Assembly (NCBI GenBank): GCA_019166125.1
Contig: JAHTBO010000002.1
Span: forward strand, 374,997 to 438,996
Direction of reading: 5' to 3'
DNA: 64,000 nt
DNA from: Alcaligenaceae bacterium CGII-47
GTDB lineage: Bacteria > Pseudomonadota > Gammaproteobacteria > Burkholderiales > Burkholderiaceae_B
The notes under the pieces were generated by a model. That model saw nothing but the letters and a program-made list of their open reading frames with translations. It ran no database searches and was not told the origin of the DNA. The position numbers and the translations under genes were made by a program. Of this stretch, positions 1-64,000 are shown piece after piece. How positions within the stretch are numbered: the first letter of the stretch is position 1; every line of letters starts with the position of its first letter.

Positions 1-114
1 ATCAGGTGTGTAGGAGACAGACTGATCCGCTGCGCTATCACCGTGCGCGGCAAATGACGCACTGCTGAATATCACAGAAAACACGAGAGCCAGCATTACC
101 CAAATAGACCTCAT
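1..114 (-). CDS. Exported protein, N-terminal fragment
   Basis: The gene runs off the left edge of the window; only its first 38 codons are present, starting at the ATG at 114. The visible part is a good Sec signal peptide: a short basic start (Met-Arg), a hydrophobic stretch of about 16 residues, and an Ala-x-Ala-like site near residues 20-23 (SFA/AHG), followed by a polar mature start. The product is therefore exported to the periplasm or envelope. Nothing functional can be read from the 15 mature residues present. It is divergent from fnr, so a redox-related product such as a small cytochrome is possible, but that is only a guess from position. Confidence 0.6.
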   Translation of the reverse strand, partial: MRSIWVMLALVFSVIFSSASFAAHGDSAADQSVSYTPD

Positions 115-353
115 GGACTTCCCCTATTGTTTAGCAAAAAAGTATTTAAGACTTCGATAATTTCTCTATAGTATCGATGTCAGGCCCTGTTGGCAACGCC
201 CTCTGGGCACTGAGTATATTTTCCTGTTTCAGGTCGTGAATTGAAAAAAGTGTTATAAGTAACAAGCATTATAATAAAGACCCTATAATCAGCAGGGCAA
301 TAAGAACTTCCCTCAACAAGACTTCACGTATACTGGCACCCGAGTTGGCCTCT

Positions 354-1160
354 ATGCAACAACATCCCGTACCAAATACCTCTTTACCGGCCATGCTGCC
401 TAGTCTAGTCAACATGAAACCGGGCTCTCAAATGCAAAAAAGAACCACTGTCGCGCCTGAATCGACCCGTTGTTCAACCTGTATGTTGAATGCAATCTGT
501 CTGCCATTGGGCATGGCACGCGACGACGTCATCAAGATGGACGAACTGATCAAGGAACGTATACGCCTGACCAAGGGTACCGCGCTCTATCACCTGGGCG
601 AACCGGTTGAAGCCATCTACGGCATCCGATCGGGCTCGATCAAAACTCAGCTAGAAGACGCATCGGGCCAAGTACAAATCACGGGCTTCCTGTTACCCGG
701 AGAAATTCTGGGCCTGGATGGCCTGATGGAAAATGAACATGTCTCACACGCGATTGCGCTAGAGGATTCAGAGGTTTGCATTATCCGTATCGATGAGATG
801 GATCAATTGGCCCCGCAGCTTCCCAGTCTGCAAATTCAATTGCGTCGCCTCATGAGCAAGGAGATCAGCCGATCCCATCAGTTAGTCATGTCTGTGGGTA
901 GCTTGCGCTCCGAGCAACGTCTCGCTGCTTTCTTGATAAATTTATCGCAACGTCTCGCGGCACTGGGCTACTCGCCTTACGAGTTTTTGCTACGTATGAG
1001 CCGCGAGGAGATCGGTAATTTCCTGGGCTTGACCCTAGAGACCGTGAGTCGCTTATTTTCTCGGTTTGCCCGCGAGGGTTTGATTCGCGTCCAGCAACGC
1101 GAGGTCCAGATCCTGGATATCAACGCGCTCCAGGCCTTATCCGGATCAGACTGCGCCTAG
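354..1160 (+). CDS. fnr: Fnr-type oxygen-sensing transcription regulator
   Basis: CRP/FNR-family activator of anaerobic and microaerobic genes. Counting from the ATG at 354 (268 residues), three N-terminal cysteines (C40, C43, C49) and C142 have the same spacing as the four [4Fe-4S] ligands of E. coli FNR (C20, C23, C29, C122). A cyclic-nucleotide-binding-type beta roll follows, then a C-terminal helix-turn-helix whose recognition helix keeps Glu229, Ser232 and Arg233, the residues that read TTGAT. A TTG three codons upstream could also start it; no strong ribosome-binding site distinguishes them. The gene converges on the cbb3 oxidase cluster, whose promoter has a perfect FNR box at 7632-7645, so the pair forms a regulator-target unit. 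The identification is firm; the exact start is not. Confidence 0.93.
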   Translation: MQQHPVPNTSLPAMLPSLVNMKPGSQMQKRTTVAPESTRCSTCMLNAICLPLGMARDDVIKMDELIKERIRLTKGTALYHLGEPVEAIYGIRSGSIKTQLEDASGQVQITGFLLPGEILGLDGLMENEHVSHAIALEDSEVCIIRIDEMDQLAPQLPSLQIQLRRLMSKEISRSHQLVMSVGSLRSEQRLAAFLINLSQRLAALGYSPYEFLLRMSREEIGNFLGLTLETVSRLFSRFAREGLIRVQQREVQILDINALQALSGSDCA

Positions 1161-1162
1161 CG

Positions 1163-1414
1163 CTATTTTATCGGCTCGCCAAAATCATCAAGGATGACAG
1201 CGCGCGGCGCGATCATCAGGGTGAAAGCACTTGATGCGGCCGCCATCGACCAAAAGAAAAAGAAACCCACCGTGTAAACAAGCTGCCGCCCCGCCGTCAA
1301 ATAATCCAGGAAAATCACATCCTGAGGATCGATTAAGGCAAAAACCACGGCGCTGGTCGCCGCCGCCACTAAAAAAGACGGCCAGAGTATCCACATCAAC
1401 ACGCGCCATTTCAT
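1163..1414 (-). CDS. Small membrane protein at the end of the cco cluster
   Basis: 83 residues with two hydrophobic segments (about residues 5-27 and 44-68) and a short polar C-terminus, so a two-span inner-membrane protein. A strong ribosome-binding site (AGGAG, 7 bases before the ATG at 1414) supports translation. It lies 12 bases downstream of the FixH-like gene and is last in the cco gene run, ending 2 bases from the convergent fnr. I do not recognise a named family. Position suggests a role in assembly or stability of the cbb3 oxidase, by inference only. Confidence 0.7.
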   Translation of the reverse strand: MKWRVLMWILWPSFLVAAATSAVVFALIDPQDVIFLDYLTAGRQLVYTVGFFFFWSMAAASSAFTLMIAPRAVILDDFGEPIK

Positions 1415-1426
1415 TATTGTCTCCTC

Positions 1427-1666
1427 TTAGTGTTCTTTGGGGGCTGCGGGCTGCGCTGCGGCGGGCCCACTGACATACAGACCTTGTTTATGCCCGCCAT
1501 CCTCTATTGCCTGGCCGCCATAACTCTGGAACGCCAGGAAGATCGTAATGGCACAACCAACAACGGCCAAGGCGGGCCCCAGCATCAATAGCCACGGCCA
1601 AGGCTCACGCCACCAAGGACCCGAATCCTGATCGGAAAATTTACGGCTTTGACTCACATTACTCAT
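1427..1666 (-). CDS. ccoH: Short FixH/CcoH-like cbb3 oxidase assembly protein
   Basis: 79 residues. The start resembles FixH/CcoH: a Trp-rich motif (WWREPWPWLLM, about residues 18-28), one transmembrane helix (about 24-46), and a degenerate form of the family's DxYYKxGL motif (here DGGHKQGL, about 56-63). FixH proteins usually have a further periplasmic domain of about 100 residues; this one ends soon after the motif, so it is a short variant. FixH/CcoH helps assemble or stabilise the cbb3 oxidase. Ribosome-binding site AGAGGT precedes the ATG at 1666. It sits between ccoG and the small membrane gene. Confidence 0.7.
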   Translation of the reverse strand: MSNVSQSRKFSDQDSGPWWREPWPWLLMLGPALAVVGCAITIFLAFQSYGGQAIEDGGHKQGLYVSGPAAAQPAAPKEH

Positions 1667-1699
1667 CGCTACCTCTTGATACTTAAGTAAGCATTGATC

Positions 1700-3199
1700 T
1701 CAACGTGGAACGTAGAAACTGGACTGCTCAATAACCGTCGTCACATCGTCGGGCGAACGCGAACCGACAGCCTTGAACGAAATATCGTACAGGCCAGGTG
1801 CCAATGACGCAGCGGGTGCGCGCAGCACGACCGGCACGAGGCGATTGGAAGAGCCATCGACTCGCACTTCAGTGTCATCATGATCGGCTGTCCTGACTGT
1901 CAGTCCAGGCACACCGTCCACGCTTAGCGCCAACACCACAGGCACCTCAGAAGTGTTGATAATTTGTAATCTATAAACGTTTTCAATCAAGCCGCCCGCC
2001 ACCTCGCGACCTAATGCACCACGATCGCGAATCACATCCACTCGAAGGGTCGTGCGCGTCGCCAGTGAAAAGACAAAACCGATCGCAATCACGCCCAGCA
2101 CGACGCCATACGCCAGAATGCGAGGGCGCAGCATACGACGACGGACCTGACTTTGCGTCATGCCACCCGTAATCGCATTGCCCGAGGTATAGCGGATCAG
2201 CCCAGGCTCATAACCCATCTTGTCCATGACTTGGTCACAGGCATCGACACATGCACCGCAGCCGATACACATATATTGCAGGCCATCGCGGATATCAATC
2301 CCGGTCGGACAGACCTGCACACACAGGCTGCAATCCACACAGTCGCCCATGCCGGCTTCCTTGTGATCGAGCTTGCGCGAGCGCCCGCCCCGCGGTTCAC
2401 CGCGCACATGGTCGTAGGTCACAACGAACGTGTCATCATCAACCATCACACTTTGAAAACGCGCATAGGGACACATGTACTTGCAAACTGCCTCGCGCAT
2501 GAACCCCGCATTACCCCAGGTTGCAAAGGCATAGAACAGCATCCAGAACCACTGCCAAGGCCCAAGCGTAAAGGCGAGCAGGTCAGCTCCCAGTTCGCGT
2601 ATCGGCGCAAAATAGCCGATAAAGGTATAGCCTGTCCACAAAGCCAGGATGATCCATAGAAAATGCTTGGTCGCCTTCAAACGCAGCTTGCGTGCATTCC
2701 AGGGCTGCTCATCGAGGCGGATACGCGCGAGGCGATCCCCCTCGACGTGGCGTTCCACCCACATGAAAATTTCGGTATATACCGTCTGCGGACAGGCATA
2801 GCCACAAAATAAGCGCCCTGCCATAGCGGTAAACAGAAATAATGAAAAGGCCGAGAGCACCAGCAACACCGCCAGATAAATGACGTCCTGGGGCCATAGC
2901 ACCATGCCAAACAGATAGAACTTACGCGCCCCAAGATCAAAGAGCACGGCCTGTCGCCCCTGCCACTGCAACCACGGTAGGCCGTAGAAGATGAGCTGTG
3001 TCAAAAACACCATCGCCACACGGATGCGGGCGTAAAAGCCCGATGTCGAGCGCGGATGGATCTTGGTGCGCACCTCGGCCAAAGCGCGCTCGACTTGCGG
3101 CGAGGACCCTCCCATGCCCTTGCGCACGCGCGGAGGCTGCCAGGCGGGCGTACCCTGGGCATCGTGCCCCGCTGCCTGTTTGGAAGGTTCCTTGTTCAT
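1700..3199 (-). CDS. ccoG: cbb3 oxidase accessory ferredoxin-like protein CcoG (FixG/RdxA)
   Basis: Membrane-bound iron-sulfur protein (499 residues) needed for cbb3 oxidase maturation, where the family has been linked to copper reduction. It shows a polar N-terminus, several transmembrane helices in the first half with the family motif FCGYACPQT (about 131-139), and a second-half ferredoxin domain with two CxxCxxCxxxC-type clusters (DCVDCSLCVQVCP and CIGCGACVDAC). The C-terminus is an immunoglobulin-like periplasmic domain ending in the usual short tail. Length is normal for the family. Ribosome-binding site GAGGAC lies before the ATG at 3199. It follows ccoP by 34 bases. Confidence 0.95.
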   Translation of the reverse strand: MNKEPSKQAAGHDAQGTPAWQPPRVRKGMGGSSPQVERALAEVRTKIHPRSTSGFYARIRVAMVFLTQLIFYGLPWLQWQGRQAVLFDLGARKFYLFGMVLWPQDVIYLAVLLVLSAFSLFLFTAMAGRLFCGYACPQTVYTEIFMWVERHVEGDRLARIRLDEQPWNARKLRLKATKHFLWIILALWTGYTFIGYFAPIRELGADLLAFTLGPWQWFWMLFYAFATWGNAGFMREAVCKYMCPYARFQSVMVDDDTFVVTYDHVRGEPRGGRSRKLDHKEAGMGDCVDCSLCVQVCPTGIDIRDGLQYMCIGCGACVDACDQVMDKMGYEPGLIRYTSGNAITGGMTQSQVRRRMLRPRILAYGVVLGVIAIGFVFSLATRTTLRVDVIRDRGALGREVAGGLIENVYRLQIINTSEVPVVLALSVDGVPGLTVRTADHDDTEVRVDGSSNRLVPVVLRAPAASLAPGLYDISFKAVGSRSPDDVTTVIEQSSFYVPR

Positions 3200-3233
3200 G
3201 CTGTCCTCGATATCCGATAGCTAATCAAAACAC

Positions 3234-4133
3234 TCAGTTGGACTGACCCCAGACCCAGGCGGTGAGCAAGCGGATCTGCTCAGGCGTCAAAATATGGCCT
3301 TGGGCGGGCATCTGATTATCGCGACCATTCAGGATGGTCTCGATAATCGTTGCCTCGGAACTGCCATACAACCAATTATCATCCGTAAGATTTGGGGCAC
3401 CCAGGGCGGTGTTTCCCTTGCCTTCCACGCCATGACAAGCGACACAAAACGTGTCATAAACGCGCTTTCCGGGCACAATCCGCAAGGGATCATGAGCCAA
3501 GCCAGACATAGAGCGGACATATTGTGCAATCTCTGCCGCCTGATCGGGCTTGATCACAGCGCTCCAGGGCGGCATCATGCCATGCCGACCTTCGGTGATC
3601 GTGAGCAGGATATCTTCAGGCGTCCCGCCCCACAGCCAGTCTTTATCGGTCAGATTGGGAAAACTGCGGCCCCCCTTCGCATCTGAGCCGTGGCATTGCG
3701 CGCAATTATTCAAAAACAGACGCTGCCCGATCTCTCGTGCGCCTTCGTCCTTAGCGATTTCTGGAATCGACATCGCCTCGAATCGTGCATAAACCGGCTT
3801 GATGCGCTCGTTGAAGGCCTGCTGCTCCTGGAGGACCTGCTGGCCAGAGGTAAACCCGAGCTCCCCCTTATATGACCCCAACCCCGGGTAAAGCACCAGA
3901 TAGCCCAGCGCAAAAATACAGAGCAACAAATACATCACCGTCCACCAGCGAGGTACGGGATTATTCAATTCGCTTAGGTCGCCATCCCAGACATGGCCGG
4001 TACTCTCGACCTTGGTCACACTTTGCTTGAGCCAGGCGCGCTGCGAAAACAACAGATAAATGCACCAGGCAATGCCACCTAGTGAGATCACAGCAATGTA
4101 GATACTCCAGAAACCGCTGACAAAATCACTCAT
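3234..4133 (-). CDS. ccoP: cbb3 cytochrome c oxidase subunit III (dihaem CcoP)
   Basis: 299 residues. It passes electrons from soluble cytochrome c to CcoO and the catalytic subunit CcoN. Two transmembrane helices (about 10-30 and 62-83) precede two cytochrome c domains with haem motifs CAQCH (144-148) and CVACH (230-234). Methionines in GMMPPW and NQMPAQG are plausible axial ligands. The ATG at 4133 was chosen because it has an AGGGGA ribosome-binding site and matches the family's usual start; it overlaps the ccoQ stop by 8 bases, indicating translational coupling. Confidence 0.96.
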   Translation of the reverse strand: MSDFVSGFWSIYIAVISLGGIAWCIYLLFSQRAWLKQSVTKVESTGHVWDGDLSELNNPVPRWWTVMYLLLCIFALGYLVLYPGLGSYKGELGFTSGQQVLQEQQAFNERIKPVYARFEAMSIPEIAKDEGAREIGQRLFLNNCAQCHGSDAKGGRSFPNLTDKDWLWGGTPEDILLTITEGRHGMMPPWSAVIKPDQAAEIAQYVRSMSGLAHDPLRIVPGKRVYDTFCVACHGVEGKGNTALGAPNLTDDNWLYGSSEATIIETILNGRDNQMPAQGHILTPEQIRLLTAWVWGQSN

Positions 4134-4302
4134 AGGATTCCCCTGTACTCTTTTCCTTTTGAAATTCTTCGGGTAAGGCGAAAGGCAGCATCGAGGCCTG
4201 CTGATTGGCCTCAGCACGGCCCGCAGACCAGGCCCACCACGCGATGCCAACAAATGTCGCCATTCCCAATATTGTCATCACACCATTGATCAGACCAACC
4301 AT
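4126..4302 (-). CDS. ccoQ: cbb3 oxidase subunit CcoQ
   Basis: 58-residue single-span protein that stabilises the CcoNOP complex. One transmembrane helix (about residues 4-26) is followed by a polar tail containing ALPEEFQKEK, similar to the CcoQ/FixQ tail. It starts one base after the ccoO stop and overlaps the ccoP start by 8 bases, in the standard N-O-Q-P order. The ATG at 4302 gives the size expected for the family. Confidence 0.9.
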   Translation of the reverse strand: MVGLINGVMTILGMATFVGIAWWAWSAGRAEANQQASMLPFALPEEFQKEKSTGESYE

Positions 4303-4303
4303 A

Positions 4304-4960
4304 TCAGTGACTCCCTGCCTGCATCGCTGCATTGGCGGCATCCCGACCACCAACACCCAGACCTTGTAGATAAGCCACCATGGCATCCTCCTCGGTCTTA
4401 CCCTTGAGCTGCTCGGGCGCTTGGTCGATTTCCTCATCGGTATAAGGGACGCCTAGCGTACGCAACACACTCATGCGTGTGCGTACATCGATCTGCTCCA
4501 CCGAGTTGCGCTGTAACCACGGGTACGAGGGCATATTGGATTCCTTAACGACATCGCGCGGATTACGCAGGTGAATACGATGCCACTCATCGGAGTAACG
4601 CCCACCCACTCGGGCCAGATCCGGCCCAGTGCGCTTGGAGCCCCACAGAAATGGATGGTCATACATGGACTCTGCCGCAATCGAGTACGGTCCGTAGCGC
4701 TGAACTTCGGACTGCAACATGCGAATCTGCTGTGAGTGGCACCCCACACAGCCCTCGCGTATATAGACGTCCCGACCCACCAGGCTGAGTGCCTCATAGG
4801 GTCGCACACCCTCGACCGTTGTCGTCGTAGAGTGCTGGAAGAACAGCGGCACAATTTGCACCAGGCCAGAGAAGGACACGACCAGAATGCTGAATACGAT
4901 CAGCCATCCGACATTGCGCTCTAGTAGTTCATGTGAAAAACGTTTTTTGGTCTTAGCCAT
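4304..4960 (-). CDS. ccoO: cbb3 cytochrome c oxidase subunit II (monohaem CcoO)
   Basis: 218 residues, anchored by one N-terminal transmembrane helix (about 18-40). A periplasmic cytochrome c domain carries the haem site CVGCH at residues 71-75, followed by the family-typical SQQIRM sequence and the downstream methionine-bearing SNMPSYPWL. Strong GAGGAG ribosome-binding site before the ATG at 4960. Twelve bases separate it from ccoN. Confidence 0.97.
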
Positions 4961-4972
4961 GACTTATTCTCC

Positions 4973-6451
4973 TCAAGCCATCGCCGGTACGGCGGTTTTC
5001 GGATGACGTGGATCCACGTTGTCCAGGGGGACCACAGGGTTGACCTTATGCTGGCCCTTAAGCGTCAGCCAGGTATTCCAGGCCATTACGCACATGCCGG
5101 CCAAAAAGAACAAACCGCCAATCATCCGTATGGTGTAGAACGGGTAAGTGGACTTCACAACCTCCACAAAGCTATAGGTCAAGGTCCCGTCCTCACCGGT
5201 CGCCCGCCACATCAGGCCTTGCATCACACCAGAGATCCACATCGAGGTGATGTAGAGCACCACACCGAGTGTTGCCAGCCAGAAATGCAGGCTGATCAGA
5301 TCCACACGCGCCATACTCTCGCGGCCATAAAGCCGCGGAATCATGTAATACAGCGAACCAAAGGTAATCATCGCCACCCAACCCAGCGCGCCCACATGCA
5401 CGTGCCCCACTGTCCAATCGGTGTAGTGTGACAAGGCATTGACGGTGCGAATCGACATCATTGAACCTTCGAACGTTGCCATGCCGTAAAAGGACAAGGC
5501 CACGACCAGGAACTTCAGGATAGGATCGGTGCGCAGCTTATGCCAGGCGCCCGAGACCGTCATGATGCCGTTGATCATCCCGCCCCAAGACGGTGCCAGC
5601 AAAATCAGGGAAAAGACCATCCCCAGAGACTGCGTCCAGTCAGGTAACGAGGTATAGAGCAGATGATGCGGACCCGCCCACATATAAGTGAAGGCCAGCG
5701 CCCAAAAGTGAACAATCGACAAGCGATAGGAATAGATCGGTCGTCCGGCCTGTTTGGGCACAAAGTAGTACATCATGCCCAGAAAGCTCGTCGTCAGGAA
5801 AAATCCCACTGCATTGTGCCCATACCACCACTGCACCATCGCATCCTGTACACCGCCATAGGCAGAGTAGGATTTCCAGAAGCTAACGGGCAGCTCCAGA
5901 TTATTAAAAATATGCAGAATGGCAATGGTCAGGATGTAGGAGCCAAAAAACCAGTTCGCGACATAGATATGCTTGACCCGGCGCTTAACAATGGTGCCAA
6001 AGAACACCACGGCATAGGCCACCCATACCAGCGTGATCAGGATATCAAGGGGCCACTCCAGCTCGGCGTATTCCTTGGTCGAGGTATAGCCCAGCGGCAA
6101 AGTGATCACCGCACCGACGAGCACTGCCTGCCAACCCCAAAACGTAAAGGCAGCAAGCTTATCCGAAAACAACCGGGCCTGACAGGTACGCTGCACGACA
6201 TAATACGAGGTCGCAAACAAACCACTGCCCCCAAATGCGAAAATTACCGCATTGGTATGCAAGGGACGCAAGCGCCCGTAGCTAAGCCACGGTATGTCGA
6301 AATTAAGTTCCGGCCAGATCAACTGCGAGGCAATCAGCACCCCTACTGCCATCCCGATGACGCCCCAAAAAATGGTCGCGATCGTGAACTGCCTGACTAC
6401 ACCATAGTTGAAGGTTTCGGCTTGCGACCCGACTGAATCGGACATGCCCAT
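4973..6451 (-). CDS. ccoN: cbb3 cytochrome c oxidase catalytic subunit I (CcoN)
   Basis: 492 residues, the haem b/b3-CuB subunit that reduces oxygen at high affinity. About 12 hydrophobic spans contain the family signatures: a low-spin haem histidine in the [14 protein letters not shown] region, [11 protein letters not shown] with the CuB-side histidine and the following tyrosine-rich helix, AGPHHLLY, and the [10 protein letters not shown] segment. Ribosome-binding site AGGGAG lies 7 bases before the ATG at 6451; a second in-frame ATG two codons in is possible. The gene starts 36 bases after ccoS and probably shares its transcript. Confidence 0.98.
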
Positions 6452-6487
6452 GAGCTACTCCCTGAAAACAAGTTAAATCAATAATTT

Positions 6488-6640
6488 TTAAAATGATGAA
6501 TCGTCGTCATCCAGAATGGCATTCGCCGCATCCTGGGTGTCGTCGAACTGACCCGCAAAAATCGCCCACCAAAAAGCCACACCAATACCCACCACAAACA
6601 GCAGGGAAATCGGCAAAAGCAGAAAAAGCGCGTCGACCAT
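6488..6640 (-). CDS. ccoS: cbb3 oxidase assembly protein CcoS
   Basis: 50 residues: one N-terminal transmembrane helix (about 3-26), the conserved WWAIFAGQFDD segment directly after it, and an acidic tail (ILDDDDSSF). This is the FixS/CcoS pattern. CcoS is needed to insert haem and copper cofactors into CcoN. The ATG at 6640 lies 4 bases after the stop of the ccoI-like gene, as in other cco assembly operons where ccoI and ccoS are adjacent. The longer open frame upstream of this ATG has no family similarity and was ignored. Confidence 0.93.
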   Translation of the reverse strand: MVDALFLLLPISLLFVVGIGVAFWWAIFAGQFDDTQDAANAILDDDDSSF

Positions 6641-6644
6641 TTCT

Positions 6645-7562
6645 TTACGCTGCCAGATTGGGCTGAAAGACACGATCTGCCGCGACGCTACGTTGGTACA
6701 GACGCCAGGCATTTGCGGCAACCGCCAGCGATGATACCAACATCGTGAGCGCTGCAAGCCAAGGCTGCACCCAGCCCATTGCTGCCAAGGGGGTCATGAG
6801 CACATGCCAAGCGAGCGAACCATAGAGACTTTGGTGAGCAGTGCGCACCATCGATCGATCCAGACGGGCAGCCGCTACGTGATCGGGCACCGGCATACGC
6901 AACTGCATCGCCCGACGCGCCGCCACTGCTGTCGGTACCGCCATGGACATGGCGCACGGACAACTCATGACGAGTAGCGCCACGGTAACGGATAAGGCTT
7001 GTTCGGGCATGGTATTGAGCCAATAAAGCCCGACCCCCGCCGCCAGCACAAGCTGGATCAGCACAAACCAAAAAGCAAGGCGATTCGCCGAATTGATCAA
7101 GCCCTGGGTATCCAGGATCGCGCTCTGAGGGGCGTCATGGGCCGCTTGGCGCGCACAGAGCTCTAGATAGCGCGCAGTCAGCAAAAAAGCGACAAACATC
7201 GATACAGAATCGAAATACACCTCGCCTGAAGCCATCCAGGTACTGCGCACACTGGGCAGAAACGCGGTGATGATACTGAGTGCCACGGGGACATCCATGC
7301 CTACGGTCCAGTCCCGTAGATTACGCCAAGCACCCTGCCAGATCGGCCAGGCACAATAAAGGATAAGCGGAATCGTCAATACCAGACTGATCCAGTTCAT
7401 CAAAACGATGGCCTGATCCAGGGACGCCAGCGCATCCGCACCACGTGTGCCTGAGCGTAAATATCCCGGAAAAGCGAACATCATGACCTGCATCATTCCC
7501 AGCCAGGCCAAACCGGTACGCGCCAGCATATGGCGACGCGCCCGGCGCATCGGCTCGGACAT
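6645..7562 (-). CDS. CcoI-like membrane protein lacking all ATPase domains
   Basis: This gene is where ccoI (copper P1B-type ATPase for cbb3 maturation) belongs, directly before ccoS. From the ATG at 7562 it is 305 residues with eight hydrophobic segments matching the P1B membrane core, including GMDVPVAL (about 88-95), YFDSVSMFVAFLL, and the ion-path CPC motif (SCPCAMSMAVPTA, Cys201 and Cys203). The rest of a P-type ATPase is absent: no N-terminal metal-binding CxxC domain, no actuator TGE between spans 4 and 5 (only about 20 residues there), and no DKTGT/nucleotide domain after CPC (only about 28 residues before the last two spans). It cannot hydrolyse ATP by the normal mechanism. The frame is open throughout, so it is not simple decay. 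The start is uncertain: ATGs at 7589, 7583, 7562 and 7550 all have weak ribosome-binding sites; an open frame reaching 7730 is excluded because it would cross the aceA terminator and the FNR promoter. Confidence 0.75.
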   Translation of the reverse strand: MSEPMRRARRHMLARTGLAWLGMMQVMMFAFPGYLRSGTRGADALASLDQAIVLMNWISLVLTIPLILYCAWPIWQGAWRNLRDWTVGMDVPVALSIITAFLPSVRSTWMASGEVYFDSVSMFVAFLLTARYLELCARQAAHDAPQSAILDTQGLINSANRLAFWFVLIQLVLAAGVGLYWLNTMPEQALSVTVALLVMSCPCAMSMAVPTAVAARRAMQLRMPVPDHVAAARLDRSMVRTAHQSLYGSLAWHVLMTPLAAMGWVQPWLAALTMLVSSLAVAANAWRLYQRSVAADRVFQPNLAA

Positions 7563-7604
7563 GTGCGAGGGAGGGGTAAACATAGACATACTGCGCATGT
7601 GGGC

Positions 7605-7645
7605 ATCATAGAGAAGCCTGAGCAGTACGCCTTGATGCAAATCAA
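7605..7645 (-). promoter_or_regulatory. FNR-activated promoter of the cco cluster
   Basis: A perfect FNR box, TTGAT-GCAA-ATCAA, lies at 7632-7645. On the minus strand a TATGAT -10 element follows at 7610-7605. The box centre is 31 bases from the -10 centre, which places the box at about -41.5 relative to a start near 7597, the classical class II FNR position. It lies between the aceA terminator and the ccoI-like gene. The geometry is seen directly; activation by the fnr product is inferred. Confidence 0.85.
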
Positions 7646-7660
7646 TAGAGTGACACTCAG

Positions 7661-7686
7661 ACAAAAAAGGGAGGCCTAAGCCTCCC
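7661..7686 (-). terminator. Rho-independent terminator of aceA
   Basis: GGGAGGC (7669-7675) and GCCTCCC (7680-7686) form a 7-bp stem with a 4-base loop. On the minus strand it is followed by a run of six T. It lies 67 bases past the aceA stop and isolates aceA from the cco promoter. Confidence 0.88.
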
Positions 7687-7752
7687 CAAAAAGCCGCAAT
7701 ACTTCGCGGAAACATCCACCCTTTTGACAAACGAGTGCTACTTCAAACTCAT

Positions 7753-9075
7753 TCAGGCCACCTTGCTCAGCGTCTGGGCCTCGTCAAACTGAGCCTCTTC
7801 AGTGGACCCAGCCAGTGCAGTCGTCGAGGACTGTCCACCCTCGATTGTCTGGGTGACTGCATCAAAATAGCCCACGCCGACCTCGCGCTGGTGCTTGACT
7901 GCAGTAAAGCCCTTTTCCGCAGCAGCGAACTCTTTTTCCTGTAACGCTACAAACGCGCTCATCTGGGTGCGCGCATAACCATGGGCCAACTCAAACATGC
8001 TGTAGTTCAATGCGTGGAAGCCCGCCAGTGTGATGAACTGGAACTTATAGCCCATGGCACCCAGTTCGCGCTGGAACTTGGCTACTGTGGCGTCATCGAG
8101 GTTCTTTTTCCAGTTAAATGACGGCGAGCAGTTATAGGCGAGCATCTTGCCAGGGAACTGGCGATGAATCGCCTCAGCAAACTGACGTGCATGCTCGATA
8201 TTTGGCGTCGAGGTCTCGCACCAGATCAAGTCTGCATAGGGCGCATAGGCCAGGCCACGGGCAATCGCCTGTTCCAGACCCGCACGTGTGCGGTAGAACC
8301 CCTCAACGGTGCGCTCACCCGTCACAAAGGCTGCATCGCTCTCATCGATATTGCTGGTTATGAGATCTGCCGCCTCGGCATCGGTGCGCGCCACGAGCAA
8401 TGTAGGCACCCCCAGTACATCAGCGGCCAGACGCGCCGAGACAAGCTTGGCAACGGCCTCACGGGTAGGCACAAGCACCTTGCCACCCATATGGCCGCAT
8501 TTTTTGACCGACGCCAACTGGTCCTCAAAGTGCACCCCTGCTGCGCCTGCCTCGATCATGGACTTCATCAACTCGAAGGCGTTGAGCACGCCACCAAAAC
8601 CTGCCTCAGCGTCTGCCACGATCGGTGCAAAATAATCAATGTAGCCCGGATCACTTGGGTTCTTACCCTCCATCCACTGAATCTGATCACAGCGGGTTAG
8701 GGAATTATTGATACGACGCACGACCAAAGGCACCGAATTGGCTGGGTACAGCGATTGGTCCGGATACATCTCGCCAGCAATATTAGCGTCCCCCGCCACC
8801 TGCCACCCTGACAGATAGATGGCCTTTAAGCCCGCCTTGACCTGCTGCATCGCCTGATTACCCGTCAGTGCACCCAGGGCATTAACATAATCTTCGGTGT
8901 GCAGCAATTTCCACAGGCGCTCGGCGCCACGTTGCGCCAATGTATGCTCGACCATCACCGAGCCGCGCAAACGCACCACCTCCTCAGCGCCGTAGCCGCG
9001 CTTGATGCCCTGCCAGCGGGGATCCTCGGCCCAGTTCCGTTGCAGATTCCGAACCTCGTTTTCTCGTGTTGTCAT
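7753..9075 (-). CDS. aceA: Isocitrate lyase
   Basis: 440 residues, cytoplasmic. It cleaves isocitrate to succinate and glyoxylate in the glyoxylate shunt, allowing growth on acetate or fatty acids. The signature KKCGHMGGK (around residues 190-198), with the catalytic cysteine, is intact, as are the surrounding HFEDQ and AGFGG motifs typical of the ICL/PEP mutase superfamily. Length matches the short bacterial class. Ribosome-binding site AGGAAG precedes the ATG at 9075. It is monocistronic, with its own terminator and a divergent upstream region shared with queF. Acyl-CoA oxidation genes elsewhere in the window (etfBA, acyl-CoA dehydrogenase) would feed it. Confidence 0.97.
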
Positions 9076-9205
9076 GATGGTCTTCCTAGTTAAACAAATG
9101 AAATCGTTAGAAAATAGTCTACGCCGATGATGCGGTGCACCCCACCCTGATGTCTTATATAAGATAGAATATATTATTGTTATTAATCATAATGTTAGAG
9201 ATTAC

Positions 9206-9222
9206 ATTTCATGTCATGAAAT
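9206..9222. promoter_or_regulatory. Palindrome between aceA and queF (possible operator)
   Basis: A perfect inverted repeat ATTTCATG-T-CATGAAAT sits in the AT-rich divergent intergenic region, 131 bases upstream of the aceA start. The size and symmetry suit a dimeric regulator. No regulator can be named from the sequence, and a control of aceA rather than queF is only likely from knowledge that glyoxylate shunt genes are carbon-source regulated. Confidence 0.45.
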
Positions 9223-9354
9223 GATATTTTTGCTTATGAAAGCTGAACTGATGCACCGCAACATTCATTTTTCATATGGTAAAAACAAAATCTCACGATC
9301 TGAAATTTACGCCACCTCAAACGCTACAATCCATCTCATTACAGGATGACGCTA

Positions 9355-10182
9355 ATGCCCCGTACGATTTACACTGACAGCCCGCTAGGCCGGACCGTCC
9401 AGGAACCCACTCGATACGACCCAGAACTGCTCTACCCGATCGAGCGTGCCCAAACACGTGCCGGCATGAACCACCCTGTGCCCAGCCACGGCGGGGACAT
9501 CTGGAATGCTTACGAGCTGTCCTGGTTGGACGCACGCGGCAAACCCATCGTCGCCATGGGACGCTTTACCTTTCCGATGGACAGCCCCAATCTGATTGAG
9601 TCGAAATCCTTTAAGCTCTATCTGAACTCATACAATGAAGAGCGCTTTGAGCTCGCCGACATCGTGCGCCAACGCATGCAGCTGGACCTTGCTCGCGTCA
9701 GCGGCAAGCCTGTGCATGTGGAAATCCTGCCGGTACGTCCCGCCTACGAGCTGAGCTGTCAGGCAATGCCCGGCACCTGTATCGACGACCAGGAAATCAC
9801 CATCCAGACCTATGAGTCTGCGCCAGGGCTACTGTGCAACACCACGCCAGCCCCCTTCGTTCGCGAGACCCTGGTCTCGGAGCTCCTGAAGTCCAATTGC
9901 CCCGTCACCAATCAACCCGACTGGGCAAGTCTTCAGATCCAATACAGCGGTGCGCGCATTGATCGCGCCGCACTTCTCGCCTATATCGTGTCACTACGCC
10001 GGCAGAACGAATTCCACGAGCTGTGTGTAGAAAAGATCTATGGTGAACTCATGCGCGCTTGCCAACCCGAAACGCTATTCGTCTATGCGCGCTATACGCG
10101 TCGTGGCGGCTTGGACATCAACCCCTGGCGTGCAAATTTTCAACCCGAACGCATCAATCAAGCACGCACGCTGCGGCAATAG
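9355..10182 (+). CDS. queF: NADPH-dependent 7-cyano-7-deazaguanine reductase
   Basis: Reduces preQ0 to preQ1 in queuosine biosynthesis, in the cytoplasm. This is the long (E. coli-type) QueF built from two tandem tunnelling-fold halves, 275 residues. The NADPH-binding motif ESKSFKLYLNS is at residues 82-92. The catalytic cysteine that forms the thioimide with preQ0 is Cys182 in SNCPVTNQPDW, and the later FHELCVEKIY segment carries the substrate-contacting His-Glu. The ATG at 9355 has an AGGA at the right distance; an ATG nine bases upstream overlaps that site and is less likely. Confidence 0.96.
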   Translation: MPRTIYTDSPLGRTVQEPTRYDPELLYPIERAQTRAGMNHPVPSHGGDIWNAYELSWLDARGKPIVAMGRFTFPMDSPNLIESKSFKLYLNSYNEERFELADIVRQRMQLDLARVSGKPVHVEILPVRPAYELSCQAMPGTCIDDQEITIQTYESAPGLLCNTTPAPFVRETLVSELLKSNCPVTNQPDWASLQIQYSGARIDRAALLAYIVSLRRQNEFHELCVEKIYGELMRACQPETLFVYARYTRRGGLDINPWRANFQPERINQARTLRQ

Positions 10183-10216
10183 AACACATCCAATACGGGA
10201 CTGATCCAACGCGTCA

Positions 10217-10786
10217 TCAGCCGCGTGCGCGCATCTCGGGCCAGGCCTTTTTCAGGTAATAGCACATAGACCAGACGGTCAGGATCGCAGCGATGACGAT
10301 CAGTACAGTGCCCACGATACGTGTCGAGACGCCATAGATCGGTTGCCAATACAACAGACAGGGGATGGCGATCATCTGTGCCGCGGTCTTGAACTTACCT
10401 AGCCGATGGACCGCGACGCTACCGGCGGCACCGATCTTGGCCATCCACTCGCGCAGGGCCGAGATCGTGATTTCGCGACCGATGATGATCAATGCAATGA
10501 AGGAGTCCACACGGCCCAGGTCAAGCAAGATCAACAGCGCCGCGCATACCATGAGCTTATCGGCAACAGGGTCGAGAAATGCCCCAAAGGATGAAGTCTG
10601 GTTCCAACGACGCGCAAGCCAACCATCGAGCCAGTCCGTCACCGCCGCAACGATAAAGGCCACGGCAGCCACCATGTCACGCCAGGACGGGTCGATCCAG
10701 CCCGATGGGACATAGAACAGCGCCACGATCAACGGAATCATGGCGATACGCAGCCAAGTCAGCGCGATAGGAATATTCAATGGCAT
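10217..10786 (-). CDS. pgsA: Phosphatidylglycerophosphate synthase
   Basis: 189-residue inner-membrane enzyme joining CDP-diacylglycerol and glycerol-3-phosphate, the committed step to phosphatidylglycerol. The CDP-alcohol phosphotransferase signature D-G-x2-A-R-x8-G-x3-D-x3-D is complete in DGWLARRWNQTSSFGAFLDPVAD (two parts of one motif, around residues 54-76). Four or five hydrophobic spans fit the family. It lies 15 bases after uvrC, the same pairing as in many proteobacteria. Confidence 0.96.
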   Translation of the reverse strand: MPLNIPIALTWLRIAMIPLIVALFYVPSGWIDPSWRDMVAAVAFIVAAVTDWLDGWLARRWNQTSSFGAFLDPVADKLMVCAALLILLDLGRVDSFIALIIIGREITISALREWMAKIGAAGSVAVHRLGKFKTAAQMIAIPCLLYWQPIYGVSTRIVGTVLIVIAAILTVWSMCYYLKKAWPEMRARG

Positions 10787-10801
10787 AAGTGCAATACTAC
10801 C

Positions 10802-12625
10802 TCAACGTAGGGCATGATAGATGCGCTCGGCCAATTCACTGGATATTCCCTGTACCGAACGCAGGTCATCGATGCTCGCATCAACAACGCCAGAGAACCC
10901 ACCAAAGCGCGCCAGCAGATTCTGGCGCCGTTGCTTGCCGACCCCTTCGATCTCCTCTAGACGCGATACATTGCGCACACGCGCGCGCTTGGCACGCATA
11001 CCGGTAATCGCAAAGCGATGCGCCTCGTCGCGTATCTGCGCGACCAGCATCAGGGCTGCGGATTCCACGCCCAGCGCCACCGAGGGCCTCCCATCAACAA
11101 ACACCAATGTCTCTAGGCCAACCTTGCGACCTTCGCCCTTGGATACGCCCACGATGGTACGCGTATCCAAGCCCAGCTCGACGAACACCTGGCGCGCTAT
11201 CTCAACCTGCCCCTTGCCACCGTCGATCAGCACAACATCGGGCATTTTTATCTCACCGTCCGCTACCCGCGCAAAACGTCGGCTTAATGCCTGACGCATC
11301 GCAGCGTAGTCGTCCCCTGGCTCGATACCGGCAATATTAAAGCGTCGATATAAAGATGGCTGCATGGCGTGATGTTCATAGATGACGCAGGACGCCTGGG
11401 TCGCTTCACCGGCCGTATGGCTAATATCAAAACACTCGATATGCAAGGCATCGAGCGCCGCCTCATCCGTATCCAGATCCAACTCGATAGCCAGCGCCAG
11501 CGTGCGCGCCGCACGCGCGCTGGACTCGGTCAGGCGTAGCGCCAAGGCTCTGTGGGCGTTACGCAATGCCTGTTCCAGCCAAGTGCGTCGTGCGCCCTGC
11601 GGACGCGTCAGGACACGAGTCTTGTGCCCGTGTTGCTGGATAAGCAAATCGATCAGCTCTGGCTCGGCCAGGCTATGCGAGCAGACCAACACGGGTGGTA
11701 AGGCATTATCCGCATAATGCTGAGCGATAAACGCAGCTAAGACCTCCTCAGGCGTCTCGTCTTGAACCTGCGTGGGAAACATTGCTTTGTCGCCTAGATG
11801 GCGGCCGCCACGGACCATCGCCAGATTCACGCAGATCCGCCCCCCCGCGCTCACCAAGGCAATGATGTCGACGCTGTCGTCGCCGATCTGCTCCATGCTC
11901 TGCTGCTGCAAGACCTTGGCCAAGGCTTTCATCTGATCTCTGAGTACGGCCGCACGCTCGAAATCCAGCGCTTCAGAAGCTTGACGCATGCGTGCCTCAA
12001 TGTCGGTCATCACCTCGCTCGTGCGCCCTTCTAGAAAGCGAATCGCACGCGCCACATCCGCCTGGTAAGCCTCCAGGGAAATCAGGCCGACACACGGCGC
12101 CGAACACCGGCCGATCTGATAGAGCAGGCAAGGACGCGTGCGGTGCGCATAGACACTATCCTCACAGGTGCGCAGGCGAAAAACCTTTTGCAGGATCTGG
12201 ATGGTCTCGCGCACTGCCCAAGAGTTCGGGTAAGGCCCGAAAAAATGTCCCTTACCTTGGGTACTGCCCCGGTAATAGACAATACGCGGTGCCTCATGGT
12301 CCGTAATGTGCAGATACGGATAGGACTTATCGTCCCTGAACAGAATATTAAAGCGTGGGTGCAGCCGCTTGATCAGGTTGTTTTCCAAGATCAGCGCCTC
12401 AGCCTCAGAGCGCGTCACGGTCACCTCGGTACGCACAACCTTGGTGAGCATCAGTTCAATGCGCGGGCTGGGCTGATTTTTCTGGAAATACGAGCTCACA
12501 CGACGCTTGAGGTCGCGTGCCTTGCCAACATACAGCACCTCATCCTGGGCATCGATATGTCGATAGACACCAGGCAGGTGCGGCAGGTTAGCCAGAAAGG
12601 ATTTCAGATTGAAGGTCTCGGGCAT
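10802..12625 (-). CDS. uvrC: Excinuclease ABC subunit C
   Basis: 607 residues; makes both incisions in nucleotide excision repair with UvrA and UvrB. Domains in order: N-terminal GIY-YIG nuclease ([19 protein letters not shown], about 18-36), a cysteine cluster after it, a UVR/UvrB-binding domain (about 205-240), the RNase H-like C-terminal nuclease ([13 protein letters not shown]), and a helix-hairpin-helix tail. Full length. It overlaps the end of nagZ by 38 bases, so the two are likely co-transcribed. No SOS box is visible nearby. Confidence 0.97.
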
Positions 12626-13634
12626 GACAATAACGTGAATCGGCCTGTAGGGTCGCCCAATCCAGGGCAGGCGCCTGGGGCATCAAGCGGCGAATGCGGC
12701 GCACAGCAACTGGGTCTATCGGCCGGTGCAGCCTTGCTAGCAATTCGTCTGCCAAGTCGGGTCGATTGCACACTAACACCATATCGCACCCGGCATCCAG
12801 TGCGGCCTGAGCGCGCGCATGGATATCCCCTACAATCGTCGCCCCTTCCATGGTCAGGTCGTCAGAGAACACCACGCCATCGTAGTTCAATTGCCCGCGT
12901 AGGACCTTACCCACCCAAACTGGGGAAAAGCCAGCTGGTTCGGGCGCAACCTTGGGGTAGATCACATGCGCAGGCATGATGGCCGACAAGACCAGATCGC
13001 CTAAGTCAGAATAAGGCGCGGCATCGCTTTGCATAATTTCCTGATAGCTGCGCTCATCGACAGGGATCGCATGGTGCGAATCGGCTGCCACCGCGCCGTG
13101 GCCTGGAAAATGTTTGCCGCAAGCGGCCATCCCTGCCAATTGCAAGCCCTGGATCAGCGCACGCGCGAGTGTGCCGACGACTTGCGGATCACGATGAAAG
13201 GCCCGATCGCCGATCACCTGGCTAACCCGATAATCCAGATCCAGTACAGGGGTAAAGCTGAAGTCCACGCCACAGGCACGCAGCTCACTGGCAAGTACAA
13301 AACCGGTCTCGCAAGCGCCACGCACTGCAGCAATTGGATCACGCTCGTACCAATCCCCCAGCGCGCGCATCGGCGGCAAGGCGGTAAACCCATCTAGACG
13401 AAAACGCTGAACCCGTCCCCCCTCATGGTCCACAGCAATCAGCAAGGGCTCATTGCGCACATCATGAATTGACCGGCACAAGGCAGAGAGCTGAGCACGA
13501 TCCGAAAAATTTCGGGCAAACAAGATCACGCCGCCCACCATCGGATGAGCAAGGCGCGCGCATTCATGCTCGGTAAGTGCGAACCCGGCCACGTCCACCA
13601 TTACAGGGCCGGGCGGCAAAATGACCTGATTCAT
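12588..13634 (-). CDS. nagZ: Beta-N-acetylhexosaminidase NagZ
   Basis: 348-residue cytoplasmic glycoside hydrolase family 3 enzyme that removes N-acetylglucosamine from recycled muropeptides. The family motif [15 protein letters not shown] (about 168-182) contains the His and Asp of the general acid/base pair, and the nucleophile Asp lies in [10 protein letters not shown]. Ribosome-binding site AGGAA precedes the ATG at 13634. The start overlaps the acpS stop by 4 bases (ATGA). In some bacteria NagZ products induce AmpC beta-lactamase; no ampC/ampR is present here. Confidence 0.96.
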
Positions 13635-14071
13635 GACTGATTTCCTATTGCCTGATCTGTGTGCTGACTAAGTTTTTCGATAATCACAAACGCCGCCACC
13701 ATATTTTGCTCGTCAGTCATCGACACATGCGCGACCCCGAAACGCTCGGCATACCAGCTCGCCAGTGGCTCGGCCAACTGCACGACAGGCCGCCCACCAC
13801 GCAGATTCAAGGTCTGCATTCGCGACCAAGCCATCGGACTGTGCATGCCTAGACCAATCGCCTTGGAAAAAGCTTCCTTGGCGGCAAAGCGCGTCGCCAG
13901 GTAACGAATGCCGCGTTGCGGATCACGCGCAAAACGGCGCCCAAAGACCTCGATTTCCTGCGGCCCGAGGAGTCGCTGAACCAGACGCATGCCATGACGC
14001 GCATACACACGCTCAATGCGATCCACCTGCACCAAGTCTGTCCCTATCCCCGCGATTCCCTGCCCCGGCAT
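13631..14071 (-). CDS. acpS: Holo-[acyl-carrier-protein] synthase
   Basis: 146 residues; transfers 4'-phosphopantetheine from CoA to apo-ACP. The two magnesium/catalytic motifs are present: [14 protein letters not shown] (Asp12) and [13 protein letters not shown] with the conserved Glu and Lys. The ATG at 14071 has an AGGAG ribosome-binding site and gives the normal N-terminus (GIGTD); the frame is open farther upstream into orn but without similarity. Translationally coupled to nagZ. Confidence 0.95.
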
Positions 14072-14087
14072 ACGCCGCTCCTGATCT

Positions 14088-14633
14088 CTAGAGCTTGATG
14101 AAATGCTCGCGATAATGCTTGAGCTCGTCGATCGATTCCTGAATGTCTGCCAAGGCCTCGTGCTTGCTTTGCTTAACAAAGCTGCGATAGACCTCGGGCT
14201 TCCATCGCAAGGACAATTCCTTTAGGGTGCTGACATCCAGGTTGCGGTAATGGAAGTATTCCTCTAGGCGCGGCATATACTTCACCATAAATCGCCGGTC
14301 CTGGCCAATGGTATTCCCACACATAGGCGACTTGCCCGCCGGCACATGCTCGGCCAGAAAAGCCAATAGTTGCTCCTCAGCCTGCTCTTCAGTGAGCGTG
14401 GAGGCCTTAACCTTGTCGATCAGGCCGCTCTTGGCGTGCGTGGACTGATTCCATTTATCCATTGCATCAAGCAATTCCTGGCTCTGATGAATCACGAATA
14501 CGGGCGCCTGAGCCACAAAGGTCAGGTCCGACTCAGTGATGACCACTGCTATCTCTATGATGCGTTCCTTTTCTGGATCCAGCCCGGTCATTTCCATATC
14601 CAGCCAAATCAAACGCTGATCGTTAACCGCCAT
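14088..14633 (-). CDS. orn: Oligoribonuclease
   Basis: 181 residues, DEDDh 3'-5' exonuclease that degrades RNA dimers and short oligos, including pGpG from c-di-GMP breakdown. Exo motifs: [14 protein letters not shown] (ExoI, Asp12/Glu14 region), [12 protein letters not shown] (ExoII), and [11 protein letters not shown] (ExoIII His and Asp). The ATG at 14633 with AGGAA upstream gives the family start [10 protein letters not shown]. It is divergent from the M48 peptidase gene, 41 bases away. Confidence 0.97.
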
Positions 14634-14674
14634 ATAATCATTCCTATAAAAGATAGATTTTCGCATATGGCCGG

Positions 14675-15928
14675 ATGGATATGTTTACCCTGTTATTTAT
14701 TACGTTCCTGCTCGGCGATTTGCTGATACGGCTTTGGCTGGCAAAGCGCCAGATTCGCCACGTATTGCAGCATCGCGATGCGGTGCCTACAGAGTTTGCT
14801 CAGCGCATCGGCCTGACCAGTCATCAACGCGCTGCAGACTACACGGCTGCGCGCACCCAGTTGCACATGGTCGAGCGGGTGATCGAAGCCGCGGTGCTCC
14901 TGGGCCTGACGCTGCTGGGCGGCCTGCAGTTCCTGGATATCCATCTCGCCCGTCTGATTGACTCCGAGATGCTTCGCCAGCTTGCCTTGGTGGGCGCAGT
15001 CCTGGTCGTGCTTGGTGTCGTTGGCCTGCCTTTTACCATTTGGCGCACCTTCAAGCTTGAAGCCCAGTATGGCTTCAATCGCATGACCGTTCGCCTATTT
15101 ATCCATGACACCCTCAAGATCCTCGCGATCACCCTCATCCTTGGCACCCCACTACTTGCGGGCATACTGTGGGTGATGGCCCATACCGGGACAGATTGGG
15201 CTTGGTGGGCCTGGGGCTTGTGGGTTACCTTTAATCTGCTGATTCTGTGGCTTTACCCCAGTTTTATTGCGCCAATTTTCAATCGATTCACACCGCTTGA
15301 TGACCCCGAGCTCTCAGAGCGTATCCATGCCTTGGCCAAACGTTGTCGCTTTGGTCTAAGCAGCCTCTACATCATGGACGGCTCTAAGCGCTCTGCGCAT
15401 GGCAACGCGTATTTCGCCGGCTTTGGTCGCCACCGCCGAATTGTACTTTTTGACACGCTGCTCTCGCGTCTGAATACCGACGAACTCGAGGCCGTGCTCG
15501 CGCACGAGCTGGGGCATTTCACCCATAAACACGTGCTCAGGCGCATTATCATAAACTTTGGTGCGGCATTAATCTTTGTACAGCTTCTCGCATGGCTATC
15601 AACCCAGCTCTGGTTCTACACCGGCTTGGGCGTTACCCCCCAACTCGGTCGTGCTAATGACGGGCTGGCCCTGATTCTATTTTTCCTGGCCATACCGGTT
15701 TTTACCTTCTGGGCGACGCCCCTCGGAAGCCTATTCTCTCGGCGTGACGAGTTTCAGGCAGATCGCTTTGCGGTGACACAATGCGGTGCTGCGCCCCTGG
15801 CAAGTGCGCTAGTCAAACTCTACGATGACAATGCCGCCTCCCTCACACCTGACCCGCTACATTCCGCCTGGTATGACAGCCACCCTTCCGCCGCTGTACG
15901 CATCCAACACCTCCAGCATGAGCACTGA
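14675..15928 (+). CDS. M48 (Ste24-type) integral membrane metalloprotease
   Basis: 417 residues. The N-terminal Peptidase_M48_N-type region has several membrane spans, followed by the zinc protease domain with [12 protein letters not shown] (HExxH, about residues 273-284) and the downstream glutamate ligand in DEFQADRFA. This architecture matches bacterial homologues of the CAAX protease Ste24 rather than the short HtpX family. It probably degrades or trims inner-membrane or lipid-linked proteins; substrates are unknown. ATGs at 14675 and 14681 are both possible starts. Its end overlaps the rsgA start by 11 bases. Confidence 0.9.
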
Positions 15929-16820
15929 CCAGGCCGTCCAGGGACGGGTGACAGCGACCCACGGGCGCCACACGACCGTCGAGTTTGCTGATGGAAGTCG
16001 GCGCAAATGCTTTACCCGTGGTAAAAAATCTGGCCTCGCTGTAGGCGATCAAGTGATGGTGGCACTGGAAGGAAAAAGCGAGGGCGCTATTGACGCCATT
16101 CTGCCGCGACGCAATATTTTTTATCGATCCGATGCGTCGCGCAGCAAGCAATTCGCTGCAAACATCGATCAATTATTGATTGTTCTGGCACCTGAGCCGG
16201 ATTTTTCTGATGATCTAACCGGACGCGCGCTAGCGGCTGCCTGGAGTGCGGATATCCGCCCAATTATTGTGCTCAACAAGGCCGATCTAGCGGCCAAGCT
16301 AGACACCGCACGCGCGCGCCTTGCACCGCTGGAGCGGCTGGGCGTGACCATCCTCACGCTCAGCGCGCGCGATGCAGATCAAGTTCACCGTATTCTTGAC
16401 CCGATACTGCACCAACGCAGCACCTTATTGCTCGGACAAAGCGGTATGGGTAAGTCCACGCTACTCAATACGCTCGTACCGCTTGCCCTTGCCCCCACAC
16501 AGACACACTCTGAGGCACTGGGCACGGGGCGCCACACAACCACTGCTACGCGCTCTTATGCCCTGGCATCGGGCGGAGACCTGATCGACTCCCCAGGTTT
16601 TCAGGCCTTTGGCTTACAACACTTAAGCGCTCAAGAAATCGAACACGGCTTCCCCGAGTTTGCGCCAGCGATTGAACACTGCCGCTTTTACAATTGCACC
16701 CATCGACGCGAACCGGATTGCGGCGTACTGGCAGCCATCGCACGCGGCGACATCGACAGCAGCCGCCACGAGTTGTACCTGCGCATCCTGGCAGAAAACG
16801 AAGCGGCTCAACGCTATTGA
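15918..16820 (+). CDS. rsgA: Small ribosomal subunit biogenesis GTPase RsgA
   Basis: 300 residues. An N-terminal OB fold is followed by a circularly permuted GTPase (motif order G4-G1-G3): LNKADL (G4), GQSGMGKST (P-loop G1) and DSPGF (G3), then a C-terminal zinc knuckle with CRFYNCTHRREPDCGV. It checks late 30S subunit assembly. The ATG at 15918 was selected because it gives the family start and couples to the preceding protease gene; the ribosome-binding site is weak. Confidence 0.96.
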   Translation: MSTDQAVQGRVTATHGRHTTVEFADGSRRKCFTRGKKSGLAVGDQVMVALEGKSEGAIDAILPRRNIFYRSDASRSKQFAANIDQLLIVLAPEPDFSDDLTGRALAAAWSADIRPIIVLNKADLAAKLDTARARLAPLERLGVTILTLSARDADQVHRILDPILHQRSTLLLGQSGMGKSTLLNTLVPLALAPTQTHSEALGTGRHTTTATRSYALASGGDLIDSPGFQAFGLQHLSAQEIEHGFPEFAPAIEHCRFYNCTHRREPDCGVLAAIARGDIDSSRHELYLRILAENEAAQRY

Positions 16821-17548
16821 GGTTCGCGCAAGACCAGCTGAGCGGCCGCCAGATAATGATAAAGGTTACGCACCAGAACGGCTGTTGCCCCCCAGATAAA
16901 ATGTGACTGCCACGTAATCGAAAAATAACAACGCTGACGCCCGTCGGGCAGGGTTGCCAGATGCAGGCAATGCATCTGGGGGTCAAGCAAAACGCTAAGT
17001 GGCACCTCGAACACCTCGGCCACCTCATCATCATCCGAGCGGATGACAAACCCCGGCAATAGCTCACCGATGATCGGCGTCATGACAAAGTCTGTTGATG
17101 TCAAAAAACTGGGTTGTGTCGCGATTGGCCTGACAAAACGCGGCTCAATACCGATCTCTTCGTAGGTCTCGCGCATTGCCGTGGCCACAGGATTCTCGTC
17201 ACCGGGCTCGATACGGCCTCCGGGAAAGCTGATCTGCCCTGCGTGATCGTGCAGATGTGCGGCACGCCGCGTAAAAATCACATTCAATCCAGAGGCGCGC
17301 TGCACCAGCGGGACCAGCACGGCAGCCTTACGGACTTTTTGGGGGTAGGTGACGTCCGACGCAAAAGATCGGGTAAAGATTGGCTCTACGCGCCAGGGCA
17401 CGGGTGTGCTGAACGCAGTACGAATAAATCCAAGCTGAATACACTCTGCCCGTAAACCAGGCAAGACCGCGCATTGCAGCAGTGGTTGAGCCCTGGGATC
17501 AAAACCAGCAATCAGCCCAACATCCGGTGTCAATATCTGGCTTGGCAT
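16814..17548 (-). CDS. Nudix hydrolase, probable CoA pyrophosphatase
   Basis: 244 residues. The Nudix box is intact: GGRIEPGDENPVATAMRET followed by YEEIGI, with the preceding HAGQISFPGG matching the NudL/CoA-pyrophosphatase motif, which specialises the domain for CoA and its derivatives. An N-terminal extension of about 80 residues precedes the domain. The start is uncertain: the ATG at 17548 falls immediately after the T-run of the rplS terminator, leaving no good ribosome-binding site, so either a later start or read-through may be used. The 3' end overlaps the convergent rsgA by 7 bases. Confidence 0.88.
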   Translation of the reverse strand: MPSQILTPDVGLIAGFDPRAQPLLQCAVLPGLRAECIQLGFIRTAFSTPVPWRVEPIFTRSFASDVTYPQKVRKAAVLVPLVQRASGLNVIFTRRAAHLHDHAGQISFPGGRIEPGDENPVATAMRETYEEIGIEPRFVRPIATQPSFLTSTDFVMTPIIGELLPGFVIRSDDDEVAEVFEVPLSVLLDPQMHCLHLATLPDGRQRCYFSITWQSHFIWGATAVLVRNLYHYLAAAQLVLREPQ

Positions 17549-17554
17549 GACATT

Positions 17555-17588
17555 CAAAAAATAAGGGCACCGTGTAATGGGTGCCCTT
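17555..17588 (-). terminator. Rho-independent terminator of rplS
   Basis: AAGGGCACC (17563-17571) pairs with GGTGCCCTT (17580-17588), a 9-bp stem with an 8-base loop. On the minus strand it is followed by ATTTTTT. It lies 35 bases after the rplS stop and directly before the Nudix gene. Confidence 0.9.
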
Positions 17589-17622
17589 GCTTGGACAGCT
17601 TGTGGCGCAATGCCAAGTCAGA

Positions 17623-17997
17623 TTACTTGGCGACCTTGCGAACCAGCTTTTCCTTGATGCGAGCGGCCTTACCCGTACGGCTACGCAGATAGTAAAGTTT
17701 AGCACGGCGCACATCACCACGGCGCTTAACCTCGATACTGGCGATCTGCGGCGAATATAACTGGAACGTCCGTTCGACAGCCTCACCCGAGGAGATCTTG
17801 CGTACGATAAAGGCCGAGTTCAAGCCACGATTGCGACGGCCAATGACCACGCCTTCATAGGCCTGGATACGCTTACGTGTGCCTTCAACGACATTCACGT
17901 TAACGATAATCGTATCCCCCGGACCAAAAGCAGGAATGACCCGGCCCTCGGTTAGACGAGCGATTTCTTCTTGTTCGATAGTTTCGATCAGGTTCAC
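17623..17997 (-). CDS. rplS: 50S ribosomal protein L19
   Basis: 124 residues, L19 of the large subunit near the 30S interface. The N-terminus ([16 protein letters not shown]), the central [17 protein letters not shown] and the basic C-terminus [20 protein letters not shown] are classic. It is usually the last gene of rpsP-rimM-trmD-rplS, but here none of those precede it; a small peptide gene and a peroxiredoxin do instead. A separate promoter with TATAAT at 18083-18078 is likely. Confidence 0.98.
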
Positions 17998-18077
17998 AGT
18001 AAAGCTCCATGGTCATCATGTACGCATCTGCTCAATGAATTATTGATGCGCCAGAGGATGAATTAGCAAAGCCCACG

Positions 18078-18083
18078 ATTATA
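18078..18083 (-). promoter_or_regulatory. Probable rplS promoter (-10 element)
   Basis: A perfect TATAAT on the minus strand lies 81 bases before the rplS start, just after the stop of the small SOS-linked peptide gene. The -35 region is poor (TTTAAG, 16-base spacing). It would let rplS be transcribed independently of the LexA-controlled promoter upstream. Confidence 0.5.
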
Positions 18084-18100
18084 CAGGAATATACAAGCAC

Positions 18101-18235
18101 TTAAAAGCCTGCTGCGGCACCCAGCCACATCAGCCCCGGTATCATCGCAGCCCATGCAACGACCATACATACATCACCCATCCCGGCGGTCATGCTGCGC
18201 AATCCCCGGGTCTGCTGTGTCGTCTGATTCTTCAT
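18101..18235 (-). CDS. 44-residue membrane peptide under two SOS boxes
   Basis: A short open frame, ATG at 18235 and TAA at 18103-18101, too short for usual gene calling. Support: a clear ribosome-binding site (GCGAGG, 8 bases before the ATG); a basic, polar N-terminus (about residues 1-14) followed by a hydrophobic helix-forming segment DVCMVVAWAAMIPGLMWLGA (21-40) and a tiny tail; and two tandem LexA boxes just upstream. One membrane span with the N-terminus probably inside is expected. I do not recognise a named family. SOS-induced single-span peptides of this size in other bacteria include TisB (a membrane-depolarising toxin of E. coli) and SidA (a division inhibitor of Caulobacter); a similar role is inference from size, hydrophobicity and regulation, not from homology. 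Confidence 0.72.
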   Translation of the reverse strand: MKNQTTQQTRGLRSMTAGMGDVCMVVAWAAMIPGLMWLGAAAGF

Positions 18236-18257
18236 GTCTAACCTCGCTAGATGTAGA

Positions 18258-18298
18258 GGTAATGTCGACCCGCCACCTAAGCGTTTCGACCATTACCT
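18258..18298 (-). promoter_or_regulatory. Inverted repeat in the leader of the SOS peptide gene
   Basis: On the minus strand AGGTAAT, one extra G, then GTCGA pairs with TCGAC followed by ATTACCT, giving a 12-bp stem with one bulge around a 17-base loop. If transcription starts upstream of 18298 it would form a strong 5' leader hairpin; if it starts near 18291 only part is transcribed and the repeat may act as DNA. It ends 22 bases before the start codon. Confidence 0.55.
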
Positions 18299-18347
18299 AT
18301 ATACTGTGTTTTCATACAGCTTAACTACACTGTACAAAAACACAGTC
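18298..18347 (-). promoter_or_regulatory. Tandem LexA (SOS) boxes and promoter
   Basis: Two exact CTGT-N8-ACAG sites lie 26 bases apart: TACTGTGTTTTCATACAGCT at 18302-18321 and CACTGTACAAAAACACAGTC at 18328-18347. This is the LexA box known from gamma- and betaproteobacteria. On the minus strand a TATATA -10 candidate (18303-18298) directly follows the first box, so LexA would cover the promoter; an alternative -35/-10 (TTGTAC at 18337-18332, TATGAA at 18316-18311) lies within the boxes. The only gene in the right orientation is the peptide at 18101-18235; on the plus strand the boxes face only the 3' end of the peroxiredoxin gene. Confidence 0.82.
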
Positions 18348-18386
18348 ATCTATGCAAGGTTTATTTTGAAGCAGGTGCCCCAGTCA

Positions 18387-19028
18387 TCAAAGGTCGGGCT
18401 GAGGCGTCGTACGCAGATAGGGGCGAATTTCCTTGTAGCCCTTGGGGAACTTTTCCTTAAGTACCGCAGGGTCCTTGATCGAAGGGGCAATAATCACGTC
18501 CTCGCCCGGCTCCCAGTTCGCTGGTGTGGCGACGCTATGACTATCCGTTAGCTGTAAAGAATCCAGCGCACGCAGGATTTCGTTGAAATTGCGCCCCGTG
18601 CTCGCTGGATAGGTCAAAATCAGACGAACTTTCTTGGCAGGATCAATGACAAACACCGAGCGTACCGTCAGGGTGGTACTGGCGTTAGGGTGGATCATGT
18701 CATAGAGTTTCGCAACCTTATGGTCCACATCGGCAAGTATCGGATACGCAACCTTTGTGTTTTGTGTCTCGTTGATATCCTTGATCCAATCGAGGTGCGA
18801 CTCTGCGCTATCCACCGATAAGGCAATCACCTTCGTGTTGCGCTTGGCAAAGTCACCCGACACAATCGCGGTATAACCCAGCTCAGTGGTGCACACGGGC
18901 GTGAAATCAGCCGGGTGAGAAAATAATACACCCCAGCTATCGCCGAGGAACTTATAAAAATTGATCTTGCCGAGCGAGGAATCCTGCTCGAAATCGGGCG
19001 CAATATCACCCAGACGCAACGTGCTCAT
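18387..19028 (-). CDS. 1-Cys peroxiredoxin (Prx6 type)
   Basis: 213 residues; reduces hydrogen peroxide and organic peroxides. The peroxidatic cysteine is Cys46 in HPADFTPVCTTELG. No other cysteine is present, so it is a 1-Cys enzyme that needs an external thiol. The C-terminal extension with PNWEPGED-like sequence (ANWEPGEDVI) and FPKGYKEIRPYLR is diagnostic of the Prx6 group. AAGGAG lies 6 bases before the ATG at 19028. The promoter candidate is TTGTAC (19126-19121) and TATTAA (19102-19097) with 18-base spacing. Confidence 0.95.
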   Translation of the reverse strand: MSTLRLGDIAPDFEQDSSLGKINFYKFLGDSWGVLFSHPADFTPVCTTELGYTAIVSGDFAKRNTKVIALSVDSAESHLDWIKDINETQNTKVAYPILADVDHKVAKLYDMIHPNASTTLTVRSVFVIDPAKKVRLILTYPASTGRNFNEILRALDSLQLTDSHSVATPANWEPGEDVIIAPSIKDPAVLKEKFPKGYKEIRPYLRTTPQPDL

Positions 19029-19096
19029 CAAAAGCTCCTTATTGGACTATATAAGACCGACCGCCCTAAATACCGAACGGCATACAAACTCATTGC

Positions 19097-19126
19097 TTAA
19101 TATTCTGACAGCATATAGAAGTACAA
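19097..19126 (-). promoter_or_regulatory. Probable promoter of the peroxiredoxin gene
   Basis: TTGTAC (19126-19121) and TATTAA (19102-19097) are separated by 18 bases on the minus strand, giving a leader of about 60 bases. No OxyR-type site was recognised. Confidence 0.45.
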
Positions 19127-19214
19127 GGAAATACTTTTTGCTTATAACCTTATCCAAATGTACCAAGGGAGTGCGACGGCGCCTGGGGCCAGAAGCGGCC
19201 CGCTCGGGCGCAAA

Positions 19215-21029
19215 TCAAACGGACCAAGCCTGATTGGCGTATTGATCCGCCAGCACCCCATCAGCGATAGACAAAGCCAGTGCCTCGGCACGGGGCAAGA
19301 CGTGCACAGCGTACGCGACAGCTGTTGCGATCTTTTGCTGATAGTAGGGATCGGTCGAGCCTGCCGCGAGCAGCTGCGCACTCGAGAGTGCCGCACGCGC
19401 CAGTTGCCACCCTGCATGCACGATACCCGCTTGCATCAGACAGGGCACGCTGCCCTGAAACACCGCACGTAGATCCTCACGCATATGCGTGAGCACGTAG
19501 TCCACCGAAGAGGCGTGGGCCTGCGCCGCCGCATCCAGACGTCTGGCAAGCAAGGCAAATCCCTTGGCATACTCACCCTGCGTCTGGCGCAGTGCTGCGA
19601 CGGTCTGACGCATCTGCGAGATCTGCGCATGGGCCACTGCACCGCCATCGCGAATTAGTTTGCGGCCCACAAAATCATTCGCCTGAATCGCTGTCGTTCC
19701 TTCGTAGATCGGTAAGATACGGGCATCACGATAGAACTGCGCCGCGCCGGTCTCTTCGATAAACCCCATACCGCCATGGACCTGCACACCCAGCGAGGCG
19801 ACCTCGAGCGCTGACTCGGTAGAGAAGGCCTTAACGATCGGTACGAAATACTCGTACATCGCCTTGTACTCGGCTCGTTGCGCCGGATCGGGCTCTTGGG
19901 CCGCCTTGTCCCGTAAGGACGCTGCCACATAGGCCACAGCCCGAGCGCCCTCGGTCAAACCGCGCATGATGCCCAGCATGCGTTGCACATCAGGGTGACG
20001 GGCGATAGGTACCGCCTCGGCGGAACCTTCGAGCGCCTGCCCCTGTATACGCTCTTGTGCATAAGCCGTCGCATGTTGTAAGGCGCGCTCAGATAAGGCG
20101 ATACCCTGGATGCCCACGGCATAGCGTGCCGCATTCATCATGATAAACATGTATTCCAGGCCGCGGTTCTCTTCACCGATAAGATAGGCGACCGCCCCCT
20201 CACCGACATCGCCTCTACCTGATCCGTAAAGCAATACTGCCGTCGGGCTGCCATGGATACCGAGCTTATGCTCTAGTGACGCGCACCAGACATCATTGCG
20301 CGCGCCCAGTGCGCCATCTTCGGTCACCAGGAACTTGGGCACGATGAACAGCGAAATGCCTTTGACGCCCTTGGGGGCATCGGGCGTACGGGCCAATACT
20401 AAATGAATGATATTTTCGGCCAGATCGTGCTCACCGTATGTGATGAAGATCTTTTGACCGACGAGTCGATAGCTGCCATCAGTCTGGCGTGTCGCCCGTG
20501 AATTGATCAAGGCCAGATCCGAACCCGCCTGGGGCTCGGTCAAGTTCATGGTGCCCGTCCAGCGCCCCTCGATCAGAGGCGGGATATAGCGTGACTTTTG
20601 CTTATCAGTCCCCACCATGGACAAGGCCTCGATCACGCCATCTGTCAGCAGGGGACAGAGCGAAAAAGCCAGATTTGCGGAATTGAGGTTTTCAGTCGTC
20701 GCGGCAGCCACGAGCTTAGGCAGGCCCTGACCGCCTTCACTGCGCCCATGCGGCAGGCCCTGCCAACCCGCCGCAGCAAAGGCGGCAAACGCCGCCTTGA
20801 AGCCCGGTGAGGTCTGCACCTCGCCATCCTGCCAGCTGGCAGGATGACGATCACCCTGAACATTCAACGGGGCAATCTCGTGCTCGACGAAACGCGCATT
20901 TTCATCGAGGATCGCATCAAGCAAATCCTCTGATACTTCTTCAAAGCCTGGCAAGGCCAGCACACCAGGCAGATCAGCCAGCTCATTGAAAACGAAACGG
21001 ATGTCCTGCGTCGGTGCGCGATAGCTCAT
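19215..21029 (-). CDS. Acyl-CoA dehydrogenase (long, with C-terminal domain)
   Basis: 604 residues, FAD enzyme introducing the alpha-beta double bond of acyl-CoA in beta-oxidation. It has the usual N-terminal helical, beta and C-terminal helical domains (MNLTEPQAGSDLALI; VQVHGGMGFIEETGAAQFYRDARI; IYEGTTAIQANDF), plus an extra C-terminal domain of about 130 residues seen in the 600-residue group. It begins 2 bases after etfA, so the dehydrogenase and its electron acceptor ETF are made from one operon (etfB-etfA-acd). Chain-length preference cannot be read. Confidence 0.93.
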   Translation of the reverse strand: MSYRAPTQDIRFVFNELADLPGVLALPGFEEVSEDLLDAILDENARFVEHEIAPLNVQGDRHPASWQDGEVQTSPGFKAAFAAFAAAGWQGLPHGRSEGGQGLPKLVAAATTENLNSANLAFSLCPLLTDGVIEALSMVGTDKQKSRYIPPLIEGRWTGTMNLTEPQAGSDLALINSRATRQTDGSYRLVGQKIFITYGEHDLAENIIHLVLARTPDAPKGVKGISLFIVPKFLVTEDGALGARNDVWCASLEHKLGIHGSPTAVLLYGSGRGDVGEGAVAYLIGEENRGLEYMFIMMNAARYAVGIQGIALSERALQHATAYAQERIQGQALEGSAEAVPIARHPDVQRMLGIMRGLTEGARAVAYVAASLRDKAAQEPDPAQRAEYKAMYEYFVPIVKAFSTESALEVASLGVQVHGGMGFIEETGAAQFYRDARILPIYEGTTAIQANDFVGRKLIRDGGAVAHAQISQMRQTVAALRQTQGEYAKGFALLARRLDAAAQAHASSVDYVLTHMREDLRAVFQGSVPCLMQAGIVHAGWQLARAALSSAQLLAAGSTDPYYQQKIATAVAYAVHVLPRAEALALSIADGVLADQYANQAWSV

Positions 21030-21031
21030 GG

Positions 21032-21961
21032 TTACAGTGCCTTGACAAGTTCGGGAACCGCCTCAAAGAGGTCGGCGACCAGGCCATAGTCGGCCACACC
21101 AAAAATAGGTGCCTCAGCGTCCTTATTAATCGCTACGATCACCTTGGAGTCCTTCATTCCCGCCAGATGCTGGATGGCTCCTGAAATGCCGATTGCGACA
21201 TAGAGCTGCGGCGCCACGATCTTGCCGGTCTGACCAACCTGCCAGTCATTCGGCGCGTAACCGGCATCCACCGCTGCGCGCGAGGCCCCCAGCGCTGCAC
21301 CAAGCTTATCGGCAAGTGGGTCGAGAAGCTTGAAATTCTCGGCACTGCCCATGCCTCGTCCGCCTGACACGACCACCGAGGCCGAAGCCAGGTCTGGGCG
21401 ATCGGTCTTGGCGAGCTCACGGCTCATAAAGGTGGACTTCCCTGAGTCTGATACCGCATCGACGTGCTCGACTGAGGCACTGCCACCCTGGGCAGCAACA
21501 GCATCAAAAGCCGTCGTACGCACCGTGATAACCCGCAATGCGTCGACGGTTTGTACGGTCTCGAGCGCATTGCCCGCATAAATCGGGTGCACAAACGTAT
21601 CCGCTGATTCAACCGCCACAATATCAGAGATCTGTGCGACATCCAGCTTAGCCGCAACACGCGGCGCAACGTTCTTACCTGCTGCGGTTGCAGCGAACAG
21701 GATATGACTATAGTTCGCAGCGATTGTCAGTACCTGAGCCGCGACGTTTTCGGCTAATCCGTCCGCGAGCGCCGGGCCGTCTGCCAGCAAAACCTTGGCT
21801 ACACCCTGCGCCTGTGCCGCCTGATCAGCCACCACCTGGGCGCCAGACCCAGCCACCAACACATGCACATCGCTGTCCAATCGACCAGCAGCAGCTACAG
21901 CGTTTAACGTTGCAATATTCAACTGAGCGTTATCGTGCTCTGCAATTACAAGGACACTCAT
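21032..21961 (-). CDS. etfA: Electron transfer flavoprotein alpha subunit
   Basis: 309 residues. ETF carries electrons from acyl-CoA dehydrogenases to ETF-quinone oxidoreductase. The C-terminal FAD domain shows [14 protein letters not shown], the [19 protein letters not shown] run and [16 protein letters not shown], the family fingerprint. It abuts etfB with no gap. Confidence 0.97.
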
Positions 21962-22711
21962 TTAGATCACCTTCGCTTCGTTCTTGAGTTTGTCGACCAA
22001 CGCAGCCACATCAGGCACCACAACACCCGCTGAGCGCGCTGGCGGCTCGTTGACCTTGAGTGTCTTTAAACGCGGTGCAACATCGACGCCCAGATCCTCA
22101 GGCGTAAACGTATCCAGAGTTTTTTTCTTGGCCTTCATGATATTGGGCAGGGTCACATAACGCGGCTCGTTCAGGCGCAAATCCGTCGTGACAATAGCAG
22201 GCAGCTTCAGGGACAGGATCTCTAGGCCGCCGTCAACCTCACGCGTCACCTTAACCTGATCGCCCTCGATCTCGACCTTACTGGCGTAAGTCGCCTGAGG
22301 CCAATCGAGCAAAGCAGCCAGCATCTGACCGGTCTGATTGGCATCGTCATCAATGGCTTGTTTACCTAGGATCACCAACTGAGGTTGTTCCTTATCGACC
22401 AGCGCACGCAGCAGCTTGGCCACAGCCAGTGGCTGCAAGGCGACATCGGTCTGTACGAGTACGCCCCGATCTGCGCCGATCGCCATCGCCGTACGTAAGG
22501 TCTCCTGACATTGAGCCACACCGCAAGAGACGGCAATCACCTCGGTCACGGCCCCCTTTTCCTTCAAACGTGTGGCCTCCTCGACGGCAATTTCGTCAAA
22601 GGGATTCATGGACATTTTGACGTTTGAAATATCCACGCCGGAATGGTCTGACTTGACGCGTACCTTGACGTTGTAATCAACGACACGCTTGACGGGCACC
22701 AGCACCTTCAT
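21962..22711 (-). CDS. etfB: Electron transfer flavoprotein beta subunit
   Basis: 249 residues with the AMP-binding beta-subunit fold: [19 protein letters not shown] start, [17 protein letters not shown], and [21 protein letters not shown]. The ATG at 22711 has GGAGAG upstream and matches the family start; the frame is open 16 codons farther without similarity. First gene of the etfB-etfA-acyl-CoA dehydrogenase operon. Confidence 0.97.
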
Positions 22712-22802
22712 CGAGCACTCTCCAAAAGGGTTAAAAATAGGAATAACTGATTGAACCATAATTTATTGTATTGCAGCATTCCGGGCATCGCCTTAGCCCT
22801 TT

Positions 22803-23726
22803 CTATATGCCACACAGCGTGCGAATGTGCGCCACAGCACTACGGCCGAGTGCCGATAGGTTATAGCCACCTTCCAAAAAACTGATGATCCGGCCTTGCG
22901 CGCTCGCATCCGCCTGCTCGACCAGTCGCTGAGTGATCCACGCATAATCGGCTTCGACGAGCTTGAACTGCCCCATCTCGTCCTCGCGATGCGCATCAAA
23001 GCCTGCCGAAACCAAAATCAGCTCTGGACGAAATGCACGCAATGCAGGCAGCCAGTACTCTGACACGACCTGGCGGTACGCCTGACCGTCGGTATAAGCT
23101 CGCATCGGAATATTTTGCATGTTGGGACCGAGCCTCTCCTGACGCAAGCCTGGGAAAAACGGATACTGATAGATGCTGCACATCAGAACCCGCTCGTCAT
23201 GCATGAACATCTCTTCTGTGCCGTTGCCGTGATGCACGTCAAAATCAATAATTGCGACGCGCGAAAAAGCGTAATGCTCGAGCGCATAGGCGGCCGTCAC
23301 AGCCAGATTGTTGAAAAAACAGAAACCTAAGGCCTGTTCAGGACGGGCGTGGTGACCTGGCGGACGAATTGCGCAAAACGCCGTTCGGGCCTCGTTTGCC
23401 ATCAAGGCGTCGAGCGCAGTCAGCCCTGCCCCAGCAGCCACCCAAGCCGCAGCGAGCGTTGAAGGGTTCATGATCGTATCGGGATCAATTGGAAAATAGC
23501 CCTGAGTGGGCGCATGTTGACGCAAATATGCCACATGCTGCGCGGTATGCACACGCTGCACCTCATCTGCGGTCGCGGGCCGCGCTTGGCGATGAGCCAG
23601 GAAACCCATGATACCGCTGGCCAATAACTGATCGCTCACCGCATCAAGTCGCTGAGGGCATTCAGGGTGTTCTTTGCCCATTTCATGCAAGTGACAAGCG
23701 GGATGGGTAATATAGAGTGTCTCCAT
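22803..23726 (-). CDS. Histone-deacetylase-family (AcuC/HDAH-like) deacylase
   Basis: 307-residue zinc hydrolase of the arginase/deacetylase fold. Conserved elements: RPPGHHA (paired histidines), DFDVHHGNGT (zinc and catalytic Asp-His), SAGFDAHREDEMG (zinc Asp) and EGGYN (catalytic tyrosine). Bacterial members remove acetyl groups from polyamines or proteins; the substrate here is unknown. It starts 10 bases from the divergent mltB start and has a weak ribosome-binding site. It is separated from etfB by about 90 bases. Confidence 0.9.
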   Translation of the reverse strand: METLYITHPACHLHEMGKEHPECPQRLDAVSDQLLASGIMGFLAHRQARPATADEVQRVHTAQHVAYLRQHAPTQGYFPIDPDTIMNPSTLAAAWVAAGAGLTALDALMANEARTAFCAIRPPGHHARPEQALGFCFFNNLAVTAAYALEHYAFSRVAIIDFDVHHGNGTEEMFMHDERVLMCSIYQYPFFPGLRQERLGPNMQNIPMRAYTDGQAYRQVVSEYWLPALRAFRPELILVSAGFDAHREDEMGQFKLVEADYAWITQRLVEQADASAQGRIISFLEGGYNLSALGRSAVAHIRTLCGI

Positions 23727-23736
23727 AAGGATGATT

Positions 23737-24912
23737 ATGTTCAGACCTAGCCGTATTTTGCAAGTTGCCGTCGCATCATTTTTACTTTCAGGCTGTTCAA
23801 CCAGTCATCCAGAGCATCCGAGCGCAGCTGCGCTTGACAAGCAGATAACTGTTTCAAACGATCGTATCAGGTCAGCCACAACAGATTCCACCGAGAAACC
23901 CGGGCGACTCGTTGCGCGCGGCGACTTTATCGACGCTAATGCCAAGCTGCTACCCGAACTCGATACGTTTGCCAAAGAAACCGCGCAGGCCCGCGACATC
24001 CCCCTCCAAGACATCCGAGCGCTTCTGGGTGTAGCTCGGCTTAACGAGACCGCGATACGGCTAATGCAGCCATCCACCACGCGCATACAGCGCAGCTGGG
24101 TGACATACAGAAAACGCAATGTCGACCCCATTCGTATTCGCCGGGGTGTTGCCTTCTGGAAGGCGCACCAAAACGATCTGACCCGAGCAAGCCAGACCTA
24201 TGGCGTGCCACCGTCCATCATTGTCGCCATCATTGGCATCGAAACCGTGTACGGTCAATATACGGGCTCGTACCGGGTGTTGGATACACTTACCACCCTC
24301 GGATTCCGCTATCCTGACAAGGGTCGCCCCGAGCGCCAGCAGATGTTCCGCGAACAGCTCGCCGACCTGATTCAGCTAGATCACAAAGGCCAGCTGGACG
24401 CCTACACGGTCGAAGGGTCCTTTGCGGGTGCCATGGGCTTACCGCAGTTCATGCCTGGCAGTTTGATGAATTTTGCAGCAGACGGGGATGGGGACGGAAA
24501 GATCGATTTGCAAGGCAACACCGCCGATGCCATCGCTTCGGTTGCTCGCTTTTTGCGTTTGCATGGCTGGGAACCCGCACTTCCTGTGTTTGCCCCCATC
24601 ACACTGCCTGCCCAAGCCGCCGCGCTGGTCAAGGGCGGTCTGGTCCCCGATATGAGCTGGGATCAACTACAGCAAGCCGGTGCACGGATCTCGGCCCAGG
24701 CCCACGCCGGGAGCGCCTGGCAGCGCTATCCGTTAGGCGTCATTGACCTGCTGGATGAGCCCAGAAAGCTCAATGAATATCGCAGTGCAACCCCGAATTT
24801 TTTTGCAATCACCCACTACAACCGCAGCTATTTCTATGCGGCAGCAGTCGCTGATCTGGCGCACGAATTGGCAAACATCATGGGTTATGGCGATCCGGAC
24901 CAAGCACGCTGA
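23737..24912 (+). CDS. mltB: Membrane-bound lytic murein transglycosylase B
   Basis: 391 residues. A lipoprotein signal peptide with lipobox LLSGC (about residues 16-20) places it on the inner face of the outer membrane. It cleaves peptidoglycan between MurNAc and GlcNAc with anhydro-ring formation. The catalytic glutamate is in IIGIETVYGQYTG, and the family motifs EGSFAGAMGLPQFMPGS and FAADGDGDGKIDL follow. AAGG lies before the ATG at 23737; the ATG two codons earlier overlaps that site. Ends one base before the convergent cysM. Confidence 0.95.
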   Translation: MFRPSRILQVAVASFLLSGCSTSHPEHPSAAALDKQITVSNDRIRSATTDSTEKPGRLVARGDFIDANAKLLPELDTFAKETAQARDIPLQDIRALLGVARLNETAIRLMQPSTTRIQRSWVTYRKRNVDPIRIRRGVAFWKAHQNDLTRASQTYGVPPSIIVAIIGIETVYGQYTGSYRVLDTLTTLGFRYPDKGRPERQQMFREQLADLIQLDHKGQLDAYTVEGSFAGAMGLPQFMPGSLMNFAADGDGDGKIDLQGNTADAIASVARFLRLHGWEPALPVFAPITLPAQAAALVKGGLVPDMSWDQLQQAGARISAQAHAGSAWQRYPLGVIDLLDEPRKLNEYRSATPNFFAITHYNRSYFYAAAVADLAHELANIMGYGDPDQAR

Positions 24913-25818
24913 TCAGTCAAAAACGCCCGTAGACAGATAACGATCACCGCGGTCGCAGACGATAAACACGATCGTCGCATCGCGCACCGTTGCCGCAACC
25001 CGCAAGGCGGCGACCGCTGCGCCTGCAGAAGAGATGCCGCCAAATATGCCTTCTTCGGCGGCCAAGCGACGAGCCATGGTCTCTGCTTCATCCTGGGAAA
25101 TCAGCTCGAACCCATCGACCTGACTTGGGTCATAGATGCTGGGTTGATAGGCCTCGGGCCATTTACGGATGCCAGGGATATGCGCACCTTCGGCAGGCTG
25201 GGCACCAATGATACGAATCGCTGGGTTACGTTGATGCAAATAGGTGCTGACACCCATAATCGTGCCCGTTGTCCCCATGGCACTGACAAAATGCGTGACC
25301 TGCCCATCAGTCTGCGCCCAGATCTCGGGGCCAGTCGTCTGAGTGTGAGCCAGAGGATTATCCGGGTTCGCGAATTGATCCAGTACCCTGCCCTTGCCCT
25401 CAGCTTGCATCCGCAGGGCAAAATCCCGGGCATATTCCATCCCGCCCTCGCTAGCCGGTGTCAGGATCAGCTCGGCGCCGTAGGCCGTCATCGCGGCGCA
25501 CCGCTCTTGTGACGAATTATCGGGCATGATCAGAATGATTTTATAACCGCGCACAGCGGCCGCCATCGCCAGCGCGATACCGGTATTGCCACTGGTCGCC
25601 TCAATCAGCGTGTCGCCGGGCACAATCTCACCACGTTCCTCGGCGCCACGAATCATGAATGCCGCCGCGCGATCCTTGACTGATCCTGCCGGATTATTGC
25701 CTTCGAGCTTGGCGAGAATTGTATTGCCGCGTTCATCGCCCGCTGTGCCAGGGAGTCGTTGTAGACGCACCATCGGCGTAGAGCCGATGATGCCTTCGAT
25801 AGTAGGGTATGTTTTCAT
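24913..25818 (-). CDS. cysM: Cysteine synthase B
   Basis: 301-residue PLP enzyme that makes cysteine (or S-sulfocysteine) from O-acetylserine and sulfide or thiosulfate. The PLP lysine lies in NPAGSVKDRAA, the phosphate loop is GTTGTIMG, and the substrate loop is TSGNTG. The start KTYPTIEGIIGSTPMVRLQRL is CysM type rather than CysK. The ATG at 25818 fits the family; a GTG four codons upstream is also open. Confidence 0.95.
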   Translation of the reverse strand: MKTYPTIEGIIGSTPMVRLQRLPGTAGDERGNTILAKLEGNNPAGSVKDRAAAFMIRGAEERGEIVPGDTLIEATSGNTGIALAMAAAVRGYKIILIMPDNSSQERCAAMTAYGAELILTPASEGGMEYARDFALRMQAEGKGRVLDQFANPDNPLAHTQTTGPEIWAQTDGQVTHFVSAMGTTGTIMGVSTYLHQRNPAIRIIGAQPAEGAHIPGIRKWPEAYQPSIYDPSQVDGFELISQDEAETMARRLAAEEGIFGGISSAGAAVAALRVAATVRDATIVFIVCDRGDRYLSTGVFD

Positions 25819-25845
25819 GGCTGAAATCATACACCCACAACATGC

Positions 25846-26343
25846 TTAACGCTTGGGCACACCCGCCGGTGCTACGGGTGATTTGCCGCTGCTAATGGCC
25901 AAACCCGCAGCCTGTAAGGCATCAGCCTTTTTTGGGCCGATACCCTTGACACGATCTGACAAGTCTGAAAAGGACTCATAACGCCCGCCTCGTTCACGCT
26001 CTTGAAGAATGATCTGAGCAGTTTTGGGGCCAATACCCCGTATGCCCTTGAGTTGCGCTTCAGTGGCAGTATTCAGGTCCAAGGCCAGCACGCTACCAGA
26101 CCAGGCCAGCGCGGTCAGGCTAAGCATGCTTAGCACTCGAGCTAAATGATGCCCGGACCGAGCACATGGCAAACGAGACGAAGCGGTCACCTCTGAGGGT
26201 GACGGTGGGTGCGAGGGAGGAGGTGGCTGAGGCGGTGGGAAGGGTCGCGTAGGCAGTACGGGCGACAAAACCCGGGGGCTTTCCCAGGACTGGCCTGGCC
26301 TGCCCGCTGGGCGAGCAACCGTAGGATGAGTAAATGGATTCAT
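25846..26343 (-). CDS. ComEA-like helix-hairpin-helix DNA-binding protein
   Basis: 165 residues from the ATG at 26343, which has a GGAG ribosome-binding site. The C-terminal part holds two helix-hairpin-helix motifs (LNTATEAQLKGIRGIGPKTA and DRVKGIGPKKADALQAAG), as in periplasmic ComEA used in DNA uptake. A hydrophobic segment that looks like a signal peptide (VLSMLSLTALAWSGSVLA) begins about 68 residues in, after a basic and very proline-rich leader (PPPQPPPPSHPPSPS). Either translation starts within this hydrophobic region (an ATG at 26130) or the protein has a cytoplasmic proline-rich N-terminus before a membrane anchor. The start codon is caught in an inverted repeat. Confidence 0.82.
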   Translation of the reverse strand: MNPFTHPTVARPAGRPGQSWESPRVLSPVLPTRPFPPPQPPPPSHPPSPSEVTASSRLPCARSGHHLARVLSMLSLTALAWSGSVLALDLNTATEAQLKGIRGIGPKTAQIILQERERGGRYESFSDLSDRVKGIGPKKADALQAAGLAISSGKSPVAPAGVPKR

Positions 26344-26421
26344 GACAGGCTCCGCAATGATTGATCGGTACCTGTCATGATGCCCGTCCAGAGGCTGCGC
26401 CAGCACCTCTGGTGGACGGGC
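26341..26421 (-). promoter_or_regulatory. Two leader hairpins before comEA-like gene
   Basis: CATGACAGG (26371-26379 on the minus strand) can pair with CCTGTCATG (26349-26341), which contains the start codon, so the fold would hide the AUG. Immediately upstream, GCCCGTCC (26382-26389) with GGACGGGC (26414-26421) and an inner AGAGG/CCTCT form a second long stem. No T-run follows it, so it is not a standard terminator of hldD. Confidence 0.5.
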
Positions 26422-26435
26422 TTATCCATGAGTAA

Positions 26436-27434
26436 TCAGCGCAGCTTGCCTTGAGTCAACAGGTGCTGAACGTAGGCGGCGACGCCTGTTTGCACATCAT
26501 AAAAGGGTGCCTCATAGCCTGCCGCCCGCAACTGTGAGAGGTCGGCCTGGGTGTGGCTCTGGTAGCGCCCCTTGAGGTCATCAGGAAACGGGATATACCG
26601 CAGCAATTGCTCTGAGGCCAATTGATCCAGAGACAGCACCGACTCGCCACGATGGGCCCTAAGCGTATTGACAACAGTCTGCGCGACATCATTAAAGGGC
26701 TGCGCCCGGCCCGTACCGCAGTTATAAATGCCGGTCTTTTCAGGATGATCCAGGAAGAACAGGTTCACATTGACGACATCATCAATATAGATGAAATCAC
26801 GCGCCTGCCCGCCATCCGCATAGCCATCCCAGCCGCCAAACAGGCGCACAGAACCGTCCTGCACGTACTGATTCATATTATGGAAGGCCACCGAGGCCAT
26901 GCGTTCCTTATGCTGCTCATTGGGCCCGTAGACATTGAAATAGCGCAGCCCCACCACCGGTGCGCTTAGGCTAGCCATGCGCCGGCGCAGCACCTGATCG
27001 AACAGAAGCTTGGAGTAGCCATACACATTCAGCGGGGATTCGCACTCAGGTGCCTCGATGTAGCGCGGGCCAGCGCCATATACCGCCGCTGAAGAAGCGT
27101 AGAGCAAAGGCACTTCACGTGCCTGGCAGTACTCGAAAATCTCTAGCGTGACACGATAGTTGTTATCCATCATGTAGTGACCGTCGCGCTCGGTCGTGTC
27201 CGAGCAAGCCCCCTGATGCAGCACCGCATCAGGGCGTGGCAGATCACCCGAACGCACCAGGGCCCGAAACGTATCTTTATGCATGTAATCGGCAATCTGC
27301 AGATCAACCAGGTTGTGGAACTTATCGCCATCGCTTAAATCATCGATCGCCAGAATGTCCGTCACCCCGCGTCGGTTCAGACCACGCACCAGATTACTGC
27401 CGATAAAGCCGGCTGCGCCAGTCACAACGATCAT
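26436..27434 (-). CDS. hldD: ADP-L-glycero-D-manno-heptose-6-epimerase
   Basis: 332 residues, short-chain dehydrogenase fold. It makes ADP-L-glycero-beta-D-manno-heptose for the LPS inner core. The NADP-binding GAAGFIGSN is at residues 6-14, and the catalytic Tyr-x3-Lys is in [13 protein letters not shown]. The start overlaps the stop of hldA by 4 bases. Confidence 0.97.
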
Positions 27435-28363
27435 GATAATTCCTCCGCACTGACAATAGATGTGCCCAACTTACCCACCACAATACCGCCCGCGCGATTC
27501 GCCCACAACATGGATTCATACCAGGAAAGCCCGGCCACACGTGCCACAGCCAGTGTGGCCAATACCGTATCCCCTGCACCAGACACATCAAAGACCTCGT
27601 GCGCCTGAGCCTCTACATGTTGGCGACCGGCTTCGGTAAACAGGGTCATGCCCTGCTCAGAACGCGTAATCAGCAAAGCCTCAAGGTTCAACGACTCTCG
27701 TAGGCGCTGGGCGCGCAGCTCTAGATCAGCCTCAGTGTGCCAAAGCCCGACAGCCTGTTGCATCTCGATGCGATTGGGCGTCAAGATCGTCGCGCCCAGA
27801 TAGCGTTGGTATTCGTGCCCCTTGGGATCAACCAAAATCGTCACCCCCGCCTGGCGCGCCACAGCAATAATCTTTTCTACCTCAGCCAACGCACCCTTAG
27901 CGTAATCAGAGAGCACCAACATATCGTATTGAGCCATCATTTTCGATACGCGGGACACGAGTGCCGCGAGCGACTCAGCACTAGGCTCCTGCTCGAAATC
28001 CACGCGCAATAGCTGCTGCTGGCGGCCCAGCACACGCATCTTGAGGGTGGTCGGCATCTTGGCCTGATCCTCAAGCAGATGCTCTTCAATCAAGGCTTCA
28101 TGAGCCAGCAGACGGACTTGCTGACCTGCCTCGTCAGCGCCGATTACTCCGACCAGGCCTACATGGGCACCCAATGCGGCGATATTACGTGCCACATTGG
28201 CTGCCCCACCCAGGCGATCCTCGCGGCGCGCCACCCGCACAACAGGTACCGGCGCCTCGGGAGAAATCCGCTCTACTTCACCAAACCAATAGCGATCCAG
28301 CATAATATCGCCGACCACCAGCACCCTGGCTGCCTGAACCTCACGAATTGGAAATGGCTTCAT
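27431..28363 (-). CDS. hldA: D-glycero-beta-D-manno-heptose-7-phosphate kinase
   Basis: 310-residue PfkB/ribokinase-fold kinase for LPS heptose synthesis; the C-terminal cytidylyl/adenylyltransferase domain of the bifunctional HldE is absent, so a separate hldC must exist elsewhere. Motifs: [14 protein letters not shown] near the start and the [16 protein letters not shown] anion-hole signature. GAGGAG precedes the ATG at 28363, which overlaps the lapB stop by 4 bases (ATGA). Confidence 0.94.
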
Positions 28364-29598
28364 TTCAACTCCTCGAGACGGCGAGGCGAATACGTCTCCC
28401 ATGCATTACAGCCTGGGCATTGCCAATAAAAATGACGGGCCTCAAAGCCGCATTGTCTGCATGCGTAACGGTCCAGACGTTGCGTATGCTTATGAATCAT
28501 CGAACGCAACAAACCCAGATCTGCACCTGGCACCAGTTCGCCCTCGCGCCGGCCCGAGGTCTCGCCACCCGCCTTATCGGCATGCATGAGCTCTACCTCT
28601 AGCAGCCGATCCAGGCCTAGCAACGAGGGGTGCGCACGCAACGCCTCGCGGGCAAACGTCCACGCAGGCAAATAGCCTTGCTGCGCACGCAACGCCCGAA
28701 AAACAACATTAAAAGTATCCAGCGTCGGCGTACGTAGGTAATGGGCGCGCAGCAAATCCAACCCTTGATCAGACTGCCCGATCGACTCATAGCATTCCAG
28801 CAGGGGCTGGGCGACCAATCCAGCATACTCAGGCGCCGTGCTTAACACTTCCTGGAGCTGAGCGCGTTGCCCCTCAGGATTGCCCTGAGCCGCCGCCAGC
28901 CGAGCGCGCAGCATCAGAATGCGGGTCTCGGCCGCCTCGCTGGGCCCGGCCTTACGCAACTGAATCAAGGCATTATCGGCCGCCTCCAGAGCCCGGGCGG
29001 CGCCTGCCAAATCGGCAGGCAAAGCGTCCAGCAAGGCCGTCGCCTGCTCACATTGATAATGCACGAGTTGGGGCACAGGCTCATCGACCAGTGCGCGCAA
29101 TTGATTAACGGTCTCGATTGCACGAGCCCAGTCATGCTCGGACTCATAAATGCGAATCAGTGCACGCACTGCATCGACGGCGTGGCGCGTATGCTGCACC
29201 GCCTGAAACCCTTGCTCAGCGCGATCCAGCATGCCCGCTTTGAGGAAATCCTGAGCGAGCTCAAATTGCGCATTTTCTCGATCCTCAACGGGCAGATCCG
29301 TGCGGGCAAGCAAGCTTTGATGTACGCGAATGGCGCGCTCCATCTCGCCTCGGCGCCTAAATAAGCTGCCCAGAGCAAAGTGCAGCTCAGACGTTTCAGG
29401 ATCGAGCTTGGCAACTTCGACAAATGCATCGATGGCCCGGTCAGGCTCCTCGTTGAGAAGGAAATTCAGTCCCTTGAAATAGGAATCCGGTAATGTCCGG
29501 GTCTCTGAGAGCATCTGCCTGAAATCGACGCGTGCTGCAATCCATCCCAGGCCAAAGAGCACAGGAACAAGAATCAACCACCAGGGTTCAAAATCCAC
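28360..29598 (-). CDS. lapB: Lipopolysaccharide assembly protein LapB (YciM)
   Basis: 412 residues. An N-terminal transmembrane anchor (about 3-20) is followed by TPR repeats through most of the protein and a C-terminal rubredoxin-like zinc site (CRQCGF and CPGC). With FtsH it controls LpxC turnover and so LPS synthesis. The start is a GTG at 29598. It sits between lapA and the heptose genes, fitting an LPS-control operon. Confidence 0.93.
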   Translation of the reverse strand: MDFEPWWLILVPVLFGLGWIAARVDFRQMLSETRTLPDSYFKGLNFLLNEEPDRAIDAFVEVAKLDPETSELHFALGSLFRRRGEMERAIRVHQSLLARTDLPVEDRENAQFELAQDFLKAGMLDRAEQGFQAVQHTRHAVDAVRALIRIYESEHDWARAIETVNQLRALVDEPVPQLVHYQCEQATALLDALPADLAGAARALEAADNALIQLRKAGPSEAAETRILMLRARLAAAQGNPEGQRAQLQEVLSTAPEYAGLVAQPLLECYESIGQSDQGLDLLRAHYLRTPTLDTFNVVFRALRAQQGYLPAWTFAREALRAHPSLLGLDRLLEVELMHADKAGGETSGRREGELVPGADLGLLRSMIHKHTQRLDRYACRQCGFEARHFYWQCPGCNAWETYSPRRLEELK

Positions 29599-29617
29599 TA
29601 TGTATTACCCCGATGTA

Positions 29618-29941
29618 TCAAAGCGGTGCGAGCGGTGCGACCGTCTCGGGAAAGATGAGCGGCGCGGGTGTAGACGGACGTCGCAATTCTTCTTGGGCAT
29701 GTGCCAACTCGCGCCTCAGGCGTGCAGCTTCGCGACGCTTACGCAAGATAGCCGTTGCCGCCACAAGCAGGCCAAACACGACCCCTAGAACAAAGGCAAT
29801 CAACATGACCACAATCAGCGGGACGTCTTTGAAGACATGACCCGCAAAAAACCCGACATCTACCAGTGCAGTGTTTTTGAGGGCAAACAACAGCACAACA
29901 ATAAATATCGCCAACCGCAATATCCAGACCAGATAGCGCAT
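29618..29941 (-). CDS. lapA: LapA-family inner-membrane protein
   Basis: 107 residues: two transmembrane helices (about 5-25 and 42-66) and a charged coiled-coil segment (RKRREAARLRRELAHAQEELRR). DUF1049/LapA family, partner of LapB. GGAG ribosome-binding site before the ATG at 29941. A proline-rich tail ends the protein. Confidence 0.9.
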   Translation of the reverse strand: MRYLVWILRLAIFIVVLLFALKNTALVDVGFFAGHVFKDVPLIVVMLIAFVLGVVFGLLVAATAILRKRREAARLRRELAHAQEELRRPSTPAPLIFPETVAPLAPL

Positions 29942-30004
29942 ACATCAAGCTCCGTATGTAGGAATACCGATTGTAAGGGGAAACCTGCCCTACCGCCGCA
30001 AACA

Positions 30005-30032
30005 ACACAGGCTCTCCGTAGAGAGCCTGTGT
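30005..30032 (-). terminator. Hairpin after ihfB
   Basis: A perfect 12-bp stem, ACACAGGCTCTC/GAGAGCCTGTGT with loop CGTA, 18 bases after the ihfB stop. The T-tail on the minus strand is weak (TGTTTG), but strength of the stem favours a terminator for the rpsA-ihfB transcript. Confidence 0.7.
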
Positions 30033-30050
30033 ACACCGAGTGCTGAAGAC

Positions 30051-30410
30051 TCAGCCGTGCATGGTACGTGCCTGATATAAATCATCCACTGTGGCCAACT
30101 CATCCCCATCATCATTGCCCGGACCGGCATCAACCCGCTCGCGTAGCTCTTTGCCAGCCTTAAAGTGAGGGACCAGCTTAGCCGGTACCATCACCTTTTC
30201 GCCTGACTTGGGGTTACGACCAATGCGCGGTGATCGCTCGGACAAGGAAAAGCTGCCAAAACCACGGATCTCGATACGCTGGCCCTTGGCCAGGGACTCA
30301 GCCATTGCATCGAGAACCATTTTGACCGCAAAATCCATATCCCGAGTCGCTAACTGAGGGTAGCGACTCGCGAGAAGTGCGATAAGCTCAGACTTGGTCA
30401 CACCACTCAT
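30051..30410 (-). CDS. ihfB: Integration host factor beta subunit
   Basis: 119 residues, HU/IHF fold. The DNA-bending arm with [16 protein letters not shown] carries the conserved proline, and [11 protein letters not shown] precedes it. The C-terminal extension of about 20 residues after the core is longer than in E. coli, a common feature in Burkholderiales. Starts one base overlapping the rpsA stop, the usual rpsA-ihfB pairing. Confidence 0.96.
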
Positions 30411-32125
30411 TAGCTGTCGTCGCGCTGCTGATCGAGCTTGGCCTTGAGCAATGCACCCAGGTTGGTTGTACCTGAAGATGCGCTGGCTTCGGTCATACGC
30501 TGAATCGTCTCGACTGTCTCGGCGTTATCACGCGCCTTAACAGACAATTGGATCGAGCGAGCCTTGCGGTCAATATTGAGGATCATGGTCTCGATATTGT
30601 CACCAGCATTCAATACTGTCGTTGCATCCTCGACGCGGCCTACCGATATTTCGGAAGCCCGCAAATAGCCTTCGACTTCAACCGACAAGGTCACGACCGC
30701 ACCCTTGGGCTCGACGGACTTGATCGTGCCCGCCACCACAGCGCCCTTATCGTAGGTTGCCACGAAGTTATTGAACGGATCGCCTTCGAGTTGCTTGACA
30801 CCCAAAGAGATACGCTCTTTGTCGGTGTCGATACCCAGCACCACGGCGTCGATCTCGTCACCCTTTTTGAAGTTGCGCACAGCGTCTTCGCCGGTCTCGG
30901 TCCAAGAGATATCAGAGAGGTGAACCAGACCATCGATTCCACCTGGCAGACCCACAAACACACCAAAGTCGGTAATGGACTTGATCGCGCCATGGACCTT
31001 ATCGCCACGCTTGAAGTTGGTGGCAAAGTCCTCCCAGGGGTTCGGACGGCATTGCTTCATGCCCAACGAGATACGACGACGATCCTCATCGATTTCCAGA
31101 ACCATGACCTCGACTTCCTCACCCAAGGTCACAACCTTGCGCGGATCGACGTTCTTATTGGTCCGGTCCATCTCGGAGACGTGCACCAGACCTTCGATGC
31201 CAGCCTCGACTTCGACGAACGCGCCGTAGTCGGTGAGGTTGGTAACCTTGCCGAACAGGCGGGTGCTTTGCGGGTAACGACGACCCAGGCCGATCCAGGG
31301 ATCTTCGCCCAATTGCTTGACACCCAGAGAGACACGGCTCTTTTCCTGGTCGAACTTAAGGACCTTGGCTTCGATTTCCTGACCCACCTGCAACACCTCG
31401 GAGGGGTGACGCACGCGGCGCCATGCCATGTCGGTGATATGCAGCAGACCGTCGATACCCCCCAGATCCACGAACGCACCATAATCAGTGATGTTTTTGA
31501 CGATGCCCTTGATGACGGCGCCTTCATGCAGGGTTTCGAGCAGCTTTTCGCGTTCCTCGCCCATGCTGGCTTCGAGCACAGCGCGGCGCGACAGCACCAC
31601 GTTATTGCGCTTACGATCGAGCTTAATGACGCGGAATTCGAGGGTCTTGCCCTCGTAGGGAGTCGTATCCTTGACGGGACGCAGATCAACCAACGAACCC
31701 GGCAGGAACGCGCGAATGCCATTGGCCATCACAGTCAGGCCACCCTTGACCTTACCGGTAATCGTACCGTTGACGAGCTCTCCGGACTCTAGGGCTTGTT
31801 CAAGTTGCAGCCAGGCCGACAGACGCTTGGCGCGATCACGCGACAGAATCGTATCGCCATAACCATTTTCGAGGGAGTCAATAGCCACGGAGACAAAATC
31901 GCCCGCCTGGACTTCGAGCTCGCCCTGATCATTCAGGAATTCCTCAAGGGGAATCAGCGCTTCGGACTTCAGACCGGCGTTGACCACCACGAAATTATGA
32001 TCGATGCGTACGACTTCGGCCGAGATTACCTCGCCCGAACGCATATTCTGATCCTTGATGCTTGCGGCAAAAAGATCAGCAAAGCTTTCGCCGCCCAGAG
32101 CGGCTTCGGTTAAAACTGAGGACAT
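30410..32125 (-). CDS. rpsA: 30S ribosomal protein S1
   Basis: 571 residues with six S1 (OB-fold) RNA-binding repeats, several with the [19 protein letters not shown]-type signature. S1 recruits mRNA to the ribosome. Full length. The start [19 protein letters not shown] matches the family. Lies in the cmk-rpsA-ihfB order. Confidence 0.98.
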
Positions 32126-32216
32126 TAAATTAATCCATTCGCCAAAATGGCAGTTGATGACACACCGGGGGTTACCCCAGTGGAGTGAACATAAGCCCGA
32201 ACATCAGCCGCAGCCG

Positions 32217-32888
32217 CTATCCAGGCACCCGTGCCGACCAATGATCGAGCACTACTTTAACCGTCTCTTCTATCCCGCTATGGGACGAATCCACGATCAC
32301 GGCATCCGCCGCGGCCTCTAGTGGTGCATGCGCACGGCTACGATCACGCAAATCACGCGCCCGCAAATCTTCCAAGAGGTCGGATAGATTAGCAGAAAAA
32401 CCTTTTTCCTTCAACTGCTTATGGCGCCTGAGGGCGCGTTCCTCGACGTTGGCATCAAGGAAAATCTTTAAGCGGGCATTGGGAAAAACCACCGTCCCCA
32501 TATCCCGCCCATCAGCCACCAGGCCAGGCGCCCGGCAAAACGCCCGTTGACGCGCCAACAAAGCCTCACGTACCGGCTCATAGGCAGCCACCCGCGAGGC
32601 GAGGTTGCCCACCTGCTCCTGCCGAATCGCCTGAGTCACATCCTGGCCACCGAGTAGAATTTGCCCCCCCTCAAAGCGGACATCCAGGCCTCTGGCCAAC
32701 TCGGCTACCGCAAACTGATCGTCAATATCCTGGCCGGCGTTCATGACCGCCAAGGCGGTCAAACGGTAGAGCGCACCGCTATCGAGTATGTGCCAGCCAA
32801 GCACCCGAGCGACGCGATGGGCGAGCGTTCCCTTACCTGATGCGGTAGGGCCATCGATCGTAATGACTGGAATCAGCTCACTATTCAT
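32217..32888 (-). CDS. cmk: Cytidylate kinase
   Basis: 223 residues; phosphorylates CMP and dCMP. P-loop [13 protein letters not shown] (about residues 9-21), [12 protein letters not shown], and [15 protein letters not shown] are family motifs. Overlaps the aroA stop by 4 bases. Confidence 0.97.
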
Positions 32889-34207
32889 GCTTGCACCAAT
32901 TGGCTAAACACCGAGAAATAATCGGGAAAGGTCTTACTGACGCACCCTGGATCCAGAATGGTGATCGGCACCGGACCGAAGGACGCTAATGAAAAACACA
33001 TCGCCATACGATGATCGTCATACGTCTGAATGGACGCTGCACGCCAATCCTCGTCACGCATGGGCTCGATGCGCATGCTGTCGGCATCTGACTCAACCCG
33101 AGCGCCCAGGCGCGACAACTCTGCATGCATGGCATCGATACGATCTGTTTCCTTGACCCGCCAACTAGCGATATTACGCAGGCGACACGGCCCATCAGCG
33201 TACAGAGCCAACACGGCCGCCGTCATGGCCGCATCGGGGATAAGATTGAAATCCTGGTCAAATGCCTTCAGGCGCTGCCCCAGTGCAACCTGAGGCCCAC
33301 GCACCGTTATTGAATGCGCTTGCCGGTCCACTTGGGCGCCCATGTCCTGCAGAACCTGAGCAAAAGCAATGTCTCCCTGGATGCTTTGCTCACCGGCACC
33401 ATGTACCGCTATCGGGCCGCCAGCAATCGCTCCGAGGGCCATAAAATAGGAGGCTGTCGACGCATCCCCCTCGATGGCGTACCGTCCAGGACTGCGGTAG
33501 GCCGCACCTGCAGGAATAACAAACCGCGTCCACCCCTCGCGCCTGACCTCAACGCCAAAACATGCCATCAGCTTCAACGTGATCAGAATATAGGGCTTAG
33601 AGATCAACTCACCATCGAGCTCGATCACCAGCTCACGACTCTGGCGACTCGCCAGCACGGGCGCGGCCATCAGCAAGGCGGTTAAAAATTGACTGGAGAC
33701 CGACCCACGTACGCGTATCGGGCGGCTGGCATCGGGCGTCCCCGCCTGAATCTGTATGGGCGGATAGCCCGGATTTTCTTCATACGAGAGCACACAACCC
33801 AGGCCCCGCAAGGCGTCCACCAGATCCCCAATCGGCCGTTCATGCATACGCGGCACACCAGAGAGGTGGTAACACCCGTTCATCAAGGCAAGGGCTGCGG
33901 TCAAAGGGCGAAAGGCCGTGCCCGCATTTCCCAGGAACAACGCTGCCTCGCGCACTGGCCACTGTGAGGCCCCCTGCACCCTGATTAGATCAGGATTGCT
34001 GTCATCTACCTGGACACCAAGCTGGCGCAAAGCGTCCAGCATCACGCGGGTGTCATCTGAATCCAGCACGCCTTCCAGGCGCGTTTCCCCTTGTGCAAGG
34101 GCAGCGAGCAATAAAGCACGATTAGAGATGCTCTTGGAGCCGGGCAGATTCACGTGGCCCTGGGCATGCACCGCAGGCGCCAGATATAAAGACTCAGTAT
34201 TTTTCAC
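32885..34207 (-). CDS. aroA: 5-enolpyruvylshikimate-3-phosphate synthase
   Basis: 440 residues; sixth step of the shikimate pathway and the glyphosate target. Motifs [18 protein letters not shown] near the start, [17 protein letters not shown] (the NAGTA motif with Gly-Thr-Ala of class I glyphosate-sensitive enzymes) and RVKETDRI. The GTG at 34207 was chosen over an upstream TTG because AGGAG lies 9 bases before it and it overlaps the tyrA stop as GTGA. Confidence 0.96.
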
Positions 34208-35094
34208 GTTAAACCACTCCTGCTGCCCCAAAACCGCCGGGCCAGCGCGGCCTGTTCCAACACCTCTTCAAGCGCGTGCGCATCAGCGTGCTCCAGCGTC
34301 TGGCGCAAATCCTCAAGGACAACACCGAATTGCTCGATCTCCTGGAGCACCGCCTCACGATTGGATAGAAAAATATCACGCCATACCTCAGGCGAGCCTG
34401 CTGCGATACGCGTGAAATCGCGAAATCCCGTGCCCGCCAGCGACAAACGCAAATCCGCATTGCTTGCTCGCGAAACCTGAGCCATATAGGCAGCCGCCAG
34501 AAAATGGGGAACATGACTGACTGAAGCCAAGGCTCGGTCATGGGTCGCTGGATTCATCGCAATGACCCGCGCGCCACATACCTCCCAGACCTTCGTCAAC
34601 CAGGCGCGCATGCTGGCAGGTGTCTGATCAAAAGGCGTCAAAATAACATTACGGCCTTGAAAAAGCAGTGCATCTGCTGCCTGCGGCCCGGTCATCTCGG
34701 AGCCAGCTATCGGGTGTCCGGGCACAAATTGCGCACAACGTTCGCCCAAAATATCGCGTGCCATGTCTGCGACATCGGCCTTGGTACTGCCCGCATCGGT
34801 AACCAAAACATGGGGCGACAAATAAGGCGCCATGCTGCGCAAGGCTGGCCCCATCGCACCGACCGGCGTGGCCAGCAACACCAAGTCAGCACGCTGAGCC
34901 GCCTGCTCCAGGGTCACGGCCTCATCGATCAAACCGAGTGCCTGCGCATGATCGATCGATGCCTGGCTACGCCCGACCCCCAGCACACGTCCCACCTGAC
35001 CCGCCCGCCGCAAGGCCGCCGCAAACGAGCCACCAATCAGGCCAATACCCACCACAGCCAGGACAGGAACCAAGGGCTCGGACAGCGTACTCAT
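34204..35094 (-). CDS. tyrA: Prephenate dehydrogenase
   Basis: 296 residues; oxidative decarboxylation of prephenate to 4-hydroxyphenylpyruvate on the tyrosine branch. NAD-binding [17 protein letters not shown] near the N-terminus and [14 protein letters not shown] in the active site. No chorismate mutase domain. Overlaps hisC by 4 bases. Confidence 0.95.
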
Positions 35095-36212
35095 GGAGCA
35101 GCCAAAACATCCGTCAAGGCGGCAATGAAACGCGCATTTTCCTCAGGCAAGCCTATCGTCACACGCAAATGCTCGGGCAGTCCATCGCCTGCCACCGGCC
35201 GTACAATCACGCCCCGGCGTAATAGCGCCTGATTGATACGCCCCGCATCGCCGACACGTACCAAAATAAAATTCGTATGGCTCGGAACAAAATCCAGCCC
35301 CATCGTGCGCAACGCCTCGGAGAGCTGCGCGCGTCCGGCCCGATTCATCACGTAGGTCTGCTGCAGGAAATCCTGATCTTCCAGGGCAACAATTGCAGCG
35401 CGCTGGGCCAGAACGTTGACGTTAAAAGGCTGACGTACGCGATTGAGTAAATCAGTCAAACGCTCTTGGGCCAGCGCATAACCCACGCGCAATCCCGCCA
35501 GACCATAGGCCTTGGAGAACGTACGGGTCACGATCAGGTTTGAGAAACGGTGTACCCACTGGGCGCTATCGAAGCGCGCCTCGGGTTCCAGGTACTCGTT
35601 ATAGGCCTCATCGAGCAGCACCGTCACCTGCTCTCCATATTGCGCCTGTACACGCTCGAGAAAACTTTCGATCTGATCGGCAGACAGAAACGTCCCGGTC
35701 GGGTTATTAGGATTAGCAATAAACACCAGGCTGGTGTCCGCTGCAATCGCCTCAAACATCGCCTCCAGATCATGGCCGTAGTTTTTTGCAGGAACCATGA
35801 TATGGCGCGCACCGCGCGCCTGGGTCGCCAGTCGATAGACGACAAATGCGTGGGCAGAATAAACCGCCGACATCCCCTGATCCAGTACCGCCAGCGAGGC
35901 CAGTTCCAGAAGGTCATTCGAGCCATTACCGAGCGTGAGCCAATTCATGGGCACCTGGTAACGTGCAGCCAATGTCGCCTTCAGATCATAGCCATTGGCA
36001 TCGGGATAGCGACCTTGCAGGACGGCACCCGCCTGGCTCAAGGCATCGCGCACGCGCGCGGAACAACCCAAGGGATTCTCGTTAGAGGCGAGCTTGATGA
36101 TCGTAGCCGGATCCAGCCCGAACTCACGGGCGAGCTCCTCGATGGGTTTACCAGCCTGATAGGGAGCGATCGCCAACACATGGGCAGGCGCGAGAGTCTG
36201 AAGCGTGGACAT
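35091..36212 (-). CDS. hisC: Histidinol-phosphate/aromatic aminotransferase
   Basis: 373-residue PLP fold-I aminotransferase. The PLP lysine is in RTFSKAYGLAGLRVGYAL, with NPNNPTGTFL and NENPLG as family marks. Sequence is HisC type, but its place between pheA and tyrA suggests it also, or mainly, transaminates phenylpyruvate and 4-hydroxyphenylpyruvate; that function is inferred. A second hisC may exist in the his operon. Confidence 0.92.
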   Translation of the reverse strand: MSTLQTLAPAHVLAIAPYQAGKPIEELAREFGLDPATIIKLASNENPLGCSARVRDALSQAGAVLQGRYPDANGYDLKATLAARYQVPMNWLTLGNGSNDLLELASLAVLDQGMSAVYSAHAFVVYRLATQARGARHIMVPAKNYGHDLEAMFEAIAADTSLVFIANPNNPTGTFLSADQIESFLERVQAQYGEQVTVLLDEAYNEYLEPEARFDSAQWVHRFSNLIVTRTFSKAYGLAGLRVGYALAQERLTDLLNRVRQPFNVNVLAQRAAIVALEDQDFLQQTYVMNRAGRAQLSEALRTMGLDFVPSHTNFILVRVGDAGRINQALLRRGVIVRPVAGDGLPEHLRVTIGLPEENARFIAALTDVLAAP

Positions 36213-36225
36213 GATGACGACCTTA

Positions 36226-37323
36226 TTATTGTCTGGGATAGGAACCTAATACTTTGAAAAAAGCGACCTGATGCTGAAGCTCGGATAGGGCCTGGGCGAC
36301 TGCTTCATCCTCACGGTGTCCAAGCACATCGACATAGAAATAATATTCCCACTGACCCGTGCGGGCAGGTCGGGATTCAAATCGTGTCATGGATACATTA
36401 TGTGTAGCCAAAGGCGCCAACATTTCATAGACCGCACCAGAGCGGTTTGGCACAGCCAGAATGATGCTGGTCTTGTCGCGCCCCGAAGACAGCGTATCCA
36501 TCGCACCAATCGCCAGAAATCGAGTCTGATTCTGCGGATCATCCTGTATCCCTGAGGCCACCGCTACCAAGCCCCAGGCCTGAGCGGCCGCATCCCCCGC
36601 GATCGCCGATAAGGTCGGGTCCAGAGAGGCCAAACGTGCGGCCTCGGCATTACTGGCGACAGGCAGGCGCTCTAAGCCCGGATAATTGCGGCTCAGCCAC
36701 GACTGACACTGCGCCAACGCCTGCGGATGCCCAAGCACCTGGCGCACGCCGTCCAGATTACCCGAGCGGGTCAGCAAATTATGATGGATACGTATCGTGC
36801 GCTCGCCCAGAACCTTAAGCGGAGAATTCAACAGAAGATCCAGGCTACGGTTCACCGCACCCTCTGTCGAGTTTTCGACCGGGATCATACCCACATCAGC
36901 CTGCCCGGCCTCCACCGCGCGAAACACCTCATCAAAGGACTCACAGCGCAATCCCGTGACCGCATGGCCAAAGTGTTCAAATACCGCCTGCTCAGAGAAC
37001 GAGCCTTGGGGCCCGAGATAAGCAGCGGTCAAAACACGCTCTAGGCCACGGCACGTCGAGATAATCTGGCTCCAGACCGCCGCTACGGCTTCGGCAGGAA
37101 ACGGCCCACCATTGAGCGCCTGCAAACGACGGATGATTAACGCTTCGCGCTCGGGTTTAAGTATCGGACCATCCGCATCAAAATCAAGCTTGGCCTCCCC
37201 AACCTCCAGGGCAGCGCGCGCACGTTGATTCAACAAGTCCAATATCTGCTCATCCAAGTCATCAATACGCGCACGCAGCGGCGCCAGACGATCGCTCAGT
37301 GCCTTATCCATGGCGGCGCTCAA
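36226..37323 (-). CDS. pheA: Bifunctional chorismate mutase/prephenate dehydratase
   Basis: 365 residues. N-terminal AroQ chorismate mutase (about 10-95), prephenate dehydratase domain ([23 protein letters not shown] with the TRF motif), and a C-terminal ACT regulatory domain ([26 protein letters not shown]) whose ESRP element binds phenylalanine, so feedback inhibition is expected. Start overlaps the end of serC by 20 bases. Confidence 0.96.
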
Positions 37324-38434
37324 AGTCTCGTAAAAATGTGATCAAGGCCTGCACCCCCTCGAAAGGCATCGCGTTATAGATCGAAGCACGCATCCCGCCG
37401 ACGCTCTTGTGTCCCTTAAGTGACAACAGCCCCGCTGCCTGAGCCTCTGCGAGAAACATCGTATCCAATGATCCATCGCGCAGCACAAACGGAACATTCA
37501 TGCGTGAACGATAGGCGGGGTGGACTGGATTTGTATAAAGATCTGACTGGTCCAGGTAGGCATACAAGGCACCGGATTTACGTAGGCTCGCAGCCTCCAT
37601 CGCTGGCACGCCACCCTGACGGATCAACCACTTAAAGACCAGGCCCGCAATATAAATAGCGTAAGTGGGCGGCGTGTTGAACATCGACTGGGCGCTCGCT
37701 ACATTAGCGTATTCGAATACCGATGGGCAATGCGGCAAGGCATGCCCGAGCAGATCCTTGCGCACCAAAGCCAGGGTCGCCCCAGCCGGACCGGCGTTTT
37801 TTTGCGCACCACCATAGGCGACACCTACCCGCGAAAAGTCAATTGGACGCGACAGGATATTAGAGGAGATATCAACCACCAAGGGCACCTGTGCAGCGCC
37901 CAGCGCCGCCATATCCGGCAACTCGGGGAGCTCAACCCCCCCTATCGTCTCGTTCGCGCACACATGCAGGTAGGCGGCATTGGGACGCACCCGCCATTGA
38001 TCTGTGGCAGGCAGCCAGGTCCAGGCACCATAGCTCTGCCCATCGAGCTCGGTGGGCGTTTCGCTGGACGCAGCCGTTGCGATATCACCGTAGCGCTGCG
38101 CCTCGGTATAGGATTTTTTTGACCAGTGCCCGCCGAGCACGTAATCCGCTTGGTGGCGGTCGCCACGACCAATCAAATTCAACGGCACAATCGCATTTTG
38201 AGCCGAACCGCCGCCCTGCATGAACAAGACCTCGAAATCGTCGGGCACAGCTAATAACGCACGCAGATCGGACTCTGCCTCATCCCGTATACGCATATAG
38301 TGCTTACCGCGATGGCTCATTTCCATCACCGACATCCCACTGCCCTGCCAGTCCGTCATCTCTGCCGAAGCCTGCTCTAGCACTTCTAAGGGCAGCGTCG
38401 ACGGGCCTGCTGCAAAATTCCACGGACGCATCAT
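37304..38434 (-). CDS. serC: Phosphoserine aminotransferase
   Basis: 376-residue PLP enzyme of serine (and pyridoxal phosphate) synthesis. Start [21 protein letters not shown] lysine in [13 protein letters not shown]-terminal [17 protein letters not shown]. Overlaps gyrA stop by 4 bases and pheA by 20, giving one long run gyrA-serC-pheA-hisC-tyrA-aroA-cmk-rpsA-ihfB. Confidence 0.97.
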
Positions 38435-41115
38435 TCCTTGCCCTCGTTATCCGTATCTGCCTCGGGGGTATCGTTCACATCCGTGTCAATATCCTGGATG
38501 CCTACACTACCCCCCTCAAGATCGTCGATGTCATCAACATCATCTGCGTCGCTCTCGGCGACCCGACGCACACCCGAGAGCGCGCTGCTCTCGTCCACGT
38601 TAATCAAGGTCACACCCTGAGTCGCCCGACCCATCTCGCGGATCTCGGACACGCGTGTGCGAACCAACACGCCACCCGTGGTGATCAACATGATCTCATC
38701 CTCAGGGCGCACCAGTACGGCCCCCACAACTTTGCCATTACGCGAGCTGGTCTGGATAGCGATCATGCCCTTCGTGCCACGACCATGACGCGTATATTCG
38801 ACAATAGAAGTGCGCTTACCATAGCCATTTGCTGTGGCCGTGAGCACACTTTGCGTCTCATCCTCGGCCACCAGCAGCGCAATCACCGACTGCCCATCCT
38901 CTAGGTTCATGCCGCGTACGCCGCGCGCGGTGCGACCCATTGGGCGAACGTCGTTCTCATCAAAACGCACCGCCTTGCCTGAATCCGAGAACAGCATCAC
39001 GTCGTGCTTGCCATCAGTCAGCTCAGCCCCAATGAGGAAATCCCCCTCATCCAGGCCGACGGCAATAATCCCTGCCTTTCGTGGGTTGGAGAAATCCGAG
39101 AGCGGGGTCTTTTTGACGGTACCGCGCGAGGTCGCCATAAAGATGTACTGGTCTTCGCTGAAGGCCTTGATCGACAAGACGACCGTAATCGTTTCACCAT
39201 CCACGAGCGGGAACATATTGACGATCGGACGTCCACGGGAATTACGCGAACCTTGCGGCACCTCCCAGACCTTGAGCCAATACACGCGGCCACGGTCAGA
39301 GAAGCACAACAAATAATCATGGGTATTAGCGATAAAGAGCTGGTCAACCCAATCATCTTCCTTGGTTGCCGTCGCCAATTTACCGCGTCCGCCGCGCTTT
39401 TGGGCGCGATATTCAGATAGCGGCTGACTCTTGATGTAGCCAGTGCGCGAGAGCGTCACCACCATATCCATGGGCGTAATCAGATCCTCGGTCTCGAGCT
39501 CGGTGGCATTGAACTCGATCTCGGCACGGCGCTCATCCTTGGTTGCCGTAGAGAACTCGGCACGAATTGCCAGAAGCTCGTCACTGATAATGCCCGTTAC
39601 CCGCTCGGGGCGCGAGAGCACATCGAGCAGATCAGAGATCGCGTTCATAATCTCTCGGTATTCACCAACGATCTTGTCCTGCTCTAGTCCGGTCAGGCGC
39701 TGCAAGCGCATGTTGAGGATTTCCTGGGCCTGGACCTCACTTAGATAATATTGCCCATCGGCATGCAGACCATAGCGCGCCTCTAGACCCTCTGGACGGT
39801 AAGCCATGCGGCCACCAGAGTCGATATTCTCGTCCGCCCGCATGAGCATTTCACGCACCAGAGAGGAATCCCAACTTCGATCCATTAACCCTTGGCGTGC
39901 CACGGGCGGCGTCGGTGCTGCCTTAATGATGGCAATGAAATCATCGATATTGGCCAGAGCGACGGCCAGGCCTTCGAGCACGTGACCGCGCTCGCGAGCC
40001 TTGCGCAACTGATACAGCGTACGCCGCGTCACCACCTCACGGCGGTGAATCAGAAAATATTCCACCAACTGCTTAAGATTGAGCAAGCGCGGCTGACCAT
40101 CGACCAGCGCCACCATATTCATACCAAAGGTTTCTTGGAGCTGCGTGTTCTTATATAGGTTATTAAGGATGACCTCTGGCACTTCGCCGCGCTTGAGCTC
40201 GATCACCAGACGCATACCGTCCTTATCGGACTCATCGCGGATATCAGAGATACCCTCGATTTTCTTTTCATTGACCAGTTCGGCAATACGCTCTTGCAGG
40301 GATTTTTTATTTACCTGATACGGAATTGCATCAACGATGATCGCCTGGCGATGGCCACGCTCCATGTCCTCAAAATGCGCTTTGGCGCGCATGATGACCC
40401 GCCCACGCCCTGTACGATACCCCTCGCGCACCCCGGATATTCCGTAGATAATCGCACCGGTCGGAAAATCGGGGGCCGGAATCAGTTCGATCAACTCATC
40501 GATGCTGCAGTCCGGATTACGCAAGCAATACAAGCAACCCTCGATTACCTCAGCTAAATTATGCGGCGGAATATTGGTCGCCATCCCCACAGCAATCCCC
40601 GAGCTGCCGTTGACCAGCAAATTGGGTAAGCGCGAGGGCAACAACAGCGGTTCCTGTTCGCTGCCATCATAGTTGGGGCCGAAATCTACGGTTTCTTGGT
40701 CGATATCGGCCAACAGTTCATGGGCGATTTTGGAGAGACGGATCTCGGTATAACGCATGGCTGCCGGACTATCGCCGTCAACGGAGCCAAAGTTACCCTG
40801 ACCATCCACCAGCATGTAGCGCAGCGAAAAATCCTGGGCCATACGCACAATTGTGTCGTAGACCGCCGTATCACCATGGGGGTGATATTTACCGATCACA
40901 TCCCCGACGATACGCGCGGATTTTTTATAGGCCCGATTCCAATCATTATTCAGTTCATGCATCGCAAACAGCACACGGCGATGCACGGGCTTGAGCCCAT
41001 CGCGCACGTCAGGTAGCGCACGCCCCACAATCACGCTCATGGCGTAATCGAGGTAACTGCGGCGCATTTCGTCTTCGAGCGAAATGGGAAGGGTCTCTTT
41101 GGCAAAGGAGTCCAT
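38431..41115 (-). CDS. gyrA: DNA gyrase subunit A
   Basis: 894 residues. Catalytic tyrosine in [12 protein letters not shown]; the GyrA box QKRGGRGK in the C-terminal beta-pinwheel; a long acidic tail (last ~40 residues, Asp-rich). The quinolone region reads [15 protein letters not shown]: threonine at the position of E. coli Ser83 and an intact Asp at position 87, a wild-type pattern in several genera. The ATG at 41115 gives the standard start [17 protein letters not shown]; farther upstream ATGs add no similar sequence. Confidence 0.98.
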
Positions 41116-41481
41116 AGCGTATCCGAAACCTTCTGGCATAAAACATAAGGCCAATCACAGGCCAATCTTAAATTCTAGCACTTACTCATAGCGCGGCCCG
41201 TGCGCATCAATCATGTCGACCTACTCTTCAGATCGTCATATTGTTGCAAAAACCCAACAAACTACCCGTCATCAACGGGTAAATGCCATGATCTGCCCAC
41301 CCATCGCGCTTACTACTTAACCCTTAACGGAAAAATGCCGTAAGATTTCGCCTAACAACGCATGAAACCCAGTGTATTAATCTTTGGTTCAACTTAGACA
41401 TTGCTATACTGGAACCGTTTTTCGATATGCGGCGGGGGTCGCTGCGGTCACTTTCAAGCATCACGCTCAACGAGGAGAAAC
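41116..41481. other. Divergent gyrA/ompA control region (366 bases)
   Basis: No gene was found here. It must hold the divergent promoters of gyrA and ompA. A short inverted repeat ACCCG-TCATCAA-CGGGT is near 41264-41280. The ompA -10 candidate is described separately. Confidence 0.5.
41383..41410 (+). promoter_or_regulatory. Probable ompA promoter
   Basis: TATACT (41405-41410) is a good -10 element; the -35 is weak (TTTGGT, 16-base spacing). It gives a leader of about 65 bases, usual for stable ompA mRNAs. Confidence 0.45.
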
Positions 41482-42057
41482 ATGAACAAGCCCTCCAAAA
41501 TCGCACTTGGACTCGCCATCGCTGCTATTACAGCATCTGGCGCAGCCTCTGCAACTGACAATTGGATCAGCGCCTATGGCGAAAACTGGATGAACGGCAC
41601 CAACGAACTGTGCTGGCGCGACGCTTTCTGGACGCCTGCTACAGGCTCCCCAGGCTGCGATGGGGTACCTACGGCTGCTGCGGCTCCCGTGGTCGCACCG
41701 ACTGCCAGCAAGGTTGTACTGAACGCTGATACGTTCTTTGACTTTGATAAGTCCACCATCAAGCCCGAAGGTCGCCAGATCCTGGATCAGGTTGCTTCCC
41801 AGGCTCAGTCTATCAACCTTGAAACAGTCATCGGTACGGGTCACACCGACTCTATCGGTACTGAAGCCTACAACCAGAAGCTCTCCGAGCGCCGTGCCAA
41901 CTCGGTTAAGGACTATCTGGTCAGCAAGGGCATCCCCGCCGACCGCATCTATGCTGAAGGCAAGGGCGAGTTAAGCCCTGTCGCTTCCAACAAGACGCGT
42001 GAGGGCCGTGCCCAAAACCGTCGTGTTGAGATCGAAATCGTAGGTACCCGTAAGTAA
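41482..42057 (+). CDS. ompA: OmpA-family outer membrane protein
   Basis: 191 residues. A signal peptide of about 24 residues (ALA-like end ASA/TDNW), a short unstructured segment with a cysteine pair (NELCWRDAFWTPATGSPGC), then a C-terminal OmpA domain (about 80-188) that binds peptidoglycan: FFDFDKSTIKPEG, GHTDSIGTEAYNQKLSERRA with the diaminopimelate-binding Asp and Arg. No beta-barrel is present, as in the short OmpA of Bordetella relatives. GAGGAG lies before the ATG at 41482. Confidence 0.95.
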   Translation: MNKPSKIALGLAIAAITASGAASATDNWISAYGENWMNGTNELCWRDAFWTPATGSPGCDGVPTAAAAPVVAPTASKVVLNADTFFDFDKSTIKPEGRQILDQVASQAQSINLETVIGTGHTDSIGTEAYNQKLSERRANSVKDYLVSKGIPADRIYAEGKGELSPVASNKTREGRAQNRRVEIEIVGTRK

Positions 42058-42101
42058 TCACTTACGTCATGCCTACCGTGTAGTGACTGCTGCACAGGTA
42101 C

Positions 42102-42134
42102 AATAAGGGCTCCGCACCGCGCGGAGCCCTTATT
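42102..42134. terminator. Bidirectional-looking terminator after ompA
   Basis: AATAAGGGCTCCGC (42102-42115) and GCGGAGCCCTTATT (42121-42134) form a 14-bp stem with a 5-base loop. It lies 45 bases after the ompA stop and 23 bases before ubiG. Confidence 0.85.
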
Positions 42135-42156
42135 CGTATCCGGAATGTGACATAGC

Positions 42157-42864
42157 ATGCATGCAATCAATGCCGATCAGGCCGAAATAGACAAATTCAG
42201 TTCCTTGTCGTCTACTTGGTGGGATCCTAGTGGCCCCCTCAAAACCCTGCACGACATTAATCCCTTGCGTCTGGCCTGGATACGCACACAGGCCGGTCAC
42301 CTCGAGGGGCAACAAATCCTGGACGTAGGATGCGGTGGCGGCCTACTCGCCGAGAGCATGGCCCAAGAGGGCGCGCAGGTGACCGGCATAGACCTTGCCG
42401 AGCAATCCCTGCAGATTGCACGCCTGCACGGACTCGAGTCGGGGATACACGTCGACTACCAGCACACCAGCGCAGAGAGCTTTGCCAACACCCACCCTGC
42501 AAAATTTGATATTGTGTCCTGCATGGAATTACTAGAGCACGTCCCCGACCCTGCCTCAGTCGTACGCGCTTGCGCGACACTGACTAAACCAGGCGGTTGG
42601 GTCTTTTTTTCGACGCTGAATCGCAACCCCAAGTCTTTTCTGATGGCTATCGTCGGCGCAGAATACCTGCTGCGCATGTTACCGCGCGGCACACACAACT
42701 ACGAAAACTTCATCAAACCCAGTGAACTGGGCGCCGCGGCACGTGCCGCAGGCCTCAGTCCGATAAGCTTGGCAGGGCTTGCCTATAACCCGTTCACCCG
42801 CCTGTATCGTGTCACCGACGAAGCCAGTGTCAACTACATGCTGGCCACACAACGCGAGGCATGA
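42157..42864 (+). CDS. ubiG: Ubiquinone biosynthesis O-methyltransferase UbiG
   Basis: 235 residues, SAM-dependent; does both O-methylations in ubiquinone synthesis. Start NADQAEIDKFSSLSSTWWDP; SAM motif ILDVGCGGGLLAESMA; later NPFTRLYRVTDEASVNYM. Translationally coupled to gph by ATGA. Confidence 0.96.
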   Translation: MHAINADQAEIDKFSSLSSTWWDPSGPLKTLHDINPLRLAWIRTQAGHLEGQQILDVGCGGGLLAESMAQEGAQVTGIDLAEQSLQIARLHGLESGIHVDYQHTSAESFANTHPAKFDIVSCMELLEHVPDPASVVRACATLTKPGGWVFFSTLNRNPKSFLMAIVGAEYLLRMLPRGTHNYENFIKPSELGAAARAAGLSPISLAGLAYNPFTRLYRVTDEASVNYMLATQREA

Positions 42865-43562
42865 CAACAATGGACGCCCAGAACAAACTGATACTATTCG
42901 ATTTCGACGGTACATTGGCTGATACCGCCCCGGATTTAGCGGCAGCAGCCAACAAGCAACGTACCCGCCTGGGTCTGGCCCCGCTACCCTATGAGGCATT
43001 GCGCCCCTACGCTTCCCATGGTGCGCGCGGCCTACTTAAGGCCGCCCTCGATCTGGATCGTAGCCACCCTGATTACGAGCATTGGCGCATTCAGTTCCTC
43101 AAGGACTACGAACAAGACATCACCGTACATACCTGCCTGTTTCCGGGTGTAGCCGTCTTGATCGACGCACTTGTCCTACGCGGCTACACTTGGGGCATCG
43201 TCACCAATAAGGTCGAATATCTGGCACGCCCAATCATCCGTCACCTGGGCCTGGAAGCGACCTGCGCGGTTACTGTTGGCGGCGATACCACGCCCAATCC
43301 CAAGCCCCACCCCGCCCCCCTCCTCTACGCCGCCGAACACGCGGGTGGATATCCTCCCAATCAGTGTATTTATATTGGAGACGACGAGCGCGACATCCAG
43401 GCTGGCAAGGCAGCAGGGATGGCGACGGTTGCTGCCGCCTACGGCTATTGCGCCCTAGAGGATCCACAGACCTGGGCAGCCGATGCGGTTGCACAACAGG
43501 TACCCGATATTCTGGATATTATTGAACACTGGGCCAACGCGGCGGTCCTTCCGTTGCGATAA
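42861..43562 (+). CDS. gph: Phosphoglycolate phosphatase (HAD family)
   Basis: 233 residues. HAD motifs: FDFDGTLADT (I), VTNK (II) and IGDDERDIQAGKAAGM (IV, with lysine motif upstream in PNPKPHPAPL). Gph-type cap. The ubiG-gph pair is typical of betaproteobacteria. The start may be this ATG or one three codons on. Confidence 0.93.
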   Translation: MTTMDAQNKLILFDFDGTLADTAPDLAAAANKQRTRLGLAPLPYEALRPYASHGARGLLKAALDLDRSHPDYEHWRIQFLKDYEQDITVHTCLFPGVAVLIDALVLRGYTWGIVTNKVEYLARPIIRHLGLEATCAVTVGGDTTPNPKPHPAPLLYAAEHAGGYPPNQCIYIGDDERDIQAGKAAGMATVAAAYGYCALEDPQTWAADAVAQQVPDILDIIEHWANAAVLPLR

Positions 43563-43659
43563 CAACACATTGGCCTAAATTTACTGCACGATAGCGGCCT
43601 GATCCAAGCCGTTACAGTTCAATTACCCACGCAGACGTGCTTTCATATTGAAACTCGAC

Positions 43660-43665
43660 TATAAT
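43660..43665 (+). promoter_or_regulatory. ssrA promoter -10 element
   Basis: A perfect TATAAT ends 8 bases before the tmRNA 5' end. The -35 is poorly defined (TGCTTT region near 43639). Confidence 0.65.
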
Positions 43666-43673
43666 AAAGGTCT

Positions 43674-44041
43674 GGGGCCGACTTGGCTTCGACGTGGGTC
43701 ACAAAACAGAGCAGGGCGTGCCGAGCACCAGTCAGCTCGTAAATCCACTGGAACACTACAAACGCCAACGACGAGCGTTTCGCTTTAGCCGCTTAATGCG
43801 GTAAGCCGTTGCACTGATTTGTCTTTGGGTCAGGTGGGGTAAAACTCACAGCAACGTCATTCACAAAGAATCGGACTACGCCAGGTCACTGGGCTGCGTC
43901 TTAAATCAGTGTGAATCGCCGAGGAAGGGCCTGTCGATTGGCATGAACCAAGGTTAAAGCACAAAAAATTAATTGACTACGCATGTAGAACTGCCTGCGG
44001 AGGGCTTGCGGACGGGGGTTCAATTCCCCCCGGCTCCACCA
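43674..44041 (+). ncRNA. ssrA: tmRNA (ssrA)
   Basis: One-piece tmRNA of 368 bases for rescuing stalled ribosomes. The 5' end GGGGCCGACTTGGCTTCGAC and the 3' end with GGTTCAATTCCCCCCGGCTCC and encoded CCA fold into the tRNA-Ala-like domain. The tag frame starts at 43764 with GCC and reads ANDERFALAA before TAA at 43794-43796, preceded in the mature tag by the alanine charged on the RNA. The 3' end is a frequent target for integrating elements, and an accessory region starts directly after it here. Confidence 0.97.
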
Positions 44042-44275
44042 AGTTTAGTAATAAAATCAAAATGTAGTGTAGAGTTAAGCATAAGATGTCAGTATTGCCA
44101 CTTTATGCTTTATTTCACGAACTGACACATTATGGTTTATTCATAAAATGTGGTCATAATAGAAAGTTTGATTGAATTAAATGGGTGCTTCCTAAACGGA
44201 AGCACCCATTTTTTTGTCTGCACTGAGCGGACTCGGTATTCGAGCGAGGCCCAGCAGACGTAATAATGCCTCGGC
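44042..44275. other. AT-rich spacer after ssrA
   Basis: 234 bases without a convincing gene. A 29-codon open frame (44086-44175) has no ribosome-binding site and was not accepted. A strong hairpin-plus-T terminator occupies 44181-44215. No repeat of the tmRNA 3' end that would mark an attL/attR pair was found by eye within the window. Confidence 0.5.
44181..44215 (+). terminator. Strong plus-strand terminator downstream of ssrA
   Basis: ATGGGTGCTTCC and GGAAGCACCCAT form a 12-bp stem followed by seven T. It lies 140 bases after the mature tmRNA end; it may end the ssrA precursor or an unrecognised transcript from 44042-44180. Confidence 0.9.
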
Positions 44276-45220
44276 TTACACCCGATCGTCGTTCGTCGCC
44301 TGGGCCGCCAGATCCGAGAGCACCGTATAAAGATTACGGGTGGCGTTTAATGTCTTGGCATCGACCAAGCGTCCCACCTGCTCAACGGTCACCCCCACCC
44401 CACTGGCAAGAATTGTGGCGCACGCTTGGCCAAGCTCTCGGTGAATCTCTACCTGAGCATTAAGGGTGCGCTCGCGAAGGTGTCGAACATAACGATCACC
44501 CAATTGGCGCGCCTCGACCGTTGCATGAATATATAGGTACCGTTCATCCATATCCAACGCTTTGGCAATCTCGGTCAAACTTCGTGGTACCGAACGTTTT
44601 AACTCCTCGTGCAGATACTGACGTATGGCCAACCAGTCATGCTCCCGACGTGGACGATAGGCAGACCTTGGCGGATAGTCCAGCTGCAACGTCAGTTGCC
44701 GGGACTCCGAGGGCGGGCACCACGCCTGCAACTTCCCTTGCACCAAGTTAATTAGCGGCACATTACAGTGAATGGCGATGCGAACCAACGCATCCATCGA
44801 CAGCGCACTGTGACTGCTCTTCCAGTGGTGGACCGTGGATTTCGTTACGCCTAGCCGCCGGGCAAAGTGCGCAGCCACCCCACCATCCATGCCATCGATG
44901 AGCTTTTCAATTGCATTGTGAAGTGCCCCAAGCTCGGGCACGAACGCGCCCACAGGCCCCGCCGGTGTAGACAACGCCGCTAAAAGCTGCCCAACATGCA
45001 CGGCCTGCTCTTTGTGGAGCTGATAGTGCGCATCCGATGTTTTAGGCTGACCTCCACGCGCGTGCTTACTGCCTAAGAAGTGGTCGCAGGACGTACACCA
45101 ACCCGGCACAACAAAATTGGCAGTATGACGAACATTAGATTTATCACAATGTGGACACCGTGCGAGTAGCTCCACCCCATGGGTTGCACACACTTTGTTC
45201 ACACTAATATCCCAGGCCAA
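44276..45220 (-). pseudogene. TniQ/TnsD-like transposition targeting protein, 5'-truncated
   Basis: About 314 codons of a TniQ-like protein. It has a zinc-finger region (VCATHGVELLARCPHC, then GWCTSCDHFL) and two helix-turn-helix-like parts (FARRLGVTKSTVHHWKSS; LTEIAKALDMDERYLYI). TniQ/TnsD proteins choose the target site for Tn7-like and Tn5053-like elements. The normal N-terminal part is missing. The frame stays open beyond 45220 to a TGA near 45284, reading CPDIVLTSDLRRQPCFRLAW, which still looks like TniQ but has lost one zinc cysteine, and there is no ATG or ribosome-binding site (the TTG at 45220 is the first possible start). The truncation coincides with the promoter of the tacAT pair. 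No tnsABC or tni transposase genes are nearby. Probably a remnant, though a working short protein cannot be excluded. Confidence 0.65.
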
Positions 45221-45249
45221 TCGGAAGCACGGCTGGCGGCGGAGATCGC

Positions 45250-45279
45250 TTGTCAGGACAATGTCCGGACAACTATAAT
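45250..45279 (+). promoter_or_regulatory. tacAT promoter with operator palindromes
   Basis: TTGTCA (45250-45255) and TATAAT (45274-45279) with 18-base spacing. Two overlapping-style palindromes, TTGTC-AG-GACAA (45250-45261) and TGTCCGGACA (45262-45271), fill the promoter, a common layout for autoregulation by a ribbon-helix-helix antitoxin. Confidence 0.7.
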
Positions 45280-45311
45280 GAGGTCATCCAAGATCAGTCC
45301 GGAGGGGCACC

Positions 45312-45590
45312 ATGAGCACCCTGAATATTTCCAAAACCGAACGCATTGACGTTCGTGTAAGTACACCTGTCAAGCAGCTGCTGCAAGAGGCCGCACGCGC
45401 CTGCCACAAGAACGTCAGCGAGTTCCTGCTCGACGCTGGCGTGACGGCGGCCGCGCAGACGCTGGCGGATCGTCGCCAGTTCGTGCTGGACGACGCGCAG
45501 TGGCAGGCGTTCCAGGAAGCGCTGGATCAGCCGGTGCAAAGCAAGCCGCGTCTAAAGAAGTTGCTGCGCGAACCCGGGGTGCTCGGTTGA
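45312..45590 (+). CDS. DUF1778-type (TacA-like) antitoxin
   Basis: 92 residues. An N-terminal ribbon-helix-helix (TERIDVRVSTPVKQLLQEAARACHKNVSEFLLDAG) for DNA binding, and a C-terminal segment (FVLDDAQWQAFQEALDQPV) that neutralises the partner, typical of DUF1778 antitoxins. GGAGGGG ribosome-binding site. Its TGA overlaps the TTG start of the acetyltransferase gene, so the two are coupled. Confidence 0.92.
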   Translation: MSTLNISKTERIDVRVSTPVKQLLQEAARACHKNVSEFLLDAGVTAAAQTLADRRQFVLDDAQWQAFQEALDQPVQSKPRLKKLLREPGVLG

Positions 45591-46090
45591 GCAATGGCTA
45601 CGCACCCGTTCGCAAGCTGGCGGCCTTGGATCAGGTCGATGCTTTCGATTGCGGCCAGGCCGCGCTGAACCAGTTCCTGCAGCGCTACGCGCTCGTCAAC
45701 CAGAAGGCTAACAGCGCGCAGACCTACGTCTGCTGCCAAGGTGACGTAGTGGTCGGCTTCTACAGCATCGCCGTCGGCAGTGTCGATCCGGACGCCGCGC
45801 CGTCAAGAGTGATGAAGGGGCTGGCGCGTCACCCGGTACCGGTCATGATCCTGGCCCGGCTCGCAGTGGATAAGGAGCATCAGCGCAAAGGACTGGGCCA
45901 GGCCCTGCTCAAGGATGCGCTGCTGCGCACCGCACAGGCCGCCGACATCGCTGGCATCCGCTGCCTGCTGGTGCATGCCAAGGACGATACAGCGCGTCAG
46001 TGGTACGAATCCTGGGAATTCGAGCCCAGCCCGACCGATCCGTACCATCTGTTCCTGATGCTCAAGGATCTCAAGGGCATGTTGAACTGA
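45587..46090 (+). CDS. GNAT acetyltransferase toxin (TacT-like)
   Basis: 167 residues from a TTG at 45587 overlapping the antitoxin stop. The GNAT acetyl-CoA site is in LAVDKEHQRKGLGQALL (about 92-108), and the catalytic tyrosine is likely Tyr140 in RQWYESWEFEPSP. Relatives such as TacT acetylate the amino group of aminoacyl-tRNAs and stop translation. The C-terminal PYHLFLMLKDL is typical. The TTG start keeps the toxin level low relative to the antitoxin, by inference. Confidence 0.9.
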   Translation: MSNGYAPVRKLAALDQVDAFDCGQAALNQFLQRYALVNQKANSAQTYVCCQGDVVVGFYSIAVGSVDPDAAPSRVMKGLARHPVPVMILARLAVDKEHQRKGLGQALLKDALLRTAQAADIAGIRCLLVHAKDDTARQWYESWEFEPSPTDPYHLFLMLKDLKGMLN

Positions 46091-46105
46091 GGTGGTGCCT
46101 TCACC

Positions 46106-46459
46106 TCAGAGTCCGACTCTCGCTCTCTGCTCGGCTGACACAGCTGTTGTCGATTCCCTCCCGCGTACGATTTCATCAACGATAGAGAGAAGCGCGCTGA
46201 TACCGGGAGGGGGACCCAGATATTTCCCTTCGGCTTGGATAAACCACTCCAGCTCTTGGCGAAGGGCTTTGGGGACAACCATGATGTCCATGTCCAAAGC
46301 TCTCGCCAATTCGAGCAGTGTGGAGAAACGCGGGTCTGTTTTCCCGGACTCAGCTTGCTGGATGGCAGTTCGACTCAGCGTAGTCCGTGTCGCAAGTTCG
46401 TCTTGGGTCAGCTTCCGAGCCTTTCGCATGGTGACCAGGCTTTCAAGTGGTGGATGCAT
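46106..46459 (-). CDS. XRE-family repressor, HipB-like orphan
   Basis: 117 residues. An N-terminal helix-turn-helix of the XRE type (LVTMRKARKLTQDELATRTTLSRTAIQQAESGKTDPRFSTLLELARALDMD split across residues 8-58), then MVVPKALRQELEWF as in HipB-like antitoxins. GAGG lies before the ATG at 46459. No HipA follows it on the same strand; a tacT gene converges from the left. It is either an orphan repressor or the remains of a second hipBA-like locus. Confidence 0.8.
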   Translation of the reverse strand: MHPPLESLVTMRKARKLTQDELATRTTLSRTAIQQAESGKTDPRFSTLLELARALDMDIMVVPKALRQELEWFIQAEGKYLGPPPGISALLSIVDEIVRGRESTTAVSAEQRARVGL

Positions 46460-46821
46460 GAACGGCCTCATGGGGTGATGTGGAACCTCAGTATGATGCG
46501 TGGCGGACTCTCCATCTTACCGTCTGCCGGCTAAGAAGCAGAAAATTATCCGGTGACTTCGAGAGGCGAAAATCTCCCGAGTTGGTTCATTGGCTTACGA
46601 GTAGTGCCATCTCTTGTCTTGTTTCATTTCACGAAAAACCTAACCATTTGTCGGCGAATAGTTGAGCAATCCGGACTCACGGTAGCACTCGAATTAGAAC
46701 AGTTGCCATGTAATAACGCTCTAATCTGAACGATAGTTATCGCAATACTTTAAAAATTTAACTACAATGGCTCTGATTGAAGCGCTATCTTCAAACAATC
46801 GCTCTTATTTGGATGTTTGTC
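46460..46821. other. Intergenic region between XRE gene and hipB
   Basis: 362 bases, divergent. AT content rises toward 46730-46780. No gene of more than about 60 codons looked real, and no clear operator was recognised, although the promoters of both regulators must lie here. Confidence 0.5.
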
Positions 46822-47148
46822 ATGAATTCCACTGTCAACCTGCCTATCAACAAAGCCATCAAATCGCTCGGGCAAAATATTGAGCTTGCCCGCAAGCGCC
46901 GTGGGCTATCACAAGCTGACTTGGCATCGCGAATGGGGGTGTCGGTCAGCACCGTACGGCGGATGGAGGATGGGCACCCTGGAATGGCACTTCAATATTT
47001 GGCCAGTGCCCTACTGGTGTTCGGCGAGCTAGAAAAGCTGCGCTTGCTTCTGGACACCCCAGAGGATACCGTCGGACTCAGCTTGATGGACGCTAAGCTG
47101 CCTTCGCGCATCCACAGCAATCGCCGCAAATCACCCAAGGCATTTTGA
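46822..47148 (+). CDS. hipB: HipB-like antitoxin/repressor
   Basis: 108 residues from the ATG at 46822 (in-frame TTG/ATG codons upstream are possible). XRE helix-turn-helix: IKSLGQNIELARKRRGLSQADLASRMGVSVSTVRRMEDG, about 10-48. It overlaps the open frame of hipA and precedes it by 14 bases. HipB binds HipA and represses the operon. Confidence 0.88.
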   Translation: MNSTVNLPINKAIKSLGQNIELARKRRGLSQADLASRMGVSVSTVRRMEDGHPGMALQYLASALLVFGELEKLRLLLDTPEDTVGLSLMDAKLPSRIHSNRRKSPKAF

Positions 47149-47162
47149 AGGGTTCGTACGAC

Positions 47163-48458
47163 ATGGCTACACATACAGGTACAAATATCAAAACTGAGCT
47201 TGACGTTTGCCTGGGCAAAGTCGGCACACCTGTGGGAAAACTTGTTTTTGTGCGTAACGGGCCTCGCATGTTCACCCAGTTTGCCTACTTCCAAAACTGG
47301 CTGGACGATAAGGAAACGTTCAACGTGTCCCCCGACCTTACGCCAACGCCGACATATCAAACGCGTAAGCCTCCGTCCAAAGAAGACTCGCTGTTCTTTC
47401 TTGCGATGGGGGATACCGCGCCTGATGCCTGGGGCCGACGGGTCATATCTAGGGCCCACGCCAAGCGTCGCAAAAAAGACCCCTCCCTTGGTGCGTTGAC
47501 CGAGCTGGATTACCTATGTGCCGTCGACGACTTCAGCAGGCTGGGAGCCCTGCGTTTGCGAGACAGCCACGGAACCTTCCTGCAATCGGTCCAGGCTGGT
47601 AAGCGAGCAACACCCCCTATGCTCGAACTTGAAAAAATGCTGTTGTCCTCAGAAGCGGTAGAGCGGGGTACGGAAACAGCCGAAGACTTGCGCTACCTCC
47701 AAGGCAAAGGCACATCTCTTGGGGGCATGCGGCCCAAATGCAGCATTCTGGACGAGCAAGGATTCCTCGCGCTCGGGAAGTTTCCCAGCATCAACGACGA
47801 ACGCAACGTCACTTGCGCTGAGGTGCTTGCGCTCAAGCTGGCCGCATTGGCAGGCATCAATGTGGCGAGTGCCCATGTAGCGCTTGTGCAGAATACCCCG
47901 GTTGCCATCATTCGACGCTTCGACCGCGCAGCCCAGGATTCACGCATTCCTTATATGTCCGGCGCCTCATTGCTCCAGGCCAGTCGCACGGACGAGCACG
48001 CATATACGGAAATGCTTGACCAGATGAAGGGTGTCTGCGCGGACTACGTCGATGACGCTCAGCAGTTGTGGCGGCGCTTGGTGTTTAATCATCTCATCAC
48101 AAATGTGGACGACCACTTGCAGAACATCGGCTTCCTCTACATGGGAAATAACCAATGGCAATTGTCTCCGGCATTCGACGTCAACCCGATGCCTGACAAG
48201 GACAGGGAGTCCAAGACTTGGCTAAGTGAGGACACGGGCCCCATTACCAGCCTGGCTCAACTAATAAGCCAGGCATCGAAATTCTCTCTCAACAACGACC
48301 AGGCCTTGAACATCGTGCAACAGGTGGTGAATGCCGTGCTGCAATGGCGCACCGTAGGCCAATCCATGGACGTTGGCATGACGTCGCAAGAACTCAACGA
48401 GTTTGACCTGGCCTTTGAGCACCCTGACCTAGAAGAGGCCAAGGTGTTGGTGCGTTGA
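47163..48458 (+). CDS. hipA: HipA-like serine/threonine kinase toxin
   Basis: 431 residues. The N-terminal HipA coupling domain is followed by the kinase fold: SLGGMRPKCSI (about 185-195, the phosphate-loop/autophosphorylation-site region), ALGKFPS with the ATP lysine Lys206, the catalytic NVDDHLQNIGFL (314-325) and SPAFDVNPMP with metal-binding Asp339. All catalytic residues look intact. E. coli HipA phosphorylates glutamyl-tRNA synthetase; targets vary among relatives. Preceded by AAGGG 11 bases from the ATG. Confidence 0.92.
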   Translation: MATHTGTNIKTELDVCLGKVGTPVGKLVFVRNGPRMFTQFAYFQNWLDDKETFNVSPDLTPTPTYQTRKPPSKEDSLFFLAMGDTAPDAWGRRVISRAHAKRRKKDPSLGALTELDYLCAVDDFSRLGALRLRDSHGTFLQSVQAGKRATPPMLELEKMLLSSEAVERGTETAEDLRYLQGKGTSLGGMRPKCSILDEQGFLALGKFPSINDERNVTCAEVLALKLAALAGINVASAHVALVQNTPVAIIRRFDRAAQDSRIPYMSGASLLQASRTDEHAYTEMLDQMKGVCADYVDDAQQLWRRLVFNHLITNVDDHLQNIGFLYMGNNQWQLSPAFDVNPMPDKDRESKTWLSEDTGPITSLAQLISQASKFSLNNDQALNIVQQVVNAVLQWRTVGQSMDVGMTSQELNEFDLAFEHPDLEEAKVLVR

Positions 48459-48609
48459 TAGCGGGCAGAGGATTCCGCAGCTTGCCTTTTTCGTTGGCCA
48501 AGTTATCCGAATACCAACACTGAATCACACCGGATTTCACGGAGGCTGTTTGGTTAAAGTAAAACAGTGTCCGCAGCAGGTGCCAAAAATTAACTCAAAA
48601 CCAAGCTTC

Positions 48610-49434
48610 TTATCCTTTGGCGTCCAGTACCAACAACGGATCGATGCGCACATCGAACCACGACATACCCCAATGCAAGTGCGGCCCCGTCGCCCGGCCC
48701 GTCGCCCCTACATACCCAATGACCTGACCCTGTACCACCGTATCGCCAACTTTCACACTCAGACGGGACAAATGCAGGAAATTCGACCCGATGCCATAAC
48801 CATGGTCGATGAGCACCGTACCACCCGTCAGGTACAGGTCGGCATCGGCAAATACCACCCTACCATCCGCAGGTGCCTGGATAGGCGTGCCCTTGGGAGC
48901 GGCAATATCCATGCCCGAGTGCGCGGCGCCTGGAATCCCGTTGTAGACGCGCTGATTACCAAAGCGACCTGAAATTCTGCCCTTTACCGGCCAGATAAAA
49001 GCCTGCGCAAAGCCAGTGCCGTGATCGCTGGTGGCGCGCGCCTGGGCCACTCTGGCCTGCTCACGCTGAATCCGTTCGGCAATCTCCCGGGGCGGAGAAA
49101 CTGTTTTGGGCGGTACGCCATTGACCCGCTCAATAGGCCAGTCTCGGGGCTTTACGATCACAGCAACCAACTGAGTATCGCCCCCAGGTGGAGATATGCG
49201 AAGCTGCACAGGACCGACGGCGTCACGGGCAACACCAAAGACCACTGTGCCATAAGCGGTGACATCCAGTGAGCGTTCACCGAGCAACACCTGGCTTTGC
49301 GGTGGGACCTTGCCAAGCACCATTGCGCCTTGCTGTACCTGCAACGGAAAAATGATGCCTCCAGTCGTCGCGTGAGATGCACCGGCCAATGCCAGAAAAA
49401 GACAAGGCAGCACGATAAGAATCCAAATATTCAT
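48610..49434 (-). CDS. M23-family peptidoglycan endopeptidase
   Basis: 274 residues from the ATG at 49434, which begins a good signal peptide (residues 1-22, ending ASHA). After a beta-domain and a linker of about 40 residues, the LytM domain has the zinc ligands His172 and Asp176 (HSGMDIAAP) and His254 in GPHLHW, plus His221. It should act in the periplasm as a DD-endopeptidase or as an amidase activator. A start 30 codons upstream is possible. It is a chromosomal-looking gene set between two toxin-antitoxin loci. Confidence 0.9.
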   Translation of the reverse strand: MNIWILIVLPCLFLALAGASHATTGGIIFPLQVQQGAMVLGKVPPQSQVLLGERSLDVTAYGTVVFGVARDAVGPVQLRISPPGGDTQLVAVIVKPRDWPIERVNGVPPKTVSPPREIAERIQREQARVAQARATSDHGTGFAQAFIWPVKGRISGRFGNQRVYNGIPGAAHSGMDIAAPKGTPIQAPADGRVVFADADLYLTGGTVLIDHGYGIGSNFLHLSRLSVKVGDTVVQGQVIGYVGATGRATGPHLHWGMSWFDVRIDPLLVLDAKG

Positions 49435-49647
49435 CCCGCGCAGGGTGGCATAGCCAGACGGCGCATTCCGATGGTGTTTTCCCTGCCGCTTATACCGTGA
49501 AAAGTAATAAGTAGATTGAGTCATTGGAAAATCTGCTTTTAACGTACAAAAAAACAAAAACCTCAATCTGTACATTTTATGCATTATTTTCTTCTAGGTT
49601 TTTCTCAGCGCCAGAAAAGGCACAGCTATCGGCATGACGAGATAAGC

Positions 49648-49676
49648 TTGCATTAGTCCCACCATGGGACTACAGT
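49648..49676 (+). promoter_or_regulatory. higBA promoter with operator
   Basis: TTGCAT (49648-49653) and TACAGT (49671-49676) at 17-base spacing. The whole spacer holds the palindrome TAGTCCC-ACCAT-GGGACTA (49654-49672), fit for autorepression by HigA. The predicted start falls at or next to the higB ATG at 49683. Confidence 0.65.
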
Positions 49677-49682
49677 TAATCC

Positions 49683-49985
49683 ATGCGAGTGATAGCGATC
49701 AGCACCTTACGCCAATTCTGGGAAAAGCATCCAGATGCAGAACAGCCAATCAAAGTCTGGGTGGACGAAGCCAACCAAGCGCACTGGAATAAGCCGTCCG
49801 ACGTAAAAGCCCAGTACCACAGTGCCAGCGTCTTAAAGAATCGGCGTGTCGTGTTCAACATCAAGGGCAATGACTATCGTTTGATCATCGCTATTACGTA
49901 TCGCCTTAGCATCGTCTACGTGAAATTTATTGGTACCCATGCCGAATACGACAAGATCGATGCCGAAACCGTAGGAATGGAGTAA
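49683..49985 (+). CDS. higB: HigB-type mRNA interferase toxin
   Basis: 100 residues of the HigB family (RelE-like fold): MRVIAISTLRQFWEKHPDAEQ start, HSASVLKNRRVVFNIKGNDYRLI and the C-terminal YVKFIGTHAEYDKID. Cleaves mRNA on the ribosome. Toxin-first order as in classic higBA. No ribosome-binding site; the message may be leaderless. Confidence 0.93.
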   Translation: MRVIAISTLRQFWEKHPDAEQPIKVWVDEANQAHWNKPSDVKAQYHSASVLKNRRVVFNIKGNDYRLIIAITYRLSIVYVKFIGTHAEYDKIDAETVGME

Positions 49986-49988
49986 ATC

Positions 49989-50360
49989 ATGGAAATTCGT
50001 CCAATTCGTACAGAAGCTGATTATAAGGCCGCCCTCAAGGAGGCTGCCCGCCTCATAGAGCATGACCCGGATCTCGGCACGTCCGAAGGTGACCACCTTG
50101 ACGTTCTCGCCACCTTGATACAAGCCTATGAGGCAAGGCACTACCCGATAGATCTACCTGACCCCATCGAAGCGATAAAATTCCGTATGGAACAAGCTGG
50201 ACTTACTGCAAAAGACCTAGAGCCGATGATCGGACAGCGTAATCGTGTCTACGAGATACTGAACCGCAAGCGCTCCCTGACCCTGCCGATGATCTGGAAA
50301 CTGCATCAGCAGCTGGGGATTTCAGCTGAGAGCCTTATTCGCCCTACTGCGCGCGCTTAA
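49989..50360 (+). CDS. higA: HigA-type antitoxin
   Basis: 123 residues, HTH family antitoxin: N-terminal MEIRPIRTEADYKAALKEAARL, a middle LATLIQAYEARHYPID and a C-terminal XRE domain (AGLTAKDLEPMIGQRNRVYEILNRKRSLT). Starts 3 bases after the higB stop and presumably represses the promoter at 49648-49676. Confidence 0.93.
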   Translation: MEIRPIRTEADYKAALKEAARLIEHDPDLGTSEGDHLDVLATLIQAYEARHYPIDLPDPIEAIKFRMEQAGLTAKDLEPMIGQRNRVYEILNRKRSLTLPMIWKLHQQLGISAESLIRPTARA

Positions 50361-50399
50361 CTACCGGTGCTCCCCGAGCATTATGGTCACCTCCTCGCC

Positions 50400-50465
50400 T
50401 CTACCGTTACCTGGATATATAGGTAGCGTTCATCAATATCCAGCACGCCGGTAGTCTCGGTTAAC
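50400..50465 (-). pseudogene. Short remnant of a second tniQ-like gene
   Basis: The minus strand reads LTETTGVLDIDERYLYIQVTVEA, matching LTEIAKALDMDERYLYIHATVEA in the TniQ-like gene at 44276-45220. At the DNA level 50397-50466 aligns with 44511-44580 without gaps, roughly three-quarters identical. It is a diverged homologue, not a recent copy. Only about 22 codons remain, between higA and hsdM. Confidence 0.7.
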
Positions 50466-50493
50466 CTATTAGTGTCATGTAAGGAGTTGTAGC

Positions 50494-52470
50494 TTGAACG
50501 CTGAAAAATATTCACAGCTGGCCTCATTCATTTGGGCGGTCGCCGATTTGCTTCGAGGGGACTTCAAGCAGTCCCAATATGGGCGCATTATTTTGCCCTT
50601 CACGCTGCTGCGTCGCATGGAGTGCGTACTAGCCCCAACCAAGGATGCCGTGTTAAAGGCAGCCCGTGCGCACCAGGGTAAGCCGGACTCCGTTCGAGAA
50701 AAACTACTGCTGCGAGTCGCTGATAAGCAATTTTTGAATGTCTCGCCACTGACGCTCGCCACCCTGTCTGACACCCAGACAAGCGATGACCTAATGAGCT
50801 ATGTGCAGTCGTTTAGCGTGCATGGCCGTGAGGTTTTTGAGCATTTCCACTTCGAGGACTTCGTTCAGCAGTTAGCATCAGCCGACTTGCTGTATCAGGT
50901 GGTTCAGCGCTTTGCCGCAGTGGATCTGAGTCCGGTCACCGTGAGCAATTTCGGGATGGGCGTGATTTTTGAGGAGCTAATACGTAAATTTGCTGAAAGC
51001 TCGAATGAAACTGCCGGTGAACACTTCACGCCACGCGATATCGTGCATTTAACCACCTCGTTGGTAATGACCGGCCAGGACGCTAAGCTCAAGCCCAATA
51101 GCATTGTCACGATCTACGACCCCACAGCGGGCACGGGTGGCTTTTTATCTGAGAGTGACGGCTACATTCAGTCCATCAGCGACAAAGTCACTGTGTCGCT
51201 GTTTGGACAAGAGCTAAACCCCGAGTCCTACGCTATCTGTAAGGCCGATATGCTCATCAAGGATCAGGAGGTCGCCCACATCAAGTTGGGCAACACCCTG
51301 TCTGATGACCAGCTTGCTGACAATACCTTTGACTTCATGCTCAGCAATCCGCCCTTTGGCGTGGAGTGGAAAAAGGTCCAGAAACAGGTCACCGATGAGC
51401 ACGCGCGTCGTGGCTTTGATGGGCGCTTTGGACCTGGCTTACCCAGGGTGTCGGATGGCTCGCTGTTATTTTTGCTGCACCTGGTCAGCAAGATGCGAGA
51501 TCCGCGTGAGGGGGGTTCGCGCATTGGCATCATTTTGAATGGCTCGCCCTTGTTTACAGGGGGCGCGGGTAGCGGCGAATCCGAGATCCGGCGTTATTTG
51601 CTGCAAAATGATCTAGTGGAGGCGATTGTGGCCCTCCCCACGGACATGTTCTACAACACGGGCATCGCGACCTACGTCTGGATACTGGGTAACAACAAGC
51701 CGGCCCTGCGCAAGGGCAAGGTGCAGTTAATCGACGGCACCCAGCATTTCAGCAAAATGCGTAAATCGTTGGGTAGTAAACGCCAGTACATAACTGATGA
51801 ACAAATCGATGATCTGGTGCGGCTCTATGGGCGGTTTGAAGAGACACCGCAAAGCAAGCTGTTTGCCAACGAGGCGTTTGGCTATCGGCGCATTACCGTC
51901 GAGCGCCCGCTAAGGCTTTCCTTTCAGGTGACTGAAGCCCGTATCCAGGCAGCGCTTGATGAAAAGGCCATCCAGAAGCTCAATGACCGTGCACGAGATA
52001 ACCTGCGCCAGGCTTTGACCGCCCTGGATAGCAGCATCATCTATAAGAATCGTGAGCAGTTTCGCAAAGCCCTCAAGAAAGCACTGAACACGCATGATGC
52101 GCCGTCCGGCACGGCAGAGATGAAAGCCCTGCTTAATGTCTTGAGCGAGCGGGATGCCGATGCGGATGTTTGTATGACAAAAGGCGAACCCGAGGCAGAT
52201 ACCAGCCTACGTGATTACGAAAACGTGCCCCTGGGTGAGTCCGTCTACGAATACTTTGAGCGCGAGGTAAGACCCCATGTGCCAGATGCCTGGATTGACG
52301 AATCCAAAGTTGATGCACAGGACGGTGAAGTGGGCGTGGTGGGATATGAGATTCCGTTTAACCGGCACTTTTATGTATTTACGCCACCTAGGCCACTCGA
52401 AGAAATCGATCGTGATTTGAAGGCGTGCACTGACAAGATCAAGCAGATGATTGAGGAATTGTCGGCATGA
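50494..52470 (+). CDS. hsdM: Type I restriction-modification DNA methyltransferase HsdM
   Basis: 658 residues. N-terminal HsdM helical domain, then the N6-adenine methyltransferase with motif I DPTAGTGGFLSE (209-220) and catalytic NPPF (285-288). The C-terminal part is about 150 residues longer than in EcoKI. Start is a TTG at 50494 with a strong AAGGAG 8 bases upstream; no ATG fits near. It overlaps hsdS by 4 bases. Because hsdR is missing and hsdS is cut, the system cannot restrict; methylation alone is possible only if the shortened S protein still works. Confidence 0.93.
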   Translation: MNAEKYSQLASFIWAVADLLRGDFKQSQYGRIILPFTLLRRMECVLAPTKDAVLKAARAHQGKPDSVREKLLLRVADKQFLNVSPLTLATLSDTQTSDDLMSYVQSFSVHGREVFEHFHFEDFVQQLASADLLYQVVQRFAAVDLSPVTVSNFGMGVIFEELIRKFAESSNETAGEHFTPRDIVHLTTSLVMTGQDAKLKPNSIVTIYDPTAGTGGFLSESDGYIQSISDKVTVSLFGQELNPESYAICKADMLIKDQEVAHIKLGNTLSDDQLADNTFDFMLSNPPFGVEWKKVQKQVTDEHARRGFDGRFGPGLPRVSDGSLLFLLHLVSKMRDPREGGSRIGIILNGSPLFTGGAGSGESEIRRYLLQNDLVEAIVALPTDMFYNTGIATYVWILGNNKPALRKGKVQLIDGTQHFSKMRKSLGSKRQYITDEQIDDLVRLYGRFEETPQSKLFANEAFGYRRITVERPLRLSFQVTEARIQAALDEKAIQKLNDRARDNLRQALTALDSSIIYKNREQFRKALKKALNTHDAPSGTAEMKALLNVLSERDADADVCMTKGEPEADTSLRDYENVPLGESVYEYFEREVRPHVPDAWIDESKVDAQDGEVGVVGYEIPFNRHFYVFTPPRPLEEIDRDLKACTDKIKQMIEELSA

Positions 52471-53645
52471 GCTTTCCTAAATATCCGGCGTATAAGGATT
52501 CGGGGGTGAAATGGCTGGGGGAGGTGCCGGAGCATTGGTCAGTCTATTCCTTGAAACGTTCCGTAGAAGGCTGCGTGAATGGAGTTTGGGGTGATGAGCC
52601 AGATGGGCAGTTTGATGTCCCGGTTATTCGTGTAGCAGACTTTGATCGCGACAAATCATTAGTCGCTCTGGAAAAGTTGACCTATCGAAGCATCCCACAC
52701 AAAGATAGAGTTTCTCGTTTGATTAAATCAGGAGACCTATTGATCGAAAAATCTGGTGGAGGAGAAAAAACACTCGTCGGTTGTACGGTTCTCTTTAAGC
52801 ATGATTTTGAGGCGGTAACATCTAATTTTGTCGCTCGGATGCGCCCGCATGAAGACATGCATAGCGCTTTTCTTTGCTATGTCTTTGATAGACTGTATCA
52901 AGGTCGGGTTAACTATCCCGCAATTAAGCAGACTACGGGCATTCAAAATCTAGACTCCGAAGCGTATCTTCAAGAGTACTTTAGCTTTCCATCACATAGT
53001 GAGCAAATCCGAATAGCCCACTTTCTCAACTACGAAACCGCAAAAATCGATGCCCTGATCGCAGAGCAGCAACGTCTAATCGAGCTCTTAAAAGAAAAAC
53101 GCCAGGCTGTGATTTCACATGCAGTGACCAAAGGCCTGGACCCGAGCGTTCCGAGGAGAGACTCTGGGGTGGAGTGGCTGGGGGAAGTGCCGGCGCATTG
53201 GACAATCTGCAAGCTGAATTTTCGATACAGTGTTGAGCTAGGAAAAATGCTTGATGAGAAAAAAATCACTGGAAAATATTTAATACCCTATCTGCGGAAT
53301 CAAGACGTGCAGTGGGGCACCATCAACACTGAAGATCTTCCTGAGATGGATATTTTACCAAGTGAGTTTGATAGATACACCTTAAAAGTTGGAGATTTGT
53401 TGGTGTGTGAAGGTGGAGATGTCGGACGTGCAGCATTTTGGAGAAATGATAACAGTGTTATCGGATATCAGAAGGCGCTACATAGGCTGCGGCCTCGAGT
53501 ATTAATTCGGGATACCGCTGAATTTTTATTTTTTAGCTTAATGACAGCCAAGATGCGCGGCGTATTCGAAGAATCAGATACTAAAGCAACAATTTCTCAT
53601 TTACCAGCTGAAAAATTTAGACAGTATAAGTTTGTGTTCCGGTAA
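52467..53645 (+). pseudogene. hsdS: Type I specificity subunit HsdS, 3' end cut by an IS
   Basis: 392 codons remain. First target-recognition domain after KDSGVKWLGEVPEHW, central conserved helix (FLNYETAKIDALIAEQQRLIELLKEKRQAVISHAVTKG), then RDSGVEWLGEVPAHW opening the second recognition domain. The reading stops inside the IS end (TAA at 53643-53645), just after SHLPAEKFRQYKFVF. The second conserved helix (usually about 60 more residues) and hsdR are gone. The two repeats starting near 52497 and 53159 could support recombination of specificity halves. Confidence 0.85.
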
Positions 53646-53656
53646 TCCCCCCTTTG

Positions 53657-54511
53657 TCAGCAGTAAGCGGCAGTAGAATCTGTTAAAGGCCTGCTGGCCA
53701 GCTTCTGTCTCGGGGTGATGCCGCCGATAGCCATGTTGGGCCGTTCGTTGTTGTAGGTCCAGAGCCAAGAGGTGGCACCGAGCTGAACTTCCTCCAGACT
53801 GCCAAACAGGTTTTGGGCGAGCCAATCATAGCGCACGGTACGGTTATAACGCTCGACGTAGGCGTTTTGCTGTGGGTTTCCGGGTTGGGTATGGATAATC
53901 GTAATGCGGTGCTTGGCGGCCCATTCCAGTAGCGTCTTGCCGATGTATTCGGGACCATTGTCGCAGCGCAGGTTCCCTGGCTTGCCACGCCATTCGATAA
54001 TCTGGTCGAGAGCGCGTATGACACGCTCAGCGGGAAGCGAGAAGTCCACCTCAATGCCCAAGCCCTCACGGTTGTAATCATCGACCACGTTGAAGAGCCT
54101 GATGCTGCGCCCATCAGCGAGCTGATCATGCATAAAATCCATCGACCATATCTGGTTGATATTGGTGGCGGTACCCAGGGGTTCGGGCCTCTCGCGTATC
54201 AGGCGTTTGCGCGGTTTGATGCGCAGATTCAGCTCCAGCTCGCGATAGATTCGGTAGACCCTTTTGTGGTTCCATTTGAAGCCCTTGATGTTGCGTAAAT
54301 ACAGAAAACATAAGCCAAATCCCCAGTTGCGCTGGGCGGTGGTCAAACGGATCAACCAGTCGGCGATGACGTCATTTTCATCGGCGTGCTTAGCCTGGTA
54401 GTGGTAACCGCTTTGGCTGATCCCAAAGGCCTCACAAGCCACACGAATGCTCGATTTGAATCGCTCCAGGGCACCGCGCACCATCTCTTTGCGTCGAGAC
54501 GGTGCTACCAT
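53657..54511 (-). CDS. IS3-family transposase OrfB (DDE integrase domain)
   Basis: 284 residues with the HTH_21 region and rve integrase core: [11 protein letters not shown] (first Asp), [10 protein letters not shown] (second Asp, DNG) and [18 protein letters not shown] (Glu). All three acidic residues are present. It is in the -1 frame relative to OrfA and is probably made as an OrfAB fusion. Confidence 0.93.
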
Positions 54512-54771
54512 TTTTTTCGTAGCGCATCCTGCACCATTTCTGCCTTCAGGCGCTCCTCGGCGTACATCTTCTTGAGTTGCCTGTTCTCCGCCTCAAGCTC
54601 TTTAAGCCGACTCATCATTGATGTGTCCATGCCGCCGTACTTGGCGCGCCATTTATAAAATGAGGCACTGCTCATGCCGTGCTCTCGGCATAGCTGCGGT
54701 ACCGGTGCGCCGGCTTCAGCCTGTTTGAGGATCGCCATGATCTGGCTGTCGGTGAATCGTGATGTCTTCAT
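54505..54771 (-). CDS. IS3-family OrfA (helix-turn-helix)
   Basis: 88 residues: helix-turn-helix [20 protein letters not shown] with [21 protein letters not shown], then a leucine-zipper segment ([26 protein letters not shown]). It starts at the ATG at 54771 and ends just beyond the OrfB start, overlapping by 7 bases. Confidence 0.93.
54511..54518 (-). other. Probable -1 frameshift site of the IS
   Basis: On the minus strand a run of seven A (ACGAAAAAAATGG context) lies in the orfA-orfB overlap. Such slippery runs drive the OrfAB transframe product in IS3-family elements. Confidence 0.6.
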
Positions 54772-54837
54772 TGCGAATTTCCTAATTATGGAAATTCTAC
54801 CTTCGATCACTGCGGTTTTAAGGGGGGATTACCCAGA

Positions 54838-54852
54838 GGTAATCCCCCCATT
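54838..54852 (+). repeat. Second IS-like end abutting the IS right end
   Basis: GGTAATCCCCCC recurs at 54839-54850 in the opposite orientation to the IS right end, four bases (CAGA) away, forming GGGGGGATTACC-CAGA-GGTAATCCCCCC. The sequence after it (ATTTTTAGTGGTCTCTAA) differs from both ends of the IS here, so it is the end of a related element or of a lost second copy. Confidence 0.6.
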
Positions 54853-54876
54853 TTTAGTGGTCTCTAAAAGTAGAGA

Positions 54877-55374
54877 TCAGACCTCTACACTTTCAATCAG
54901 ACCGATATCCTCACTATCCAAGAGCTTTTCAATGTCGACCAGTATCAGCATTCGTTCGTCGATCGTTCCGATCCCGGTCAGATATTCGGTTGAAATTGCA
55001 GAGCCAAGTTCAGGTGTTGCACGGATCTGGGATGCTTTCAGTATGAGCACGTCAGACACCCCATCAACCACCACCCCAATTACCCGTGATTGGATGTTCA
55101 GTATGACCACCACGGTCTGTTCAGTGTATTCGACCTTGGCGAGATTGAACTTCATGCGCAGATCAATGATAGGTACGATCACCCCGCGCAGATTGATAAT
55201 GCCTTTGATAACGGGCGATACGTTTGCAATCTGCGTGATGTTCTGTGTATCGTAGCCCCGAATCTCCTGGACACACAGAATGTTGATCCCGTATTCCTGA
55301 TCCCCCAGGATGAATAACAGACATTCCTGATCCCGAACTTCATCCTGATCTGATTGGGTAGCCAAAGTGGTCAT
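54877..55374 (-). CDS. cheW: CheW-type chemotaxis coupling protein
   Basis: 165 residues, CheW fold with [23 protein letters not shown] as the core signature. Couples receptors to CheA. No cheA, cheY or flagellar gene is in the window, so it is an accessory copy paired with the chemoreceptor upstream (17 bases away). It is the first intact gene right of the IS. Confidence 0.93.
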
Positions 55375-55391
55375 GATGATTCCTAAAGTCT

Positions 55392-57131
55392 CTAGAATTC
55401 AGCCCATTCATTTGACGATGCCGTCGCAGGTGCTGGCCTGGCCAAAGCAAGCTTTGCGTCTTTCCTGGACTCGGGGCGGGATGGTTCGGCGCGGCCAAGG
55501 CGTTGTGGTGCCGAGCTGACTAGTCGCTTTGCTGCATGGGGGGAGTTGCCAGCATGCCGAGCATATGCGGTAATTTGTTGGGAATCCCCATGCTGATTGT
55601 CTAACTTGAATGTGGCGACTAGACGGGCCAGGGTATCAGCCTGCTCTTCCAGGCTAGCAGCCGCAGAGGTTGATTCGTCAACCAGGCTTGCATTCTGGCG
55701 CGTCACATCATCCATTTGCGTGACCGCTATATTGATTTCCTCAATACCCGTCGTTTGTTCGTTACTGGCGGCACTGATCTCGCCCATGATGTCGGTCACG
55801 CGGTTAATGCCGGTAACAATTTCCTGCATGGTCTCGCCAGCGCGTCCTGCCTGCTCATTGCCCTTCGTGGTCGAGACAACAGAGGTATCAATCAAAACCT
55901 TGATCTCTCTGGCTGCAGTGGCACTGCGTTGTGCTAGCGCCCGGACCTCTGAGGCCACTACTGCGAAGCCACGGCCTTGTTCACCCGCACGGGCGGCCTC
56001 TACCGCGGCATTCAGCGCCAGGATATTGGTCTGAAAGGCAATGCTGTCGATCACCCCGATAATATCAGAGACCTGCTGCGATTTTGTATTGATCTCGCCC
56101 ATGGTGGCAACCAGCTCAGTCATGATCTTGCCGCCATCGGTGGCGGTCTTTGCTGCTGACTCGGCCAGCAGGTTGGCCTGTTGCGCGTTATCTGCGTTCT
56201 GACGTACGGTGGCAGTCATCTCCTCCATTGTAGCAGCTGTTTCTGCCAAAGAGCTGGATTGCTGTTCCGTACGCGAGGACAGGTCTATATTGCCGCTTGA
56301 GATCTGCCCGGCCGCCGTTGCAATCGCATCGGCGCCCTCACGCACATCGCTGACTGTGCTGCGCAGACTTGTCGTCATCGCACCCAGCTCACGCATCAGA
56401 TCAGAAATTTCATCCTTGCCGGTGACAGCGATATCGTGAGCAAGATTTCTGTTCGCTACTTCGCGGGCCAAGAGCAATGCCTGACCAAGCGGCCTGACAA
56501 TGGACCGTGTGACCAACCAGGCCAGCAGCAGACCGGCAATCAATCCCAATAACGCCACAGCAGAAAACATAATAATAGCCAGACGATTTTGTTCTTCAGC
56601 CCTTTGCGCTTGTATCTGGACTGCGTTCGTCAGGTAATGAGAAAGTTTGTCTATCGCAGCAAAATATTGATTCGCCAGTTCGGGTAGTTCCTCTGCAAAA
56701 AAGGTTCGTGTTTCGGCGCGCTCGCCCTTGTTAAGCCGTTCAAAAGCTTGGTCACGTGGTCCTATATACTTTCTCTGGGCTTCCAGCGCTTGCTCAAATA
56801 ATGCTTTACCTTCGGCAAAAACAAGCAGACTGCCGACTTGGTCGCGATATTCTTTAGCCAATTCAAAAGATTTTTTCATCCGACTTTGAAATATAGGCAA
56901 AACAGCCGGGTCGGTCAGGTTGGCAGCTGCCAGCGCCTGGTTGGCATTGGCTTCTACCTGCCGTACCCAACGCAAGGTCACGTCATTAGTATTTTGCCGA
57001 GTGATCATCAGCGCATTTGATTGCTGGCTCTCAAACGCGCTCCAGATGCCAAGAGCGGCCATGGCCGCCATCATAAAAATAAATAAGCCAAACCCTAGCC
57101 CCAATCGGGTGCCGATCTTAAGATTCCCCAT
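55392..57131 (-). CDS. Methyl-accepting chemotaxis protein
   Basis: 579 residues from the ATG at 57131 (GGGGAG upstream). First transmembrane helix (about 8-30), a four-helix-bundle periplasmic sensor of about 150 residues, a second helix (about 184-207), HAMP, and the signalling hairpin with the conserved [20 protein letters not shown] tip. The C-terminus ends NEWAEF, similar to the pentapeptide that tethers CheR/CheB. The ligand is unknown; the neighbouring TRAP cluster makes an organic acid a reasonable guess. Confidence 0.93.
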
Positions 57132-57599
57132 GAAACTCCCCACCCCTTATTATGTATCTAAATATTCTAATTATGATATTTCACAATTAGCGATTGTGAA
57201 TTGATTGATCTGCTAATGCAGTGATAACTATATGATATGAAATGATATTTACCTCTTTTATGCAACTGGATTTGATTTTATCTATAAACTTCATATTACA
57301 TATGGAAAACAACTATACAAGATGAAACCTGGCTTATCAAGAACTTGTTTTCAACTAAATCAACATCCACGATCAAGACTTATCAAAGAGGTAGCAATAC
57401 AACAGAACAGTAGACATGCCGTTGCAAATAAGATAAGCAGGTTGCTTGTCAAGCATCCCACTGCCAACAGTGTTGCCCAACAGAGAACCACGGGGAGTAA
57501 TGTAGTGCATCCATTACTCCCCGGCCAGACTGTTACATGCCTGCGTCACATCTAAATCGCATTTTTTCTGTATACATGCGTCAGCAATAATGTTGCCCT
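57132..57599. other. Intergenic region between MCP and TRAP genes
   Basis: 468 AT-rich bases with no convincing gene. It contains an operator-like palindrome (57180-57200) near the receptor start and a second, GC-rich inverted repeat GGGGAGTAATG/CATTACTCCCC (57492-57502 and 57512-57522) past the end of the TRAP cluster, without a T-run on either strand. Confidence 0.5.
57180..57200. promoter_or_regulatory. Palindrome upstream of the chemoreceptor
   Basis: TTCACAAT (57180-57187) and ATTGTGAA (57193-57200) around TAGCG, about 50 bases before the chemoreceptor ATG. It suits a dimeric repressor; which one is unknown. Confidence 0.5.
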
Positions 57600-58636
57600 C
57601 TATTTACTCAACGCTTTAGCTGATGCATCACGAAAGGCCTTTAGAGCTTCACTTCCAGGACGGTTACGCGCATCCAGTTGCTGTGCCCAATTATCAGCAA
57701 TCTCAATATATGTCGCCTGCAATACCTTTTGAGCGGCCTCGTCGAACTCTACAAACTGAACCCCACTCTTCGCTAAGCGAGCCTTAGCCTCGGCTTCCTG
57801 TTTATCGAAATTTATACAAGCAGCCTTGGTCGCCTCGTCCCCGGCCTTCAATAGAATTTCTTTGGTATCCGCGGACAAGGTATTCCATTTTTTCTCACTT
57901 ATGGAGTAGGCAGCGACAATCGATCCAAAATTTGCTTTAAATGTGGCGTATTTGATTAGCGGCGTAAGCTTATAAGACTCAACACTCACGTATGGAAATA
58001 GACTGCCATCGATGGTACCCCGAGACATGGACTCGTAAATTTCTGGCGGTGCCATCTTGATGGGAACCATTCCAAGTTTACGGAGAGTGAGGTCTTGTGC
58101 ACCCCCTGCGGCTCGAACTTTAAGACCTTCAAAGTCACTAAGGGTCTTTAGCGGTCTATTGACAGCCGTAACAATCTGATAGGGTGGCAGTATGGCGGCG
58201 AAGAGAGGTCGAATACCATTCGGCTTAAACTCATTTTCATAAAGGTACCCCCTTCGGTAGCAAGCTCCCAGTATCCTTTTATTACCTGACAGGAATTCTC
58301 GAATGCGCCAGGCAATTCGGCAACAGCCGACAGTGGCATCTTTTCTGAAACATAGGCGGCCCCTATGTATCCCACATCCAATATACCGCTTTGAGTCAGC
58401 GACAGCATGTCCTTTGCTTTACCCATTTGCTCGGCTGGAAAATAGCGAATCTTAATTCGCCCTTCTGACTTCTCTTCTACGAGTTTAATCCATGGTTTAG
58501 TAAGATTTTCTGAAATTATATGACTGGGTGGCAGGGAATCACCCATCCTTAGTTCAACCGTCTCGGCATGCACGGGCGAAATTGCTAGTAATCCGGTGGC
58601 TAATAATCCAACACTGATCTTCATATTGTATTCCAT
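57600..58636 (-). pseudogene. dctP: TRAP transporter solute-binding protein DctP, frameshifted
   Basis: Signal peptide (about first 24 residues after the ATG at 58636 or 58624) and DctP-family periplasmic binding protein. The frame breaks at a run of five G (minus strand; 58248-58252): upstream the reading is GYWELATEGG, and in another frame it continues without a gap as YLYENEFKPNGIRPLFAAIL through SLFPYVSVESYKL to the stop at 57600. One additional G would restore a protein of about 345 residues. It could be a real mutation, a phase-variable tract or a sequencing error. The conserved DctP arginine region (LKTLSDFEGLKVRAAGG) is in the second half. Confidence 0.85.
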
Positions 58637-58667
58637 CTGTCATTCTCCAAAAATAGGGCCAACCATC

Positions 58668-59954
58668 TCATCTCATGGTCGATGGTAGCCAAGTAACTAA
58701 CTGCGGGACAGCAACCAATACTGCCATAATGATTAAATGGGTAAGAATATGAGGGAGGGCGCCTCTGAATATCTCAGTCAAAGGCCGACCACTGTATCTA
58801 GAAATCACGAATGCATTCATACCTATAGGTGGTGTGACCATACCAAGTTCCGCCGTAACAATCATAATTACACCGAACCATAATGGATCGAATCCATAGG
58901 CAACCACCAGCGGCACCAGCACCGGCACCGTAAGGAACAAGATCGCAATCTGATCCATGAAACACCCCAGGATCAAAAGCAAGAGAAGCACTAGAAAGAT
59001 AACAAGCCACCGCGACAGATCCAAAGCATGAATCCACGCAACCATGTCTTGAGTAAGGTTTGTCATCGCTATAAAATAGCCGAAGATCTGTGCACCAAGA
59101 ATAATCATAAAGACCATGCAACTGGTTTCAGCCGCACGGATTAAGCAACGGCGCAATGATATAAGGCTTAGTTTACCCATTTTCCACACGAGAACAAACG
59201 CGCCAAATGCCCCAATCGCTGATGCCTCCGTAGGCGTGGCAATCCCACTATAGATAACACCAGTTACGGTACTAAATAAAAAGAGCATTGGGCCGACCGT
59301 ACGAAGCACAGATATTTTTTCGCGCCAAGTATACTGTCGACCAGATGGGGCCGCATCAGGATATAAACGAACAAGAATAGCGATGGTTGAAATTATAGTT
59401 AACATGACTAGAATTCCAGGAATCACCCCCGCAATAAGAAGCTGACCTATATCTACATTCGCGATCAATCCGTAAAGAATCAAGGCGATACTTGGTGGAA
59501 TCAACATCGCCAGTGTCCCAGAAATAGCCACCACTCCACAGGCTAGTCTCGGCTCATAGCCCTGCTTGAGCATCAATGGGATTGTGGTGGCCGTGAGCGT
59601 TGCCGCAGATGCGGTGCTGGATCCAGCGATCGCACCAAACCCAGCCCCGGCCAATGCTGTAGCCATAGCTAGGCCACCTTTCAAACGACCTACCCAGGTC
59701 GCAGCAGCCCGAAATAAACTATCGGCCACGCCGCTAAGAATCACAAACTCTGCCATCAATAAGAACATGGGCACTGTCACCATTTCGTACGAGCTAACAG
59801 AAGAAAATGGAGTCGTAGACAATACACCAATCATTGCTTCTAGACCTACGAGCATATACAAACCGAGGGCGCCGACAATCGCCATCGCAAAGCCCACAGG
59901 AGTTCCAAGAGCCAGCAAAGTAAATAATAGTGAAATCGATAGAATAGTAGTCAT
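58668..59954 (-). CDS. dctM: TRAP transporter large permease DctM
   Basis: 428 residues, about 12 membrane spans; GAIAGSSTASAATLTATTIPLM and the MVTPPIGMNAFVI motif are family marks. Carries the sodium-driven uptake with the small subunit. Starts 4 bases after dctQ. Confidence 0.95.
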   Translation of the reverse strand: MTTILSISLLFTLLALGTPVGFAMAIVGALGLYMLVGLEAMIGVLSTTPFSSVSSYEMVTVPMFLLMAEFVILSGVADSLFRAAATWVGRLKGGLAMATALAGAGFGAIAGSSTASAATLTATTIPLMLKQGYEPRLACGVVAISGTLAMLIPPSIALILYGLIANVDIGQLLIAGVIPGILVMLTIISTIAILVRLYPDAAPSGRQYTWREKISVLRTVGPMLFLFSTVTGVIYSGIATPTEASAIGAFGAFVLVWKMGKLSLISLRRCLIRAAETSCMVFMIILGAQIFGYFIAMTNLTQDMVAWIHALDLSRWLVIFLVLLLLLILGCFMDQIAILFLTVPVLVPLVVAYGFDPLWFGVIMIVTAELGMVTPPIGMNAFVISRYSGRPLTEIFRGALPHILTHLIIMAVLVAVPQLVTWLPSTMR

Positions 59955-59958
59955 TTAA

Positions 59959-60507
59959 TTAATCGCTCTCATGAACAGAGATGGGCGGCAGATCAATTAA
60001 CTCATTGCCCTTTATAGCTGACAAGGTGTGACCTACGGCTCGCAGCAATATGCGCACAAGCAAGGGAATCATACCTAATGGGACACATATCAAAGATGCC
60101 CATACCGGCCACGGTATCTCTCCAGATGTAAATTCATCATGTTTAAAGCTGATCCAAGTATTATCAGCTGCCACCCAAGCCATCACTCCGAACAAAGGGC
60201 CAGATAGCCAATATCCAATCGCAAGAGCAAAATGGCGTAAGCGAGGTGAAATTTTGATATGTAGTATATCGACTGCAATATGGCCGTTTTTTGCGAGCGT
60301 CTCGGAAAGACAAAAGAAAAACAGAGATGTCATCAAATACATGGCGATTAACTCATACGACCATGAATATGGAGCATTGAACATATATCGCATGACAACA
60401 TCTGACACGATGATTATCATAATACTGAAAAGAGAAATTGCAGCTACTGTGGTTAAAACAGAGTCTATTCGGGATAGAATAATTTCTAATTTTTTTATGG
60501 ATAACAT
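59959..60507 (-). CDS. dctQ: TRAP transporter small permease DctQ
   Basis: 182 residues, four membrane spans, with the central PYSWSYELIAMYLMTSLFFFCLSETLAKNGHIAVDIL-type segment (about 50-90). GGAAA lies before the ATG at 60507. An upstream GTG is possible. Order here is Q-M-P. Confidence 0.92.
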   Translation of the reverse strand: MLSIKKLEIILSRIDSVLTTVAAISLFSIMIIIVSDVVMRYMFNAPYSWSYELIAMYLMTSLFFFCLSETLAKNGHIAVDILHIKISPRLRHFALAIGYWLSGPLFGVMAWVAADNTWISFKHDEFTSGEIPWPVWASLICVPLGMIPLLVRILLRAVGHTLSAIKGNELIDLPPISVHESD

Positions 60508-60542
60508 CAGATTTCCAATTATCACACTATTAATCTAAAGAG

Positions 60543-61337
60543 TTATTTCCCTTTAAACTTAGGCTTTCTCTTTTCTTCGAAGGCATTTAAGCCCTCTAGG
60601 ATGTCGTAGCTATGGCCGTATCCATCCCACGCGGAAATTTCTAGATTAAGGGCGGTATCGATTGATTGCTGCAGGCCGTCATTTACTAACTGTTTCGTAA
60701 TGCGCAAACCAAGTGGTGAGTTCTTTACAATATCCGCAGCAATTTCTTCAACGGCTTGTTCAAGCTGCTCATCAGGAACGACTTTATTGACTAATCCCCA
60801 GGCGACAAGCTCGGATGCCGGCAGCAGACGACCCGTAAAGAGGAGATATTTCGCCAGTGTTACGGGTATTTTTCTAGGCAATCTGATTGCACTACCGCCT
60901 CCTGGAATCACCCCGAAGTTTGCATGCCCATCCCCTATCTTTGCCGAGGCTGCAGCAATCACCAAATCACAAGAAAGAATGAGTTCAAGACCTCCAGCCA
61001 CCGCAATGCCATTTACCATCGCAATTGTGGGACAAGGGAACGCTTCGATTCTCCTGAATGTCTCTCCGCATAGATTAAGGAAGCGGCGAAATCCTTCAAT
61101 ATCACGGTCTTTAATTTTTTCTTTAAAAAACTTAAGATCACCTCCGGCGCAAAATGCCGGATTCTCGCCACGGATAATTAGAACCCTAATATCCCCCCGC
61201 TCTTCAAGCTTGATAACATTCTGATTTAGTTGAGAAACAGTCTCAAAAGACAGTGCATTCATAGCTTTGGGTCTATTTATGCTCAATTGGGCGATTCCAG
61301 CATTTATAGTAACCTTGATGAGTTCGTTCTCTATCAT
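60543..61337 (-). CDS. Enoyl-CoA hydratase/isomerase family protein (1)
   Basis: 264 residues, crotonase fold. Oxyanion-hole segments: AFCAGGDLKFFKEK and GIAVAGGLELILSCDL. At the position of the first catalytic glutamate of enoyl-CoA hydratase (GIxxGGGxEL) a Glu is present in GGLEL, and the second region reads GDGHANFGVIPGGG, where usual LGExxxG Glu is replaced (FGVIPGG), so hydratase, isomerase, lyase or hydrolase activity cannot be decided. Lies 35 bases before dctQ. Confidence 0.88.
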   Translation of the reverse strand: MIENELIKVTINAGIAQLSINRPKAMNALSFETVSQLNQNVIKLEERGDIRVLIIRGENPAFCAGGDLKFFKEKIKDRDIEGFRRFLNLCGETFRRIEAFPCPTIAMVNGIAVAGGLELILSCDLVIAAASAKIGDGHANFGVIPGGGSAIRLPRKIPVTLAKYLLFTGRLLPASELVAWGLVNKVVPDEQLEQAVEEIAADIVKNSPLGLRITKQLVNDGLQQSIDTALNLEISAWDGYGHSYDILEGLNAFEEKRKPKFKGK

Positions 61338-61390
61338 CTTGCTTATCCTAGATCTATCATAAACATAATATATACAGCCGATTGCTTTAC

Positions 61391-62212
61391 TTATCTCTTT
61401 GAAGCTATTGCGGCTGCCAAATTTTTTACTGCTGTGCGATGCTCTTCTGATGTTTGTGCCTGTGCTTGCATATTAGCGCTCATTTCTAGAGTGTCCGAAA
61501 GTGTCGATTCCGCCCCAAATCTAATCAGGCGTTTAGTAAGACGAGTGATATTCGGCGGCTGACTTGCAATTTTTCTAGCTAATGCATATGCTTCATTTAG
61601 TAATTGAGAGTGCTCGACAGTTCTAGATACAAGCCCGATCCGCTCCGCGTCCGATGCGCCGACAAATCTTGACGTCAACGCCATCTCCATTGCTCGGGAT
61701 AGCCCTACGATACGGGGCAAGAACCACGCTCCGCCATCTCCTGGAACCAAACCAACCCGCAAAAATGCTTCAGAAAAAATGGCATTTTCGGATGCCAATC
61801 GAATATCACACATCAGGGTGACATCGCATCCACCGCCAATTGCGGGTCCGTTTACAGCGGCTATTGTGGGTATCGCGATATCAAAAATTAGTGCCGGTAT
61901 CCGATGCATTGTGTTGAAATTCATTTCTCTAGCTTCAAACGGCGTCTCGGCCGAGAACATCCCCTTACCATTGAGCATATCGTCAAGATTGCCGCCGGCT
62001 GAAAACGTATCGCCGTCTCCGGTGATAATCAGCGCACGAATTTCGCTATCTATGTCAATAGCGCTACGCGCCAATTGCAAGGCATCGATCATCTGATCCG
62101 AGAGAGAATTACGTGTTGCCGGATCAGTCAGTGTAAGTAGAGCCACCCCATCCGGCATTTTTTCCAGACGAATCAGCTTAGTATCTAGAGTAACTACAGT
62201 GTGTGATTTCAC
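61391..62212 (-). CDS. Enoyl-CoA hydratase/isomerase family protein (2)
   Basis: 273 residues from a GTG at 62212, crotonase fold: TFSAGGNLDDMLNGKG and GPAIGGGCDVTLMCDIRLAS, then FLRVGLVPGDGGAWFLPRIVG. The first catalytic Glu is an Asp-neighbour (GGGCDV) and the second is Asp (GLVPGDGG), suggesting isomerase-type or other chemistry rather than a classical hydratase. Cluster with the first homologue, the cupin and the CoA-transferase suggests CoA-ester catabolism. Confidence 0.88.
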   Translation of the reverse strand: MKSHTVVTLDTKLIRLEKMPDGVALLTLTDPATRNSLSDQMIDALQLARSAIDIDSEIRALIITGDGDTFSAGGNLDDMLNGKGMFSAETPFEAREMNFNTMHRIPALIFDIAIPTIAAVNGPAIGGGCDVTLMCDIRLASENAIFSEAFLRVGLVPGDGGAWFLPRIVGLSRAMEMALTSRFVGASDAERIGLVSRTVEHSQLLNEAYALARKIASQPPNITRLTKRLIRFGAESTLSDTLEMSANMQAQAQTSEEHRTAVKNLAAAIASKR

Positions 62213-62315
62213 GTTCTCTTTTGTATATTAAATTGATAATATAAATAAAATCATCCAAGGCTATCGGCAACAAACATTACATGGGCATAAGGTTATAATT
62301 ATTAACATGAACAGC

Positions 62316-62708
62316 CTAGGATGAGACTACGTTTCTAATAACTTGATCAGGTGATTCACAATATGGGGGCGTATAAACGACGATCACCTCAACTGCCTCA
62401 TCACTTGTTACGGTAAAGGTGTGCATCGCGTTAGGGGGAAAGTAACAGGCATCTCCCGGTCCAAGCTCACGTTTTTGACCATTAACCTCGGCAATTGCAG
62501 TTCCTTTTAACATGTAACACACCTGCTCTATAGATGGGTGTGCATGCGGCAGGGCACCTTTTCCTTTTTGAATTATCCCCAGCAATAATTCAACGCCGGT
62601 CGCTCCAATGGTTTCCGGACCAATGATTCTATAATTAGTGGTGCCATCGTGATTAGCAGGATGATAAGGAGTCACGTCTGCTCCATGTACAAAAAAATTA
62701 TGAATCAT
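62316..62708 (-). CDS. Small cupin-domain protein
   Basis: 130 residues, one cupin barrel: motif 1 GKGALPHAHPSIEQVCYMLKG with two His and a Glu, motif 2 GDACYFPPNAMHTF with the third His. A metal centre is likely. It may be an isomerase, dioxygenase-like enzyme or sensor for the pathway; function unknown. One base separates it from the CoA-transferase. Confidence 0.88.
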   Translation of the reverse strand: MIHNFFVHGADVTPYHPANHDGTTNYRIIGPETIGATGVELLLGIIQKGKGALPHAHPSIEQVCYMLKGTAIAEVNGQKRELGPGDACYFPPNAMHTFTVTSDEAVEVIVVYTPPYCESPDQVIRNVVSS

Positions 62709-63905
62709 TTAATTACCTGTTATCGAATATATTTGTGACTCGGACAAACCGATTTCTTGAAGAATTTCAACCGTATGCTGGCCTAACTCCGGAGCAGGTC
62801 GGGGTTCACTAGGGACAGACGCTGACCATCGAGTGGGCGTGCGTAGTGTATTGATGCTGCCTTCTGTTGGGTGCTCGCTTTTTTGAATCATTTTGACGTG
62901 CAATAAATGCTCATCGTCGAGTAGATCCTCTAAAGATTTTATTGGCATATTTGGAATATCTACGGCATCCAGTAATTCTTGCCATTCCGCTGTTTTACGC
63001 GTAAGCATGACTTCTGCAACGTAACCATATATTGCATCACTATGCTGCGTGCGGCTCTCGTGATTAGAGAATCGGTGATCGGAAACGTAGCGGTCTTGCT
63101 CACCTATCGCCAAGAAAAAGGATGCCCAGTGCTTATCTTGATAAATCACTACACTAAGGAATCCATCCTTAGTTGCATACGGGCGTCGGTTTTTAGTCAA
63201 CAATCTAGGGTAGCCACTCCCTCCTAGTGGAGGATTGAAGGTCAGTCCCGCCATATGATCACCTAAAACCAGCTGTGCCATAATCTCGTACATTGGGACT
63301 TCAACCGCCTGACCTACTCCACTACGCTCTCTAGCGTACAGTGCCGTAGTAACCGCATATACCGCGTGAAGGCCAGTTACTCGGTCTGACAAGGTCATTG
63401 GAACGTAAGCTGGCTCCGCCCCGTTATATAGCTGTATCAACCGAGATATACCTGACACGCCCTGAATAAGATCATCGTAAGCCGGGCGGCCAGCGTACGG
63501 TCCTTCTGTCCCAAAGCCCGTGCACGTAACATAAACAATTCTATTATTTCGACTATTCACTGCTTCATAGCCAAGACCCAAACGGCTCATTGCGGCCGGA
63601 CGTATATTCGAAATCAAGACATCCGACGTTTCAATCAATTTAAAGAGCGCCTCAAGATCGGCTTCCTTTTTCAGATCCAACACGATGCTACGTTTGCCAT
63701 GGTTTGCATGAAGGAAGATATGGCCCATGCCCGGATTCACCATCGGACCGATGTGCCTCATGGTGTCCCCTGCGGGTGGCTCCACTTTAATGACGTCAGC
63801 GCCTAACTCCGCAAGGATCTGCGTTGAGAACGGTCCCAGCACAACACTGGTCAAATCTAGAATACGGATACCTTTGAGCGGGCCCGAGTTGTTCGGAGTA
63901 GACAT
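62709..63905 (-). CDS. Family III CoA-transferase (CaiB/BaiF type)
   Basis: 398 residues. Start LKGIRILDLTSVVLGPFSTQILAELGADVIKVEPP is typical of the family; the catalytic aspartate is probably in GRPAYDDLIQGVSG (about 150). It moves CoA between acids, probably activating the compound brought in by the TRAP transporter. Start ATG at 63905 with AAAGAG upstream. It is the first gene seen of the cluster; more may lie beyond the right edge. Confidence 0.93.
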   Translation of the reverse strand: MSTPNNSGPLKGIRILDLTSVVLGPFSTQILAELGADVIKVEPPAGDTMRHIGPMVNPGMGHIFLHANHGKRSIVLDLKKEADLEALFKLIETSDVLISNIRPAAMSRLGLGYEAVNSRNNRIVYVTCTGFGTEGPYAGRPAYDDLIQGVSGISRLIQLYNGAEPAYVPMTLSDRVTGLHAVYAVTTALYARERSGVGQAVEVPMYEIMAQLVLGDHMAGLTFNPPLGGSGYPRLLTKNRRPYATKDGFLSVVIYQDKHWASFFLAIGEQDRYVSDHRFSNHESRTQHSDAIYGYVAEVMLTRKTAEWQELLDAVDIPNMPIKSLEDLLDDEHLLHVKMIQKSEHPTEGSINTLRTPTRWSASVPSEPRPAPELGQHTVEILQEIGLSESQIYSITGN

Positions 63906-64000
63906 TTCTATGCTCTTTCTGGACGGTAGATAAGCCAGATAGTCGCATCGCACATCATTCGTGTCCAATTGATAATTAGACTCGTATCATTCGGAAAGCG
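63906..64000. other. Right edge, upstream of the CoA-transferase
   Basis: 95 bases without a recognised gene. It should contain the promoter of the catabolic cluster or the end of a preceding gene; neither can be decided. Confidence 0.4.

Follow-up and report, generated by a model that had tools for sequence, protein, structure and literature searches.

Small membrane inhibitors that are induced by the SOS response have been described from several bacterial lineages; the span of YneA binds TM7 of FtsW, and low-confidence AlphaFold 3 models implicate FtsW for SidA, SosA and ChiZ as well (PMC13396833). SidA and DidA act on FtsW/FtsI/FtsN (PMC4211646). In Escherichia coli, DinQ, which is governed by two LexA operators and has one short span, depolarises membranes (PMC3567139), and TisB is weakened by the replacement of its central lysine 12 (PMC11575346). 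The peptide gene described here, which is not named in the available portions of the open-licence literature on the SOS response in Betaproteobacteria and Burkholderiales (Alcaligenaceae, Bordetella, Achromobacter, Burkholderia) or in that on PA0069 and LexA, was found in a 64,000-nucleotide stretch of DNA from an Alcaligenaceae bacterium (the window, a term that denotes the whole stretch analysed). It offers a family-wide candidate for an SOS membrane inhibitor in bacteria in which SulA proper was not found.

The peptide locus and its LexA boxes

The membrane peptide gene occupies positions 18101 to 18235 on the reverse strand (44 codons, with the stop codon at 18101-18103), and is recognised by homologues, selection and hydropathy. 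It opens with an ATG, and its product is laid out as a basic N-terminus followed by a single C-terminal span, DVCMVVAWAAMIPGLMWLGAAAGF, the one hydrophobic stretch in the hydropathy profile. The ribosome-binding site GAGG (18242 to 18245, reverse strand), identified from the sequence, is located 6 nt 5' of the ATG. Further upstream, and likewise on the reverse strand, lie a proximal LexA box (18304 to 18319; CTGTATGAAAACACAG when read along the gene), which ends 68 nt before the ATG, and a distal one (18330 to 18345; CTGTGTTTTTGTACAG in the same reading), both recognised as exact sites and by their matrix scores. The first-pass annotation of this DNA had described two exact LexA sites 26 bases apart, a distance that runs from start to start, ahead of a short gene with a ribosome-binding site and a single hydrophobic stretch, and all of these elements are present. 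Downstream, at a distance of 103 nt and co-oriented with the peptide gene, lies rplS (ribosomal protein L19; 17623 to 17997, reverse strand), and upstream a gene for a 1-Cys peroxiredoxin (18387 to 19031, reverse strand), both identified with Pfam. Within the approximately 1.5 kb at most that was searched per locus, rplS is a common neighbour of the peptide gene, matched at 79 of 109 loci, and the peroxiredoxin a frequent one (46 of 109). A scan of the peptide locus for promoters and terminators found none.

The exact consensus CTGT-N8-ACAG occurs in the window at just these two sites, with 0.58 expected, and at least two such sites appeared anywhere in 14 of 100 shuffles of the window. Across the whole genome (G000, 3.45 Mb), 42 exact sites stand against 30 of the backward motif, so that the exact consensus by itself constitutes weak evidence. 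The window locus stands out because no other two exact sites in the entire genome are separated by 2-20 bases (the backward-motif control yielded none), and because its boxes score 19.9 and 19.7 with a matrix trained only on the lexA operators of relatives. Genome sites that score at least as high are those of lexA (29.1), of imuA (21.8), one internal to an ORF (L001, 24.0) and one at the locus L213 (19.9), while the recA site, at 17.1, falls below the window boxes; the identities of LexA, ImuA and RecA were assigned by NCBIfam models above their cut-offs.

Some of the remaining sites deserve mention in their own right. L001 (G000:C1:79977), the second-best LexA-like site of the genome, lies within an ORF and its target gene is not obvious; L228 and L006 (scores of 16.9 and 16.3) are also sites with no obvious target. 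At L213 (G000:C2:329000-331400), the box at 1203-1218 is close to a C-5 cytosine methyltransferase gene (PF00145, 3e-44) and a 69-residue ORF, and the locus is possibly an SOS-controlled restriction-modification or defence module.

Distribution and conservation of the peptide gene

Homologues were sought with the 44 residues as query in 151 genomes, an even sample of the bacterial family and not its entirety. A match at E<=1 was obtained in 126 of them, and 109 loci, from 108 genomes and 34 of 43 genera, were kept at E<=2.6e-4; weaker matches, most of which looked like chance, were dropped, including one (genome G050, E 0.018) that was later shown to be genuine by its place and sequence. The family that bears the homologues is the Alcaligenaceae, whose named records include Castellaniella (the window's genus, g1, with seven genomes in the sample), Pusillimonas, Pollutimonas, Candidimonas, Achromobacter, a Bordetella and others. 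The remaining 43 of the 151 genomes had no match that reached E<=2.6e-4. Eight genomes gave no lexA match, six of which belong to genus g8 and measure 0.7-0.8 Mb; many other genomes in which the peptide is missing do have lexA. A genome assigned to Yanghanlia caeni (G038) has two copies of the peptide gene on separate contigs (L033 and L087), both with LexA boxes.

The reading frame is under purifying selection. Over the last 24 codons, each copy being compared with that of the window, mean pN is 0.17 and mean pS 0.77, and pN is lower than pS in 102 of 102 comparisons, a set from which one locus with no proposed start and five with proteins ending two residues further on are excluded. The earlier claim of a real gene is upheld by a frame conserved at 109 loci, with homologues in 108 of 151 genomes; the proposed check for relatives that conserve the boxes and not the frame was run, and the frame turned out to be conserved. 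Judged by its codons, the peptide gene is real and its conservation is long-standing. Profile searches beyond the family matched one genome outside the Alcaligenaceae in an order sample of 300 (E 0.009), a sample that also contained members of the family, with matches in six of these (among them the genome of the window itself), and one of 274 in a class sample (E 0.008). Both matches are at chance level and a wider spread is rejected; the restriction to this lineage that had been suggested agrees with these order and class samples, in which nothing credible was found outside the Alcaligenaceae.

The window peptide had no match in the family databases searched, and the search of 27 members against Pfam, NCBIfam, PHROGs and PADLOC returned weak, single-member matches only (the strongest, with an RNA cyclase model, at E 0.011), nothing credible having emerged to contradict the first reading that no family is recognised. 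An origin in phage or defence systems is rejected, PHROGs having given no credible match and PADLOC none. The SulA domain (PF03846) was not matched by any of the 27 members, among which one-member matches were obtained to TraT (E 0.1) and Syntaphilin (E 0.41). SulA proper was not seen in the Alcaligenaceae either: the SulA model matched two of 151 genomes, one match being weak and interrupted by stops and the other being ImuA. A true SulA in genome G012 was rejected, the match sitting directly after lexA and scoring as ImuA. In the order, the model matched 53 of 200 genomes and the four matches tested are ImuA; SulA may be missing widely in the order, and this would not be special to the Alcaligenaceae. 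Because the tested matches of the order are also ImuA, the absence of SulA lends only mild support to a role in division.

Double-box loci were found in seven of 200 genomes of the order, and inspection by eye of the ORFs beside the boxes at seven of the loci revealed no relatives of the peptide. At L242 (G340, from 1490) and L243 (G181, from 1558), which belong to another family of the order (f32), double exact LexA boxes directly precede hydrophobic proteins of 157 and 146 residues with no Pfam match, perhaps another unnamed SOS membrane protein. In L237 (G266, family f31), a double LexA box is located immediately 5' of a lexA-like ORF.

LexA control and the exchange of its promoter

LexA boxes are found just upstream of the peptide gene in 81 of 109 loci: 77 have at least one exact box, 51 of these having two or more, and four have one-mismatch sites only. 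When sites within 400 nt of the span are counted, the 82 short-form loci comprise 51 with at least two exact boxes, 20 with an exact box and a one-mismatch partner, six with one exact box only, four with one-mismatch sites only and one with none. The exact backward motif was found upstream of none of the 109 loci, and no exact box was found in the 400 nt downstream of any of them, where sequence covered that region. The four short-form loci with one-mismatch sites only are less secure, since such sites also arise by chance (in four of 27 long-form loci); three of the four score at least 12 with the matrix and one scores 10.4.

Within 400 nt of the span, an exact box is lacking at every one of the 27 long-form loci. 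All 30 lexA operators that were inspected, those of the best 30 among the 143 genomes with a lexA match, have exact LexA boxes, and lexA in the long-form genera does carry an exact box. The idea that the Achromobacter/Bordetella group (named after records in genera g4 and g6, its remaining genera being g9, g10, g16 and g36) had left the SOS regulon, there being no exact box at the gene, was overturned by a box located further upstream. Each of the 27 long-form loci, and likewise the box-less short locus L078, follows a same-strand radical SAM gene at a distance of -4 to 153 nt; next to the other 81 loci this gene was not found (0.4-1.6 kb upstream covered). All 28 of these radical SAM genes are preceded by one LexA box, whose end lies 7-8 nt upstream of an in-frame ATG of the gene; 18 of these boxes are exact and 10 have one mismatch, with matrix scores from 12.4 to 26.2, and the arrangement is repeated in G050 with a one-mismatch box. 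LexA boxes consequently stand before the gene, or before the head gene of an apparent operon, at 109 of 109 loci (14 with one-mismatch boxes only). These sequence data, with boxes at 81 peptide genes or at the leading gene of the other 28, agree with the SOS control proposed at first, and make it close to certain that the peptide gene is LexA-controlled.

Spacing and strand suggest that the radical SAM and peptide genes form one operon. A possible origin is indicated by g33 (two genomes, assigned to Paralcaligenes and Candidimonas), in which a LexA-boxed radical SAM gene follows etfA and lies upstream of acyl-CoA dehydrogenase and peroxiredoxin genes, after which come a LexA-boxed peptide gene and rplS. 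In the simplest history, a deletion would have removed the intervening genes together with the peptide's promoter, joining the peptide gene to another LexA promoter. SOS control seems to have survived this exchange, since the 28 box-less loci follow a LexA-boxed radical SAM gene. The replacement of one LexA promoter by another amounts to a natural experiment, and suggests that control by DNA damage is under selection. In a tree of 31 LexA proteins the long-form genera group with g43, with modest support (83/92), and in five of five g43 genomes a LexA-boxed radical SAM gene is present with no recognisable peptide behind it.

The radical SAM gene was matched in 62 of 151 genomes, in many of them away from the peptide gene, and in none of the seven genomes of the window's genus; the partnership is thus not obligate, since the enzyme was not matched in this genus and elsewhere often stands apart. 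Short peptides of approximately 44-45 residues in genus g12, L296 (G050) and L078 (G011), lie behind the radical SAM gene as well, so that the arrangement is not bound to the long protein. A LexA box marks the start of the radical SAM gene itself in 36 of 36 stretches (28 and 8; L254-L281 and L292-L299), among which are the five g43 genomes with no following peptide, and by this pattern the gene looks like an SOS gene; one member weakly resembles spore photoproduct lyase (E 1.4e-5, under the cut-off).

Architecture of the peptide and of its leader

Conservation was assessed in 104 genus-weighted sequences from 33 genera, with the exclusion of five rows that end two residues later. In the C-terminal span, a P, two W and two G are conserved at 99-100%, a D at the inner edge at 97% and a terminal F at 93%; the helical periodicity of this conservation is not significant (permutation p 0.06). 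The last 22 residues are free of charge in 103 of 104 homologues, and 103 of 105 proteins with at least 40 residues have an N-terminal part of net positive charge. According to the positive-inside rule, the basic flank of a membrane span is expected in the cytoplasm, and the tail is therefore predicted to be cytoplasmic. This tail often contains the motif WPF, present in 35 of 81 short forms (missing from 46) and 25 of 27 long forms, and preceded by K or R ([K/R]WPF) in 53 of 108 proteins; WPF is missing from the window copy and from the six other copies of its genus.

Protein starts were chosen by a rule that combines a start codon, a ribosome site and a position past the box, so that individual starts may be wrong: three give just 27 residues, and L114 offers no start. 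By this rule the median length is 61 residues for short forms and 135 for long forms, and forms as long as 194 residues retain the same C-terminal span. The proposal of a 44-residue protein with one span was thus right as to the span, which is the same across homologues, and not as to the usual size, most relatives being longer.

The leader of the window gene contains a hairpin (18257 to 18298, reverse strand) that is significant in the window genome (z -4.5), and a second, small hairpin over the ribosome site. Of the 51 family leaders that were folded (40-160 nt), 11 have z below -2, four of these from one genus, and the mean z is -0.9; some leaders, as set by the start rule, are merely 8-16 nt long. 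A structured leader is rejected as a family trait, so that the early description applies to the window genome and fails as a shared plan. No repeats longer than 10 bases, which is the chance level, link the transcript to the 3 kb on either side, in a search to which a fully overlapping antisense RNA would be invisible, and Rfam gave a single match at the locus, far under threshold.

Possible functions of the peptide

The reading that best accommodates these observations, and to which we give about an even chance on sequence grounds, is that the peptide is an SOS checkpoint effector, an inhibitor of septation akin to SidA or YneA. LexA would hold the peptide gene off until DNA damage leads to LexA cleavage and the peptide is made; it would then insert into the inner membrane, its tail facing the cytoplasm as the positive-inside rule predicts. 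The conserved span would bind a membrane protein of the late divisome, the septal wall synthase FtsW/FtsI being the most likely partner, and septation would be paused until LexA is restored. The [K/R]WPF motif that the tail carries in many genera could serve as a second contact, one that is absent from the window's genus. Points that weigh against this reading are the same layout in the depolarising DinQ, the non-significant helical periodicity, the 43 of 151 genomes with no match, several of which have lexA, and the g43 genomes with no recognisable peptide behind the boxed radical SAM gene. A bolder proposal, which we consider doubtful, would have an as yet unnamed Alcaligenaceae SOS checkpoint, shared across the family, in which the span jams the septal wall synthase while [K/R]WPF provides cytoplasmic docking, and which in the Achromobacter/Bordetella group would form one LexA operon with the PA0069 radical SAM enzyme, possibly involved in DNA repair, and be induced as a two-part module.

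Among the alternatives, the one that survives best, if with a rather low probability, is that the peptide is the membrane effector of another SOS task, either tethering a repair or replication protein to the membrane through its [K/R]WPF tail or, in the Achromobacter/Bordetella group, acting for the radical SAM enzyme encoded ahead of it. The presence of [K/R]WPF in about half of the proteins, the 28 of 109 loci that lie behind a LexA-boxed radical SAM gene (of whose products the two tested exceed the cut-off for the PA0069 family, NF033668) and the absence of the peptide from some lineages would be in keeping with it. However, the 46 short forms that lack WPF keep the span, and the radical SAM gene, unmatched in the window's genus and often distant from the peptide gene, is not an obligate partner.

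It is unlikely that the peptide is an SOS toxin similar to TisB or DinQ, which would depolarise the inner membrane and slow growth under restraint by LexA and perhaps an RNA antitoxin. Its size, single span and double LexA operators, the latter as in DinQ, would suit such a role, as would the structured leader of the window and of 11 of 51 family members. The TisB resemblance noted in the first-pass annotation nevertheless proved weak: the last 22 positions are uncharged in 103 of 104 homologues, whereas the central lysine 12 matters in TisB (PMC11575346), and no candidate for an RNA antitoxin was found, with no repeat above 10 bases within 3 kb, an Rfam match far below threshold and leaders that average z -0.9. 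Strict residue conservation, and forms of up to 194 residues that keep the same span, also speak against a toxin; inhibition of division fits better than a TisB-type toxin because the span is both residue-conserved and uncharged. Finally, that the boxes are real but the ORF accidental, its transcript acting merely as an RNA or as a leader for the co-oriented rplS 103 nt downstream, is so improbable that it can be dismissed, given a frame kept at 109 loci with pN far below pS, a codon conservation that speaks against it, and an adjacency to rplS that is not universal (79 of 109).

Comparison with known systems

DinQ and TisB are type I toxins with antisense RNAs, whereas no antitoxin was found for the Alcaligenaceae locus, whose product has an uncharged span with strictly conserved residues. 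The likeness lies in their being SOS-induced single-span or small hydrophobic peptides, and in the two LexA operators of the DinQ promoter (PMC3567139). For the toxin reading, DinQ provides the strongest precedent. The radical SAM protein whose LexA-boxed gene is the neighbour in 28 of 109 loci is placed by its two tested members in the PA0069 family (NF033668), an enzyme family that has been named without a function and that is distinct from the peptide itself. Natural variation among the loci (short and long variants, a position behind the radical SAM gene in some, and genomes with no peptide) should be useful in the mapping of function.

YneA and ChiZ possess a LysM domain outside the membrane, whereas the Alcaligenaceae protein ends at its span and its tail is predicted to be cytoplasmic. 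Like SosA, both are small membrane proteins that are induced by the SOS response and arrest division at a late step; YneA, that of Bacillus subtilis, does so by way of the contact between its span and TM7 of FtsW (PMC13396833). SidA of Caulobacter crescentus, a LexA-controlled small transmembrane protein that inhibits division through FtsW and FtsN (PMC4211646, PMC13396833), is comparable by description, and belongs to another lineage. In contrast to SidA, the Alcaligenaceae peptide combines double operators with a basic, often WPF-bearing tail, and its long forms are located behind a radical SAM gene.
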